Assembly (NCBI GenBank): GCA_021298155.1
Contig: JAJTEN010000007.1
Location: 1 to 64,000, forward strand
Reading direction: 5' to 3'
DNA length: 64,000 nt
DNA from: Sphingobacteriales bacterium
GTDB taxonomy: Bacteria > Bacteroidota > Bacteroidia > UKL13-3
Position numbers and translations under genes: made by a program. Positions 1 through 64,000 of the stretch are shown here, piece by piece. Below the pieces are notes generated by a model. That model saw only the letters and a program-made list of their open reading frames with translations, had not been told where the DNA came from and ran no database searches. Position 1 is the first letter of the stretch; the number at the start of each line of letters is the position of its first letter.

Positions 1-1134
1 CTTTTCCATTTCGCAAGCAGACTGCCAACACACCTCTGTTTCAGCAAGTTTATAGCCAGCACTTAATGTATCAAATACAGGTCGGTTAACGATGCTCGAA
101 TCCAAGTTCCCCATCCTAATTTTTAGGTAAACAGAATCATTTAAGTCTACTACCCTAATTTTGAAACAAGCCTTATCTGGAATTTGAATCTCTACCGTAT
201 CCTGCATTAATAATTGTCCGTTTATCTTAATAACACTTGCTACTGGTGGGTTATTTGGACAATTGGCAACAGTGTATTGCAATTCTAATCTTACCTCCCC
301 AATCTTTACACCAAATCTATATTCTTCTACACGTATACTAGCCACATACACTCCAGGGGCATTTGGATTGCATGAGATTTGACCGGTTGTGGGATTAATT
401 GTGAGCGGAGCAGTACCTAAAATTGGTTTTGAATTATCGTAGCCATTTCTCCATACTGTATTGGAATACGGACCAGCAGTAGCGTTGTTCGACTGAGGAT
501 TATTTCTATCTAAATTGCCATTCATTGGTTCAATAAATGAATACCTCAGTTCATCTCCGTCATCATCTACAAAATCCATATTGTATGTGTATAAATTATT
601 GGTACACATCAATGTATTAGGATTATTGGTATATCTAGGCGTGCTATTTTTTACCGTTCTTAAATTTGGTAGCTCTGCGTATAAAGTTAAGGAAGCAGAT
701 CCCGGATTGACAATATTTTCTATTATTCCATTTCTGCAACAACGCTGATAGCTCATGTAATACCCGTTATTGCTGTTGTAATTGTTATCGTTGAGGGTAA
801 TGTTCGACCTATAGGTACCAACATGCGTGCAACCCGTGGCAACACTTGCGCAATTATCTCCTGTAAATTTAAGTGTATCGTCGTTCACTCTGGAGAAATT
901 TAATGAGAATTGCGCTTTTTTAATATGGGTATTCTTTTCAAAAATGCCCACTGTTATTGGATTATCAAAATACGCATCTGGGTTGCCATTTTCACAATCA
1001 CGCAGCACCCGAACCGTTAATTGGTATGAACTTCCACTAATATGTTTCAACTCAATAATACCCCCAACAAGATGCGTTGCCTGCAGGCAATTAGGCAGAA
1101 TGAGGAATAATAATATGCTTAAAATCTTATTCAA
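1..1134 (-). CDS. Large secreted gliding-motility-associated/CHU-type protein, N-terminal part (runs off window edge)
   Basis: Absent from the ORF track (partial, TTG start). Minus-strand reading gives LNKILSILLFLILPNCLQATHLVGGIIELKHISGSSYQLTVRVLRDCENG...YQRCCRNGIIENI..., the typical N-terminus of Bacteroidota cell-surface proteins. Confidence 0.8.
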   Translation of the reverse strand, partial: MNKILSILLFLILPNCLQATHLVGGIIELKHISGSSYQLTVRVLRDCENGNPDAYFDNPITVGIFEKNTHIKKAQFSLNFSRVNDDTLKFTGDNCASVATGCTHVGTYRSNITLNDNNYNSNNGYYMSYQRCCRNGIIENIVNPGSASLTLYAELPNLRTVKNSTPRYTNNPNTLMCTNNLYTYNMDFVDDDGDELRYSFIEPMNGNLDRNNPQSNNATAGPYSNTVWRNGYDNSKPILGTAPLTINPTTGQISCNPNAPGVYVASIRVEEYRFGVKIGEVRLELQYTVANCPNNPPVASVIKINGQLLMQDTVEIQIPDKACFKIRVVDLNDSVYLKIRMGNLDSSIVNRPVFDTLSAGYKLAETEVCWQSACEMEK

Positions 1135-1202
1135 ATTATATCAAACATAATGAATGTGGCTATCAAAAATAAGAAAATTTCTCTGAAATTGTTTTGATTA
1201 CC

Positions 1203-1210
1203 TATTTTTG
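1203..1210 (+). promoter_or_regulatory. Bacteroidota -7 element (TATTTTTG)
   Basis: Matches TAnnTTTG, 4 nt before the ATG at 1215. Confidence 0.45.
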
Positions 1211-1214
1211 ACAC

Positions 1215-1634
1215 ATGCCTGAATTAAACAAAAGTAAGTTTGAGAGCATCTTGCAGGTAAGGCCAGATGATATTGATATGAACCAACATGTTCATAGCAG
1301 CAAGTATATTGATTATGTATTGGCTGCTCGTTTCGACCAAATGAATAGATGCTATAAAATGCCTATTACAGAATTTACCAAACATGGTTATGGTTGGGTT
1401 GTAAAAAATACGTTCATAGAATACAAAAGACCTCTTGTTTTAGGAGATGAAATTTTGGTTCGAACCTATATTGATGAGATGCAAAAAGATGGAGTTAAGG
1501 TAAATTTTGAAATTTTAAAAAATGATACGCAAAAAGTGTCATGCATTGGATATTTTAATTATACCATGATAGACCTTAAAACAGCTCGAGCCACTAGTAT
1601 ACCAGAATGGATTATTGAGCGTTACAGCATTTAA
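1215..1634 (+). CDS. Acyl-CoA thioesterase (hotdog fold)
   Basis: ORF with VRPDDIDMNQHVHSSKYIDYV, a 4HBT-type motif. Confidence 0.8.
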   Translation: MPELNKSKFESILQVRPDDIDMNQHVHSSKYIDYVLAARFDQMNRCYKMPITEFTKHGYGWVVKNTFIEYKRPLVLGDEILVRTYIDEMQKDGVKVNFEILKNDTQKVSCIGYFNYTMIDLKTARATSIPEWIIERYSI

Positions 1635-1656
1635 AATAAAGTATAATTTTACAGCG

Positions 1657-3072
1657 TTGAAAAAAATTACTTCCTATTTATTCATTCTGTTTTTACTAGG
1701 CATATTGGTACAATCATGCCGCAAAAACGATATTTTTACCAAGGATGCGGTAAGCTTACAATTTTCAACGGATACCGTGTTTTTCGACACCCTATTCTCT
1801 AAACTTGGAAATAATCCCAACTCGCCCCGGAGCATCACTTTACAAGTGCGTGTTACCAACCCTTCTGCCAATGCGGTTAAAACCAATATTAGTTTGCTGG
1901 GTAATTTTTACGGTATTTTTAAGCTGAATGTGGATGGCAGAGCTGGAAGCGTATTTAACAACATTGAGATAAGAGGTAACGACAGTATCTATATTTTTGT
2001 TCAGGCTTATATAGACCCCGTTGGTAGCAACACACCTTTTATTGTTACTGATCAAATTTTGTTTGAAACCAATGGCAATAAGCAAGATGTTGATTTAGTG
2101 GCGTGGACGCAAGACGCCAATTACTTTCAAAATGAGGTATTAGATTGTAATAGTGGAAATTTGCTGTGGACCAGCGACAAACCTATCGTTATTTACGATT
2201 CAATATTAATTCCAAAAGGATGCACACTCACTGTAGAAGCGGGCACACAAATACACAACTATAACCGCTCGTGTATTCTAGTGCAAGGGACCTTAATTGT
2301 AAATGGAACCATAGAAAAACCAGTGGTATTTCAAGGAAGCAGACTAGACGATGATTACAAAGAATTCCCGGGGCAATGGATTGGAATTCGATTTTTACCA
2401 GGTAGCAGTGGAAATAGTATACAAGGTGCCATTATAAAAAATGGATATATTGGAATTGAAGTAGACTCTATGCCAAGTAGCGGCCAATACGGATTAACAC
2501 TCAAATCTTCTATCATAAGAAACATGAGTGCCTGTGGCTTATTAAATTACTCGGCTAAAATTTATGCAGAAAACAACCTAGTTGCCAATACCGGATTATT
2601 TACATTTATTGGCGAACTGGGCGGAACCTACACCTTAATTCACAACACCTTCTCTTCGCAAAGTCAGGTTACCGGCAGAAAAGACCCAGGTTTTTATCTA
2701 AGTAACGCCCCAGGAAGGTCGGCCTCAGGTACCATTTTATATAGTTATCCACTGGTTATGCAGGTTCAAAATAATATCATTTATGGCAACCTCGACGACG
2801 AATTTTTTATTAATAATGATCCAAATGGGATTCCCATTAGTAACCCAATTTTACAAAACTGCCTGATTAAATCTAAAAATACCAGTTTAAATACCAATGG
2901 GAATATCTTGAACAAAGACCCTAAATTCATAAATGTATCAAAAGCAGATTTTGACTTAGAAGCAAATTCTCCATGCAGAAATGCGGGCACCAATGTGGGG
3001 ATATTGTTAGATTTAAAAAATAGAAATAGGAACACTGCCGCACCCAGTATTGGCGCATATGAAGTACAGTAA
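1657..3072 (+). CDS. Lipoprotein with predicted parallel beta-helix/choice-of-anchor region
   Basis: Likely TTG start at 1657 gives LKKITSYLFILFLLGILVQSCRKND (lipobox); C-terminal NSPCRNAGTN...GAYE typical of polysaccharase-like beta-helix proteins. Confidence 0.65.
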   Translation: MKKITSYLFILFLLGILVQSCRKNDIFTKDAVSLQFSTDTVFFDTLFSKLGNNPNSPRSITLQVRVTNPSANAVKTNISLLGNFYGIFKLNVDGRAGSVFNNIEIRGNDSIYIFVQAYIDPVGSNTPFIVTDQILFETNGNKQDVDLVAWTQDANYFQNEVLDCNSGNLLWTSDKPIVIYDSILIPKGCTLTVEAGTQIHNYNRSCILVQGTLIVNGTIEKPVVFQGSRLDDDYKEFPGQWIGIRFLPGSSGNSIQGAIIKNGYIGIEVDSMPSSGQYGLTLKSSIIRNMSACGLLNYSAKIYAENNLVANTGLFTFIGELGGTYTLIHNTFSSQSQVTGRKDPGFYLSNAPGRSASGTILYSYPLVMQVQNNIIYGNLDDEFFINNDPNGIPISNPILQNCLIKSKNTSLNTNGNILNKDPKFINVSKADFDLEANSPCRNAGTNVGILLDLKNRNRNTAAPSIGAYEVQ

Positions 3073-3130
3073 TCCACATAGCTAAAGTTTGGTTCGAACC
3101 AAAATAAATTGCAATTGAATTAAATTAAAC

Positions 3131-3138
3131 TAGCTTTG
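3131..3138 (+). promoter_or_regulatory. Bacteroidota promoter (TTG-N19-TAGCTTTG)
   Basis: TTG at 3109-3111, 19-nt spacer, TAGCTTTG at 3131-3138, just upstream of the cobalamin riboswitch. Confidence 0.5.
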
Positions 3139-3149
3139 TACCGCTTTAG

Positions 3150-3340
3150 GTTGATTGTGTATAAACCATACCACTTTCATTAAAAGGGAACTTAGGTGTA
3201 AATCCTAGACAGTACCCGCTGCTGTAAGCACCGAATGAGCAATCATTCATTTCTTTTTCGTACATGGCCACTTTTTATATGTATAAATGGGAAGGCAGAA
3301 AAAGAAGGTGTAAGTCAGAAGACCTGCCAAAGTAATTATT
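3150..3340 (+). promoter_or_regulatory. Cobalamin riboswitch
   Basis: Core GGGAACTTAGGTGTAAATCCTAGACAGTACCCGCTGCTGTAAGC and B12-box-like AAGTCAGAAGACCTGCC upstream of a TonB receptor; exact ends approximate. Confidence 0.93.
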
Positions 3341-3436
3341 CAACAAGACTTTCGGGAAAAAGAGTCGGGGTGAACCAAATCTTGCTTGGCACTATTTGCT
3401 ATACCTATTCTTTACCCGAAGTAAAAAAACAGTGTT

Positions 3437-5428
3437 TTGAAAAAGAACTTAGGTGTATTACTCTTTATGTGTGTATTGAGCATTGGATCATGGGCTGCCA
3501 AGCCTATAATTGGTGCACTTAATACAGCGAAAATAGATACCAATAAAGTCTTACAAATCATTCATATTTCTGGCACACGCTACCCTCAATTTTTTACTGG
3601 GAGCAAATTACTTCATATCGACTCAAACCAACTTAACTCCTTTCAGCAACAATCAATTGCTGGAACTTTGGCGTTTAAAAGTCCGATTTTTATAAAGTCG
3701 TACGGACCAGGGATGCTGGCCACACCAAGTTTTAGAGGTGGAAACGCGAACCACACTGCTATTATTTGGAATGGATTTAATTTACAAAGTCCAATGAACG
3801 GACAAGTAGACCTAAACAACATTCCTAGCTTTTTAATAGATAATATAGACATTCAATTTGGCAGTCAATCTGTTTTATTTGGTTCAGGAAATATTGGTGG
3901 CACTGTTCACTTAAACAACCAACTCAACCCATCAAGGGGTAAAGGCCTATCTGTTTTGTTGGGCACAGGAAGTTATGGTTCAAACACCGTGGGTATTAAA
4001 TTTGGAATAGCTGGAAGCAAATGGCAAATGGAGCAAAAAATATTTTTAGAATATGCCAATAATAACTTTGCCTATAAAGCCATTGATGCAATGTATCCAA
4101 AATCAAGGCAAACTGTAGATCCAAATTCACTACCCACGCAATACACCACAAATGCGCAAAGAAAAAATGGGGCCTGGGTGCAAGCGTTTGCTTATACTAT
4201 TTCACATAGGCAAAAACTGAATATCCGAACATGGCTGCAAAACCATGAAAGAAATATCCCACCCAGCTTAAATGGAGTTAACCTAAATACCCAGCAAAAA
4301 GACGAATCGGCAAGGGCTATGCTTGAGTATGCATATAAATATAAAGCCTATGAATTACAGGCAAGGTATGGGTATTTTATCGATGCACTAACTTTTAAAA
4401 ATGATCAGACCCGAGAGAGTTATAGTTTGGCTAGTAGTCAGACTGCTTTTATAGACCAATTTTATTTGAAAGATAAATTCCAATGGCACGGAAGTGCCAT
4501 GTTTCAAGAAAATAAAGCACAATTAAGAGGTGTCAATATGTTTTGGCAACAAGATAAAATAGCTCTATTTAGCAGTGTAAAAGTTCAACACTTTGACCAA
4601 AAATTAAAGCAGCAAATTTCGGTGCGCCAAGAATGGGTAGATGGTAAAGAGATACCAATCATGCCATCTTATGGAATAAGCTATAAACTATCTCCAAACT
4701 TTTATGTAGATGGAAATGTATCGCGCAATTACCGACTACCCACCTTCAATGATTTATATTGGCCCAATATGGGTAACCCAAACCTTCAGCCAGAATTTGG
4801 GTGGAATCAAGAGATCAGTATACACGGCTTTGAATCTAAAAACTTCAGAAACTTTAAAGGAGGCTATACGGGTAAAAGTGCGCTTGTTAGCGGAAATATT
4901 ACCTATTTTAACAAACACATTCATAATTGGATTATTTGGGTGCCCGCAGGTGGTAACTTAAGCACACCCATGAATGTGTACAAAGTTTGGAGCAGAGGAA
5001 TTGAATTATCTTGGCAGGTAAGACTCAGAAATAGAAAGAAAAGTGAAATCATATTCAGTGGCATGCATGATTATACCCAAACCACTAACCAAGCATCTGT
5101 GCTAATGAACGACGCCTCTCTAAACAAACAACTCATATACACACCTCGCATTAAACACCAAATGCAAATCCAATATATGCGAGGGACTTATGCCTTTCAG
5201 TACATCTATAATTATATAGGAACGCGCTTTGTAAGTTCAGACCATAGCAATTGGCTCATGCCATATAGCCTGCATGGATTAAATGTGAGCAAAAAATGGA
5301 CTTGGTTCGGCAAGCATTGGCAAACCCAAATATTGATAAATAACCTCTTTAATACTTCTTACCAAATAATGGTGAACCAACCTATGCCATTGGTAAATTA
5401 TCAACTAAGTCTAAATCTAAAACTTTAA
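3437..5428 (+). CDS. btuB: TonB-dependent vitamin B12 receptor, BtuB-like
   Basis: Plug/barrel motifs (SFRGGNANHTAIIWNGFNLQSPMNGQVDLNNIP; NYRLPTFNDLYWP); downstream of cobalamin riboswitch; TTG start. Confidence 0.85.
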   Translation: MKKNLGVLLFMCVLSIGSWAAKPIIGALNTAKIDTNKVLQIIHISGTRYPQFFTGSKLLHIDSNQLNSFQQQSIAGTLAFKSPIFIKSYGPGMLATPSFRGGNANHTAIIWNGFNLQSPMNGQVDLNNIPSFLIDNIDIQFGSQSVLFGSGNIGGTVHLNNQLNPSRGKGLSVLLGTGSYGSNTVGIKFGIAGSKWQMEQKIFLEYANNNFAYKAIDAMYPKSRQTVDPNSLPTQYTTNAQRKNGAWVQAFAYTISHRQKLNIRTWLQNHERNIPPSLNGVNLNTQQKDESARAMLEYAYKYKAYELQARYGYFIDALTFKNDQTRESYSLASSQTAFIDQFYLKDKFQWHGSAMFQENKAQLRGVNMFWQQDKIALFSSVKVQHFDQKLKQQISVRQEWVDGKEIPIMPSYGISYKLSPNFYVDGNVSRNYRLPTFNDLYWPNMGNPNLQPEFGWNQEISIHGFESKNFRNFKGGYTGKSALVSGNITYFNKHIHNWIIWVPAGGNLSTPMNVYKVWSRGIELSWQVRLRNRKKSEIIFSGMHDYTQTTNQASVLMNDASLNKQLIYTPRIKHQMQIQYMRGTYAFQYIYNYIGTRFVSSDHSNWLMPYSLHGLNVSKKWTWFGKHWQTQILINNLFNTSYQIMVNQPMPLVNYQLSLNLKL

Positions 5429-5440
5429 ACATTAAACAAC

Positions 5441-6397
5441 ATGAAAAAACTATTACAATTTACAGGAGTACTTCTCTTCTTACTACTAAGCAAAGTAGGC
5501 AAAGCACAAACAGTTGCCGGCTTTGAAAACATAAGCTTGGCACCCAACTCATTTTACAATGGAAGCGATTTTGCCGGCGGCACAAAAAGCGGTGATTTCT
5601 ATTTTAGAAATAGCTACGATTCTTCATTTGGCGGCTTTTGGAGTGGCTTCTCCGTTTCAAACATGAAGGATGATAGCACCAAAGGTTTTATGAACCAATA
5701 CAGTGCCATTACAGGTGGCGGATTTAACTCTACCAATTATGGCGTATTTTACGGAAAAGGAAACATTTTAGTAGAAGGAGATGCCAAAGGCAAACCAGTA
5801 AACGGTTTTTTTATTACTAATGGAACGTATGCCTACTACGATATGAAAGAAGGCAGCGCATTTACCAAAAAATTTGGAGGCACAAGTGGCAATGATCCAG
5901 ACTTTTTTAAAGTAAGCATCAATGCATGGAAAAATAATGGAAACCGAGCCGATACAAGCCTAGATGTTTATTTAGCTGATTTTAGATTTAGCGATAATGC
6001 CAATGATTATATCTTAAATACTTGGAAATTTGTAGACTTAAATGCCTTTGGTGCAGTAGACAGTTTTAGTTTCAATTTTTACTCTTCAGATACCGGCCAA
6101 TTTGGTATTAATACTCCCCTTTATTTTTGTATAGATAACTTTGGCTCCCATACCATAGGCATTGAAAAGGCAAACAATAACTTTGGCATAAGGATGTATC
6201 CAAATCCGGCACAAAATACTTTACACATTGCTTGTAATGAAAAAATTGAAGCCATAGAAATATTCAATTTAAACGGAGTACGTGTTTTACAAAGTGAAGA
6301 TACCAACCTAACTATTGATGCATTAATACCAGGTATTTATATTGTTCACGTTCAACATGCTTTTGGCATCAGTCAGCAAAAATTAATTAAACAATAA
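5441..6397 (+). CDS. DUF4465-type secreted protein with T9SS sorting domain, possible B12-binding protein
   Basis: FENISLAPNSFYNGSDFAGGTKSGDFYFRNSYDSSFGGFWSGFSVSN; C-terminal YPNPAQNTLHIA...QQKLIKQ; in riboswitch-controlled operon. Confidence 0.75.
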   Translation: MKKLLQFTGVLLFLLLSKVGKAQTVAGFENISLAPNSFYNGSDFAGGTKSGDFYFRNSYDSSFGGFWSGFSVSNMKDDSTKGFMNQYSAITGGGFNSTNYGVFYGKGNILVEGDAKGKPVNGFFITNGTYAYYDMKEGSAFTKKFGGTSGNDPDFFKVSINAWKNNGNRADTSLDVYLADFRFSDNANDYILNTWKFVDLNAFGAVDSFSFNFYSSDTGQFGINTPLYFCIDNFGSHTIGIEKANNNFGIRMYPNPAQNTLHIACNEKIEAIEIFNLNGVRVLQSEDTNLTIDALIPGIYIVHVQHAFGISQQKLIKQ

Positions 6398-6436
6398 ATG
6401 CAAAACTTACCTGGCATTTTCACAAAAATAACACAC

Positions 6437-7459
6437 ATGAGATGGCTTATTGCTAGCCTTATTTTCATAGCTTCTTGCGATAAAACACCTGAGCAAATTA
6501 CTATGGAAACACCGCAATTACCCGATAGTAATTTGGTAGGTATGTATATTGCCAATGAAGGAAATTTTAATTGGGGAAATGCCAGTTTAAGTTTTTACAA
6601 TCCCATAACAGGTTTGGTTCAAACCGATATATATAAAGCCCACAATGGAAAAGGAGTTGGTGATGTACTGCAATCTATTTGTAGCTTTCAAGACAAACTC
6701 TATTTGGTAGTAAACAACTCACAAAAAATAAGCGTACTCAACGCAAAAACTTGGAAAGAAACACATACCATAACAGGCTTTAATTCGCCGAGATACCTAT
6801 TGCCAATTAACGCACAAAAGGCATACGTAAGCGATTTATATGAAAATGCTGTTTACGTTCTGAACCTAAACACGCAGCAGATTAGCGGAAAAATTAGTTG
6901 TAGTGGTTGGACGGAAGAAATGACTTTGATAAACCATAAGGCCTTTGTATGTGGGGTTGAATCGCCCTATGTGTATGTTATCAATACAACTAGCGACCAA
7001 TTGATAGATAGTATTTATATTGGATATGGTGCACAGTATATGCGACAAGATGTATTAAATAATATTTGGGTATTGAGCAATGGAAAAGCGCCTATTTTAC
7101 CTAGCTTAACCAAGCTAAACAGTGCGGGTGAGCTTGAATTACAATTGTGGTTTAAACAAGGAGATACCCCGCGCAGGCTAGAGATGAACGATCAAAAAAA
7201 TCGCTTGTTTTGGATTAACAAAGATGTATATACCATGCCTGTGAATGATACCGTTTTACCAACAAATGCGCTTATTCTAGCAGGTAATAAAAACTTTTAT
7301 GCACTTGGATTTGAGCCGTATAATAAAGAAATTTTAGTGTCTGATGCCAAAGATTATGTGCAAAAAAGCGAAGTGTATCGCTTCAATTTATCGGGACAAT
7401 TAATGGGGAGTTTTCATACCCAAATCAATACAGGAAATTTTTATGCAAGAACTAAATAA
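6437..7459 (+). CDS. YncE-like beta-propeller surface lipoprotein, BtuG-like
   Basis: Internal start MRWLIASLIFIASCDKTPEQ (lipobox); repeated propeller blades; follows btuB. Confidence 0.7.
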   Translation: MRWLIASLIFIASCDKTPEQITMETPQLPDSNLVGMYIANEGNFNWGNASLSFYNPITGLVQTDIYKAHNGKGVGDVLQSICSFQDKLYLVVNNSQKISVLNAKTWKETHTITGFNSPRYLLPINAQKAYVSDLYENAVYVLNLNTQQISGKISCSGWTEEMTLINHKAFVCGVESPYVYVINTTSDQLIDSIYIGYGAQYMRQDVLNNIWVLSNGKAPILPSLTKLNSAGELELQLWFKQGDTPRRLEMNDQKNRLFWINKDVYTMPVNDTVLPTNALILAGNKNFYALGFEPYNKEILVSDAKDYVQKSEVYRFNLSGQLMGSFHTQINTGNFYARTK

Positions 7460-7628
7460 AAAAGAAAATAATCCAAGTACTAAAGTCAACTTGTCTAAAA
7501 ACAATTTGGTAGCTGGCGAACATTATTATTTCGAAAATGGATATATGGTATTTACAGCAAACTATCATCTACAAAGGGGTTACTGCTGCAAAAATGGATG
7601 TAGGCATTGCCCTTATCCAAAAAACTAA
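7443..7628 (+). CDS. DUF5522-type small Cys-rich protein
   Basis: 61 aa ending YCCKNGCRHCPYPKN. Confidence 0.65.
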   Translation: MQELNKKENNPSTKVNLSKNNLVAGEHYYFENGYMVFTANYHLQRGYCCKNGCRHCPYPKN

Positions 7629-8773
7629 AAAGCTTCAGAAATAGCTAAATATACGCCACGGATATTTTTTTCTCCAAAGCCAATATCCATGCGGGCATTT
7701 AAGTGTTCTTTTCGAATCAGTACACCCCTAAAACCAAATCCATAATTGGGCTTAATATGCCTACTTAATTCACTTAAATGTGAGCCCACATTTCCAAAGC
7801 CACCAAAAAAAGTCATCCCAAACGGGCCCCAAATAGATTTGCGCAATTCTGCTTGAAATGCAAAATAATGATCATCTCTATACCTACCATTGTAATAACC
7901 ACGCATAATCATCTCATTGCCTATAGTTGGCATTTGTCTGAAAGGGACTAGGCCGCCATTATAACTTCCCAAAAATTGCGTAGCCAATACATCCTTTTTA
8001 CCTAAAGGTACGTATTTTCTTAAATCAACTAGAACCGATTTAAAGCGATAGTTATTTAATTTAGCATGTACAAACATATGATTGCTTATTTCTAAATAAG
8101 CACCAGATCTCGGAAAAAATACATTGTCTCTATTGTCAAATGCAAGTGCTAATCCTGCCCCTAAAACCTCATACCCATTAATACCCGGAACCAAGCTCTG
8201 GGAAGTTTTATTTAGGTCTGAGAATTGAATATCAAAAAGGCGCTCATACATGAATTGCGGGCCAAAATACAAGTTTTTAAAAACCTGTTTAACAAAGCGC
8301 GCATTAAACCGATGCTGTTTAAAATGATAGGACTCCTTAGCAGATTCAAGTGCCGTATTTCCTATTCCCCAATAATATTCATTAAAATCATTGTAAACGT
8401 ATTGTGCCTTTAGGTTGTAGCTATTCTGCTTAAAAAAAATATCTATATGAGGCCTAATATTAAACTGATTTAATTGGGTGTAGGAAGAATTTAATCGCAA
8501 TGATGAGGGGCGAGTTATACTATCGTATGCTGTTTTAAATACATAACCAAAACTAGCGCCTAATTTTATACCCGTTTCAGGCGAAACAGCCCAAATGGGT
8601 ATCACATAAAAATATTTATTTTTGGGTTTGGTGTCTGACCCCTCAATTAAAGTATACGCTTTGTCGACAAGAAGTTCTAACTTACTTCTTTCTTGCCCCC
8701 ACGTAAAATTGAGGTAAAGCAAGAAAAAAGTAACTAAAGATAATCGTTTATATGTTACCTGAACATATTGCAT
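7625..8773 (-). CDS. BamA/TamA-family outer membrane beta-barrel protein
   Basis: Signal peptide; AFDNRDNVFFPRSGAYLEIS and C-terminal aromatic residue typical of surface antigen D15 barrels. Confidence 0.75.
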   Translation of the reverse strand: MQYVQVTYKRLSLVTFFLLYLNFTWGQERSKLELLVDKAYTLIEGSDTKPKNKYFYVIPIWAVSPETGIKLGASFGYVFKTAYDSITRPSSLRLNSSYTQLNQFNIRPHIDIFFKQNSYNLKAQYVYNDFNEYYWGIGNTALESAKESYHFKQHRFNARFVKQVFKNLYFGPQFMYERLFDIQFSDLNKTSQSLVPGINGYEVLGAGLALAFDNRDNVFFPRSGAYLEISNHMFVHAKLNNYRFKSVLVDLRKYVPLGKKDVLATQFLGSYNGGLVPFRQMPTIGNEMIMRGYYNGRYRDDHYFAFQAELRKSIWGPFGMTFFGGFGNVGSHLSELSRHIKPNYGFGFRGVLIRKEHLNARMDIGFGEKNIRGVYLAISEAF

Positions 8774-10296
8774 TAAGGCAATAACCTTCCGTACATTCTT
8801 GGAAATGGAATACTTTCACGTACATGTGGTAATTTACAAATCCAAGTAACCAAACGCTCTAAACCTAAACCAAAACCAGCATGGGGAACAGTTCCATATC
8901 TTCTCAAATCTAAATACCATTCAAAGGCTTCCATTGGCAATTGATGTTCGTTTATTTTCTCAATAAGCAATTGCTCATTTGTTTCACGCTCACCACCACC
9001 AACAATTTCACCATATCCTTCTGGTGCTAATACATCCACACCTCTGGCAAATTTACTATTATTGGGATCGCGTTTTAAGTAGAACGCTTTCACTTCATGT
9101 GGCCAATTATACACCATAATTGGCACATCAAACAAACGCGTAATTACGGTTTCATCACTGCCACCCAAATCGTTGCCATATTCAAAATTACGCGCACTGT
9201 TTAACCACTGCGGAATGTTTCTTTCTTGCTCTTGCAAATCGCCAAGCTCTTGCTTTAGCTTATCAATCTGCGCTTGATTAAAACCAATTTCACCCTTTTT
9301 CATACCAGGTGTTTTAATCTTATTTTCGCGCTCAGCAATTTCGGTCTGAACCAAACCTATGCGCGCTTGAACTGCTTTTAATTCATTCTCGAGTGAAACA
9401 ATAGCATTTTGGCCGTTTACATCTTGTTCCCCTTTGATAATACGAACGGCTTCATCATAAGTTAAACGCGGAAATGGCTTAACAATATTCTTTAAAATCT
9501 CGGTATCTCTTCCAATGATGGCTAATTCCTTTTCACAAGTCTGTAATACAGAACTTACCACACTGCGCAAGAAATCTTCGATTAAATCCATGTTATCAAA
9601 AATATCATAGAAAGCCATTTCTGGTTCAATCATCCAAAACTCACTCAAATGCCTACGCGTTTTAGATTTCTCGGCACGGAAAGTTGGGCCAAATGTATAA
9701 ATCTTACCTAAAGTCATAGCCATAGCCTCACCATACAGCTGGCCACTCTGACTCAAATAAGCTGGATCTCCGTAAAAGTCGGTTTCAAATAAGTTACTTG
9801 TACCCTCACAGGCATTGCCCGTAAAGAGCGGCGCATCCATTTGCACAAATCCTTTTGATTGAAAGAATTCATGAATAGAGAAAATAATCTTGTTACGAAT
9901 ACGCATGATAGCCCATTGACGCTGACTACGTAGCCAAAGGTGACGTTTATCCATTAAGAAGTCTACGCCATGCTCTTTTTTTGCTATTGGATAATCAACC
10001 GATTCACCAATGATTTGAAGCGCATTTACCTGCAATTCAAATCCGCCCATTTGGCGCTCGTCTTTTACCACCAAACCTGTTAACGAAACAGAAGCTTCTA
10101 AAGTAATTTTGCGGGCCTCTTCAAAAAGTGCTTCTCCAACGGTATCTAAGCTAATAACACACTGGCACCAGCCGGTACCATCGCGTAAAACAACAAAAAC
10201 CAAACCTTTACTTTCACGTTTGTTGCTGGCCCATCCTAATAATGTAAGCTCCTGACCTTCAAAACTTGCAAGGTCTTTAATTAAATATTTTTGCAC
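8773..10296 (-). CDS. asnS: Asparagine--tRNA ligase
   Basis: Class II aaRS motifs (FRAEKSKTRRHLSEFWMIEPEMAF; HAGFGLGLERLVTWIC). Confidence 0.95.
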   Translation of the reverse strand: MQKYLIKDLASFEGQELTLLGWASNKRESKGLVFVVLRDGTGWCQCVISLDTVGEALFEEARKITLEASVSLTGLVVKDERQMGGFELQVNALQIIGESVDYPIAKKEHGVDFLMDKRHLWLRSQRQWAIMRIRNKIIFSIHEFFQSKGFVQMDAPLFTGNACEGTSNLFETDFYGDPAYLSQSGQLYGEAMAMTLGKIYTFGPTFRAEKSKTRRHLSEFWMIEPEMAFYDIFDNMDLIEDFLRSVVSSVLQTCEKELAIIGRDTEILKNIVKPFPRLTYDEAVRIIKGEQDVNGQNAIVSLENELKAVQARIGLVQTEIAERENKIKTPGMKKGEIGFNQAQIDKLKQELGDLQEQERNIPQWLNSARNFEYGNDLGGSDETVITRLFDVPIMVYNWPHEVKAFYLKRDPNNSKFARGVDVLAPEGYGEIVGGGERETNEQLLIEKINEHQLPMEAFEWYLDLRRYGTVPHAGFGLGLERLVTWICKLPHVRESIPFPRMYGRLLP

Positions 10297-10432
10297 GGTA
10301 AATTTTTTTACTTTTAAAAATAAGATGCGAAAATAGCCATAAGATGCCGCAACACAAAGTTAAAAAAGAAAAGCAAAGGGAAGAAATTAGCAGTGCAGTA
10401 GCAGCTTAAGTCCAGAAAAAACAATAAAAAAG

Positions 10433-10487
10433 ATAAATTATCCCCGAAAATCGGAAGTAGCGCTTCCGATTTTCGGGGATAATTTAT
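10433..10487 (-). terminator. Strong intrinsic terminator, 25-bp perfect stem
   Basis: ATAAATTATCCCCGAAAATCGGAAG / CTTCCGATTTTCGGGGATAATTTAT with 5-nt loop; T-rich on the minus-strand 3' side. Confidence 0.85.
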
Positions 10488-13213
10488 TTTATACTAATGG
10501 TTTTTGAAAGCCAATTTCCTTGTATCTGCAGTTTTAATATATACATTCCTTCGAGCAATTCTTGCACATCAATGCCATCACTAGAAACAACATTGCCTTG
10601 CTTTACTTTTGCACCTTGTAAGTTATAGATTTCGAAGCGAATATTTGTTTCATTAGATAAGCCTTTTAACCAAATATAATTGCTTGCTGGGTTTGGATAA
10701 ACTACAAAATCATTCAACTTATTTTCTTTTAAACGGGTAGTTGGGTTTAATGAATTTACATACGACTCAAACACTCCAGAACCATAAGTAGACACCACCA
10801 TTCTGCCATCTGTGGTTCTATGATGCATCATGGTTACGGGCTGCATACCAATGGCTGACGCGCCTTGGCGCGTCCATACGGTTTGCATGCCATCTATCTT
10901 TTTAGTGGCATATAAACCTGTGCTTGTACCTACAAAATACAACAAACTATCTTGGGTTGGTGCTATGGTAAACCAACGGCAACTCGGTCCGTTACCACCG
11001 CCAGTAGATGTTTGTTCTAAGTTACCACCAATAGGCTGCCAAGTGGCTCCAGCATTTTTGGTTTCAAATAAACTGTGCACACCATAATTGGTAAATACTA
11101 CAAACATGCGCAATGAATCTGTTGGATCTTGTGCAATACAATGCAAATAAGCACTTGGAAAATTACTGCCGCTAATTAACTCGGGAATACTGTTAATATT
11201 GGATGCATTTCTTAGCCTATATAATCTGCCTCTACGCGTACCATAATACAATACATCTACTTGTGATTTGGAACTAAAAATGGAGGTTATTTCATCACCC
11301 GCTACTGTTAGCTGGGTATTGCTTAACGCTGTCCAATTAATAGCACTGGCATTGCTGTCTAGCTTGCTTTTTAATGGAATAGCAGTAACATCGCTATTGC
11401 GCCAAATTACAGTTTGAGCAGGTGTATACAGCACCTTAAAATCATTTGCATCTGGTGTAAAGGGATTAATAAACTCATAAATGTTTTTATCTACTCCTTT
11501 TGGGTCAATCCGCGTATATTGAGTGGCCTTGCCATTTGCATCCAAAATCATCCTTTGCATTCTACCCTGTTGAATAGATAAATATACCTCACCTCCACCT
11601 GGCTTAACAAAACAATACGAACCATCATAACTTAAAGGCATATACCATTCTTTTTTGGCATCTGGCGCTAAACATGCATAGGTGCCATTGTCTTGTGTAC
11701 CACCCACCGTAAACTTACTCGTGCTTGCTGCATCTTGGGTAATGGTATAAAATTGAGTAGTTACATAGCCATTGTTTAAATACTGCCAACTTACATTGTT
11801 TTCCATACAATTTTGGGTAAGTGATAAGCCCCCATCGTGAATTGAAATCATCTTAGTAAAATTGTTGGGATAAAATATTACCCCATGACAATCGGGATGA
11901 TGATTGGGGTATAATTGAAAATCGGGTAAGGTGGTTCCAATACCATATCCACCCATCATTACCGTATTGTTTTTTGTGCTGAACCCATCTGTAGAGCGAT
12001 ATAAATTGGTTCCACTTAAGAAAACGGTATTGGCATCATCTGGCTTTACTGTTACTTCCAAGCAATATCCTCCTTGAGAAATATAGCTGCCAAAAATCTC
12101 ATTGTTAACCGGAATATTAGCCGACCTATCACTCCAAGTTCCGCCAGCTCCGCTGCCATCTCCACCTACATAGGTGTACTTCCATAAACTATTGTATTCG
12201 CTTCTACCTTCAAAATTTTTACTCTCCTTCCCACTGCCAGGGGTATGCGCTATAAAATACACTTGGTTTTCATCTGATGGTGAAAGGCCAATGGCAATTC
12301 TATCCCAGGTGGATTGAAAACTATCTGGCGATATATTCGTCCAACTTTTTCCATTATCTGCAGAACGCCAAACACCTTGATGCTGCCCACCACCAGAAAG
12401 CGTGGCATATACAATGCCTTTTGGCGAAACAGCCACATCTGTAAAGTAACTATAACTGCTTGCTTGCGAATTTCCACCTCTTACTTTTACCCAAGTGGTT
12501 CCCCCATTGATGCTTCTAAAAATGCCATCAAAATTGGCTGCAAACACTACATCAATACTATCTATTGTTGGGTTCAGGGCCAGTCTGTGTATAACCGACC
12601 AAGCACCAGATAAGCCACCTAAACCGCTACTTACATTTCCTGCTTTTACCCAAGTATCGCCACCATCAGTAGATTTGTAAACTCCACTGCCATTATAAAA
12701 CGCACCGGGCAAACTGCCACCATATAATTCGCCTGTTGAGGCATACCAAGTTCTTTCTTTTCCTTTTCTTTTGTCTTGAACCAAACTGGTAATATTGGCT
12801 GTTGGGGCATCTTTCATTTGGGTTGTATACCAACTGATACCCCCATTGGTACTGCGCCAAATTCCGCCAGTAGCGGCTCCCGCCAACAATACATTTTGAT
12901 CTAATACATCTATGGCTAAAGCGCGGGTTCTGCCACCCACATTGTACGGACCAATAGACTGCCAAGTAGCAAATTTATTTTGAGCAAAATCTACAGGTAA
13001 GGTATTGGCATAAGCCAATTCTAAAGCGCGGATATTTGGCGGAATGGTTCCCAATGAAGGATCGGCATACATTTTTACCATGGCCTTTAAACGTGCCTTT
13101 AAATTCATCGTCATACCATCTATGGCATACGATGACCTCGAAAAAAAGGTTTGGTTCAGCCCGAAAAAGAAAACGAGTAATACAGCAGAAACTGATATAA
13201 TTTTTTTTAGCAT
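10484..13213 (-). CDS. VPS10/sialidase-like beta-propeller protein with T9SS sorting domain
   Basis: WQSIGPYNVGGRTRALAIDV...GGIWRSTNGGISW repeats; C-terminal VVYPNPASNYIWLKG. Confidence 0.85.
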   Translation of the reverse strand: MLKKIISVSAVLLVFFFGLNQTFFSRSSYAIDGMTMNLKARLKAMVKMYADPSLGTIPPNIRALELAYANTLPVDFAQNKFATWQSIGPYNVGGRTRALAIDVLDQNVLLAGAATGGIWRSTNGGISWYTTQMKDAPTANITSLVQDKRKGKERTWYASTGELYGGSLPGAFYNGSGVYKSTDGGDTWVKAGNVSSGLGGLSGAWSVIHRLALNPTIDSIDVVFAANFDGIFRSINGGTTWVKVRGGNSQASSYSYFTDVAVSPKGIVYATLSGGGQHQGVWRSADNGKSWTNISPDSFQSTWDRIAIGLSPSDENQVYFIAHTPGSGKESKNFEGRSEYNSLWKYTYVGGDGSGAGGTWSDRSANIPVNNEIFGSYISQGGYCLEVTVKPDDANTVFLSGTNLYRSTDGFSTKNNTVMMGGYGIGTTLPDFQLYPNHHPDCHGVIFYPNNFTKMISIHDGGLSLTQNCMENNVSWQYLNNGYVTTQFYTITQDAASTSKFTVGGTQDNGTYACLAPDAKKEWYMPLSYDGSYCFVKPGGGEVYLSIQQGRMQRMILDANGKATQYTRIDPKGVDKNIYEFINPFTPDANDFKVLYTPAQTVIWRNSDVTAIPLKSKLDSNASAINWTALSNTQLTVAGDEITSIFSSKSQVDVLYYGTRRGRLYRLRNASNINSIPELISGSNFPSAYLHCIAQDPTDSLRMFVVFTNYGVHSLFETKNAGATWQPIGGNLEQTSTGGGNGPSCRWFTIAPTQDSLLYFVGTSTGLYATKKIDGMQTVWTRQGASAIGMQPVTMMHHRTTDGRMVVSTYGSGVFESYVNSLNPTTRLKENKLNDFVVYPNPASNYIWLKGLSNETNIRFEIYNLQGAKVKQGNVVSSDGIDVQELLEGMYILKLQIQGNWLSKTISIK

Positions 13214-13258
13214 TGCCTTATATTTTACTCAAAAATACACAAATAAGGCAAATACGTA

Positions 13259-15931
13259 TTAATTATCGTAAGCCAAATATGGAGCAAGCCATTTTTCTAT
13301 GTATTCTACAGATTCTCCTTTTCTGCTGGCATAATCTAGCACTTGATCTTTATCTATTTTACCAACGGCAAAATATTTGCTTTCTGGATGGGCAAAATAA
13401 AAACCACTAACTGCTGCAGTTGGGTACATGGCGTAGTTTTCTGTGAGGGTAATGCTAGTCTCTTTTTCGGCTTGCAACAAATCAAATAACTTGCGCTTTT
13501 CGGTATGGTCTGGACAAGCAGGGTAACCCGGTGCTGGACGAATACTAATGTAATTTTCGTGGATGATTTCATCATTTGTAAGCTGTTCGTTTTCCACAAA
13601 TCCCCAATATTTGGTTCGAACCAACTCATGCATTTTCTCTGCCATGGCTTCTGCCAATCTATCTGCAATGGCTTTAATCATGATGCTATTATAATCATCA
13701 TGATCGGCCTCATATTTCTCAATAAGCGGCTCAATGCCTATACCCGCTGTAACTGCAAAAAAACCAAGATAATCTTTTTTAGCAGTTTCTCTTGGCGCTA
13801 TAAAATCTGCTAGACATAAATAAGGTAAATTGGCCGCTTTTTCATTTTGCTGGCGTAAGAAATGGAAAGTTTGCTCACCGCTTGGGGTTTGTATAACAAC
13901 ATCATCTCCTACCGAATTGGCTTCATAAAAACCAATCACGGCGCGCGCTTCCAATAACTTATTGGCAATAACCTCATCTAACATTTTATTGGCATCATCA
14001 AATAGTTTTTTGGCTTCAAGGCCAACTATTTTATCATCAAAAATACGCGGATATTTTCCTACCAATTCCCAAGTGAGGAAGAAGGGTGTCCAATCTATTC
14101 GTTCTCTTAATTCAGCCAATGAAAAATCAATAAAGGTTTTATTTCCTAAGAAAGTAGGCGCTACAATTTCGTCATAAGAAAGTGCCATTTTCTTTTCGCG
14201 CGCAGCAGCTAAGCCTACGAAATTCTTGTCTTTCTTTCTGTTTTTATAGTCTATTCTAAACTGTGCATACTCTTCTTTAATGCGCTGAGTAGTGCCTTCT
14301 ATCTGGTCTTTACTAATTAAACTCTGCGCAACAGGAACGCTTTTGCTGGCATCTAATACATGCACTACTGGTCCGCTATACACAGGGTCTATCTTCACAG
14401 CAGTATGCGCCCTAGACGTGGTAGCACCACCAATCAACAATGGAATTTTCATTCCCAAACGTTCCATTTCTTTGGCCACATGCACCATTTCATCTAGGCT
14501 TGGCGTAATTAAACCACTTAAGCCAATTACATCTACTTTTTCTTTTATAGCCGTTTCTAATATCTTTTCTGCCGGCACCATTACCCCAATATCAATGATC
14601 TCAAAATTATTACAAGCCATTACTACACCCACAATATTTTTTCCAATATCGTGCACGTCACCTTTTACAGTAGCCATTAAAATTTTGCCTTGCGAGGTAC
14701 TGGTATCGCCACTCAATTTCTTCTCGGCATCCATGTAAGGCAGCAAATAAGCCACTGCCTTTTTCATTACCCTTGCACTCTTAACCACCTGCGGCAAGAA
14801 CATTTTGCCTGAACCAAATAAGTCGCCCACGATATTCATTCCCGCCATTAACGGACCTTCAATTACTTCTAGAGGTTTATTAAATTGCAAGCGCGCTTCT
14901 TCGGTATCTTCATCAATAAATTCTACAATACCTTTTACCAAGGCATGGCTCAACCTATCGGCAACTGGGGCATTTCGCCACTCTAAATCGAGCACTTTTT
15001 CTTTGCCTTTACCTTTAACTTTCTCGGCATATTCTAATAACCTTTCTGTGGCATCATCTCTTCTATTTAAGAGCACATCTTCTACCATTTCTAGTAGTTC
15101 TTTGTCTATTTGATTGTATACCTCTAGCTGACTAGGATTCACAATTCCCATGGTCATACCGTTCTGTATGCCATGGTATAAAAATGCACTATGCATGGCT
15201 TCGCGCACTTTATCGTTTCCTCTAAACGAGAACGACACATTACTTACGCCTCCACTAATTTTTGCACCAGGTAAATTGTCTACTATCCATTTACTTCCCC
15301 TAAAAAAATCGATGGCATTATTGCGGTGCTCTTCCATACCGGTTGCTACCGGAAAAATATTAGGGTCGAAAATAATATCGCCAGCCGGAAAATGTACTTT
15401 TTCAGTTAATATTCGGTATGCACGTTCGGCAATTTCTATGCGTCGTTCAAAGTTATCGGCCTGACCCAATTCATCGAACAACATCACAATTACGGCAGCA
15501 CCAAAACGCTTTACTGTTTTGGCTTGGCGCACAAATTCTTCCTCACCCCCTTTAAGCGAAATAGAATTTACTACACACTTGCCTTGTACGCATTTTAATC
15601 CGGCCTCAATTATTTCCCATTTAGACGAATCTATCATAATAGGCACGCGTGAAATATCGGGCTCAGAAGCAATCAATTTGAGGAAACGTTCCATGGCTTC
15701 TACACCATCAATCATTCCCTCATCCATGTTAATATCAATTATCTGCGCACCACCTTCTACTTGCTCTCTGGCCACAGCCAAAGCAGCATCAAAATTTCCT
15801 TCACGTATTAATCGCAAAAACATCTTAGAACCCGTAACATTGGTGCGTTCACCTACGTTTACAAAGTTGGTATCTTTGGTAATTACAAGGGGCTCGAGTC
15901 CGCTTAATCTTAATGTATAATCTTTGTTCAT
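13259..15931 (-). CDS. metH: B12-dependent methionine synthase, C-terminal part (pterin-binding, B12-binding, activation domains)
   Basis: [51 protein letters not shown]. True start taken as MNKDYTL, not the repeat-derived MVYRQ extension. Confidence 0.95.
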
Positions 15932-15945
15932 TGTTTGTATTTTTT

Positions 15946-15974
15946 GTCGATAGACCATGGACCATAGACCATGG
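15946..15974 (+). repeat. Heptad repeat unit R1
   Basis: GTCGATAGACCATGGACCATAGACCATGG. Confidence 0.9.
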
Positions 15975-15982
15975 CTAAATTT

Positions 15983-16336
15983 TTACTTGTTTAATGTTAT
16001 TCTTAATGATTGTAACATTTTAATTAAAACCTCACAATCTTCATATATTTTATCAAAATCCTCTTTACTAATAATCTCTCTTGTTTTGGCAATATGTATG
16101 CAACAAACAACTTCTATAGCAGACCTAATGGCATATCCAACAAATTTTGAAAACTCAGGGTTTGATTGTCCTTGCGACCCTTCTGCAATATTTAAAGCGA
16201 TAGAATCTGAGGCTCTTTTAATTTGAGAGCTTAGCACATAGACTTCATCTTTGGGAAATTTCTTTACCACAAAATCAATAAAACCAATTAATTCAATTGA
16301 CTTTCTCCAAACCGCTAAATTTTCAAATTTAAACAT
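15983..16336 (-). CDS. Four helix bundle protein (23S rRNA IVS/S23 family, TIGR02436-like)
   Basis: FENLAVWRKSIELIGFIDFVVKKFPKDE...LSSQIKRASDSIALNIAEGSQGQSNPEFSKFVGYAIRSAIEV. Confidence 0.93.
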   Translation of the reverse strand: MFKFENLAVWRKSIELIGFIDFVVKKFPKDEVYVLSSQIKRASDSIALNIAEGSQGQSNPEFSKFVGYAIRSAIEVVCCIHIAKTREIISKEDFDKIYEDCEVLIKMLQSLRITLNK

Positions 16337-16343
16337 ACCTTCA

Positions 16344-16372
16344 CTATGGACTATGGTCTATGGACTATGGAC
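16344..16372 (-). repeat. Heptad repeat unit R2 (inverted)
   Basis: CTATGGACTATGGTCTATGGACTATGGAC. Confidence 0.9.
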
Positions 16373-16373
16373 A

Positions 16374-17369
16374 TTATGCTAATGGCTTCCTTGGTTCATA
16401 CCTAGCAGCCATTTCTGCTATGGCTTGGATGTGATCTGGGGTGGTGCCGCAGCAACCACCGAGGATATTTACCAAGCCTTCTTTGCAAAACTCTTCTACT
16501 TGCTTGGCCATGGCTGCCGGAGATTCATCGTATTCGCCAAACTCATTGGGTAAGCCAGCATTTGGGTAAGCGCTTACAAAGAATGGTGCATTGGCATTTA
16601 ATACTTGCAAATATGGGCGCAGGGCGCTGGCACCAAGGGCGCAATTAAGGCCAATACTCAGCAATGGCATGTGCTGCATGCTAATTAAAAAGGCTTCGGT
16701 AGTCTGACCCGATAAGGTTCTTCCTGAGGCGTCTGTAATGGTGCCAGATATCATGATGGGATATTGCTTACCTAACTCTTCAAACAATTCATCAACGGCA
16801 AACAATGCAGCTTTTGCATTTAGTGTATCAAAAATAGTTTCAATCAAAATAATATCTACCCCACCTTCAATAAGCTTTCTGGCTTGTTGTTTGTATGCCA
16901 CCACCAACTCATCAAAAGTAACTGCCCTAAAGCCTGGGTCGTTTACATCCGGACTAATAGACAAAGTTCGGTTGGTTGGACCCATAGCACCTGCCACAAA
17001 ACGTGGTTTGGCAGGATTAAGTGCTGTTACCTCATCGGCCACCTCACGGGCAATTTTGGCACTTTCATAGTTTATTAAATCTACCCATTCCTGACCCAAA
17101 TCATAGTCGGCCTGAGCAATGGTGGTACCACTAAACGTATTGGTTTCAATGATATCGGCACCCGCATCAAAATATTGACGGTGGATGGCTTTAATTACAT
17201 CTGGCCTGGTAAAACTTAGCAAATCATTATTACCCTTTAGTGGGCGTTGATGATTAACCAAAGCTTCATTCCTAAAGTCTTTCTCTTCCAGCTTATACCG
17301 CTGAATCATGGTACCCATAGCACCATCTAAAATGAGAATGCGTTGTTTTAATATTTCGTTTATATTCAT
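16374..17369 (-). CDS. metH: Methionine synthase homocysteine-binding part
   Basis: [41 protein letters not shown]. True start taken as MNINEIL. Confidence 0.95.
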
Positions 17370-17375
17370 GTTTGG

Positions 17376-17405
17376 GTCTATAGTCCATAGTCGATAGACC
17401 ATAGC
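17376..17405 (+). repeat. Heptad repeat unit R3
   Basis: GTCTATAGTCCATAGTCGATAGACCATAGC. Confidence 0.9.
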
Positions 17406-17428
17406 AAAAGCTAGGATCGGCCAAAAAC

Positions 17429-17457
17429 TATGGACTATGGACCATGGTCTATGGACT
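17429..17457 (-). repeat. Heptad repeat unit R4 (inverted)
   Basis: CTATGGACTATGGACCATGGTCTATGGAC. Confidence 0.9.
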
Positions 17458-17510
17458 TTTCTCAGAAAGTTGTTGCTGTTGTGTTTGATTGGGTTTTGGG
17501 ACCATCATTC

Positions 17511-17618
17511 ACTTATCAGCATTCGGTGGAGAACCTCCGAAATAGGTATTGGCACTACGGCTGTGGCCGACTTGCCAAGACATCATAGGGCCTATTCCCT
17601 CCGTCTTTCTGGATAAGT
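17511..17618 (-). promoter_or_regulatory. SAM-I (S-box) riboswitch
   Basis: Minus strand: CTTATCCAGAAAGACGGAGGGAATAGGCCCTATGATGTCTTGGCAA...AGTGCCAATACCT...GGTTCTCCACCGAATGCTGATAAG, upstream of metH. Confidence 0.93.
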
Positions 17619-17675
17619 GCTGCGAATATATTGATATTGTGTGGTTTTATGCAAGTTTTTTGTTTGAGAAAAACT

Positions 17676-17705
17676 GTCGATAGTCGATAGACCAAGGTCC
17701 ATAGC
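17676..17705 (+). repeat. Heptad repeat unit R5
   Basis: GTCGATAGTCGATAGACCAAGGTCCATAGC. Confidence 0.88.
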
Positions 17706-17814
17706 AGGAACATAAAAACCTTATACATAACACTAAAACCAACAATAATTCAGCGCTTTAGCGGTAAATCAAAATATTATACTTAGCTTTGCGCCTCAAT
17801 TTTAATAAAGTACT

Positions 17815-19692
17815 TTGAAAAATTTTAGTGAACTAGGCGTAGAGCAGTCCCTCTTGAATGCGATTCAAGAACTGGGTTTCGAGAACCCAACGCCTATACA
17901 GGAGCAGACGATCCCTGTATTTTTAGAAACCGAACGCGACATTCTTGGTTTAGCTCAGACGGGCACCGGAAAAACAGCGGCATTTGGATTACCAATCTTG
18001 CAGTTAATTGACCCTGCAGCAAGACACATCCAATCTTTGGTTATTTGTCCAACCCGCGAACTTTGTATGCAAATTTCGCGCGATTTAGCTAGTTATAGCA
18101 AACAAAAAAGAGGCATTAATATAGTTGCCGTTTATGGAGGAGCCAGTATTGAAGGCCAAATTAGAGACATTAAACGTGGAGCGCACATCATTGTAGCAAC
18201 CCCTGGGCGTTTGATGGATTTAATGAAACGCAAAGCCATCAACATTAACGAGGTAAATTTTGTTGTGCTTGATGAAGCTGATGAAATGCTTAACATGGGC
18301 TTTGAAGAAGATGTAGAATACATTTTAGGACATACACCTGCTGAAAAAAGAGTTTGTTTATTTAGTGCAACCATGCCTAAAGCCATTCGTAATATCGGTA
18401 ACAGATACATGAATGAGCCAGTTGAAATTAGTGTAGGAAAATCTAATTCTGGCAATGTAAATATTACCCACCAATACGCGGTAGTGCATGCCAAAGACAA
18501 ATACGCTGCCTTAAAGCGCTATGTTGATTTTAATTCGGAAGATATTTATGCTATCATTTTCTGTACCACCCGTATGGAAACGCAAGATATCAGTGATAAA
18601 CTTATTAAAGATGGCTACAATGCAGATTGTTTGCACGGAGATTTGAGTCAGGCACAACGCGAGAAAGTAATGAGCCGCTTCCGTCACCATGCTATTAAAA
18701 TATTATTGGCAACCGACGTGGCAGCGAGAGGTATTGATGTAAGCGGATTAACTCATGTTATTCATTACCATTTACCTGATGATATTGAAAACTACACACA
18801 CCGCTCGGGTAGAACTGGTCGTGCAGGTAAATTAGGTGTATCTTTCACTTTATTGCACATGCGCGAAGGCGGCAGGTTAAAAGACATTGAACGCATTAGC
18901 AATATCAAATTTGAAAAAGTTTTGATTCCAAGTGCACAAGATGTTCGTGATAAAAAATTGTTGGCTTTCACAGATACCATTATCAATACTGAAGTTGAAG
19001 AAGGTGTATTTGATGCGCATGTAATGAAAGGAATTGAGAGTCTCATGACACTTGAAAAAGAAGAGTTATTGAAAAAATTCTTATCACTAGAATTACGCAG
19101 ATTCTCTGTAGATTTTGCCAATGCACCAGATTTAAATATTAATCCAAATGACAGAGGCGGTGCTAGAGAAGGCGGAAGAGAAAGAGGTGAAAGAGGCGGT
19201 AGAAGTGGCGAAAAGCGCATTTTTGTTAGTTTAGGTAAAAAAGATGGTTTCGATATCCGCAGTTTTAAAGACTGGGTTGCCGCTTCAGCTAATTTATCTT
19301 GGCAAGATTTACATGTGGATGTAAGTGGTGTATACAGTTTTGTAGATGCCAAAGAAAATCATGTAGATGCCATTATTAAATCGTTAAATGGTATTACCTA
19401 CAATGATCGTCCGGTGCGCGCAGAGGTAAGTGGCGACAGACGTGGTGGTTCTGGTGGTGGTGAACGCAGATCATTTGGCGGCAACAGAAGCGGCGGCGGA
19501 GAGCGCTCATACGGAGGCGAGAGAAGATCTGGTGGCGAACGTTCTTATGGAGGAGAAAGAAGAGTGAGAGAAGGAGAAAGAGAAAGAGGCGGTAGATCAG
19601 ATGCTCCTCGTTCTGAAGGTAGATTTAGTGGCGGTAGAAGAAGTGAAGGAAGAAGCAGCGGAGAGGGAAGACCGAGACGTAGACAAGATTGA
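17815..19692 (+). CDS. deaD: DEAD-box RNA helicase with DbpA-type RNA-binding domain and Arg/Gly-rich tail
   Basis: AQTGTGKTAAFGLP, DEADEMLNMGF, SATMP, HRSGRTGRAG; C-terminal GGERRSYGGERR-type low complexity. Confidence 0.93.
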   Translation: MKNFSELGVEQSLLNAIQELGFENPTPIQEQTIPVFLETERDILGLAQTGTGKTAAFGLPILQLIDPAARHIQSLVICPTRELCMQISRDLASYSKQKRGINIVAVYGGASIEGQIRDIKRGAHIIVATPGRLMDLMKRKAININEVNFVVLDEADEMLNMGFEEDVEYILGHTPAEKRVCLFSATMPKAIRNIGNRYMNEPVEISVGKSNSGNVNITHQYAVVHAKDKYAALKRYVDFNSEDIYAIIFCTTRMETQDISDKLIKDGYNADCLHGDLSQAQREKVMSRFRHHAIKILLATDVAARGIDVSGLTHVIHYHLPDDIENYTHRSGRTGRAGKLGVSFTLLHMREGGRLKDIERISNIKFEKVLIPSAQDVRDKKLLAFTDTIINTEVEEGVFDAHVMKGIESLMTLEKEELLKKFLSLELRRFSVDFANAPDLNINPNDRGGAREGGRERGERGGRSGEKRIFVSLGKKDGFDIRSFKDWVAASANLSWQDLHVDVSGVYSFVDAKENHVDAIIKSLNGITYNDRPVRAEVSGDRRGGSGGGERRSFGGNRSGGGERSYGGERRSGGERSYGGERRVREGERERGGRSDAPRSEGRFSGGRRSEGRSSGEGRPRRRQD

Positions 19693-19717
19693 CTGGAGTT
19701 GATTAAAGAATAATTTA

Positions 19718-19746
19718 GTCGATAGTCCATGGTCCATAGACCATAG
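19718..19746 (+). repeat. Heptad repeat unit R6
   Basis: GTCGATAGTCCATGGTCCATAGACCATAG(C). Confidence 0.9.
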
Positions 19747-19780
19747 CACTTTAGATTCAAAATAATATCATAAATTTAAA

Positions 19781-19815
19781 AGAGAGTGTACCCTTGCGGT
19801 ATGCTCTCTTTTTGT
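19781..19815 (+). terminator. Intrinsic terminator after deaD
   Basis: AGAGAGTGTAC-CCTTGCG-GTATGCTCTCT followed by TTTTTG. Confidence 0.7.
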
Positions 19816-19886
19816 TTTGTATACAAGATAATTATTTTGATTTTATAGATTAATTCGTTTCCAAAAACATTAATTTGCGAGGGAAA

Positions 19887-19918
19887 ATAGACCATAGACC
19901 ATAGACCATAGACGATGG
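19887..19918. repeat. Heptad repeat unit R7 (degenerate ends)
   Basis: ATAGACCATAGACCATAGACCATAGACGATGG. Confidence 0.8.
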
Positions 19919-19998
19919 ATTATGTATTATAGTTAAGGGTTCCTATATGAGTGTATTAAAATAAAAGAAAAAAATAACCTTTGAAGTAGAAATAAAAG

Positions 19999-20027
19999 CT
20001 ATGGACTATGGTCTATGGTCTATCGAC
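19999..20027 (-). repeat. Heptad repeat unit R8 (inverted)
   Basis: CTATGGACTATGGTCTATGGTCTATCGAC. Confidence 0.9.
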
Positions 20028-20050
20028 TTTATACTTCAAAAAGCAAAATT

Positions 20051-20554
20051 ATGATTACAGAACAAAGTTTATGGGAAGCATTGGAAACCGTGATGGATCC
20101 GGAGATACCAACCATTTCGATGGTAGATATGGGAATTATTACGGGGATAAAAATGAGCACCGATCAAAGCAAGGCCTTTGTGGAAATGACACCCACGTTT
20201 TCTGGCTGCCCTGCTATTAAAGCTATGGAGCAAATGGTGCATGATAGGCTTATAGAAATTGGCGTGAAAGAGGTAGAAGTGCGCACCACTTTTAACAAAC
20301 CTTGGAACAGCAATCTTATCACAGAGCGCGGCAGGCAACATCTAAAAAAACATGGTTTAGCGCCTCCACCCAAACACCAAGGTGAAATTACACAAGAGTT
20401 GTTGGAGCATATTGAATGTCCGTTTTGTGGCAGCAAAAACGTTGATATGAAAACGCCATTCGGACCAACACTATGCCGCAGTTTGCATTACTGCAACAAC
20501 TGTTTGCAAGCGTTTGAGCAGTTTAAGCCGGTGAATAATGAAACTAAAGATTAG
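20051..20554 (+). CDS. paaD: PaaD-like protein (MIP18/DUF59 domain plus zinc ribbon)
   Basis: LWEALETVMDPEIPTISMVDMGII; CPFCGS...CRSLHYCNNC. Start MITEQSLW at 20051. Confidence 0.85.
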   Translation: MITEQSLWEALETVMDPEIPTISMVDMGIITGIKMSTDQSKAFVEMTPTFSGCPAIKAMEQMVHDRLIEIGVKEVEVRTTFNKPWNSNLITERGRQHLKKHGLAPPPKHQGEITQELLEHIECPFCGSKNVDMKTPFGPTLCRSLHYCNNCLQAFEQFKPVNNETKD

Positions 20555-21305
20555 TATCATTTCATCACTCATTAGCTTATTGGCTTTAAGCTTAGTTTTA
20601 TCTGTAAATCAAATGGCTTTTTCTGCTATTTTTTTAAACAATAGTTGGACAAACATAGCCTATTTACTTACCGAATCTGCAGGAATTAATGGCACCTTAC
20701 TAGGTATTTTTATAGCATCCTTTTTGTACACCATTAATGAAATTGGCTACAGAAAAAAAATACTTGTTTTTAGTAAAGCCATACTGGGACTAATCTTAAT
20801 TATTAGCCTGTTCGCAGCTATAAACGAACACCTAACCAAACCGTATTTTAAGTATCAAAGACCTAGTCATGTTTACCTTTTAAATAAGTTAAACATGCAA
20901 ACAAAACTCGATTCAATATATCAATTGAGTGCTGAAGAAAGAGAAAATTGGTTCAGACAGCATACAACTAAAGAAGCTAAAATCTTTACTGAAATTAAAC
21001 CCACCATTTTAGAACATTGGCTGCAGGAAGCGGGATATTCATTTCCAAGTGGACATACCTTTAATGCTTTTTTATTGGCTTGCATTTTTTCTTTTGGCAT
21101 TGCAAATAACAGCAAAAGCAAAGGTTTACAAAACGCATCAATATTACCATTTATTTGGGCAACAGGTGTTGGTATATCTCGTGTGGCCATTGGAGCTCAC
21201 AATATAGTTGATGTGCTAACAGGGGCCACACTTGGCATACTTATTGGCAACTTACTTTTATATGTAGATTACACACGAAATTGGATTACACATAAGAAAT
21301 TATAA
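20538..21305 (+). CDS. PAP2-family phosphatase, membrane
   Basis: KYQRPSH..., SFPSGHTFNAF, SRVAIGAHNIVDVLTGA. Confidence 0.85.
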   Translation: MKLKISIISSLISLLALSLVLSVNQMAFSAIFLNNSWTNIAYLLTESAGINGTLLGIFIASFLYTINEIGYRKKILVFSKAILGLILIISLFAAINEHLTKPYFKYQRPSHVYLLNKLNMQTKLDSIYQLSAEERENWFRQHTTKEAKIFTEIKPTILEHWLQEAGYSFPSGHTFNAFLLACIFSFGIANNSKSKGLQNASILPFIWATGVGISRVAIGAHNIVDVLTGATLGILIGNLLLYVDYTRNWITHKKL

Positions 21306-21307
21306 TC

Positions 21308-22363
21308 ATGAAAATACTATACGGCGTGCCTGGTGAAGGCATGGGACATGCAACGCGAAGCAAGGTAATAATTAGCTATTTATTAAGTCAGCAACACGAT
21401 GTGCGCGTGGTAGCTAGTCATAGGGCCTTTACCTTTTTAAACCAAGAGTTTCCGGGCAGAGTTACAGAAATTAAAGGCCTCCATTTTGCGTATAAAAATG
21501 CCAAAATTTCTAAAGGTGGCACTTTTTTGCTGAACCTAAAATCTGCCGGCAAAAACTTAGTTCATAATTATATTAAAAAACTAGAAATTGAACACACGTT
21601 TAAAGCAGATTTAGTGATAAGCGATTTTGAAAGTTTTGCATTTGTATATGCAAAAATACACCAGCTACCCATTATTAGCATAGATAATATGCAGGTAATG
21701 AACAGGTGTAAACTAAACATTGCTATTGCCAAAGAAGAACAAGGGAATTTTACTTTGGCTAAACAAATTGTTAAAGCCAAAGTGCCAAACTGCAATCAAT
21801 ATCTCATAAGTAGTTTTTTTGAGGCAGAAATCACCAAGAAAAACACACAACTTGTGCCTCCCATCATTCGTGAGGCCATCATCCAAGCTAGCTGCAGCGA
21901 AGGGAATCATATACTTATGTATCAAACCTCTAGTAGTCTTAAGAATGTGCAAGAAACTTTGGCAAAATTACCGCACGAAAATTTTGTTGTGTATGGAATG
22001 AACCAAAATTATACAGCAGGAAATGTGCAATTTAAACCTTTCAGTGAGCAAGAATTTATTGCTGATTTTGAAAGTGCTAAAGCCGTTATTGCTAATGGTG
22101 GTTTCTCGTTTTTAAGTGAAGCAGTTTACCTAAAAAAACCTATTTATTCTTTCCCCATTGCTGGGCAGTTTGAGCAATATATGAACGCTGCATACATAGA
22201 AAAATTAGGCTACGGAAGACATTTTAACAGCTTAGGTTCAGACCAAATAAAAGCCTTTTTATATGAGTTACCTCATTTTAAAAAGCAACTTGCCCAATAC
22301 CAACAAAACGGCAATGAAAAACTTTTCGAAACCTTAAATTTACTTTTAGGTAGCATTGTCTGA
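21308..22363 (+). CDS. Glycosyltransferase family protein (MJ1255-like)
   Basis: MKILYGVPGEGMGHATRSKVI; NGGFSFLSEAVYLKKPIYSFPIAGQFEQYMNAAY. Confidence 0.8.
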   Translation: MKILYGVPGEGMGHATRSKVIISYLLSQQHDVRVVASHRAFTFLNQEFPGRVTEIKGLHFAYKNAKISKGGTFLLNLKSAGKNLVHNYIKKLEIEHTFKADLVISDFESFAFVYAKIHQLPIISIDNMQVMNRCKLNIAIAKEEQGNFTLAKQIVKAKVPNCNQYLISSFFEAEITKKNTQLVPPIIREAIIQASCSEGNHILMYQTSSSLKNVQETLAKLPHENFVVYGMNQNYTAGNVQFKPFSEQEFIADFESAKAVIANGGFSFLSEAVYLKKPIYSFPIAGQFEQYMNAAYIEKLGYGRHFNSLGSDQIKAFLYELPHFKKQLAQYQQNGNEKLFETLNLLLGSIV

Positions 22364-22377
22364 ACCCAAAAATGGGC

Positions 22378-22385
22378 TAAATTTG
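22378..22385 (+). promoter_or_regulatory. Bacteroidota promoter (TTG-N19-TAAATTTG), probably leaderless thiL
   Basis: TTG 22356-22358, 19-nt spacer, TAAATTTG; ATG at 22390. Confidence 0.55.
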
Positions 22386-22389
22386 CCAA

Positions 22390-23424
22390 ATGTTTGAAAA
22401 CGCAGGAAGAACAGAAATAAGTAGTTTGGGCGAATTTGGATTAATTACACACCTGAGCAAGAACTTTACTATCCAGAATAATACTCAGTTGGGCATTGGC
22501 GATGATGCCGCAGTAATTGAACCAACCCAAGGCCTACACACCCTAGTAAGCACAGATCTTTTAGTGGAAGGTGTGCATTTTGACCTTAGCTATTTCCCCA
22601 TGAAACATTTGGGCTATAAAGCCGTAATAGCTAACCTCAGCGACATTTATGCTATGAATGGAAAACCAAAGCAAATCACGGTTTCTTTGGCCTTATCAAG
22701 CAGGTTTTCGTTGGAAGCAGTAGAAGAATTATACGCAGGTATTCAGTTGGCGTGCGAGCGGTACCAAGTAGATTTAATTGGCGGAGATACCAGCACCTCT
22801 AAGCAAGGTTTAATGATTAGCATTACCGCTATTGGCGAGGCAAATCCAACAGAAATTACCTATCGCAGTGGTGCAAAAGTGAACGATTTACTGGTAGTTA
22901 CTGGCGATTTGGGTGGAGCCTATTGCGGATACCAATTGTTAGAAAGAGAAAAAAGAGTGTATTTAGATAATCCTTCGGTTCAGCCCGACTTAGCCGGATT
23001 TGATTATATAATAGAACGCCAACTCAAACCAGAAGCAAGAAAAGATATTTACGAATTATTGAAAACCTTACAGATTAAACCAAGTGCCATGATAGATATT
23101 AGCGATGGCCTCGCTAGTGAATGTTTTCATTTGGGGAAAGCCTCTAATGTGGGTTTTAACTTATACGAAGAAAAAATTCCAATTGACCCCACTACCTATA
23201 ATTTTGCACGTGAATTAGACTTAGATCCAACACTCTGCGCATTGAGCGGTGGCGAAGACTATGAATTATTGCTAACCATTTCGCAGAACGATTATAAAAA
23301 ACTTGAAAATCACCCAGATTTTACCATTATTGGATATGCATCAGAAGCTGCTGAAGGCATGCATTTAATTACTAAAAGCGGAAATAAACATGCACTTAAA
23401 GCCCAAGGTTGGACAGCCTTTTAG
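22390..23424 (+). CDS. thiL: Thiamine-phosphate kinase
   Basis: LGIGDDAAV, LVEGVHFDLSYFPMKHLGYKAVIANLSDIYAMNG, GGDTSTS. Confidence 0.95.
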   Translation: MFENAGRTEISSLGEFGLITHLSKNFTIQNNTQLGIGDDAAVIEPTQGLHTLVSTDLLVEGVHFDLSYFPMKHLGYKAVIANLSDIYAMNGKPKQITVSLALSSRFSLEAVEELYAGIQLACERYQVDLIGGDTSTSKQGLMISITAIGEANPTEITYRSGAKVNDLLVVTGDLGGAYCGYQLLEREKRVYLDNPSVQPDLAGFDYIIERQLKPEARKDIYELLKTLQIKPSAMIDISDGLASECFHLGKASNVGFNLYEEKIPIDPTTYNFARELDLDPTLCALSGGEDYELLLTISQNDYKKLENHPDFTIIGYASEAAEGMHLITKSGNKHALKAQGWTAF

Positions 23425-23458
23425 GATTTTCTCTAAAAAACAATTAGCTTGCAAAGCT

Positions 23459-24460
23459 ATGGCAAAGCAGCTGTTTATATTCTTATTTGTTTGCTTTTCA
23501 GCAAGTTTAACTGCACAAGTGCTACCTACTTTTGGAAATTCTAGAACGGGTGGCAGTGGAATGCAATTTCTAAAAATCCCTAATGATGCCCGAAGCACCG
23601 CCATGTCTGGCGCAGTGGTTGGCATTACCAATGACGCTTCTGCCATGTTTTGGAATCCAGCAGGTATTACCAAAGTAGATACTGGCCGGTTTAATTTGCA
23701 AGTTGCCAATACCCGATACTATGCCAATGCCAGAGGAAACGCTTTTGGAATGGTATACAGGCCTGGCAAATATCGCTACTTTGGTTTTCAAGCTCAATCG
23801 CTAAACTATGGCGATATGGAAGAAACTACAGAATGGCAACCTTATGGTACAGGTAGGAATGTGTTGGTTAGTAATGTGTTGTTGGGACTAACCTATGCAC
23901 AGGTATTAACAGATAATTTTAGCTTTGGAGTTAATGCAAAATGGGCACATGAAGGTATAGCAGATGTACGAATAAACAATATATTATTTGATCTAGGTCT
24001 GATTTATAATATTGGTTTAATGCATAGCCGTTTTGGAGTCTCGTTCAGTAATTTTGGCGTGAACGTTGCACCAAGTGGAACCTTGAGTTTATTAAAATTA
24101 ACAGGTGAACAACAAGTTCAAAGCTTCTCTTCTATTTCGGTGCCTAGCGCATTTAGAATTGGTGGCGCTTTCGACCCTATCCATACACCATCTCATATGC
24201 TTACAGTGGCTGCTCAACTCAATCACCCTACAGATAATAATGAAAGCCTTGCTATTGGATCAGAATATGGATATAAAAATCTATTGTTTTTGAGAAGTGG
24301 CTATGAGGTAGGTAGCGATGAGGCACTCAGAGCGCCAACTGCTGGACTTGGACTAGCATTGAACCGGAATTTTGGTAGCTTCCGCTTCGATTATGGATTT
24401 AGCAGCAAAACAAGATTAGGAAACCTTCACAGAATTACATTATCCGTATGCATCAGATAA
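23459..24460 (+). CDS. PorV/PorQ family protein
   Basis: Signal peptide from MAKQLF; GMQFLKIPNDARSTAMSGAVVGITNDASAMFWNPAGIT. Confidence 0.85.
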   Translation: MAKQLFIFLFVCFSASLTAQVLPTFGNSRTGGSGMQFLKIPNDARSTAMSGAVVGITNDASAMFWNPAGITKVDTGRFNLQVANTRYYANARGNAFGMVYRPGKYRYFGFQAQSLNYGDMEETTEWQPYGTGRNVLVSNVLLGLTYAQVLTDNFSFGVNAKWAHEGIADVRINNILFDLGLIYNIGLMHSRFGVSFSNFGVNVAPSGTLSLLKLTGEQQVQSFSSISVPSAFRIGGAFDPIHTPSHMLTVAAQLNHPTDNNESLAIGSEYGYKNLLFLRSGYEVGSDEALRAPTAGLGLALNRNFGSFRFDYGFSSKTRLGNLHRITLSVCIR

Positions 24461-25713
24461 AATATACCTTATTGGCGGTTTTAGTTGGCCTACTTACGCT
24501 ATCAATTAGCTCTTGCTCGCTTATTGGCAATAAAAAAAACAGTACCGTTGATGATGTTTTTAAGCAAGGGGCTATTGATCCAAATTTAGTTCCAAATAAT
24601 GTTAGTTATGTTCCTATTTACCCATTTATAAATAATGTAAATAAGCCATTAGATGTTTTTGTAGGGTATGATGAATTTACTTATGTAGTGGTAGATAATG
24701 ATGAAAACATACTAGAAGATAATGAGGTATTCATGTTTGATCAAAAAGCGCAATTGGTTTACAGAATAACCATTCCGGGAGCTACAGATATTACTCAAGA
24801 CCGCAGATTACATACCTATATTGCAGGAAGATTTTTTACAGATGCCAGCAAAACTACACACCTTGCTGCTGTGTATCATTTAAAAAATTTAGCATCAGGT
24901 AAGCCCGAATTTTTAGATACGCTTAAACATTATATCTGCGATGAAAGTAGAAATAATACTGCCTATAGAGGTGCTGATGATGTAGCAGTTAAATTTACTG
25001 GACTTGCAACTTTATTTGACAATACACTTTATGTGGCACGTAGTGGACCAAGAAACGAACTGGGAGGAATTGCTCGACCAGATAATGGTGTATTGGTTTT
25101 TAACGCAGCGGGGCAAAATATTGGATTTACTTCACAACTTACGCCGAACCAATCGAGTTTAAAATCAAGCGTAGGTATCAGCGGAATTGCCACCTTGGCG
25201 GCACCACCTCAACGCGTATCTGGGATAAGTACCTCCAAAAATATGTTTATTTGCCTCGGCGATCAAAGTCAGAATTTAGAATATAGAGCATTGAGCATTG
25301 TTTCAAGTGAAGACCCAGACCAAGGAACAGTATACGGAGAAAACGGTGCATTTTTGAATTTTGATTTTAGCAAGGCAAACAGATTTATGTACGAAAGCTT
25401 TAGGTTCCTACAACCCGAAGATATCTTTGCTGCCCCCGATGCTTCTGGCTATATATTTATTACAGATAGCAAAAAAGACTCAGTGTTCGTTTTTAGTAAC
25501 AATGGCTTTGAAGGCGTAAATCCTCCCGCTAATAGTCCAACCAAAAAACAAATCATTGTATCTTTTGGCGGAAGTGGGGAAAATGGAAATGGAAGTGGCC
25601 CTTTTAACTTAATAGATCCGAGCGGAATATGCTACAATAGCAGAACCATTTTTGTTTGCGATAAAGGAAATAACCGAGTATGTAGGTATAGATTAAATAC
25701 AGACTTACAATAG
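24448..25713 (+). CDS. Lipoprotein with NHL-like repeats
   Basis: LLTLSISSCSLIG lipobox; FNLIDPSGICYNSRTIFVCDKGNNRVCRY. Confidence 0.7.
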   Translation: MHQIKYTLLAVLVGLLTLSISSCSLIGNKKNSTVDDVFKQGAIDPNLVPNNVSYVPIYPFINNVNKPLDVFVGYDEFTYVVVDNDENILEDNEVFMFDQKAQLVYRITIPGATDITQDRRLHTYIAGRFFTDASKTTHLAAVYHLKNLASGKPEFLDTLKHYICDESRNNTAYRGADDVAVKFTGLATLFDNTLYVARSGPRNELGGIARPDNGVLVFNAAGQNIGFTSQLTPNQSSLKSSVGISGIATLAAPPQRVSGISTSKNMFICLGDQSQNLEYRALSIVSSEDPDQGTVYGENGAFLNFDFSKANRFMYESFRFLQPEDIFAAPDASGYIFITDSKKDSVFVFSNNGFEGVNPPANSPTKKQIIVSFGGSGENGNGSGPFNLIDPSGICYNSRTIFVCDKGNNRVCRYRLNTDLQ

Positions 25714-25794
25714 GTTCGAACCAAAACTTTTTGATTGTAAAAAGGGTTACTTATACTAGAACATGTTTGTGTTCTAAATTAAAATAGAAATAAA

Positions 25795-26940
25795 ATGAAT
25801 ATAGGAATAGTATGCTACCCTACCTACGGCGGAAGCGGCGTTGTGGCAACAGAACTGGGAAAAGCATTGGCCTTACGTGGACATAAAGTGCACTTTATTA
25901 CCTATAAACAGCCTGCTAGATTAGACTTCTTCACTGAAAATACGTTTTATCATGAGGTGTATGTTAGCAATTACCCATTATTCGATTTTCCACCCTACGA
26001 AACCGCATTAATAAGCCATTTAGTAGATGTAGTGAAATTTGAAAAATTAGATATACTGCATGTGCATTATGCAATACCACACGCATCTGCTGCTATTATG
26101 GCAAAACAGATTTTAGCCACAGAAGGAATCCATATTCCAGTCATTACCACCTTGCATGGAACAGATATAACCTTAGTTGGGAAAGACCCAAGTTTTGAGC
26201 CTGTAGTTAGGTACAGCATTAATCAATCTGATGGGGTTACTTCGGTTTCAGAATCATTGAAACAAGATACCTTTACCCATATTAAAGTAAACCGAGATAT
26301 TAAAGTTATTCCTAATTTTATAGACTTTACTCGATTTAGTAAACAAGATAGAGGCCATTTTAAAAAAGCCATTGCACCAAATGGCGAAAAACTCATTGTG
26401 CATACTTCCAATTTTAGAAAAGTAAAAAGAATAGACGATGCAGTGAAGGTTTTTGCAGAAATTGTTAAGGTAATGCCTGCCAAACTATTATTAATTGGCG
26501 ATGGACCAGAACGGGTAAATATTGAAAAACTATGCAGAGAATTAAACCTGTGCAACAATATTACCTTCTTAGGAAAACAAAACCAGGTAGAAGAAATACT
26601 CTCTGTTTGCGATTTATTTTTAATGCCAAGTGAAACCGAAAGTTTTGGATTGGCAGCCTTAGAAGCAATGGCCTGCGAATTACCTGTAATATCTAGTAAT
26701 GCAGGCGGAATTCCCGAGTTAAATGTATCTGGTGAAACAGGATATTTATGTGAAGTAGGTGACGTGAAAACAATGGCAGAAAAAGCCATTTATATTTTAG
26801 CAAACGAAGAACGATTGCTCCAATTTAAAGCTGCGGCATTGGCGAGGGCAAAATTGTTCGATATCCATGAAATAGTTCCTATTTACGAGGCCTTCTATGA
26901 AACAGTATTACAAAAATTTAATCAATCCGCTGCACTTTAA
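25795..26940 (+). CDS. bshA: N-acetyl-alpha-D-glucosaminyl L-malate synthase (bacillithiol)
   Basis: MNIGIVCYPTYGGSGVVATELGKALALRGHKVHFIT; LHGTDITLVG. Confidence 0.93.
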   Translation: MNIGIVCYPTYGGSGVVATELGKALALRGHKVHFITYKQPARLDFFTENTFYHEVYVSNYPLFDFPPYETALISHLVDVVKFEKLDILHVHYAIPHASAAIMAKQILATEGIHIPVITTLHGTDITLVGKDPSFEPVVRYSINQSDGVTSVSESLKQDTFTHIKVNRDIKVIPNFIDFTRFSKQDRGHFKKAIAPNGEKLIVHTSNFRKVKRIDDAVKVFAEIVKVMPAKLLLIGDGPERVNIEKLCRELNLCNNITFLGKQNQVEEILSVCDLFLMPSETESFGLAALEAMACELPVISSNAGGIPELNVSGETGYLCEVGDVKTMAEKAIYILANEERLLQFKAAALARAKLFDIHEIVPIYEAFYETVLQKFNQSAAL

Positions 26941-27006
26941 AGGAAATAGCATTTTTAAGCAGTAAAGTTGTTTTTTTTATTCATAATATAATTCATTTTT
27001 GCGCCA

Positions 27007-28164
27007 ATGAATCCATTAAGAAAAAGAATTGGCGTTTTAGGAGGTGGGCAATTGGGCAGAATGCTGCTTGAAGAAAGTGCTCGCTACCATGTTCATTATA
27101 CTATTTTAGAAGCTTCACAAGATTGCCCGTGCTACAGCATGGCCAACGAATTTATTTGTGGCAGCCTTATGGATGAAGAAAAGATAAGAGAACTTGCCAA
27201 TTCATGCGATGTGCTTACTTATGAAATTGAACATGTAAATACAGATGCGCTGATTCAACTAGAAAAAGAAGGAAAAGAAATTATTCCTTCACCAAAAATT
27301 TTACAATTAATTCAGGATAAGGGTTTACAAAAAGAATTTTACCAGCAACATCAGATCCCATCTGGAAAATTTTATTTAGTGAACAGCAAGGAAGATTGGC
27401 CAGAAATAATCCCATTACTGGGTTCAGAAAAATTTGTAGCAAAAACAAGAAAAGGCGGCTATGATGGTAAGGGCGTTGCCATTTTAAATAGTAAAGAAAT
27501 CTTAGCTGATCCAAAGCGCATACCTTTTGATGTTCCCTGTGTATTAGAGGAATTTATTGCTTGCGAAAAAGAATTAGCTGTAATTGTAGCCAGAGACCAA
27601 GCAGGGAATATCCTTACTTTCCCTTCTATAGAAATGGAATTCGACCCCATTGCTAACTTAGTTACCGTATTACTTTCGCCAGCCAGAATTAGCAATGAGC
27701 TGGAACAAAAAGCAGAAAAAATTGCCCGAGATTTGGTTCAAGCCTTAAACGGCCCAGGCTTATTTGCCGTTGAGTTATTCTTATCCTCAGATGGCAACAT
27801 TTATGTTAATGAAGTAGCTCCAAGACCCCACAATAGCGGTCATCATACGATAGAGGCTTGCTATACTTCTCAATACGAACAATTACTCAGAATTCTGCTT
27901 CATTTACCGCTTGGGAGCACAGAATTAGTGCAATGTGCAGGTATGGTAAACTTATTAGGAGCCGACGACTTTAGCGGACATTATTATCTTGAAAACTTAG
28001 ACAAGGTGAGCAAATTACCTGGCGTATATGTGCATCTATATGGTAAAACAGAAAGCAAACCTAAACGTAAAATGGGACATGTAAGTATTCTTGCACCTAG
28101 CTGGGAAGAGGTTATAGAAAAAGCCAATTATATTACTGGTGTTTTGGCATTTAAAAAAGACTAA
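27007..28164 (+). CDS. purK: 5-(carboxyamino)imidazole ribonucleotide synthase
   Basis: RIGVLGGGQLGRMLLEESARYH; NEVAPRPHNSGHHTIEAC. Confidence 0.95.
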   Translation: MNPLRKRIGVLGGGQLGRMLLEESARYHVHYTILEASQDCPCYSMANEFICGSLMDEEKIRELANSCDVLTYEIEHVNTDALIQLEKEGKEIIPSPKILQLIQDKGLQKEFYQQHQIPSGKFYLVNSKEDWPEIIPLLGSEKFVAKTRKGGYDGKGVAILNSKEILADPKRIPFDVPCVLEEFIACEKELAVIVARDQAGNILTFPSIEMEFDPIANLVTVLLSPARISNELEQKAEKIARDLVQALNGPGLFAVELFLSSDGNIYVNEVAPRPHNSGHHTIEACYTSQYEQLLRILLHLPLGSTELVQCAGMVNLLGADDFSGHYYLENLDKVSKLPGVYVHLYGKTESKPKRKMGHVSILAPSWEEVIEKANYITGVLAFKKD

Positions 28165-28167
28165 TAC

Positions 28168-28692
28168 ATGGTTACTAAGTATAAGTTGGTGCTTGGAGAA
28201 TGGAAACATTACGCTATTCTAGCAGAACTCGGAGCCTTTACCTTTTACGAAACCTTTGCTGCAGAAAATTCGGAGGAAGATATGCAAGCCTATATCAGCA
28301 AAACGTATTCGCTTAATCAAATAAAAGAGAATCTCCTTAATCCAGCTATTGGCTACTACGTCATATACAATGAAGAAGATGCAATGGGCTATATTAAAAC
28401 CATAGCACATGCAAATGAAATAGAAAAATTAGATGGCAAATCCATTGAACTAGAAAAGATATACTTGAGAAAAAAAGCTCAAGGAACAGGTATGGCAAAA
28501 GTGCTCATGCAAGCAGCTATTGATACCGCAAAAAGCAACAATGCAAAACAGCTATTTTTGGGTGTATGGAAAGAAAATTACCGGGCATTAGCATTTTATA
28601 AAAAATGTGGTTTCGAAATCTATAATACCCGCAGTTTTCAATTGGGAAATCGCACGTGTGAAGATTATTTACTACACCTACCCATAATTTAA
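28168..28692 (+). CDS. GNAT family N-acetyltransferase
   Basis: ELEKIYLRKKAQGTGMAKVLMQAAID...LGVWKENYRALAFYKKCGF. Confidence 0.88.
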   Translation: MVTKYKLVLGEWKHYAILAELGAFTFYETFAAENSEEDMQAYISKTYSLNQIKENLLNPAIGYYVIYNEEDAMGYIKTIAHANEIEKLDGKSIELEKIYLRKKAQGTGMAKVLMQAAIDTAKSNNAKQLFLGVWKENYRALAFYKKCGFEIYNTRSFQLGNRTCEDYLLHLPII

Positions 28693-28773
28693 TAAATCTA
28701 ATTTCAAGGCGCCACATTCATCATAGGATTGATCATACTGCTTAAATAAATTTTTCTTATATTCGAATCAAAT

Positions 28774-30009
28774 ATGGCATATATGAATCGAATAAATTTA
28801 CTTGTAATTGTTTTTACTGTATTGGGATTTACTCCTACGTTTGCTCAACGTTACTTTACCAACATAACAGATTCTGTTGTGGTTTATCAGGATATAAAGT
28901 ACGGATTTAATACTGATTATAGAGGCGATAGTGTATCGTTATTCATGGATGTTTACACGCCATTTGGAGATACGTTAAGCAATAGACCACTCTTGGTATT
29001 GGCCCATGGCGGATCTTTTTTACAAGGAAATAAAAGGAGTAGCGATATGCAAATGATTTGTACAAGTTTCGCTAAAAAAGGATACGTTGTGGCATCCATT
29101 CAGTATAGATTAGGCGTAGATATTTTTAGCGGCAAAACCTTGGAACAAGAGTTTCAGCAAGCAGTTTGGCGCGGAGCACAAGATGGCAGAGCAGCCATCA
29201 GATATATGCACAAAACCTATGCAAATGGCAATGAGTTTAAGTTTAATCCTGCACAAATTTATTCAGGCGGTGTTTCGGCTGGCGGTGTGCTCGGATTGCA
29301 ATTAGCCTTTTTAGATAAGCCTAGCGAATTAAGCACTTTAAGCCTAGACACCAATGTTATTGGCGGTATAGAAGGCAATAGCGGAAACCCTGGTTACCCT
29401 TGGAAAGTAAAGGGCGTTATTAATTTATGCGGCGCCATGGGAAATGTAACTTGGATGAGCGATAACAAGGATGTAAGCATTTGCAATATGCACGGCACAG
29501 CAGATGCAACGGTACCATACAAAACCAATTATTTCAAGTTTTTTGGAACCAATGTTGCGCTATTAAATGGTGGCTATAGCGTAGACTCTGCCGCAAAAGT
29601 ATATGGCATAGACTCCCGTTTATTCACCTATGAGGGCGCTGCACATGTCCCTTTTGTTGGATCAACAGAATCAAATCAGTTATATATGGATACAACTATT
29701 GATTATGTTGCCAGATACCTATACAAAAATGTAACAGGTAATATTCCAAGTAATTTGGCTGAACCTAATAACATACAAAATGCCCTACTCGTTTATCCAA
29801 ATCCGGCCACCAATTGGCTGCAAATAAGTCATGAAACCGAAACCATTAACAAAGTAGAGCTATTATCAATGAATGGCCAATTATTACAGCAATGGGTTGG
29901 TTCAGACAAACAATTACATGTTGCATTCAACCAACAAGCAGCCGGATTATATCTATTAAAAATAGAAACAAATACACATACTTTACTAAAAAAATTGAAG
30001 TTAGATTAA
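28774..30009 (+). CDS. Alpha/beta hydrolase with T9SS sorting domain
   Basis: LVLAHGGSFLQGNK, IYSGGVSAGG; C-terminal YPNPATNWLQIS...LLKKLKLD. Confidence 0.85.
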   Translation: MAYMNRINLLVIVFTVLGFTPTFAQRYFTNITDSVVVYQDIKYGFNTDYRGDSVSLFMDVYTPFGDTLSNRPLLVLAHGGSFLQGNKRSSDMQMICTSFAKKGYVVASIQYRLGVDIFSGKTLEQEFQQAVWRGAQDGRAAIRYMHKTYANGNEFKFNPAQIYSGGVSAGGVLGLQLAFLDKPSELSTLSLDTNVIGGIEGNSGNPGYPWKVKGVINLCGAMGNVTWMSDNKDVSICNMHGTADATVPYKTNYFKFFGTNVALLNGGYSVDSAAKVYGIDSRLFTYEGAAHVPFVGSTESNQLYMDTTIDYVARYLYKNVTGNIPSNLAEPNNIQNALLVYPNPATNWLQISHETETINKVELLSMNGQLLQQWVGSDKQLHVAFNQQAAGLYLLKIETNTHTLLKKLKLD

Positions 30010-30356
30010 TGGCGATACGGTTTTATAAAATCTACGACTTTTTACATGATGGAGCAGAGCCACAAGCCATTTATAGCGCTCGAACCATAGAAATTGAAAA
30101 TAAACGCATTTGCCTTACCCGCATGCCAGATGGGTACTATGCCATAGACGATGCATGCCCGCATGCAGGTGCACGTTTGGGCTTAGGAAAATGCACCGAA
30201 GACCACATGATCATTTGCCCCATACACCGCTACCAATACAACCTAAAAACAGGCAAGGGCTTGCCTAAACAAGGAGATTATGTAAACACCTATCCGGTAG
30301 AAATGCGAAAAGATGGTATTTATGTAGGTTTTGAGAAAAAATGGTGGCAGTTTTAA
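30009..30356 (+). CDS. Rieske [2Fe-2S] domain protein
   Basis: ACPHAGARLGLG...CPIHRYQYNLKTG. Confidence 0.88.
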   Translation: MAIRFYKIYDFLHDGAEPQAIYSARTIEIENKRICLTRMPDGYYAIDDACPHAGARLGLGKCTEDHMIICPIHRYQYNLKTGKGLPKQGDYVNTYPVEMRKDGIYVGFEKKWWQF

Positions 30357-30430
30357 ATGAGGCTTGATTGCTTAATTTAGAGAAATTTCAGTGAAAATAT
30401 TCCGTATTATTGCGCTAAATTTATAGGTTT

Positions 30431-31696
30431 ATGCATTTCGAGAATAGCAGGCAATTTGCCCAAGAGATGGACTTAAAAGACTCTTTGGCAAGATATAGAA
30501 ACGAATTTCATTTAATAAATCACAATGGTAAGCCTTGTGTATACTTGTGCGGAAACTCTTTGGGTTTGCAACCAAAACGAGTAAGAGAAGCGATAGACCA
30601 AGAGCTAAAAGACTGGGCAGAACTGGGTGTAGAAGGTCATTTTAAAGGTAAAAATCCTTGGCTGTATTACCATCATTTTTTAACAGAAAATGCAGCAAAA
30701 GTAGTGGGTGCTTTGCCTTCTGAAGTGGTTATTATGAATAACCTTACTGCCAATTTGCACCTAATGATGGTGAGCTTTTACAAACCCACCGCAACGCGTT
30801 ACAAAATTATGATGGAAGGAGGTGCTTTCCCTTCTGATATGTATGCCATGGAAACACAAGCCAAACATCATGGCTTGAACCCAGAGGAGGCTATTATTGA
30901 ATTAAAGCCAAGGGAAGGTGAATATACCTTGCGCACCGAAGATATTTTGGCCGAAATTGAAAAGCATAAAGACACTTTAGCCATTGTAATGATGGGTGGG
31001 GTAAATTATTATACCGGACAACTATTCGACATGCAGGCCATCACTGCGGCAGCACACGCCGCAGGCGCCAAAGCAGGTTTTGATTTGGCCCATGCAGCTG
31101 GCAATATTCCCGTAAAATTGCACGATTGGGATGTAGATTTTGCGGTGTGGTGTACCTATAAATACCTTAATTCTGGTCCGGGTGGCACCAGCGGTGTTTT
31201 TGTGCATGAAAGACATGGAAATAACCCAGAAATAAACAGATTTGCCGGTTGGTGGGGACACGATGAGCAGGCGCGTTTTCAAATGAAAAAAGGCTTTATA
31301 CCTATGCAAGGGGCAGCAGGCTGGCAATTGAGCAATGCACAAATTTTACCTATGGCTGCACACAAAGCATCCTTGGAAATTTTTGCTGAGGCAGGTATTG
31401 ATAACTTGCGAGCCAAAAGTGAAATGTTAACCGGCTACCTGGCATTTATATTAGGCAAATTTGCCGATCATTTACACATCATTACTCCAGCTGACCCAAC
31501 CCAACGCGGTTGCCAGTTATCTATCATTGTAAAAGAAAATGGCAAACAACTATTTGATTTCTTGGAAACCCAAGGAATTCTACCAGATTGGCGCGAACCC
31601 GATGTAATACGAATGAGTCCGGTGCCACTGTATAATTCATTTGAGGATGTATTTAAGATTGGTGTTGCGTTGGAAGCGTATTTTGACAATAAATAA
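30431..31696 (+). CDS. kynU: Kynureninase
   Basis: [45 protein letters not shown]. Confidence 0.95.
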
Positions 31697-31762
31697 CAAA
31701 AACAAACAATTTGTTCGATATAATGGTTGCCAATAATAAGGCAAATTAAATTTTAAGTGGTA

Positions 31763-33097
31763 ATGGCAGAAAAAATAAACATCATAGGAGGCGGATTAAG
31801 TGGTACTTTAATGGCTATTTATTTAGCGAAAAGAGGATTCGAAATTAACCTCTTTGAGCGCAGGCCAGATATGCGCATAAATAAAGGATACGCAGGAAGG
31901 TCTATCAATTTGGCTTTGTCTACTCGTGGATTGCATGCTTTATCCAAGGTGGGCTTAGACCAAGAAATATTAGCAGATGCTATACCCATGTATGGCCGCA
32001 TGATGCATAGTAAAACAGGCGAATTAAAATACCAACCATACGGAAAAGAAGGGCAGGCCATCAACTCAGTATCAAGGGGCAGGTTAAATATAAAATTATT
32101 GGAACTAGCCGACGAGTTTGCAAATATTACCCTACATTTTAATACCCGCTGTACCGATGTAAATGTAGCCGAAGGCACCGCAATTTTTGAAATGGAAGAT
32201 GGCAGCATTCAGAAATTTGCCGCAGATAGAATAATTGGAACAGATGGGGCCTTTGCAGCTACACGAGCTCGCATGCAAATGGGCGATAGATTTGATTACC
32301 ACCAATTTTATTTACATGTAGGCTATAAAGAATTAGAAATACCTGCCGGAGCATTGGGTGAATTTAAAATGGAAAAGAATGCCCTACATATTTGGCCAAG
32401 AGGAGCTTTTATGATGATTGCACTTCCTAACCCTGCTGGCGATTTTACCTGTACTTTGTTTGTGCCTTTTGAAGGCGAAAAAAGTTTTAATGCAGTAAAA
32501 ACCAAAGAAGATGTGCAAAAATTCTTTGAAGAAGAATTTCCAGATACCATTCCTTTAATGCCAACCCTATTAGATGATTACATGAAAAACCCAACTTCTA
32601 GTTTGGTTACCGTTCGTTGTTATCCTTGGGTCAAAGAAGATAAACTAGCCCTAATGGGAGATGCCGCGCATGCCATTGTTCCCTTTTATGGTCAGGGTAT
32701 GAACTGCAGTTTTGAAGATGTGGTGGTAATGGATGAATGCATAGAAAAATATGGGAATGATTGGCACAAAGTTTTTGATGAATACCAAAAACTGAGAAAG
32801 CCAAACGCAGATGCAATCTCTCAATTAGCCATCCAAAACTACACAGAAATGGCAGAAAAAGTTGGCGACAAGCACTTCTTGCATAAAAAACAAATTGAAC
32901 ACCAATTAAGTGAGTTATATCCAACTGAATTTAAATCGCAATATGAACTCACAACTTTTAGTTTAAGTTCATACAAATACGCATTAGATCAAGGTGCTAA
33001 AAATGATACCTTGTTGGAACATATCATTGCAGAAAAAGCAGAAGATAAAATTTCTGACCCTAATTATATGAAAGAACTATGGCACCTATTAACATAA
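31763..33097 (+). CDS. kmo: Kynurenine 3-monooxygenase
   Basis: IIGGGLSGTLMAIYLAKRGFEINLFERRPDMR...GRSINLALSTRG; LMGDAAHAIVPFYGQGMNCSFED. Confidence 0.95.
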   Translation: MAEKINIIGGGLSGTLMAIYLAKRGFEINLFERRPDMRINKGYAGRSINLALSTRGLHALSKVGLDQEILADAIPMYGRMMHSKTGELKYQPYGKEGQAINSVSRGRLNIKLLELADEFANITLHFNTRCTDVNVAEGTAIFEMEDGSIQKFAADRIIGTDGAFAATRARMQMGDRFDYHQFYLHVGYKELEIPAGALGEFKMEKNALHIWPRGAFMMIALPNPAGDFTCTLFVPFEGEKSFNAVKTKEDVQKFFEEEFPDTIPLMPTLLDDYMKNPTSSLVTVRCYPWVKEDKLALMGDAAHAIVPFYGQGMNCSFEDVVVMDECIEKYGNDWHKVFDEYQKLRKPNADAISQLAIQNYTEMAEKVGDKHFLHKKQIEHQLSELYPTEFKSQYELTTFSLSSYKYALDQGAKNDTLLEHIIAEKAEDKISDPNYMKELWHLLT

Positions 33098-33141
33098 GCA
33101 TTCATCTTACATTACATTCACAAATTCAATAGCATTATCAT

Positions 33142-34026
33142 ATGAAAAAAATAAGCTTAATAATCATTTGTATTTTCGTGGCGTTCTTGGGAACAGCGCA
33201 AACCAAAAAAACCAATAACAAAAAGCAAACGCCCACGCATACAACCGTTACAGCTCCATTAAAAAAGGATGCAAAAAACCAACATGTAGAAATTAGCACT
33301 GAATTGGGTAGTATGATTATCAAATTGTATGATGAAACCCCTTTGCACCGTGATAATTTTATTAAATTAGTGAATGAAGGATTTTATGACAGCCTTTTGT
33401 TTCATAGGGTAATAAAATCTTTTATGATACAAGGTGGCGACCCAACTTCAAAAAATGCATCACCAGAAACAATGTTAGGAGCTGGCGACAATGGCTATAA
33501 AATAATGCCAGAATTTAGGCCAGATATTTTTCACAAAAGAGGTTCGCTTGCTGCCGCTAGAGATAATAATCCGCAGCAAATGAGCAGTGGTTGTCAGTTT
33601 TATATTGTACAAGGAAGAAAATATACTTCCCAAGAATTGGAGCAAATCATTAACAACAGAAACTTACAACGTAAACAAGAATTATTGTATAAGGTTTATC
33701 AAAGCGATTCGGTTCAAGCCACTGTAAGTTCTTTGCAAAATACAGGCGACAAAGAGGTAATTAGAGCCTACATGGATAAAATTCATGCGAACATAGACGA
33801 AACTTACAAGCGTTTGTATCCAAATGCAGATAAAGTAAATCTAGACCAAATGCAAACCTATATGGAATATGGAGGTGCGCCTCATTTAGATGGTGCGTAT
33901 ACAGTGTTTGGAGAAATGGTAAGTGGATTTGATGTGCTAGATAAAATTGCAAGCACTGCCACTAAACCAGGAGATAGACCTATAGCGGATATAAGAATGA
34001 AAATACGTTTGGTAAAACAGCCTTAG
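33142..34026 (+). CDS. Cyclophilin-type peptidylprolyl isomerase
   Basis: LHRDNFIKLVNEGFYDSLLFHRVIKSFMIQGGDP; SGCQFYIVQG. Confidence 0.92.
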   Translation: MKKISLIIICIFVAFLGTAQTKKTNNKKQTPTHTTVTAPLKKDAKNQHVEISTELGSMIIKLYDETPLHRDNFIKLVNEGFYDSLLFHRVIKSFMIQGGDPTSKNASPETMLGAGDNGYKIMPEFRPDIFHKRGSLAAARDNNPQQMSSGCQFYIVQGRKYTSQELEQIINNRNLQRKQELLYKVYQSDSVQATVSSLQNTGDKEVIRAYMDKIHANIDETYKRLYPNADKVNLDQMQTYMEYGGAPHLDGAYTVFGEMVSGFDVLDKIASTATKPGDRPIADIRMKIRLVKQP

Positions 34027-34073
34027 TGGCATACCAAATGATAATACATGCCCAACTACACTAAACACTGCCA

Positions 34074-35768
34074 ATGCACGAACACGTTTTAACCTTAGCA
34101 AAAGTATGCGAAACGGCTGGCATTAAACACGCAGTAATTTGCCCAGGTAGTAGGTCTGCCCCCTTGGTATATGCCTTTACGCAATACACAAACATACGCT
34201 GCCATTCTGTTGTAGACGAGCGAAGTGCTGGCTTTGTAGCGCTTGGATTGGCTCAACAAAGCAATGTGCCCGTGATATTAATTGCTACCTCAGGCTCGGC
34301 TTGTTTAAACTTTTTCCCTGCAGTAGCTGAGGCCTTTTACCAAAAAATACCCCTACTTATCTTAACAGCAGATAGGCCACCAGAATTATTAAACCAACAA
34401 GATGGGCAAATGATAATGCAAAAAGAGGTGTACGGTAAACACGTAATTGCTAGTCACGAATTGCTTTGTTATGATGAAAACATCACCTATGATGAACTTA
34501 CCGAACGCATAGTTAAAAGCGCCCTACTTGAATGTATTGGTTCAGAAAAATTTGGACCCGTTCACATCAATGTTCCGTTGCGTGAACCTCTGTACGATTT
34601 ACCTAAAATGGTTGATTTTTCTCCTATTAAACCTATCTCCTTAGATGCTAAAAATAGGATCAAAAAAATGCCTCTATTGGCCGAATTAAGTGAGGCTTGG
34701 GCCCATTCAAAAAAACGCTTAATTATTATAGGGCAAATGCCACCAAACAGGCAAATGAGTGCCCATCTGCAAAAGTTAACAGACCAAGATGACGTTGTTG
34801 TTCTAGGAGATATTGTATCAAATCAATTAAGTGTTTGCAGTGTACCCCACTTTGATGCCATTTTACAGTTTGGAAACAAATCAATACTCACTGAACTAGA
34901 GCCAGATTTTGTTTTATCGATTGGGGGTTCTTTGGTTTCAAAAGCCTTAAAAAATTGGCTCAAAAAACAACAGCCACGCTATCATTTCAGGTTACAAAGT
35001 GAAACAGATATCGTGGTAAACACCTATCAAAACCTAACACACGAGATAATAACTGATGTAGAACCTTATCTGCATACCTTTCAATCGTTACGAATTTTTA
35101 AAAATAAGGAACATAAACCTTATACAGCGCTATGGATAACACAGGAAGATCAACTATTAACCGCCTTACATACCCATATCCAACATACGAATTGGTCTGA
35201 ACCTAAAGCCATGAAAATGGTATTATCACAATTACCAGCAAACGCACAAGTGCAATTGGGCAATAGTTCCTCCGTTAGATGGGCTAGTTGGTTAAGCATC
35301 CCCCATCCAACACAAACCTTCTTTAGCAATAGAGGAACAAGTGGTATAGACGGATCATTGAGCACAGCTATTGGCGCGGCAATGGCCAAAAGCAGTGAGC
35401 TTGTTACGCTCATTATTGGCGACTTATCTATTTTTTATGATCAAAATGGATTTTGGCAACAGATGCTTCCTGCTAACTTAAAAATTATTGTTTTAAATAA
35501 TCAAGGGGGAAACATATTTAATTGGATTGAAGGACCCAAAAAATTCCCCAATGAACTAAGGTATTTTACCACACCCCATCAATTAAGTATTTCTAAAATG
35601 TGTAGCCAATATGGAATTAAACACCAATTGTGTACCGATGAGCACCAATTACTTTCACAACTACATGAATTATATGCGCCATCAAACCAACCGGTGCTTT
35701 TAGAACTTGCATTTCAAGAACAAGATAATTTATTGGCCATAGACGCATTTAAAAAATTAAGATTTTAA
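34074..35768 (+). CDS. menD: SEPHCHC synthase
   Basis: VICPGSRSAPLVYAFTQY; FFSNRGTSGIDGSLSTAIGAA; GDLSIFYDQNGFW. Confidence 0.95.
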   Translation: MHEHVLTLAKVCETAGIKHAVICPGSRSAPLVYAFTQYTNIRCHSVVDERSAGFVALGLAQQSNVPVILIATSGSACLNFFPAVAEAFYQKIPLLILTADRPPELLNQQDGQMIMQKEVYGKHVIASHELLCYDENITYDELTERIVKSALLECIGSEKFGPVHINVPLREPLYDLPKMVDFSPIKPISLDAKNRIKKMPLLAELSEAWAHSKKRLIIIGQMPPNRQMSAHLQKLTDQDDVVVLGDIVSNQLSVCSVPHFDAILQFGNKSILTELEPDFVLSIGGSLVSKALKNWLKKQQPRYHFRLQSETDIVVNTYQNLTHEIITDVEPYLHTFQSLRIFKNKEHKPYTALWITQEDQLLTALHTHIQHTNWSEPKAMKMVLSQLPANAQVQLGNSSSVRWASWLSIPHPTQTFFSNRGTSGIDGSLSTAIGAAMAKSSELVTLIIGDLSIFYDQNGFWQQMLPANLKIIVLNNQGGNIFNWIEGPKKFPNELRYFTTPHQLSISKMCSQYGIKHQLCTDEHQLLSQLHELYAPSNQPVLLELAFQEQDNLLAIDAFKKLRF

Positions 35769-35891
35769 AAATCCATGAAAGTCTCTTCTGCTTTTGACTA
35801 AAAACTAAGTTAGGTTCAGCCTGTTTATTCTATAAATTTTTGATTAATCACCTACTTATTCTACATTCGCCACGCAAAAAATATAACAACT

Positions 35892-36716
35892 ATGCAATCA
35901 AAATATAATTGGACTACCATTAAGGAATACAAGGAAATTTTATTTCAATTTTATGATGGAATCGCTAAAATTAGCATCAATCGTCCTCAGGTGCACAACG
36001 CATTTACGCCACTTACCGTTAAGGAAATGAGTGAGGCGATGGAATTGGCTCGCCAAGATGAGGCCGTGTATTGTGTAATTTTAACTGGAGAGGGCGGTCA
36101 AGCTTTTTGTAGTGGTGGAGATCAAAGTGTGCGCGGTCATGGTGGCTACGTGGGCGATGATGGTGTTCCACGTTTAAATGTATTGGATTTGCAAATGCAA
36201 ATTCGCCGCATTCCCAAGCCAGTAATTGCCATGGTGGCTGGTTATGCCATTGGTGGCGGACATGTATTGCATGTTATATGCGACCTAACTATAGCTGCAG
36301 AAAACGCTAAATTTGGTCAAACCGGACCTAAAGTTGGTAGTTTTGATGGAGGTTTTGGTGCTAGCTATTTGGCAAGATTAGTTGGCCAAAAGAAAGCCAG
36401 AGAAATTTGGTTTTTGTGCGACCAATACAATGCGCAGGAAGCATTAGACATGGGTCTAGTAAATAAAGTAGTGCCCCTAGAAATGCTTGAGGATGCCACA
36501 ATTGAATGGTGCAAGAAAATTATGGAAAAGAGTCCGATTGCCCTTCGCATGTTAAAAAGCGCGTTTAATGCAGAATTAGATGGCCAGGCAGGTATACAAG
36601 AATTAGCTGGAAATGCTACCCTTTTATATTATTTAAGTGATGAGGCCAAGGAAGGTAAAAACTCCTTTTTAGAAAAACGAAAACCAGATTTTAAGAAATT
36701 TCCGAAGTTTCCATAA
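35892..36716 (+). CDS. menB: 1,4-dihydroxy-2-naphthoyl-CoA synthase
   Basis: [57 protein letters not shown]. Confidence 0.96.
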
Positions 36717-36717
36717 C

Positions 36718-36748
36718 AAAAAAGGGTGTTCAATGAACACCCTTTTTT
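36718..36748. terminator. Bidirectional terminator between convergent genes
   Basis: AAAAAAGGGTGTTCA-A-TGAACACCCTTTTTT, 15-bp arms. Confidence 0.9.
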
Positions 36749-37560
36749 AATTCTAATAAAACTCCGTTTCCATTGGTTTTAGGCAATATAAAATCTATTC
36801 CCATAAAACATATAATAAATGGAAAACAAATGGGGAATAACAACACCGCTATTATTTTTAATAAGTTGGTACCAGAAAAAATTATGGTGCTGAGTGAATT
36901 TAATATTTCGTGACTTAATTTTCCAAAATAGCCATAGGTATAAGTTTTGTGTTGAACACTAAATCCTGCCTCTTTAAGTTTAAACAACAAATCATCTTCG
37001 CTATATACGCGCTTGCGCTTATTAATGGTTTCATAATGTTGCCATCTTATCAAAATCTGTTTATATACAGCAGTTAGTATAATGCCATTAATTGGCACAT
37101 ATAAGAGCAAAGTTGCGCCTGGTTTTAAACTTTGATATATGTTTAATAAGGCTGCCATATCATTTTCTAAATATTGCATAACTCCCACGCAAATACCTAA
37201 GTCGGCTTGCTCCGTAAAGGCATTATGTTCTAAGTCTACCAAAGAGGCCTTTAAATTTGAATACCCTAATGCCTCACAAAATAGGATATTGCTATCCCGA
37301 TTATCGAGCGCATAAAAAGTTTTTTGAGGATAACTATTACAAAAAGGCACCAAATATTGTGCTTCACCTGCCCCAAAATCTGCAATTAAGGCAGCTTTAT
37401 CTGATGCCTTTACTAAACGCTTCCAGGCGCGCATTACATATATTTTGCGCAGTTGCGTTGCGTAATTAAAAATATAAATTATTCGAATTAAGCGCGGAAA
37501 GATTAGCAATACCTTAGGATATTGGTATGCTAAAATATTTAGTTTAGGTTCCTCACTCAT
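36730..37560 (-). CDS. Class I SAM-dependent methyltransferase
   Basis: ALIADFGAGEAQYLVPFC...ALDNRDSNI...DLGICVGVMQYLEND. Confidence 0.75.
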   Translation of the reverse strand: MSEEPKLNILAYQYPKVLLIFPRLIRIIYIFNYATQLRKIYVMRAWKRLVKASDKAALIADFGAGEAQYLVPFCNSYPQKTFYALDNRDSNILFCEALGYSNLKASLVDLEHNAFTEQADLGICVGVMQYLENDMAALLNIYQSLKPGATLLLYVPINGIILTAVYKQILIRWQHYETINKRKRVYSEDDLLFKLKEAGFSVQHKTYTYGYFGKLSHEILNSLSTIIFSGTNLLKIIAVLLFPICFPFIICFMGIDFILPKTNGNGVLLELKKGVH

Positions 37561-37584
37561 ATGATCTAGAAATGAGCACTACAC

Positions 37585-38142
37585 TCAAACATTGTCTAGC
37601 ATAATCTTCAATTTAAGAACAGCAGCAATAGTCATGGCATCTGTAATCTCACCATTCATTACCCATTCAAAAAGACGCTCAAATGGTATTTTTTTTACGC
37701 TCAATGCTTCTGTTTCCTCTGGTTCTGCATGGGTAAAACTTAGGTTTCTAGCTACATATAAAATGGCATGCTCATCTGTTGCTGAATTACTTAAATCCAT
37801 TTCCAAAATTTTTTGCCAATCTTTGGCAATAATGCCACACTCCTCCAGCAATTCTCTCTGGGCAGATAAGAGTGGGTCTATACCTAATTTGCCTCCTCCC
37901 TCAGGTATTTCCCACGAATATTTCTGTAAAGGATACCTATACTGCCCAACTATCCAAGTATTATTATTTTCATCTAAAGGAATAACACCTATTGCTAAAT
38001 GTTTAAAGTGAACCAAGCCATAAATCCCTTCTGTACCAGCTGGTGTGAGTACTTCATGGTGCTTTACCTCAATCCAGTTATTTTGGTATACCACCTCACT
38101 GGTTTTCGTTACCCAAGGATTTATTGCATCTGTATTACTCAC
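37585..38142 (-). CDS. NUDIX hydrolase
   Basis: EIPEGGGKLGIDPLLSAQRELLEECGI NUDIX box. Confidence 0.9.
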   Translation of the reverse strand: MSNTDAINPWVTKTSEVVYQNNWIEVKHHEVLTPAGTEGIYGLVHFKHLAIGVIPLDENNNTWIVGQYRYPLQKYSWEIPEGGGKLGIDPLLSAQRELLEECGIIAKDWQKILEMDLSNSATDEHAILYVARNLSFTHAEPEETEALSVKKIPFERLFEWVMNGEITDAMTIAAVLKLKIMLDNV

Positions 38143-38173
38143 AAGGCTAATTTAATTCGTAATTATTAATTCA

Positions 38174-38626
38174 TCACTCATAATTCTTCTTCGCCCAAGC
38201 AAGCAAAGCTGCTTTTTGAACAGGCGTTAAAATGGCATCTTTATGCACCCAAGTATACGATGGCAAAGGCATTTCATCTTCTTCTAATTCTTCAACTATC
38301 TCCTTAAATTTTTTAGCTTTACGCTTTTCGGTATACAATTTAAACTCAGAAAAATTTAATTCTTTTTTACCTTCATCTACATGATCTTTTAACCAAAAAC
38401 CAAATGGTTGTATACTGGCATACCAAGGGTATTTGGTAGCATTACTGTGACAATCAAAACAGCTATTACTCAAAATTTCTTGCACATCTGCAGGTACAAC
38501 AACGGTGTGTGCAATATCATTTTCACCCAAAGACTCACCCAAATTTCTCTTTGGCTGAATAAATTGTATCACTACAAATAGGGATGCCAACAAAATGGCA
38601 ATCTTTTTGGGCAAGGAAGAATTCAT
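38174..38626 (-). CDS. Heme-binding domain protein
   Basis: NSCFDCHSNATKYPWYASIQP...MPLPSYTWVHKDA. Confidence 0.85.
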   Translation of the reverse strand: MNSSLPKKIAILLASLFVVIQFIQPKRNLGESLGENDIAHTVVVPADVQEILSNSCFDCHSNATKYPWYASIQPFGFWLKDHVDEGKKELNFSEFKLYTEKRKAKKFKEIVEELEEDEMPLPSYTWVHKDAILTPVQKAALLAWAKKNYE

Positions 38627-38627
38627 G

Positions 38628-39581
38628 TTATTTACGTTTTAATACGGCCTGAACTGCAGCCACAATATTACTGCTTTCTAAGCCATACTTTTTCATTAAA
38701 TCATCTGGCGTTCCGCTTTCGCCAAAGCTATCGTTTACAGCTACCATTTCTAGCGGAGTAGGATTTTTTCTTGCCAATAATTGTGCAATGCTATCTCCCA
38801 AACCACCATTCATCTGATGCTCTTCAGCTGTTACCACACAACGTGTTTTAGCAACCGATTTTAATACAGCTTCTTCATCTAAAGGTTTAATGGTATGAAT
38901 ATTTATTATTTCTGCATCTATACCCATTTCTGCTAAAGCGTGTCCGGCCTCAATCGCTTTCCAAACTAAATGACCCGTAGCAAAAATAGAAACATCCTTA
39001 CCTTCATTTAATAGCAAAGCTTTACCTATCTCAAATGGCGCATCAGCTTCGGTAAAATTTGGAACTGCCGGGCGGCCAAAACGCAGATAAACCGGACCAT
39101 CATAATTGGCAATAGCGATGGTTGCAGCTTTGGTTTGGTTATAATCACAAGGGTTAATAACCACCATTCCTGGTAACATTTTCATTAAACCTAAATCTTC
39201 TAATATTTGATGTGTTGCACCATCTTCACCTAAAGTAATACCTGCGTGCGATGCACAAATTTTTACATTTTTACCGCTATAAGCAATACTTTGACGTATT
39301 TGATCGTAAACCCTTCCTGTACTAAAATTAGCAAAAGTACCTGTAAATGGAATCCATCCACCAATGGTTAAACCTGCTGCTACACCCATCATATTTGCTT
39401 CGGCAATACCTACCTGAAAGAAACGTTCTGGATGGTCTTTTTGAAAAGCATCCATCTTTAATGAACCTGTTAAATCTGCACAGAGGGCAACCACTTTCGG
39501 ATTGGTTTTTCCTAACTCAGATAATCCTGCACCAAATCCACTTCTGGTGTCTTTTACATTTTGTATATCAAACTTTTTCAT
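38628..39581 (-). CDS. Transketolase C-terminal half
   Basis: ADLTGSLKMDAFQKDHPERFFQVGIAEANMMGVAAGL; HAGITLGEDGATHQ. Confidence 0.93.
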   Translation of the reverse strand: MKKFDIQNVKDTRSGFGAGLSELGKTNPKVVALCADLTGSLKMDAFQKDHPERFFQVGIAEANMMGVAAGLTIGGWIPFTGTFANFSTGRVYDQIRQSIAYSGKNVKICASHAGITLGEDGATHQILEDLGLMKMLPGMVVINPCDYNQTKAATIAIANYDGPVYLRFGRPAVPNFTEADAPFEIGKALLLNEGKDVSIFATGHLVWKAIEAGHALAEMGIDAEIINIHTIKPLDEEAVLKSVAKTRCVVTAEEHQMNGGLGDSIAQLLARKNPTPLEMVAVNDSFGESGTPDDLMKKYGLESSNIVAAVQAVLKRK

Positions 39582-39589
39582 TGCGTAAT

Positions 39590-40966
39590 TTAATTTAAAG
39601 TAATATTAGTTGCTTGTCCGCTTGTAATTTTAAATACCCTTTCAAAAGTAAAACTACTTTTACTGGCACCCTTTGCGCGGTATATCAATTTATAATCTCC
39701 CGGTTGCATTACCAGTACATTATTTCGTTTCTCTACCGGAAATTTATAAACCCAAACCAACTCATTTCTGATGGTTTGGTATACATCTGCATAATAGTCT
39801 TGAGCAGGTGCATTTACCACTAATTTTCCTGGTTGAGGCAGCTGTAAGGTGGTGGTATAACTTTGGTCGATACTTATTTCTCTTACCATTCTAGGTATGC
39901 TTAAAACCTCCACATCATATTTACCTACCAAGTATTTTTCCTTGGTATTCCCATCTTGCACATGCAAGGTTTTGTCTGACCCTTTTTGCCGAACCAAGAA
40001 TTGTAATCCATTGTAATTGGTAAGTCCGTCAACTTTTACCATGAGTTGCCCTTGAGGCGCATCAACACCAATAATGGTATGCTTCCCAGGCGAAACATCA
40101 ATATTTTCTTTAACCACAGGTGGTATGGTATGCACCACCATTCTATATCTGTATACAGGATCTAAGTTTATTGTATCTGGATTACCGCGTTCATTAATTG
40201 TATGCATATAATTGTACAACAATTGCCCCGAATTCATATCATAAAAACTCATATTCACATTGGTTTCAGTAGGCTTACTGAAAACATCCAACAAATTCAC
40301 TTGTGCCGTTGTATTGTTTAAAGCTTGCGAAACCACAATTTTTAACGCATCATCAAAACCTTGCTCCGTATTGGCATCGTAATACCTACCCACACATTCA
40401 AAAGCTTTTTTAAAATCTTCGGTTGAACCTAAACCAATAATGAAAGGCTTTAAAATTACACCCTGACTTTGCAAAGCTTCAGATACTGCACAAGGATCGC
40501 CCTGACATTCCTCAATACCATCTGTAATCAAAATAATTACATTTCGCGTATAAGGTTCTTTTGGAAAATCATAGGCAGATTGCAATAATGAATGGGCAAT
40601 TAAAGTAGTTCCTTTGGGTGTAATTGCTTGGATTCTATTTTTAACTTCCTCAAAATTGCCTTTTCTAAATGGAACTTCTAATCGTGTATCTTTACAATTA
40701 CGCTGATTAGGAGGAGAAGTGTGTCCGTATACCCTTAAAGCTATTTCTAAATTTGGGGTGCCAACTAAACTATCTATCGTTTTTCCCAATAATCTGCGCG
40801 CCACATTAATCCTAGTATCATTATCCATGCGGGCATACATACTTCCGCTGGCATCCAATAAAAATAAAATGCGCGTTTTAATTGGACGCGTAGTTTGGGC
40901 ATGCATGTTTTGGCAACCAAAAGCAAGCAATATCAAAACAAAAACAAATTTTGAAAACGTATTCAT
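39590..40966 (-). CDS. Secreted VWA-domain protein
   Basis: ILFLLDASGSMYARMDNDTRI (MIDAS); VIILITDGIEECQGDPC. Confidence 0.88.
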   Translation of the reverse strand: MNTFSKFVFVLILLAFGCQNMHAQTTRPIKTRILFLLDASGSMYARMDNDTRINVARRLLGKTIDSLVGTPNLEIALRVYGHTSPPNQRNCKDTRLEVPFRKGNFEEVKNRIQAITPKGTTLIAHSLLQSAYDFPKEPYTRNVIILITDGIEECQGDPCAVSEALQSQGVILKPFIIGLGSTEDFKKAFECVGRYYDANTEQGFDDALKIVVSQALNNTTAQVNLLDVFSKPTETNVNMSFYDMNSGQLLYNYMHTINERGNPDTINLDPVYRYRMVVHTIPPVVKENIDVSPGKHTIIGVDAPQGQLMVKVDGLTNYNGLQFLVRQKGSDKTLHVQDGNTKEKYLVGKYDVEVLSIPRMVREISIDQSYTTTLQLPQPGKLVVNAPAQDYYADVYQTIRNELVWVYKFPVEKRNNVLVMQPGDYKLIYRAKGASKSSFTFERVFKITSGQATNITLN

Positions 40967-40982
40967 GCCCAGTTAACGAATG

Positions 40983-41834
40983 CTAATAGTCGCCTATTGT
41001 TTCTGGCAATTGCGATAAGGCATTTGCTAATTCAGCGTCGTTTGGTGCAACCCCATGCCATTTATGACTACCCATCATAAAATCAACTGGATAGCCCATT
41101 TCGGTCTTCATTACAATAAAAATTGGCTTACCCTGACCACTTTTTGCTTTAGCCTGAGCCAAGGTATCTAACACATTTTGCATATTGTGGCCATCCATGT
41201 ATAAAATTTCCCAACCAAAAGCTTTCACTTTTTCAGCAATATCATCGCCTAAACCCATTACCTCTTTGGTAGAACCATCTATCTGTTGTCCGTTATAATC
41301 AATAGTTACAATTAGGTTATCAATTTTATGGTGCGCAGCAAACATAAGGGCCTCCCAGTTCTGACCTTCCTGTATTTCACCATCGCCCATCAATACGTAT
41401 ACTAGGTGTGTATCCTGATTCAATTTTTTAGATAAAGCTGCTCCCGCTGCAACAGAAATCCCTTGTCCCAAAGATCCTGATGCCACACGTACACCCGGTA
41501 ATTCTTCGTGGGTGGTTGGGTGACCTTGTAAACGGGTATTTAGTTTTCTAAATGTCTTTAACTCCTCAACTGGGAAATAACCAGCACGTGCTAAAACACT
41601 ATAGAAAACAGGAGAAATATGCCCATTAGAAAGAAAGAAAATATCCTCATTTAAACCATCCATCCTAAAATCTGGGTTGTGATCCATAACATTAAAATAC
41701 AGTGCCGCCAAAAAATCGGCGCACCCCAAAGATCCGCCTGGGTGTCCGCTTTTGCATCCATGCACCATGCGAAGGATATCTCGACGTATTTGTGAAGTTA
41801 ATTTGCTGATTTCTTGAGCACTAAGTTTGTTCAT
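40983..41834 (-). CDS. Transketolase N-terminal half
   Basis: GCKSGHPGGSLGCADFLAALYF; YVLMGDGEIQEGQNWEA. Start taken as MNKLSAQEI. Confidence 0.93.
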   Translation of the reverse strand: MNKLSAQEISKLTSQIRRDILRMVHGCKSGHPGGSLGCADFLAALYFNVMDHNPDFRMDGLNEDIFFLSNGHISPVFYSVLARAGYFPVEELKTFRKLNTRLQGHPTTHEELPGVRVASGSLGQGISVAAGAALSKKLNQDTHLVYVLMGDGEIQEGQNWEALMFAAHHKIDNLIVTIDYNGQQIDGSTKEVMGLGDDIAEKVKAFGWEILYMDGHNMQNVLDTLAQAKAKSGQGKPIFIVMKTEMGYPVDFMMGSHKWHGVAPNDAELANALSQLPETIGDY

Positions 41835-41932
41835 GGTTGTCAAATATGAGAATGAAAGCAACAAAAGTACAAAGTTATGCCGAGCTTTAAAAGCATGTAT
41901 CAATTAATCCATAAATTTAACACATGAAAATT

Positions 41933-44518
41933 TTAGGGGTTTATGATTGGGAAATGTATGACAAACTCGGTTCCATGATTAAGCTTGCTATCAACCGTAA
42001 TTCTTCCTCCTAATGTCTCCACTTGCGATTTAACCATATACAATCCCATTCCTCTTCCTTCGGTATGGTAATGAAAACGCTTATAAAGCATAAAAAGTTG
42101 GTCACCTTTTTTCTCTAAATCAATCCCTAATCCATTGTCTTTAAAAGAAATTTTTAAACCTTCTTTCGTTATCCAACTTTTAATTTTTATGGCAGGCGCC
42201 AAATTTGGCTGTTTGTACTTGATAGCATTACTGATCAGATTGTAAAATATACTGTATAAATACGTTTTTACAGTCGACATTTGATTTATTTCAGTAAAAT
42301 CAGTGGTTAATGAAACGTTTTCATCGGTAATAATATGTGATATACTTTGACTAATTTCAGCAACAATGGCTGAAAATGAAACAGAAACATGTGGCTCGTT
42401 AATCTCCCTTTTCTTTTGTAAAATATAGTTTAAATCTCTTATAACTGTATCTAAAGCTGTAGCCGATTTATTTAAACCCATTACAAGTGCTTCTTTGGCA
42501 TCTTGATTTAGGTCTTCAGAAATTAACATATCACTGGTTCCAAGTATATTGGCAACAGGCGCTCTTAAATTATGTGATACAATAAAAGAAAATTGCTCTA
42601 AGTCCCTATTCCTTTGAACTAAATCTTCCAACACCCTTACTTTCTCTTGCTCAAGTAATTTTTTCTCTGTTATATCTTTAATTACCTTACTTAATCCAAT
42701 AATTTTACCTTCTTTACTAAAAATAGCAGAAATAGAAATAGACACATTAATGGTCTTGCCTTCTTTGGTTATTCTGCAGGTTTCAAATTGGCTAATCGTT
42801 TCACCGTTGAGTAGTTTTTGCATAAAACTATCTTCTTCATGTACATAATCTGAACCAACTATGATAGATTCATGTTTGCCAAGGATTTCATCTGAATTAT
42901 ACCCAAAAATTCTTGTAGCACTTGGATTCCAAGAAGTAATAAATCCATCCAAATTTTTTGAAATAATAGCATCTTCTGATGATTCAATGATTAGCGCTGC
43001 TAAAGCAAGTTTTTTGGCACTTTGTTCTGCTTTCAATTTGGCAATCAACAACTCTTGTTCTTCTAATTTCCGAGTAGTTATATCCCTATAATTTATAGCC
43101 ATAGCGGCAACACTTTCATCATGCAGTAAGTTTTTTACTGATCCTTCTATCCAAATATAATGGGCTTGATTTTTTAAAATCCGTGCCTGAAAATTAAATG
43201 AATCATCAGGCTGTTTGATAGATTGATTCAGTATTGCGTTAATTTCATCAATGTCGTTTGGATGGATAAAATCTAAAATTTTGCTGCCAAGGTAATTTTC
43301 ATAACTACTATCTAGCAGTAGGGCACTATTTGGACTCTGATATTGAATTTCTAATTTTTCGCTTAACAAAATAATTGTATCACTAATACTCTCCAATAAT
43401 TTATGAAATCTCTGCTCATTGGTCTTGAGTTTTACTTCGGCCAAATACTTTTCAGTAATATCCGTAACAAAAATCATAAGTCGACTAACATTACTGCCTA
43501 TAGGCATAGGTATTATTCTAACTTTAGCCCAATACTTTTGGAATAAATTAATTTCAAAATCGGATGATAAATTAGTATCAAAACAGCGTTGAATATGGCT
43601 TATAACAAAATCCTTGATTGAGTTTGGTAGTAATTTCTTTAAATTCCTACCAATTAGTTCATCTTTTAAAAAGACATTACCAACTCCTTTATTTACTACA
43701 ATAATTTGAAAGTTCGCATTTAATAAAAAAATCAAATCTGGCGCATTTTCAAATTGAAATTTAAATAATTCTTCTGCATCGCTTTTATCTGAAACATTCT
43801 TTTTAACAAAGATCAAACCTCCAACAGAATTATCAATTTTATACCAAGGTCTTATTTCCCAATTTACAGATATAAAATCTTCTTTTCGCTTACTAATACA
43901 ATCTTTGGTACAGGTAAATATTTTCCCATTTAAACAGTTAGTATATACCTCTTGCCATTCTTCGGATGTATCAGGGAAAATAGCAATATGTGATTTGCCT
44001 AAAATACTTGAATCGGTTTCCTTAAAATCTGCCTGCCAATTTTTGTTTGCCATTAAATAGCACAAATTTGCGTCCACAACTGCAATTGAATCCAATTCGT
44101 GTGCGGCTGATACCTTGCTATATAAATCTATCGGTGATGTGAATCGAATATCTTCTTGCTTACGTTTAATAATCTTTGTAATCAATAAATTCGGATCTAA
44201 ATAGGTATGATTTGCTTGAATTTCATAACCTACACTCCCAGATGCAAAATAATCTGAAAAAACACTTTGCTTATTGGCAAAACTATGATTTAATTCAGCA
44301 CAGATATCACCGCCTACCCCAAAAAGTCTACTCGCCCTACTCCCAATTTCTATTAAACTAGCGATTTTATTTTTCTCGTTTGAAGTACCCAAGCCAATAG
44401 CAATTAAAATAAAATCAGTATCAACCCTCAGCCAAGTAAAAACTACTTCTCCATCATGTTGCTCAGACTCAAAAAAGTCTGGGTAATGCATAAATTTATT
44501 TAAATGAGTTTGTTCCAT
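41933..44518 (-). CDS. Multi-PAS sensor histidine kinase
   Basis: SFIVSHNLRAPVANILGTSDML H-box; FKDNGLGIDLEKKGDQLFMLYKRFHYHTEGRGMGLYMVK; several PAS/PAC segments. Confidence 0.92.
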   Translation of the reverse strand: MEQTHLNKFMHYPDFFESEQHDGEVVFTWLRVDTDFILIAIGLGTSNEKNKIASLIEIGSRASRLFGVGGDICAELNHSFANKQSVFSDYFASGSVGYEIQANHTYLDPNLLITKIIKRKQEDIRFTSPIDLYSKVSAAHELDSIAVVDANLCYLMANKNWQADFKETDSSILGKSHIAIFPDTSEEWQEVYTNCLNGKIFTCTKDCISKRKEDFISVNWEIRPWYKIDNSVGGLIFVKKNVSDKSDAEELFKFQFENAPDLIFLLNANFQIIVVNKGVGNVFLKDELIGRNLKKLLPNSIKDFVISHIQRCFDTNLSSDFEINLFQKYWAKVRIIPMPIGSNVSRLMIFVTDITEKYLAEVKLKTNEQRFHKLLESISDTIILLSEKLEIQYQSPNSALLLDSSYENYLGSKILDFIHPNDIDEINAILNQSIKQPDDSFNFQARILKNQAHYIWIEGSVKNLLHDESVAAMAINYRDITTRKLEEQELLIAKLKAEQSAKKLALAALIIESSEDAIISKNLDGFITSWNPSATRIFGYNSDEILGKHESIIVGSDYVHEEDSFMQKLLNGETISQFETCRITKEGKTINVSISISAIFSKEGKIIGLSKVIKDITEKKLLEQEKVRVLEDLVQRNRDLEQFSFIVSHNLRAPVANILGTSDMLISEDLNQDAKEALVMGLNKSATALDTVIRDLNYILQKKREINEPHVSVSFSAIVAEISQSISHIITDENVSLTTDFTEINQMSTVKTYLYSIFYNLISNAIKYKQPNLAPAIKIKSWITKEGLKISFKDNGLGIDLEKKGDQLFMLYKRFHYHTEGRGMGLYMVKSQVETLGGRITVDSKLNHGTEFVIHFPIINP

Positions 44519-44706
44519 TTCAAAGATTTAGCCTTGTGTACTTTTACTAAATTAAAATGTAAAATAAAGAAAAGTTTTGATTTACATCTTTACCTATTCA
44601 TTTTTTATGCAAAATATTATTTCAAAATGAGCTAATACGCATTACATATAGGTATATCCTTAAGAAATTATTTACCTTTGCTTTTCTCAAGGATAAATAC
44701 CTTTGC

Positions 44707-46266
44707 ATGAAGAAAATTTTAGACATCGTTTGTAGTCCGGAAGTAGCTACCACAACAGAATCTATCAAGCAATTTGTTGCTAAAAATTATGGATTTAAAT
44801 CAGGTGATTTAACAGGGATTCAAATCATTAAAAAAAGCTTAGATGCAAGAAGAAAGCCGATTAAGGTAAACCTACAATTGGCCCTATTCCTCAATGAAAA
44901 CCCCGAAGAAAATAGCTTTGAATTAGCTTTAAAAAACATCAGTTTAGCGCCTGAAATTGCTATTGTTGGCGCTGGTCCAGCCGGTTTATTTGCGGCAATA
45001 AAACTGATAGAACTAGGATTTAAACCTATCATTTTTGAAAGAGGTAAACAGGTAAAAGAACGCCGAAGAGATTTAGCAAATATTACCAAAAACAATACAG
45101 TAAATCCAGACAGTAATTATTGCTTTGGCGAAGGTGGCGCGGGTACTTATAGTGATGGTAAGTTGTATACCAGAAGCAGCAAACGTGGCGACGTTCAGAG
45201 GATACTTCAAATACTAGTAAAATATGGTGCTCAAAACAATATTTTATACGAAGCACATCCGCATATTGGCACAAATAAATTGCCTGGAATCATTGAATCC
45301 ATAAGAAATCAAATTATCGCATGTGGCGGTGTATTTCATTTTAATGCAAAAGTGAGCGATTTCAAAATACAAGATGGTGAAATAAAAGGGTTGTTTGTGA
45401 ATGATTCTTTTTATGCTTTTAGTAAAATTATATTGGCAACCGGACACTCAGCGAGAGACATATATGAACTGCTGCACCGCAAAAATGTATTACTGGAAGC
45501 TAAACCTTTTGCCCTTGGGGTTCGGGTAGAGCATCCACAAACATTAATTGATAGTATCCAATACAAATGCGGCAGCGATCGAGGTGAATTTTTACCAGCT
45601 GCCAGTTATAGCTTGGTTCAGCAAGTAGCCAATAGAGGTGTTTTTAGCTTTTGCATGTGTCCGGGTGGAATTATTGCACCTGCAATGACAGCCCCGGGAG
45701 AAATTGTAGTAAATGGTTGGAGTCCGAGTAAGCGAAACAATCCATACGCCAATAGCGGTATTGTGGTATCGGTTCAGCCTGATGATTATAAAATGTATGC
45801 TTCTTTTGGCGCGCTTGCTGGATTGAAGTTCCAATCTCAAGTAGAACAGGACTGCTTTCATAAAGGCAATCAAAGCCTACAAGCCCCTGCGCAAAAACTT
45901 ACAGATTTTGTATCCAAAAAAACTTCTACTCACATTCCCAAAAATTCTTATTTACCTGGCACAATTAGTAGGAATTTACATGATATATTACCATCGTTTA
46001 TAAGTAAATCTTTGCAGCAAGCCTTTGTTTTATTTGATCAAAAAATGAAAGGATATTTAAATGAAGAGGCGGTTGTTTTGGCTACTGAATCAAGAACCTC
46101 CTCACCGGTAAGAATACCAAGAAATAAAGAAACTTTTGAACACCCACAAATAAAAGGCCTATACCCATGTGCCGAAGGTGCAGGTTATGCTGGAGGCATT
46201 GTTAGTGCAGCTATGGATGGTGAAAACTGTGCACAAGCTTCAGTAATGGAATTTAATCGGGTTTAA
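44707..46266 (+). CDS. NAD(P)/FAD-dependent oxidoreductase (COG2509-like)
   Basis: AIVGAGPAGLFAAIKLIELGFKPIIFERG; YCFGEGGAGTYSDGKLYTRS. Confidence 0.9.
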   Translation: MKKILDIVCSPEVATTTESIKQFVAKNYGFKSGDLTGIQIIKKSLDARRKPIKVNLQLALFLNENPEENSFELALKNISLAPEIAIVGAGPAGLFAAIKLIELGFKPIIFERGKQVKERRRDLANITKNNTVNPDSNYCFGEGGAGTYSDGKLYTRSSKRGDVQRILQILVKYGAQNNILYEAHPHIGTNKLPGIIESIRNQIIACGGVFHFNAKVSDFKIQDGEIKGLFVNDSFYAFSKIILATGHSARDIYELLHRKNVLLEAKPFALGVRVEHPQTLIDSIQYKCGSDRGEFLPAASYSLVQQVANRGVFSFCMCPGGIIAPAMTAPGEIVVNGWSPSKRNNPYANSGIVVSVQPDDYKMYASFGALAGLKFQSQVEQDCFHKGNQSLQAPAQKLTDFVSKKTSTHIPKNSYLPGTISRNLHDILPSFISKSLQQAFVLFDQKMKGYLNEEAVVLATESRTSSPVRIPRNKETFEHPQIKGLYPCAEGAGYAGGIVSAAMDGENCAQASVMEFNRV

Positions 46267-46312
46267 ACGAAATAAATAAAATACATTTGTTAGTCGAGCT
46301 AGTAAGAAAATA

Positions 46313-48394
46313 ATGTCGAAAATAAGTTTAATCCTGTCTACAATTTTGCTTAGTGCCCTATCCTTATTTGGAGGTACGATAACACTCTCCGCTGGAAGCA
46401 TTCCAAGCTTTGGTAATTGCGCTATATATTTTGCAAGTGATGCGCAAAAATACACAATAAGTGGCAGTGCACTTAGCGCACCTGTGAGCATTACAGCGCC
46501 AACACATTTCGAAATATCCTTAATGTATAATAGTCAGTTTTCACAAACAATAAGCCTTTTACCTGTGGGCGGAAATATAAATAACACTGTCATATACGTC
46601 AGATTTAGTCCGAACCAAACAGGAAGCCATAGCGGAAATATTACCCATATTAGCGCTGGAAGTATTACCCAAAACAAAGCAGTAACTGGAACTGCTTTAC
46701 TTACCACTGCCATAGGCACTAATGCAAATACCTACTATAATACCATAGGTAATAGCTCAGGCACCACACTAAAAACTGCCTTATACAATAAAATATTAGG
46801 TCATACGGTTACACCTTATGGAAGTGGAAGCTCTGGATTATGGGCCACTTACCCAACAACAGACCCATTTTATAATGGTAAAGTATGGGACATTTACTCT
46901 ACACGTTTAGATGTTAATTCTCCCTTTGAGTTTACCTTTAGTAGCGACCAATGTGGCACGTATGCAGTAGAAGGTGATTGTTATAATCGTGAGCATAGTT
47001 TTCCGCAAAGTTGGTTCAGCCAAGCAAGCCCAATGGTTTCGGATATGTTTCACATTTACCCAACAGATGGAAAAGTTAATGGCATAAGAAGCAATTATCC
47101 GTTTGGAGAGGTTAGTAGTCCCACCTACACAACTATGCAAGGCGCAAAGCTTGGCAATAATATTACTCCGGGTTACACAGGAATTGTGTTTGAACCCATA
47201 AACGACTATAAAGGCGATCTAGCCAGAAGTTTTTTTTATATGGCAACACGGTATCAAAATCTAATTGCATCTTGGCAGAATAACGGTAATGCAAATGATG
47301 TATTAGCTGGAAATAATACCACTGTATACGATCCTTGGTTTATTGATTTATTGCTTAAATGGCATAACCAAGACCCACCTAGTGTGAAAGAAATTAATAG
47401 AAATAATGCAATTTATGGGTATCAAAGTAATAGAAACCCATTTGTGGATAGTCCGCAATACGTGCACAAAATTTGGGGGTTAAAGCTTGCCAATGAGCCT
47501 AGCCTTTCATCTACGCAATTTAATAGATTAAGTTTTAGCAGCAGCAGTTTAAATATATCTTGGAAAAGCGGAAACGGACAAAAAAGAATCGTTATTGCCA
47601 GAGCAGGCGCTCCTGTTAATGTGCTACCTAGTGATTCACAAAGTTACAAAGCCAATTCACAATTTGGCAATGGCAGTCAATTAGGCTTAGGTAATTTTGT
47701 GGTATATAATGGTATGGGTAGTAATGCAGAGATTAGCGGGTTAAACGCAGCAGTGGTCTATCATTTTTTAATTGTAGAATACAATGGCACTGGCAATGCC
47801 ATCAATTATTTAACATCGAGCGTATTACAATCTGGTGCAGTTAGTTTACCAGTTACCTGGTTATCTGTAAATGCCCATTTAATAAATCAAGACATAGTGC
47901 GTTTAACCTGGGAAACAGCCAACGAATTGAATAATGGTTTTTTTGAAGTTGAGCGCCTAAATAGCAACAAACAATTTGATGTATTGGCAAGAATTGAGGC
48001 TAAAGGGAATAGCCATTCAGTAACAAAATATAGCTTTATAGACAAGCAACTCCCAGAAAACACATACAAGTATACCTACAGAATAAAACAGGTAGACCTA
48101 GATGGTGCGTTTTCCTATTCTAAAGTAGTTTCTATTCATACAAACAAAGAGCAAGAACCTCCCATAAGAATTATTAATCCGTTAACAAATGGAATACAAT
48201 TACAATATGATGGAGAACCAGAAGAAATAGAAATTTGGATAAACAATTTAAAGGGGGAATGTGTTGTTCATACTAAAGCAATACTAAATCATGATACGTT
48301 TATTCCTTTGGAAAATAATCTTAGTACAGGCATGTATGTTATGCGTATCATGCAACGCTCAAGAATCCAATCGTACAAAATCATACAACCCTAA
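46313..48394 (+). CDS. Secreted endonuclease I family protein with T9SS sorting domain
   Basis: CYNREHSFPQSWF and MFHIYPTDGKVNGIRSNYPFGEV; C-terminal GMYVMRIMQRSRIQSYKIIQP. Confidence 0.87.
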   Translation: MSKISLILSTILLSALSLFGGTITLSAGSIPSFGNCAIYFASDAQKYTISGSALSAPVSITAPTHFEISLMYNSQFSQTISLLPVGGNINNTVIYVRFSPNQTGSHSGNITHISAGSITQNKAVTGTALLTTAIGTNANTYYNTIGNSSGTTLKTALYNKILGHTVTPYGSGSSGLWATYPTTDPFYNGKVWDIYSTRLDVNSPFEFTFSSDQCGTYAVEGDCYNREHSFPQSWFSQASPMVSDMFHIYPTDGKVNGIRSNYPFGEVSSPTYTTMQGAKLGNNITPGYTGIVFEPINDYKGDLARSFFYMATRYQNLIASWQNNGNANDVLAGNNTTVYDPWFIDLLLKWHNQDPPSVKEINRNNAIYGYQSNRNPFVDSPQYVHKIWGLKLANEPSLSSTQFNRLSFSSSSLNISWKSGNGQKRIVIARAGAPVNVLPSDSQSYKANSQFGNGSQLGLGNFVVYNGMGSNAEISGLNAAVVYHFLIVEYNGTGNAINYLTSSVLQSGAVSLPVTWLSVNAHLINQDIVRLTWETANELNNGFFEVERLNSNKQFDVLARIEAKGNSHSVTKYSFIDKQLPENTYKYTYRIKQVDLDGAFSYSKVVSIHTNKEQEPPIRIINPLTNGIQLQYDGEPEEIEIWINNLKGECVVHTKAILNHDTFIPLENNLSTGMYVMRIMQRSRIQSYKIIQP

Positions 48395-48833
48395 AATGAA
48401 TACGTTAACCAAACACAAAGAAGTAAATAAATCACAAGCATTTACTATACAAAAAAACGACTCAGATTGGAAAAAAATATTAAGTCCAGAACAATACAGG
48501 ATTTTAAGAGAAAAAGGCACTGAACGACCTTTTAGCAGCGAATTAGAAGATGTTTATGATGGCGGAAGCTATAGTTGTGCAGCTTGTGGAAATGAGTTAT
48601 TTGATAGCGAGGCAAAATTTGATAGTGGCTGCGGTTGGCCAAGCTTTTACGAAGCCCTGAACCCAGATAAAATTGTGGTTCAAACAGATAGAACCTATGG
48701 CATGATCCGTACGGAGATCATGTGTGCCAAATGTGGTGGCCATCTCGGACATGTTTTTGATGATGGTCCCAAAGATAAAACTGGACTAAGATACTGTGTA
48801 AACGGGAAGTCGCTGAACTTCAAGAAGAAGTAA
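48291..48833 (+). CDS. msrB: Peptide-methionine (R)-S-oxide reductase; start is 48396 (cytosolic form) or 48291 (lipoprotein form)
   Basis: CAACGNELFDSEAKFDSGCGWPSFYEAL; RTEIMCAKCGGHLGHVFDDGP; upstream in-frame MIRLFLWKIILVQACMLCVSCNAQES. Confidence 0.9.
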   Translation: MIRLFLWKIILVQACMLCVSCNAQESNRTKSYNPKMNTLTKHKEVNKSQAFTIQKNDSDWKKILSPEQYRILREKGTERPFSSELEDVYDGGSYSCAACGNELFDSEAKFDSGCGWPSFYEALNPDKIVVQTDRTYGMIRTEIMCAKCGGHLGHVFDDGPKDKTGLRYCVNGKSLNFKKK

Positions 48834-48890
48834 AAGCCTACTTTTATAAAATCCTATTTTTTTGCATCTTTGAAGACTTAATAAAGGGTC

Positions 48891-49121
48891 ATGCTTAAAT
48901 TTCTTTTTTATCTATTTATATTTTACATTGTGTACAGGTATGTATTTGGTGGGTTTAAGGTAAAAGTATTTCATTACCATCAACACAAACCACCTACACA
49001 ACCGAATTACACCAGTTATGAAGAAGAAGGTAGTATTACGATTAACCCGAAAGTAAATACCAAAAAGAAAAATACTAAGGATAAGTTGGGTGAATATGTA
49101 GATTACGAAGAGGTGAAATAA
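48891..49121 (+). CDS. DUF4834-type small membrane protein
   Basis: FLFYLFIFYIVYRYVFGG...ITINPK...LGEYVDYEEVK. Confidence 0.6.
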   Translation: MLKFLFYLFIFYIVYRYVFGGFKVKVFHYHQHKPPTQPNYTSYEEEGSITINPKVNTKKKNTKDKLGEYVDYEEVK

Positions 49122-49127
49122 TACCAA

Positions 49128-49871
49128 ATGGAAAAAAAATTAAGATCACTTCTACAACAAACATTAGGCACCGAATCTTATTTGGGTTTAATTAGTAGTA
49201 CCTATATTCAATTGATTAAAGCTGGTTTTCTAAAAGAAAAATATCCAGAATTATTTTATTTAAAAGAATTAATTCAACCTGGCTACGTTTGTGTAGATAT
49301 TGGCGCCAATGTTGGATATTACTCGGTATTTCTTTCCAAGTATGCGGGTGCATCTGGAATGGTGCATGCCATAGAGCCTGTGCCCATTTTTGGCAATATC
49401 TTTTTAAGAAATGTTAAAAAATTTGCAGGCAATAATGTTCGTTTATATCGGTGTGCATTGGGTTCAGAAAGAAAAGAAGTAAGCTTGGGCACACCAGTAA
49501 TTGATGGGGTTTTTAGGCACGGCCTCACAAAAATTATTGAGGGAAATCCAACTGAAAGTGCAGAAACCTACAAGGCTCAAATGGAAGTTGCCGATGAATT
49601 ATTTGCCACTATACCTAAAATAGATTTTCTGAAATGCGATGTAGAAGGTTATGAAGTTATTTTATTCCCGCAGATGATAAGCACCTTAAAACGTTGCAAA
49701 CCCATTATTCAAATGGAAATTTCTAGTGTAGAAAACCGAGAAAAAATCATTTCGCTACTGGCACCACTTTCTTACAGAATATATAAGTTGAACCAAAATC
49801 AATTGATAGAAATGACGAAAGAGGAAGCCTTATACTTCGAGCGCGGTGATTTTTACTTTAAAGCGAATTAA
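49128..49871 (+). CDS. FkbM family methyltransferase
   Basis: GYVCVDIGANVGYYSVFLSKYAG; DFLKCDVEGYEVILF. Confidence 0.88.
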   Translation: MEKKLRSLLQQTLGTESYLGLISSTYIQLIKAGFLKEKYPELFYLKELIQPGYVCVDIGANVGYYSVFLSKYAGASGMVHAIEPVPIFGNIFLRNVKKFAGNNVRLYRCALGSERKEVSLGTPVIDGVFRHGLTKIIEGNPTESAETYKAQMEVADELFATIPKIDFLKCDVEGYEVILFPQMISTLKRCKPIIQMEISSVENREKIISLLAPLSYRIYKLNQNQLIEMTKEEALYFERGDFYFKAN

Positions 49872-49880
49872 ACTCACACA

Positions 49881-50570
49881 CTACCAATCATCTTCATCAA
49901 CAATTACCGGTTCACGAAGCGCTGCGATTAAACTCTCTGTTAGTTTTAAAATATCCCTATTGGCATTGCGAAGAATAGCGTCGTGTTCTCTAATTTTTAT
50001 GGTGCTGGTATAATAATATTCAAAATAATTTCGTGTGCCTTTCCCATCTGCTGGTTTTACAGATTCATGCACAATATTTGTAATTTGGTAACGATAACGA
50101 CCCTCCTTAATAAAGATAGTTAGTTTAAATTCAAATCTACCAATTGGCCTTTTGGTATATTTATTTAAGTAAGAATAAGCAGGAATACTACCAACGTAGG
50201 TAAGCTTTTGATTGCGTTTATCTACCTCTAACTTTACATCTTTACCTAAGTTTTTTGTTACCCAACGTTTGGCCCTTAAATATAAAGAATCTGAACCACT
50301 TTCTTCTTGTTCTACCACCCCATTGTATGTTATTAAATTGGTTGCAGAATCAATAACTAAGATAATTCTTTCATAAGGCTTAACTGCCGGTTTAGCCTCT
50401 TTAGGGTTGCCATTTTCATCTAACTCCTGGGTTGTATCCCCTTCCATTACCGCAGACGAATCTGGCTCGGCAAAATCAAAAGTTGGATTTTCTTCTCCCA
50501 CCTGCGAAAAAGCAGAGAAAAAAGAAAGACACATCATACATACTAATCCTATTCTTATCGTATTCTTCAT
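49881..50570 (-). CDS. DUF4468 (TBP-like fold) domain secreted protein
   Basis: Signal peptide MKNTIRIGLVCMMCLSFFSAFSQ; GRFEFKLTIFIKEGRYRYQITNIVHE. Confidence 0.7.
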   Translation of the reverse strand: MKNTIRIGLVCMMCLSFFSAFSQVGEENPTFDFAEPDSSAVMEGDTTQELDENGNPKEAKPAVKPYERIILVIDSATNLITYNGVVEQEESGSDSLYLRAKRWVTKNLGKDVKLEVDKRNQKLTYVGSIPAYSYLNKYTKRPIGRFEFKLTIFIKEGRYRYQITNIVHESVKPADGKGTRNYFEYYYTSTIKIREHDAILRNANRDILKLTESLIAALREPVIVDEDDW

Positions 50571-50728
50571 TTTCGTTTTTTTTACACTATACCAATTTTC
50601 ATTCCAATTGTTTACCAAAGCTTAACATGTAGAATAAAAATCAACAATTAATGGGTAATGCGACTTCAATTTTATAGAAATTCTGCTACAAAAAAAAGAC
50701 TAATGTTTGGTTTACCCACTAAAAGCAG

Positions 50729-51181
50729 CTATTTTTTATTTTTCACTCCAGATTTCTTTACTTTTTTCTTGTTGGGGTCGAACCCGTTACTGCGCATTGC
50801 ATCCCAGTATGCTTTGCCATATGCCACATAAATTTCATCGCCGGGTTTAATGGTGCGTGAAGCAATAATATATGGCGTACTTTTAATAACTTCAAAACGC
50901 GCATTGTTTCTGAAGCCCGGCAATCGAACAAAACCAGAAGCATCATTCGCATACCTGGCTAAAGATTCGGGCACATTTTGGGCGTCTACACACTTTTTAT
51001 CTGATACATAAAAATAATACATACCCACGCCATCCAGCGCATCGTTGCGTTTCTGACACTCGGCCCAAGTAATTATTTCACCTGTATATTCAATTACACG
51101 ATCGCCACGTTTAAAAACTTCCTTGGCAAACAATCCTTTACCCGCTCCTGGTATACGCGACTTTTTAACTTCTAAACTCAT
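50729..51181 (-). CDS. SET domain protein-lysine N-methyltransferase
   Basis: GKGLFAKEVFKRGDRVIEYTGEI...YANDASGFVRLPGFRNNARF...GDEIYVAYGKAYW. Confidence 0.88.
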   Translation of the reverse strand: MSLEVKKSRIPGAGKGLFAKEVFKRGDRVIEYTGEIITWAECQKRNDALDGVGMYYFYVSDKKCVDAQNVPESLARYANDASGFVRLPGFRNNARFEVIKSTPYIIASRTIKPGDEIYVAYGKAYWDAMRSNGFDPNKKKVKKSGVKNKK

Positions 51182-51300
51182 GTAAACGCAAAAATGGGAA
51201 AACTATCTTACAAATTAGTATGCCAAGAGAAAAAATATCAAATAAATTTAGCATTAAAATTGAATATAGAATTTAAACAAATTCAATGATGGCTAATTTC

Positions 51301-51308
51301 TATATTTG
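51301..51308 (+). promoter_or_regulatory. Bacteroidota -7 element (TATATTTG)
   Basis: TAnnTTTG match 6 nt before the ATG at 51315. Confidence 0.4.
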
Positions 51309-51314
51309 CCAAAC

Positions 51315-52076
51315 ATGAGAATAATTAGTTACAACGTAAATGGAATTAGATCTGCCATGAGTAAAGGCTTGGTAGATTTTATGCAAAGTAGCGGTGCAGA
51401 CGTATTTTGCTTTCAAGAAACAAAGGCATTACAAAATCAAGTAGAGCCCTATTTGTTTGATGTAGCTGGCTATCCGCATCAATATTGGTTCAGCGCAGAA
51501 AAAAAAGGATATAGTGGCGTAGCCATTTTTTGTAAACAAAAACCAGATCATATTAGTTATGGCTTTAATGACCCAGCTTACGACAATGAGGGCAGAATTA
51601 TAAGAGCCGATTTTGGAGACATCAGCGTTATTAGTGTATATATGCCAAGCGGAAGCAGTGGTGATGAAAGACAGGCCTATAAAATGAAATGGCTGAAATT
51701 TTTTACAGATTATATTCATCAACTGCAAAAAGAAAGACCTCATTTAATCATTTGTGGCGACTATAACATCTGTCATAAACCCATAGATATTCACGACCCA
51801 ATTAGCAATAAAAATAGTAGTGGATTTTTGCCAGAAGAGCGTGATTGGCTCGATCAATTTATAACAAATGGTTTTATTGATACGTTTAGGGTATTTAATC
51901 CTGAGCCACACCAATACAGCTGGTGGAGCTATCGTGCCAATGCGCGAAATAACAATAAAGGTTGGCGCATTGATTATTGTTTGGCATCAGACCACTTTAC
52001 AAACCAAGTGAAAGACGCCGGTATCATGCAGGAAATAAAACATTCAGACCATTGTCCGGTTTGGGTGGAGATTTAA
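51315..52076 (+). CDS. xth: Exodeoxyribonuclease III
   Basis: MRIISYNVNGIRSAMSKGLVDF; CFQETKA; CGDYNICH; SDHCPVWVEI. Confidence 0.94.
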   Translation: MRIISYNVNGIRSAMSKGLVDFMQSSGADVFCFQETKALQNQVEPYLFDVAGYPHQYWFSAEKKGYSGVAIFCKQKPDHISYGFNDPAYDNEGRIIRADFGDISVISVYMPSGSSGDERQAYKMKWLKFFTDYIHQLQKERPHLIICGDYNICHKPIDIHDPISNKNSSGFLPEERDWLDQFITNGFIDTFRVFNPEPHQYSWWSYRANARNNNKGWRIDYCLASDHFTNQVKDAGIMQEIKHSDHCPVWVEI

Positions 52077-52078
52077 TT

Positions 52079-52312
52079 CTAAACCAACTCTCCAACTACT
52101 TCAAATTTATCAAATACGTTTTCATTGTGCGGAGCAGCAGATAGTTCATCTGTCAAATCTTGACCCGCCCAATGCTCGTAATGCTTCCCATTGCGCCACA
52201 ACCTACTTCTGGTAACATCGTAAATTTTACCTTTAAATGCCACCCAAATTTCTGGCTTATCTTGCCCATTTCTCAATGCCAACTGAGACTTTGTGTAAGG
52301 AGTAAGGTTCAT
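52079..52312 (-). CDS. Stand-alone cytochrome b5-like heme/steroid-binding domain protein
   Basis: YTKSQLALRNGQDKPEIWVAFKGKIYDVTRSRLWRNGKHYEHWAGQDLTDEL. Confidence 0.85.
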   Translation of the reverse strand: MNLTPYTKSQLALRNGQDKPEIWVAFKGKIYDVTRSRLWRNGKHYEHWAGQDLTDELSAAPHNENVFDKFEVVGELV

Positions 52313-53302
52313 TTACAGCAACTGTTTAGCAATTAAATACTCGGCAATTTGAATGGCATTAGTAGCTGCACCTTTACGTAAGTTATCTGCTACAATCCAC
52401 ATATTTAAAGCATTATCAGCAGATTCATCACGCCTTAGTCTACCTACAAAAACTTCATTCTTATCCATCGCTGTTAAAGGCATTGGATAAATACAATTTG
52501 CTAAATCATCTTGTAAAACAACACCAGCTTCATTGCTTAATAACTCCCTTACTTTAAGTAAATCAAATGGCTTTTTAAATTGCACATTCACACTTTCACT
52601 GTGTCCACCCATAACCGGAATACGCACGCAAGTTGCCGTAATGGCAATTGATTCATCTTGCATAATTTTCCTTGTTTCATTCATCATCTTCAACTCCTCC
52701 TTGGTATACCCATTGTCTGTAAATACATCAATTTGCGGAATAGCATTTTTATCTATTGGATACTTATATGCCATTTCTCCAACAATCCCTGCTCGCTCAT
52801 TCTCCATTTGCTGCACAGCTTTTACGCCTGTTCCTGTAACACTTTGATAAGTAGAAATAACCAATCTTTTAATTCCAAAAGCAGCATGAAGCGGATTTAA
52901 AACCATTAACATTTGTATGGTTGAACAATTGGGATTAGCAATGATTTTATCGGCTGAACCTAGCACGTTTCCATTAATCTCAGGAATGATTAATTTTTTA
53001 CTGAGGTCCATACGCCATGCCGATGAATTATCTATTACTGTAATACCAGCTTCTGCAAATTTAGGAGCCCACTCCAGAGATGTAGCACCACCCGCCGAAA
53101 ACAATGCGATGCTTGGCTTAGCAGCAATGGCATCTTGCATCGAAACAATGGGATATAATTTACCTTTATATTCAACTGTTTTCCCAATAGATTTTGGAGA
53201 AGCCACAGGCACTAATTCCGTCAAAGGGAAATTGCGTTCAGCCAATACTTTTAACATTACATTTCCCACCATTCCGGTGGCGCCAACTACTGCTACTTTC
53301 AT
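52313..53302 (-). CDS. asd: Aspartate-semialdehyde dehydrogenase
   Basis: VAVVGATGMVGNVMLKVLAERNFP; IIANPNCSTIQMLMVL. Confidence 0.96.
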   Translation of the reverse strand: MKVAVVGATGMVGNVMLKVLAERNFPLTELVPVASPKSIGKTVEYKGKLYPIVSMQDAIAAKPSIALFSAGGATSLEWAPKFAEAGITVIDNSSAWRMDLSKKLIIPEINGNVLGSADKIIANPNCSTIQMLMVLNPLHAAFGIKRLVISTYQSVTGTGVKAVQQMENERAGIVGEMAYKYPIDKNAIPQIDVFTDNGYTKEELKMMNETRKIMQDESIAITATCVRIPVMGGHSESVNVQFKKPFDLLKVRELLSNEAGVVLQDDLANCIYPMPLTAMDKNEVFVGRLRRDESADNALNMWIVADNLRKGAATNAIQIAEYLIAKQLL

Positions 53303-53405
53303 ATAAACTATTTAGATTTTATCAGGATCCGCATATGTAGTTTACCCGATTTACTTTTTAACAACTGCGAAAATAAAATAAACTTATCAGCTTACCCGAT
53401 TATTT

Positions 53406-56400
53406 TTGAGTATGCAATATTTTATCTACCCCTTTTTACTTTGCTGCTTGCTGAACCTACCCATTTATTCAACAGCCCAGCTTATAGAGGATTTTTCAGA
53501 TGGAGATTTTACCGAAAATCCTGTTTGGTTCGGACAAGATTCTTTTTTTCAAATTAATCCAAGCAAACAGCTACAAACTAAACCCTTTAACAATCATCTA
53601 GGTGAACGAATGCTTTTTACAAACCAAACTATTTCTGCTCAGATGGAATGGCGTGTGTGGTTGCGATTGGCATTTAATCCGAGCGCACAAAACCAAGTGC
53701 GTTGGATCCTAAGTGCTACTGATACCAGTTTAAAAAACGCGTATTACGTGCAATTGGGCGGAAGCACAGGAAGCACAGACAGCATTAGCTTGTACAAAGA
53801 AATAAACGGACAAAAATATTGTATCATTCCTGGTAGAGCGGCTACTATTGGCAAAACAAATAATTTGGTTCAGCTAAAGGTAACCAGAGATGCTGGTGGA
53901 AACTGGGAATTATTTTCTGATACTGGATCAAGCAATATTTTTATTCGCGAGGGAAGCACATTAGACAGCAGTATTGGTTTGGGCATATTACATGGCTTTA
54001 CCTTTAAATGCACAAGCGGCAATGTAAGTAATTTGTATGCCGATAATGTATATGCCGGTCTCCCCATTTTAGATAAAACAGCACCTAAACTCTTGTATTT
54101 TGAAATGCTAAATCCGCAACAAATTGTCTTACAATTCTCAGAAAAAATGAATCAAATAGGAAGTGCGCAAATTGAATTCAGTCAGCTTCAAAAAGCTCAG
54201 GCAAGCAGTGTAAATCAAGAAACCTGGAACATACATTTAGAGCAAGCCATTATACCTGATAGTTTTTTTACCTTTCACCTTAAACAATTAAGTGATTTAG
54301 CAAATAATAGTTTAGATACCCAACTGGTTTGGGCTTATCATGTTTTAGAAAAAGATGAAATTATTTTAACAGAATTACTGCCCGACCCAGATCCAGTGCA
54401 AGGTTTGCCCAATGCAGAATTTATTGAACTACACAACTATACGCGATTCCCCGTTCTGCTGAAAGATTTTAACATCAGCGACCCAAGCACACAAGGAAAT
54501 ATTTTACCAATCATTTTAAATCCCTACGAATTTGCTATACTGTGTGCAAACAAAGACACCTCCTTATTCAAAGCATTTGGAAAAACCATTGGCATGCCTG
54601 TATGGCCAAGTTTAAACAATAGCCAAGATACCATCCGATTAAAATATAAGGAAGAAATCTGGCAAGAGATTGGGTATAATTTAGACTATTACCAAGATAA
54701 AGAAAAAGAACTAGGCGGATATAGTTTAACCCTTATTAATCCTAATCACCTGTGTTGGGGTGCTAAAAATTGGACAAGTAGTTCTAACAACATGGGTGGC
54801 ACACCCGGTAGAATAAATGATATTTGGGAAACAAAAAAAGATACGAGCAGCGCCCAACTTAGTCAGCTCAATATAAAAAATGCATGGCAAATTGAGCTAC
54901 AATTTAATAAAGAAATTACCTTTCAAACAACGTGGAAAAACCACATCCAAGAGCAAGGTATTCAACTTGAAAATATTTGGGCAAATGCCACAAATTCAAA
55001 AAATGTATTTCTACAATTTAAAGTGCCAATGCAACATCAATTTGAATATCAATTTGAATTAAATCCACTAATTGATTGCTTGCAAAATAAAGGAAAACAA
55101 CAGATTCAATTTACTTATTTAGAAGCCAAAGAGCCTAAACAAAATGAACTCATTATTACAGAAATCTATTATGATGAGCTGCGCAAGGGAAATTTTCCGC
55201 AAGAGGAGTTTATCGAGCTGTATAATAAGACTGAACACCCCATTAATTTATGTAATATGACACTTTCTGATGCAGCAGGTTCAGTAAAATTCCCTAATTA
55301 TGTATTAGCCGCAAAAAGCTATTTAATTGTTTGCCATAAGAATCATGCGGCAAATTTTAGTTTGTATGGAAGTACTCTTGGTATGAACAGTTGGCCAAGT
55401 TTAAACAGTAGCGATAAACTTCATTTGAGTGACTCAAATGGATTTCTATTACATCAGGTTCAATACACAGATTCTTGGTTAAAAAATACTGCTAAAATAT
55501 ATTCATGTAGCATTGAAATGATAGATATAAACAATCCTTGTGCAGGAGCAAACAATTGGCGAGCCAGTATACACCCAAATGGTGCTAGTTTAGGAAATAG
55601 AAATAGCGTATCTGTTAATAATCCAGATGTACATCCACCACAACTCATTAGAATATACGTGCCTCATTTAAATCAAATACAAGTAAGTTTTAGTGAGCAT
55701 CTAGATAGTATTAGCTTATTAAATCCGCTTAACTTTAGTTTAAACCCAATTTTATATCCTAAAAATATATCTACAGATCCAAATAAGCGCAATACTATTT
55801 ATGTAAACTATGATAAGTCATTACAAGAAGAAACAGATTATGTAATGCAAATACCAAGCATACAAGATTGTGCTTTTAACACATCTGCTCCTATTCAATC
55901 GCTCAATTTTCAAATTCCAAGAGCACCTAAGCAAGGCGAGATAATAATTAATGAAGTATTGTTTAACCCAGAAAAAGACGCCTACGATTTTATAGAATTA
56001 TACAATACTTCTCAGGCTCATTTAGATGTAAGCAAATTACAAATTTGTAAAATAAACAATCAGGGTATACTAGAGGAATGTGAACGCTTTGCTGAAGAAG
56101 GTATTCAACTTGCACCCAATCAATACATGGCTATTTCAGAGTTTCCTGCTTTGGCACAAAACAACGCTTATCCAATTCAAGTTTCAGATTGGATTAGTCA
56201 TAAAATTCCTAGCATGAATGATGATTTTGGCACAATCATTTTAGTTGATCAAACGCATAATATATTAGATTCTGTATACTATTCAGACCAAATGCACCTT
56301 TCCTTTTTCCACCATACAGAAGGTGTAAGTTTAGAAAAAATAAATCCATACATCACCAGATTTGAGGTTAATAATTGGATCTCTGCTGCTGAAACACAAA

Positions 56401-56768
56401 ACTTCTCTACACCTTGTAAAAAGAATTCACAATTCAAATTAAGTTCAGGCCAAAGTGGAAAATTTAGTTGCCCAAAAAGTTACTTCTCACCAGATGCTGA
56501 TGGGCATGATGAATTATTAAGTTTCGAATACCAAACGGGTGGTGGACACTGGGTGGCAGATTTATCTATACATACCAGTGAAGGAAAATTAGTAAAAGAC
56601 ATTTGTAAGTCGACCTTACTAGCCAATAGCGGCGAACTACATTGGGCAGGAGATACAAACACAGGCGAACGTGCACCAATAGGCAATTATATTGCACTAT
56701 GGAATTGTTACAGTGATAAAGGCGAAACTGAACAACATAAAATAGTCATTTCTTTATTGGCTAAATAG
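53406..56768 (+). CDS. Lamin-tail-domain secreted surface protein with FlgD-like C-terminus
   Basis: Repeated ILTELLPDPDPVQGLPNAEFIELHNYT / IITEIYYDE...EEFIELYNKTEHPI LTD motifs. Confidence 0.8.
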   Translation: MSMQYFIYPFLLCCLLNLPIYSTAQLIEDFSDGDFTENPVWFGQDSFFQINPSKQLQTKPFNNHLGERMLFTNQTISAQMEWRVWLRLAFNPSAQNQVRWILSATDTSLKNAYYVQLGGSTGSTDSISLYKEINGQKYCIIPGRAATIGKTNNLVQLKVTRDAGGNWELFSDTGSSNIFIREGSTLDSSIGLGILHGFTFKCTSGNVSNLYADNVYAGLPILDKTAPKLLYFEMLNPQQIVLQFSEKMNQIGSAQIEFSQLQKAQASSVNQETWNIHLEQAIIPDSFFTFHLKQLSDLANNSLDTQLVWAYHVLEKDEIILTELLPDPDPVQGLPNAEFIELHNYTRFPVLLKDFNISDPSTQGNILPIILNPYEFAILCANKDTSLFKAFGKTIGMPVWPSLNNSQDTIRLKYKEEIWQEIGYNLDYYQDKEKELGGYSLTLINPNHLCWGAKNWTSSSNNMGGTPGRINDIWETKKDTSSAQLSQLNIKNAWQIELQFNKEITFQTTWKNHIQEQGIQLENIWANATNSKNVFLQFKVPMQHQFEYQFELNPLIDCLQNKGKQQIQFTYLEAKEPKQNELIITEIYYDELRKGNFPQEEFIELYNKTEHPINLCNMTLSDAAGSVKFPNYVLAAKSYLIVCHKNHAANFSLYGSTLGMNSWPSLNSSDKLHLSDSNGFLLHQVQYTDSWLKNTAKIYSCSIEMIDINNPCAGANNWRASIHPNGASLGNRNSVSVNNPDVHPPQLIRIYVPHLNQIQVSFSEHLDSISLLNPLNFSLNPILYPKNISTDPNKRNTIYVNYDKSLQEETDYVMQIPSIQDCAFNTSAPIQSLNFQIPRAPKQGEIIINEVLFNPEKDAYDFIELYNTSQAHLDVSKLQICKINNQGILEECERFAEEGIQLAPNQYMAISEFPALAQNNAYPIQVSDWISHKIPSMNDDFGTIILVDQTHNILDSVYYSDQMHLSFFHHTEGVSLEKINPYITRFEVNNWISAAETQNFSTPCKKNSQFKLSSGQSGKFSCPKSYFSPDADGHDELLSFEYQTGGGHWVADLSIHTSEGKLVKDICKSTLLANSGELHWAGDTNTGERAPIGNYIALWNCYSDKGETEQHKIVISLLAK

Positions 56769-58368
56769 TTCCAGTTTTTCTTTTCAAAAACAAGGTAAAA
56801 CTATCAGATATCGCAATGAAAAGAAAAATATAGGAAAGCCAATCACCATATTTAGTATAAAAAGTTTGTTCTGTATAAACTGGAATTGCTTGTCTTAAAA
56901 CAGTGTCTTCCCAATAGGCAGATTCTGCCAAAACACTCCCCTCTCTATCAATAAATCCACTAATACCAGTATTTGCTGTACGGGCAATTGCACGCCTATT
57001 TTCTATGGCACGTAATCTACTAAAATCAAAATGTTGCCTGTAACCAGGTGTATTTCCCCACCAACCATCATTCGTCATAATACACAAAATATCGGCACCT
57101 TTTCTAACATAAGAGGCTATAAAATCTGGGAATACACTCTCATAACAAATAATAGGTGCGATAGTAGTTTTATGATAACTATTAAACACCTTACTTTCCT
57201 TATCTTGAGCCAAACTACCTGCAGTGCCACCCATATCTATTGCGTAGCTTTCTAAAAATTTAAACAGCTGAGGATATGGCATTTTTTCAACACCTGGTAC
57301 CAGTTTACTTTTATGATATATTTGAATACTATCATATGAATTTATTTGTAAAGCGGCATTATACACTTCATAATAGGCATCTGCATTTTTAAATTTTCGG
57401 GCAGCAAAACCTCTTTTTTCAGTTGCACTATATTCATAGTAGGAGTCCATTCCTGCAACTATTACCAAATGTGGATACGCTTTTAAAAAGTCTTTTAGTT
57501 GAGCAATTAAAGGCTCTGCAGAAAGATTATTCTCTAGTAACATTCCTTGTAAAGCCGTTTCTGGCAAAACAACATATTGAACTTTTCCATCAATTTTTTG
57601 TTCAGCCAATTGCAGCATCTTGCTTAATTGATCTACCTCATTTATCCCTCCAAATTTATCTGTATAAGGGTCAAAATTTGGTTGAACCAAAACCATGTCA
57701 ATCTTTCTAGTACTTTGAGTAGACAAAGCATTTAAAAGATAAAAAGATAAAAAAATGGGGGCAAGTAAATATAAAAAAACTTTGTTTAACAATTGCTGCT
57801 TGCGAATGGCAATTGGTAAATTTGGCCAATCTAATAAGAGTTTATCAATGGCAATATTAACAAGGATAATCCATAAAGAACCACCCAAAACGCCAGTAAT
57901 CTCATACCATTGAGCCAACACAGGAATATAACTAAAAACATTTCCTAAAATTAACCACGGAAAAGCAAGATCCCAATGAAATTGAAGATATTCAATGCTT
58001 AACCAACAAGCCGCAAAGAAGATATAATTGCTTTTCCTATTTAAACGGTTACGCCCATGAAAAAGTAAAAGGGGCAAAACCATGGGTAAACTATTAATAA
58101 TAAATGCTGCTATTGCACCTCCTGCACTTGCATTCCAAATCCACCATACACTCCCAATATTCCACAATAAAAAAGTTAACCAAGCATATACAAAAAGCCA
58201 AGCATACGAATTTTCTTCCTGCAAGCTAATTTTTCGTTCTAGCATAAACAGGGGTACAAAACCCATAAATATTAAGGGTAAAACATAGAATGGCTGGTAG
58301 GCCAAAATAAAAAATAGTGCAGAAAGTGCACTTAATAATAAATAGTTTGCGTGTTTATTTCTTGCCAT
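56761..58368 (-). CDS. lnt: Apolipoprotein N-acyltransferase
   Basis: VVLPETALQG; PIICYESVFPDFIASYVRKGADILCIMTNDGWWGNTPGYRQHFDFSRLRAIENRR. Confidence 0.94.
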   Translation of the reverse strand: MARNKHANYLLLSALSALFFILAYQPFYVLPLIFMGFVPLFMLERKISLQEENSYAWLFVYAWLTFLLWNIGSVWWIWNASAGGAIAAFIINSLPMVLPLLLFHGRNRLNRKSNYIFFAACWLSIEYLQFHWDLAFPWLILGNVFSYIPVLAQWYEITGVLGGSLWIILVNIAIDKLLLDWPNLPIAIRKQQLLNKVFLYLLAPIFLSFYLLNALSTQSTRKIDMVLVQPNFDPYTDKFGGINEVDQLSKMLQLAEQKIDGKVQYVVLPETALQGMLLENNLSAEPLIAQLKDFLKAYPHLVIVAGMDSYYEYSATEKRGFAARKFKNADAYYEVYNAALQINSYDSIQIYHKSKLVPGVEKMPYPQLFKFLESYAIDMGGTAGSLAQDKESKVFNSYHKTTIAPIICYESVFPDFIASYVRKGADILCIMTNDGWWGNTPGYRQHFDFSRLRAIENRRAIARTANTGISGFIDREGSVLAESAYWEDTVLRQAIPVYTEQTFYTKYGDWLSYIFLFIAISDSFTLFLKRKTGTI

Positions 58369-59035
58369 CTACTATCAAAACAAATTCACCCTTTACGGGG
58401 TGTGTAGTGTAATATGTTATTAATTCGGTTAAACTCCCATTTACGGTTTCTTCGTAAATTTTGGTCAGTTCTCTGCTCACACTAGCTTGTCTATCCGAAC
58501 CCAAATATTCGCTTAATTGTTGTAGTGTTTTTAAAAGCCTGTGTGGACTCTCATAAAAAACCATGGTATATTCAATTGCTACCAAATTTTTTAAAGCGGT
58601 TTGGCGGCCCTTTTTCTCGGGTAAAAATCCAAGAAAAATAAACGCGTCAGAAGCCAATCCGCTTTTTACCAATGCTGGAACAAAAGCTGTAGCACCAGGC
58701 AAGCATTCAACACCAATATTATTTTGAAGACAAGCACGCACTAATAAAAATCCGGGATCACTAATTGCAGGTGTACCTGCATCACTCACCAAAGCCAATA
58801 ATTTACCAGTATTTAATTCCTTTAAAAGGTGTTCTATTTGTTTATGTTCATTGTGTGCATGATAACTCCACAATGGCTTACTAATTTGGTAGTGCTTTAA
58901 TAATTTACCTGTTTGCCTGGTGTCTTCGGCTAAAATTGCATCTGCCTCTTGCAATATTTTCAAACCCCTTAAAGTAATATCTTCCATATTTCCAATGGGA
59001 GTTGGCACTAAAATTAATTTTCCTTGCTGGGTCAT
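58355..59035 (-). CDS. rsmI: 16S rRNA (cytidine(1402)-2'-O)-methyltransferase
   Basis: KLILVPTPIGNMEDITLRGLKILQEADAILAEDTRQTGKLLKHY; VSDAGTPAISDPGFLLVR. Confidence 0.95.
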   Translation of the reverse strand: MTQQGKLILVPTPIGNMEDITLRGLKILQEADAILAEDTRQTGKLLKHYQISKPLWSYHAHNEHKQIEHLLKELNTGKLLALVSDAGTPAISDPGFLLVRACLQNNIGVECLPGATAFVPALVKSGLASDAFIFLGFLPEKKGRQTALKNLVAIEYTMVFYESPHRLLKTLQQLSEYLGSDRQASVSRELTKIYEETVNGSLTELITYYTTHPVKGEFVLIVDGKK

Positions 59036-59129
59036 TGTGCATACAAATTAACAAACCTTCCTGCTTATTTTGGCATTTATTTGAGTAAAATAAAAATTAA
59101 ATCCCTTAATTTGATGTTAATTTGAAACT

Positions 59130-59906
59130 ATGAGATACCTATTAAACCGCGTTAAAGTATACTCCATTTATTTTTTTGAGTATATAAAACACAGAGAATG
59201 GGCTGCTATTGCCAACGCTTTTCTATACATGTTTACCAAGAAATCATATGCCAATGGAAAGCAAATGAACAGCAGCATGGGTGTATTTGCAACGAGAAAA
59301 GGAACTTTAGATTTTCAATACATCAACTATGCTTATGAAATTGAAATTAAACATTTTATAGAACAGCATCATTTTGAAGTATTCCTAGATATTGGAGCAT
59401 GCTTGGGTGAATATTGTATTTGGCTGGGTAACAAAGGGTATACTTGTCTAGCGTTTGAGCCAGTAAAAGAAAGCTATCATATGGTATTACAAAATATTGC
59501 CTTAAATCAATTAGCAGATAAAGTAAGCGCGTTCAATTTCGGTTTGGGTAGCGCTAATACCATTGCCCATTTCGAAATAAATGAGACCAACCCTGGTGCA
59601 AATAAAAGAGTTAATACACCTACCAATGAAACCCTTACGTTTCAAATTAAAGTGTTAGATGAGGTTTTTGGTAATTTTGGACTATCACCTGAAACGAAAC
59701 TCCTAGTTAAAATTGATGTAGAAGGTATGGAAGTGGAAATGATAAAAGGTGCTTCAAAATTTCTTCAATACTTTGACAACATTACATTAATAATTGAGGA
59801 AAAATTGAGCGGCGAATCTTTAATTAGAGATGCCTTAAATGAAATTTGCAACTTTGAATACGGGCAAGTAGATAGTTACAATATATACGCCAAAAAAATT
59901 GCTTAA
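59130..59906 (+). CDS. FkbM family methyltransferase
   Basis: VFLDIGACLGEYCIWLGNKGYTCLAFEPV; LLVKIDVEGMEVEMIKGA. Confidence 0.85.
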   Translation: MRYLLNRVKVYSIYFFEYIKHREWAAIANAFLYMFTKKSYANGKQMNSSMGVFATRKGTLDFQYINYAYEIEIKHFIEQHHFEVFLDIGACLGEYCIWLGNKGYTCLAFEPVKESYHMVLQNIALNQLADKVSAFNFGLGSANTIAHFEINETNPGANKRVNTPTNETLTFQIKVLDEVFGNFGLSPETKLLVKIDVEGMEVEMIKGASKFLQYFDNITLIIEEKLSGESLIRDALNEICNFEYGQVDSYNIYAKKIA

Positions 59907-60541
59907 GAATCAGATAAACCTTCTTCTTTTTTGCGTTTTCTTTCTCTTTGTATCGTATTATAAATTGGAATAGATGTAACAACAATAAACACTATTACTA
60001 CATAATTTAAATAATCTAGTGCATTTGGCACCAATTCTCCTACAAAGTAACCTCCAGTAACAATAATCAGAGGCCACAACACAGCACCAAGTAAATTAAA
60101 AAAGAAAAATACGAGGGGTTGCACCTTTACTACACCAGCTAAAATAGGTGCAAATGTTCTTACAATGGGCAAAAATCTGCCCAATACCAGTGCCAATCCG
60201 CCGTATTTTTTATAAAAAGCTTCGGCCATGCTAATGTATTTTTTCTTAAAAAAGAGCGAATCTTTGCGTTTATACAGTGCCTCACCCGTTCTAAAACCAA
60301 ACCAATAGCCAGCATAATAACCCACAAATGCTGCAATACCAATATATAAAATTAAATAGCTAAGCTCTACATCTAAAACACCCATAAAGCAAAGCAATCC
60401 GGCTGTAAAAAGCAATGAATCTCCCGGCAAAAACAATCCAAAAATCACCCCATTTTCGAGAAAAATAATCAAGATCAGTAAAAATAATCCACCAAATCTA
60501 ATGAGCTCTTCCGGCTTAAATAAATCCCAAATGCTATCCAA
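59903..60541 (-). CDS. DedA family membrane protein
   Basis: FLENGVIFGLFLPGDSLLFTAGLL; GRFLPIVRTFAPILAGVVKV. Confidence 0.92.
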   Translation of the reverse strand: MDSIWDLFKPEELIRFGGLFLLILIIFLENGVIFGLFLPGDSLLFTAGLLCFMGVLDVELSYLILYIGIAAFVGYYAGYWFGFRTGEALYKRKDSLFFKKKYISMAEAFYKKYGGLALVLGRFLPIVRTFAPILAGVVKVQPLVFFFFNLLGAVLWPLIIVTGGYFVGELVPNALDYLNYVVIVFIVVTSIPIYNTIQRERKRKKEEGLSDS

Positions 60542-60625
60542 ATTTTTGCTATTATTAGGTTACAAATTAGCACCATTTGCTAGAATAAACAAACCTTATA
60601 AAAATATTTTACAAGGATTAATGTC

Positions 60626-61144
60626 TTATACATTTCTAAATCCAATATTGGTTCGGCCTTGCTCTACCTTTTCTGCCTTTACCAAAACTTCAGCTTTCAT
60701 TGTATCTTTATACTTTTGCATGGCTTCAGCCAACTTTAAATCTTGTAGCGACAATATCTGAACAGCCAACAATCCGGCATTCTTGGCATTATTAATTGCT
60801 ACAGTTGCAACAGGCACTCCACCTGGCATTTGAACAATAGACAACAAAGAATCTAGTCCATCCATTGTTTTAAGTTTAACTGGCACCCCAATTACCGGTA
60901 AGGTACTTATAGATGCAACCATTCCAGGTAAATGCGCAGCACCGCCTGCACCAGCTATAATTACTTGTAATCCACGTTCTCTAGCCTCTTTGGCATAGGT
61001 AAACATTCTTTCGGGTGTACGGTGGGCAGAAACTACCGTAATTTCATATGCAATGCCAAAATCTTCCATCACTTTGGCAGCATCTTTCATTACATCAAGG
61101 TCACTGTCTGAACCCATTATGATTCCAACTTTTTTATCCGACAT
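60626..61144 (-). CDS. purE: 5-(carboxyamino)imidazole ribonucleotide mutase
   Basis: [49 protein letters not shown]. Confidence 0.96.
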
Positions 61145-61160
61145 ACTATGGTTTTTTATA

Positions 61161-61186
61161 AAAAAAGCCCGTATTAGGGCTTTTTT
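61161..61186 (-). terminator. Intrinsic terminator
   Basis: AAAAAAGCCC-GTATTA-GGGCTTTTTT. Confidence 0.85.
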
Positions 61187-61189
61187 ATT

Positions 61190-61534
61190 TTATGCATCTA
61201 ATTCTTCAGCTTCTTCTATCTCAGGCTCTATGCCTTCCATTAGATTTCTAATTTCTTGTAACTCTTCACGGTTGTATTTATTAGCATGATCTGCCAATAA
61301 ATCTAGTAAATAAGCTAAGTTTTCTTTCCCATCAGATTCTTCTAAAAACAGAAAAGTATAATCACCATTTGCTTCAATATCTTCATAGGCTAACCTAATC
61401 ATACGCACATAGCCTGGCTCTTTCAGGTTTGCTTTAAAAAACTCACGCAATTCCTTAAGTTGGCTGATTACTTTGTCTGCATCCATCCCGCCTTGGTTCA
61501 GTTCTGCTTTGATTTTATCAATTATCTGCTTCAT
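61190..61534 (-). CDS. Conserved hypothetical small acidic protein
   Basis: ORF; start taken as MKQIIDKIKAELNQ; ends just before a terminator. Confidence 0.6.
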   Translation of the reverse strand: MKQIIDKIKAELNQGGMDADKVISQLKELREFFKANLKEPGYVRMIRLAYEDIEANGDYTFLFLEESDGKENLAYLLDLLADHANKYNREELQEIRNLMEGIEPEIEEAEELDA

Positions 61535-61742
61535 GTTATTTATTTGTGGCACAAAATTAAATTTTTTAGCCACAAAACATATTTTTAATCTCAATTAATC
61601 AAACGTAAATTGGCAATTGTTGAATTTTTCCTGAATATTTCTATGATTTTAAATGAATAAGGGCTCTAAATCATCTAAATAATTGAAAAATTCTTGCCAT
61701 AAAAACTTGCACATTAAAACTATCGATCGAATAACCTAAACC

Positions 61743-63548
61743 TTAAATAGGCTGTTTTTCGCTCCATTCTTTCATCAACTCCTTGTATTTATTCAAAAAA
61801 GTGCTTTTGGAGATAAATCCTAAATATTTCTCTTTATCAAGCACAGGTATATAAAATACCTCCGGATATTCTTCATATTGATGCATTAAATCAGACAATG
61901 TATCATTAATATCGGCAGTAATAATATCCTGAACCAATATTTCTGAAACTTTAACCTTATCATATAAATCTTGCTTAAAAATATATGCACGCAAGTGACC
62001 CATAGTAAGTAATCCAATAAAATTTCCATTTCGTTTTACCACCGGAAACACATTTCTTCTGGTTCCAGAAACTACCTCCGTAACCTTACGCAAAGAATCA
62101 TCTGGCCTAAAGCTAGGAAAGTCTGTCTCCATAATAGATCGAACAGAAAGCTCATTCAACACCTCTAGTTCAGGAGCCTTTTGCAATAAACCATTACTGG
62201 CCAATTTTTTGGTGTAAATGCTATTTGGTTCGATAAGTCTGGTAACAAAAAAACTCCCCGCAGATACAATCATTAAGGGTACAAATAAGGTATACCCGCC
62301 TGCAGCCTCTGCTATCATAAATATACCGGTTAATGGCGCACTTAAAACACCACTCAAAATACCAGCCATACCTATTACTACAAAATTCAATTCGTTGAGT
62401 TCTGCTAAGCCCGAAAGGTTTACCAAGCGCGAAAAAAATAATCCCAACAGGGCTCCAATAAATAAAGAAGGTGCAAATATTCCTCCATTACCACCAGAAC
62501 TTACAGTTAATGCAGCTGCAATTGGTTTAAGCAGCAATGTAATACATACAAAAGATAAGAAAACCATATTGTAGCCAAAACTACTTTGCAATGCAATATC
62601 TTTCATGAATCCATCGAAGGTTCCATTTAAAATTTGATTGATTACAAAATATCCCTCACCATACAATAAGGGGGAAAACAGAATTAACCCACCCACAATA
62701 AATCCTTGAAATATGGCAATTAAAAACTTTTGATGCCGATTGTTAAATTTATTTTCTATGCCATATATCACCCATATGGTGTATACAGAGATGAGTCCAC
62801 AAACCACCGCAAATAAAGCATAAAAAGGTACAGAGGCAGGCTCCCATGGCTTAGCAGTAAACACTATTAATTGCCCCTGATAAAAAATATTGCTAATAAC
62901 AGCTGCCGTTGCCGAGGCAATCAATAATGGTACAAATGCAGAAATATTTACCCGCCTCAACAATACTTCTAATGCAAAAATTACTCCGCCAATGGGTGTA
63001 TTAAAAATAGCAGAAATGCCTGCCGAAGCCCCACAAGCCAGGAGAAGATTTCTATCACTATCGCTTAAAAATAAACGCTTAGCTAAGTTTGAACCAATGG
63101 CTGAACCGGTAATAGCAATAGGCGCTTCAACCCCAACAGATCCGCCTAAACTTACGGTAAAGGCACTGCTAACCATATGCGCATAGGTGTGATGCTCGGC
63201 TATATTACCCTTTTTATAATTAATTCGGTAAATAATGCTAGCCAATCCTTTTTCAAAATGTTTCAATCCAAAAACATACCGCACAAAAACCAAAGACAAT
63301 ACAATGCCAATTACCGGGTAAACAAGATATTGATAGCGAAGCTCTAAAAAGCGCTTATTTACCAATACAGATTCTAGCCAATGAATGCCTGCCTTTAAAA
63401 TAATCGCTGCAAAAGCCACAACAATGGCCACAAGGATGCTAGCAATAATTAAAAAGCTTTGATTACTAATATATTTGTTCCTTTGTTTAAAGATTTTATA
63501 AACAGGATACTTCAGCAAGAATCGAATGTATTTAATTTGCTGACTCAT
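61743..63548 (-). CDS. ClC-family chloride channel/transporter with C-terminal CBS domains
   Basis: GGSVGVEAPIAITGSAIGSNLAKRL; GNGGIFAPSLFIGALLG; tandem CBS. Confidence 0.93.
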   Translation of the reverse strand: MSQQIKYIRFLLKYPVYKIFKQRNKYISNQSFLIIASILVAIVVAFAAIILKAGIHWLESVLVNKRFLELRYQYLVYPVIGIVLSLVFVRYVFGLKHFEKGLASIIYRINYKKGNIAEHHTYAHMVSSAFTVSLGGSVGVEAPIAITGSAIGSNLAKRLFLSDSDRNLLLACGASAGISAIFNTPIGGVIFALEVLLRRVNISAFVPLLIASATAAVISNIFYQGQLIVFTAKPWEPASVPFYALFAVVCGLISVYTIWVIYGIENKFNNRHQKFLIAIFQGFIVGGLILFSPLLYGEGYFVINQILNGTFDGFMKDIALQSSFGYNMVFLSFVCITLLLKPIAAALTVSSGGNGGIFAPSLFIGALLGLFFSRLVNLSGLAELNELNFVVIGMAGILSGVLSAPLTGIFMIAEAAGGYTLFVPLMIVSAGSFFVTRLIEPNSIYTKKLASNGLLQKAPELEVLNELSVRSIMETDFPSFRPDDSLRKVTEVVSGTRRNVFPVVKRNGNFIGLLTMGHLRAYIFKQDLYDKVKVSEILVQDIITADINDTLSDLMHQYEEYPEVFYIPVLDKEKYLGFISKSTFLNKYKELMKEWSEKQPI

Positions 63549-63560
63549 GAGGCAAACATA

Positions 63561-64000
63561 ATGAAAATTTCTTATTGGATTAAAGCAGCGCGTTTACGCA
63601 CATTATTTCTCTCTTTATCATGCATTTGGGCAGGTATACTCTCGGTTCAAACCGTACAAAAAATAGATCCGTTGATTAGTATCTTTACTTTCTTAACGGC
63701 ATTATTCCTGCAAATACTATCAAACTTTGCCAACGATTATGGAGACAGTGTGCACGGAGCCGACAATAAGCAGAGAAAAGGCCCAAGCAGGTCGGTTCAA
63801 GCAGGATTTATTAGTGCCGAGCAAATGAAAATGGCAATGCTTCTTTTTGCTGGCTTGGCGCTTATTTCTGGTTTGTTCTTACTCTACTTGGCCAAACCCA
63901 TTATTGGATTAGCGGCTTTCCTGGCGCTACTAGGAATTGGAATTATTGCTATAATAGCTGCAATTGCATACACAAATGGGAAAAGACCATATGGATATGC
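63561..64000 (+). CDS. menA: 1,4-dihydroxy-2-naphthoate polyprenyltransferase, 5' part (runs off window)
   Basis: Not in ORF track; reading gives MKISYWIKAARLRTLFLSLSCIWAGIL...QILSNFANDYGDSVHGADN..RKGPSRSVQAGFIS. Confidence 0.9.
   Translation, partial: MKISYWIKAARLRTLFLSLSCIWAGILSVQTVQKIDPLISIFTFLTALFLQILSNFANDYGDSVHGADNKQRKGPSRSVQAGFISAEQMKMAMLLFAGLALISGLFLLYLAKPIIGLAAFLALLGIGIIAIIAAIAYTNGKRPYGY

Follow-up and report, generated by a model that had tools for sequence, protein, structure and literature searches.

The peculiar inserts within 23S rRNA called intervening sequences (IVSs) have been on record since about 1990. To our knowledge, the function of the S23 protein and the movement of IVSs have not been explained, and the heptamer repeats of cyanobacteria, known for about as long, have no recognized source. 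The IVS in the 23S gene of Coxiella burnetii is 428 nt long and combines an S23 ORF, a 28-bp terminal stem, and tandem heptamers, at the first of which it is cut by RNase III (PMC4990558). An S23 ORF has also been reported within inserts in both 16S and 23S rRNA of CPR bacteria (PMC11270868). Heptamer repeats of the STRR kind have been reported between hupS and hupL (PMC2670836), and TAACTGA heptamer repeats are known in Beggiatoaceae, Cyanobacteria, and Bacteroidetes (PMC4679880). In the literature searched, mostly open papers, we found no published case of an operon in which heptamer arms flank an S23 gene.

The window (the whole stretch of 64,000 nucleotides that was analyzed) contains such a case. 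The initial annotation had described an S23/IVS-type gene between two inverted arms inside a split metH operon, and PF05635/TIGR02436 scores, the alignment of the arms, and Pfam all bear this out. Genes and arms are ordered on the minus strand as the homocysteine S-methyltransferase part of metH, the 5' arm, the S23 gene, the 3' arm, and the pterin/B12/activation part of metH:

15946..15974, minus strand: 3' arm as the metH operon is read, an inverted counterpart of the 5' arm; four heptamers in tandem, with outer tip GTCGATAG
15983..16336, minus strand: S23/IVP four-helix-bundle gene, 117 aa, of the FKFE clade of TIGR02436/PF05635, with low dN/dS in most pairwise comparisons
16344..16372, minus strand: 5' arm, four tandem heptamers (TCCATAG/ACCATAG) with TAG stop codons in sense
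16374..17402, minus strand: upstream part of the split metH, with the homocysteine S-methyltransferase domain PF02574 (Pfam)
13259..15958, minus strand: downstream part of the split metH, with pterin-binding, B12-binding, and activation domains (Pfam)

The cassette totals 427 bp, with inverted arms of 29 bp, and is spaced from the two metH parts as had been described. The four-helix-bundle family proposed for its ORF stands, but the ORF encodes 117 rather than 118 aa; the repeats are 29 bp long and match at 24 of 28 aligned positions. In profile searches, the ORF (15983-16336, minus strand) scores 109.5 bits against PF05635 (curated cut-off 33.8) and 102.6 bits against TIGR02436 (curated cut-off 24), and since it exceeds the curated cut-off over its full length, it belongs to the S23/IVP family. 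Solved relatives, by sequence, are 2gsc and 2rld. PF05635 is the only domain in the ORF, which does not qualify as a homing endonuclease, and no phage record matches the protein, leaving a phage origin unsupported. The cassette sits between the metH parts and outside any 23S rRNA gene, an anatomy and a location that agree with the proposed IVS-like unit in a protein-coding operon. The longest ORF for the downstream metH part begins within the 3' arm (MVYRQKIQT...), and the conserved start is probably a later ATG (MNKDYTL). In-frame ATG codons (ATGGTCTATCGAC, read MVYR...) are provided by heptamer arms at window positions 15929-15958, 17385-17402, and 20000-20025, where ORF callers have likely stretched the starts of downstream genes into the repeats, giving misannotated starts.

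What the initial annotation missed is that the arms are tandem heptamers (four per arm, of the form YATRGWC) and that some 20 sites of the genome, most of them gene-less, have the same heptamer. The arms of the window are beyond chance, since a 19-mer of the heptamer, with one mismatch allowed, has 14 matches in the window as against 0 in 100 shuffles, and since the arm pair outscores 100 of 100 shuffles of its own flanks.

Pattern and profile searches gave the genome-wide counts of heptamers and S23 genes in the window's genome (G000). The 19-mer has 35 exact matches in its 2.5 Mb, and the reversed control has 0. Because many sites with the same heptamer are inverted pairs with only noncoding DNA between them, the window cassette belongs to a dispersed set in which it is the one that carries a gene. 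The window holds the following gene-less sites:

17380..17454, no strand assigned: gene-less inverted pair of the same heptamer, directly upstream of metH
19720..20025, no strand assigned: gene-less heptamer arrays (19720-19748, 19887-19920, and 19999-20025) between deaD and the next gene

G004 was considered as a clean empty site for 19887-20025 and rejected, as other heptamers are present there. At the corresponding deaD-like junction of G004 (contig C1, ~276.2-277.6 kb, L209), an extra ATPase-like gene is preceded by GACGGAAATTGAC-type repeats.

A search for the same repeat pair around other TIGR02436 genes of the genome had been proposed, with homologues lacking flanking repeats taken to speak against the unit. 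The sole other copy (contig C7) does have inverted heptamer arms, but their sequence differs. This copy is decayed, whereas G004 has the cassette intact at the same EamA/mutS junction; TTACGAA arrays bracket both. Between rfbB and rfbA, an S23 cassette with a small additional ORF is present in G001, whereas nothing but mixed heptamer remnants is found in G000. A cycle in which cassettes arrive, decay, and leave their arms behind would fit both cases. Inverted heptamer arrays also bracket the genes for ribosomal protein L19 (L225:265-613) and rfbA (L212:6983-7898) in the window's genome, where they apparently come from separate scars on each side.

A different kind of repeat lies at window positions 10437-10483, a single palindrome of 47 bp (ATTATCCCCGAA...TTCGGGGATAAT) between asnS and the next gene. 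In five genomes (G001, G004, G008, G014, and G003), a 393-aa gene, which Pfam identifies in G001 and G004 as an AAA_14/DUF4143 ATPase, has one such palindrome on each side. The window thus seems to hold the unoccupied site of a single-gene cassette of a different kind.

How general is the armed architecture? To score arms, each gene's upstream 200 nt were aligned with its downstream 200 nt in reverse complement, with a threshold score of at least 12 and with ORF starts assigned by rule. Inverted arms were found at 72% of 60 TIGR02436 loci, almost all from Bacteroidota, versus 6% of 448 control genes (p=4e-20), which came from the genome of the window and from related genomes, and a smaller test on neighboring genes gave the same picture. 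The score for direct repeats does not rise around TIGR02436 loci. Within arms, the self-match is 0.68 at a lag of 7 and 66% at a lag of 14, versus about 25% at other lags. By this scoring, about 30-45% of the sampled S23 genes have no detectable arms, the sample being mostly each genome's best match, with many metagenome-assembled genomes and with loci whose kinship makes them incompletely independent. In Chloroflexota, Patescibacteria, and Omnitrophota, sampled via six genomes, arms flank 57% of 28 loci versus 13% of 23 controls (p=1e-4), and none of 20 S23 loci from outside Bacteroidota lies in rRNA (Rfam). On cyanobacterial plasmids, 9 of 17 S23 loci have arms, some of them near-perfect arrays: TAGGGAG between ribonucleotide reductase genes and AGGTGAC between cas6 and cas4. 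The S23 cassettes between cas6 and cas4, on plasmids of Anabaena sp. 90 and Pseudanabaena galeata (among L304, L309, and L310), lie in sense, as does one in Picosynechococcus between cas10/cmr2 and cmr3. GxxExxY genes (TIGR04256), presumably PD-(D/E)XK-like and forming cassettes separate from those of S23, have inverted arms of the CACAGAG type with a looser period at 67% of 24 loci (p=1e-8). The armed S23 architecture itself is near certain.

The sequence of the arms follows the clade of the protein. In the FKFE clade, which comprises the close relatives of the window protein, most members have (R)GWCNAY-type arms, whether at metH or at junctions unrelated to it, and this extends even to Anaerolineales. 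Across 43 loci, arms are the more alike the higher the identity of the proteins, over all pairs and equally with the comparison restricted to different junctions (Mantel r=0.395, p=0.0005), a match that could come in part from shared descent of whole cassettes. The two arms of one locus are more alike than arms drawn from different loci. TAG is present in the 5' arm, read in sense, at 75% of loci and in the 3' arm at 16%, and translation coming from outside therefore tends to stop in the arm. Since the arms are inverted copies, this is true for both strands, and the TAG bias is by itself no pointer to RNA. No enrichment of ATG in the 3' arm was found across all clades.

The cassettes have decided preferences of orientation and place. 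Of 52 TIGR02436 genes with callable neighbors, 44 are in sense between two codirectional genes, and 3 have such a pair as neighbors but are antisense to it. Some junctions recur across families: metH, sufB/sufC, hydroxyacyl-CoA dehydrogenase/thiolase, succinate dehydrogenase, and a carbon-nitrogen hydrolase beside a gene of the agmatine-deiminase type. The metH junction is occupied, depending on the species, by an FKFE-clade S23 gene with YATRGWC arms, by an MRDFKKY-clade S23 gene with GCTTCTGGC arms (YATRGWC remnants persisting outside in two species), by a GxxExxY gene with CACAGAG arms, or by a gene-less inverted repeat; in three other, distant families, the metH parts abut with zero gap. 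The junctions of relatives thus differ in what they hold and do not share one gene without repeats, the finding that would have spoken against an IVS-like unit. Most members of the genus have an S23 cassette at metH, and two of the locus searches, being queried with the window protein itself, favor metH, but the MRDFKKY and GxxExxY cases turned up independently of them. Occupation of metH requires 7 changes on the S23 protein tree, and at least 3 of them are forced by well-supported branches. Among congeners, every metH junction reached has a cassette or a gene-less repeat, so there is no clean empty site from which a target-site duplication could be defined; the initial annotation had found no clear one. 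At a junction between acetyltransferase-like and DegT-aminotransferase-like genes (among L280-L286), G004 has an S23 cassette and G001 a GxxExxY gene. At a junction of the rsmD/coaD kind, shared by G004 and G001, a GxxExxY gene is apparently present in both, with long GCCACGAATGCACGAAT-type repeats.

At metH, the cassette has a recent history of its own. Its S23 gene differs between G000 and G001 at 1 of 351 positions (dS 0.014), whereas 93 other 117-codon windows from the same two genomes have a minimum dS of 0.222 and a median of 0.779. The edges are sharp, with 4 differences in the 427 positions of the cassette versus 8 of 90 and 6 of 90 in the adjoining flanks. Between G000 and G004, the gene has a dS of 0.124 versus a median of 1.32, but 3 of 260 windows are lower. 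In the three comparisons among G010, G008, and G005, the S23 gene is again less diverged than metH by a smaller margin. The pattern resembles homing, in that related species share the insertion site and the cassette is younger than its flanks. Because dS is far below that of the flanks and the edges are sharp, it seems that the site stayed fixed and that its cassette was replaced or exchanged once the species had diverged. Constraint on synonymous (codon) sites was considered as the source of the low divergence; alone it is unlikely, because dS between G000 and G010 is saturated, like that of metH. The S23 protein itself seems to be under purifying selection, since dN/dS is low in most pairs (e.g., 0.024/0.304).

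With a probability of roughly 0.6, we read the window cassette as an IVS-type (S23/IVP) selfish cassette with clade-specific heptamer arms that is exchanged between species at operon junctions. The unit would consist of one S23 gene and its own clade-specific heptamer arrays as inverted ends and, lodged in sense between the genes of an operon, it would be transcribed by the host operon. The S23 protein, whose solved relatives form pentameric rings, may recognize its own heptamer arrays, a contact for which, taken alone, the chances are about even. Cassettes from other strains would enter the junction by recombination or gene conversion via the resident arrays; when a gene decays, its arms would stay as gene-less inverted repeats (scars) able to capture another cassette, thereby offering homology to the next arrival. 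The mobility of the cassette, which the initial annotation had proposed alongside excision, is distinctly probable, considering the clade-specific arms, the different cassettes at one junction, the lower divergence of the cassette than of its flanks, and the zero-gap junctions elsewhere. Neither a Y1 transposase nor a reverse transcriptase was found in the window's genome by searches covering these two. Recognition at the level of DNA, with dependence on host transcription, is favored at the same strength as the model as a whole.

The alternative that survives best acts on RNA: as with 23S IVSs, the arms would pair in the metH mRNA, and RNase III would remove the S23 segment to leave two separately translated metH messages. 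The initial annotation had envisaged such a stem, and the arms do form the closing stem of the predicted fold of the cassette RNA (z=-4.75). The 23S IVS of Coxiella has the same anatomy (PMC4990558), the bias toward sense placement in operons is 44:3, and arms match their own partners better than they match arms of other loci. Pairing on the sense strand, however, predicts an excess of G-U over A-C among the mismatches between arms, and the counts are 38 G-U-compatible to 47 A-C (p=0.39). A-C mismatches predominate in the arms of GxxExxY genes (18:7), and the stem of the window has A/T mismatches at variable positions of the heptamer. Because the excess is lacking, heptamer identity rather than RNA pairing seems to be what is kept, and the RNA-level account is rather unlikely.

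If the arms were instead the terminal inverted repeats of a MITE-like nonautonomous DNA transposon, moved in trans with the S23 gene as passenger, one could understand why the genome has many gene-less inverted pairs of the same heptamer with consistent outer tips; terminal inverted repeats common to dispersed copies are indeed found. But no target-site duplication is at hand (there being no clean empty site among congeners), arms vary among loci in copy number and sequence, arm sequence tracks the S23 clade, so strong a bias toward sense placement in operons is atypical, and the genome lacks a Y1 transposase, the transposase family searched. This account is improbable.

Equally improbable is a regulator in the service of the host, the resident S23 protein binding the arms in its own mRNA to tune the ratio of neighboring subunits (the metH halves, SufB/SufC, NrdB/NrdA). 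Placement in sense within operons of interacting proteins, low dN/dS in most pairs, and presence at metH in most genus members would all be expected of it. Yet relatives have an unrelated GxxExxY gene, a gene-less repeat, or zero gap instead; cassettes at one site share a recent origin despite diverged flanks; and decayed copies exist. Finally, that heptamers grow by slippage in spacers, with S23 genes among them by chance, is very hard to credit even though arrays occur without S23 genes and occasionally bracket ordinary ones (ribosomal protein L19, rfbA), as the arms are inverted rather than direct, lie near the ORF, are 12 times as frequent as around control genes, have sequences tied to the protein clade, and are present in several phyla.

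The reading of the window cassette as a selfish, exchangeable unit can be extended. S23/IVP genes may be the core of mobile cassettes, found across phyla in sense at operon junctions, with clade-specific tandem-heptamer inverted ends; 23S IVSs would be the special case in rRNA, the dispersed heptamers of Bacteroidota and cyanobacteria (STRR) would largely be their arms and scars, and GxxExxY genes with CACAGAG arms would be a parallel class at the same junctions. We would give this extension as much credence as doubt. If S23 genes and heptamer arrays belong together, the movement of IVSs and the origin of the heptamers become testable questions. A further consequence would be that small selfish inserts sit in many conserved operons and that mobile elements are the source of many proteins annotated as "four helix bundle" or "GxxExxY". 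Such a class of cassettes may explain repeated sequences that have been puzzling for decades.

Several known systems share parts of this arrangement. REP/BIME elements with RAYT pair a small gene with cognate dispersed inverted repeats, as here; unlike them, the window's genome has no Y1 transposase, and the arms consist of heptamer arrays, not of REP hairpins. Avd of diversity-generating retroelements is a four-helix-bundle ring protein of related fold, but the window's genome, unlike Avd systems, lacks a reverse transcriptase. The 23S rRNA IVS of Coxiella burnetii is alike in its ORF family, in its length (428 versus 427 nt), in its imperfect terminal inverted repeats of 28-29 bp, in its tandem heptamers at the 5' side, and in its predicted closing stem. 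It differs in that the window unit lies in a protein-coding operon and has heptamer arrays in both arms and an ORF with low dN/dS, any RNA excision being putative here. TAACTGA repeats are likewise intergenic heptamer arrays near start codons with a patchy distribution, but they are almost all direct and of a single sequence, and an association with S23 is not mentioned (PMC4679880). The heptamers of the window are tandem 7-nt repeats in intergenic space able to form hairpins, as are the STRR of cyanobacteria. Whereas STRR have been described as gene-less, however, the repeats considered here are the inverted arms of S23 genes, with five strong cases on plasmids of Nostoc, Anabaena, and Calothrix.
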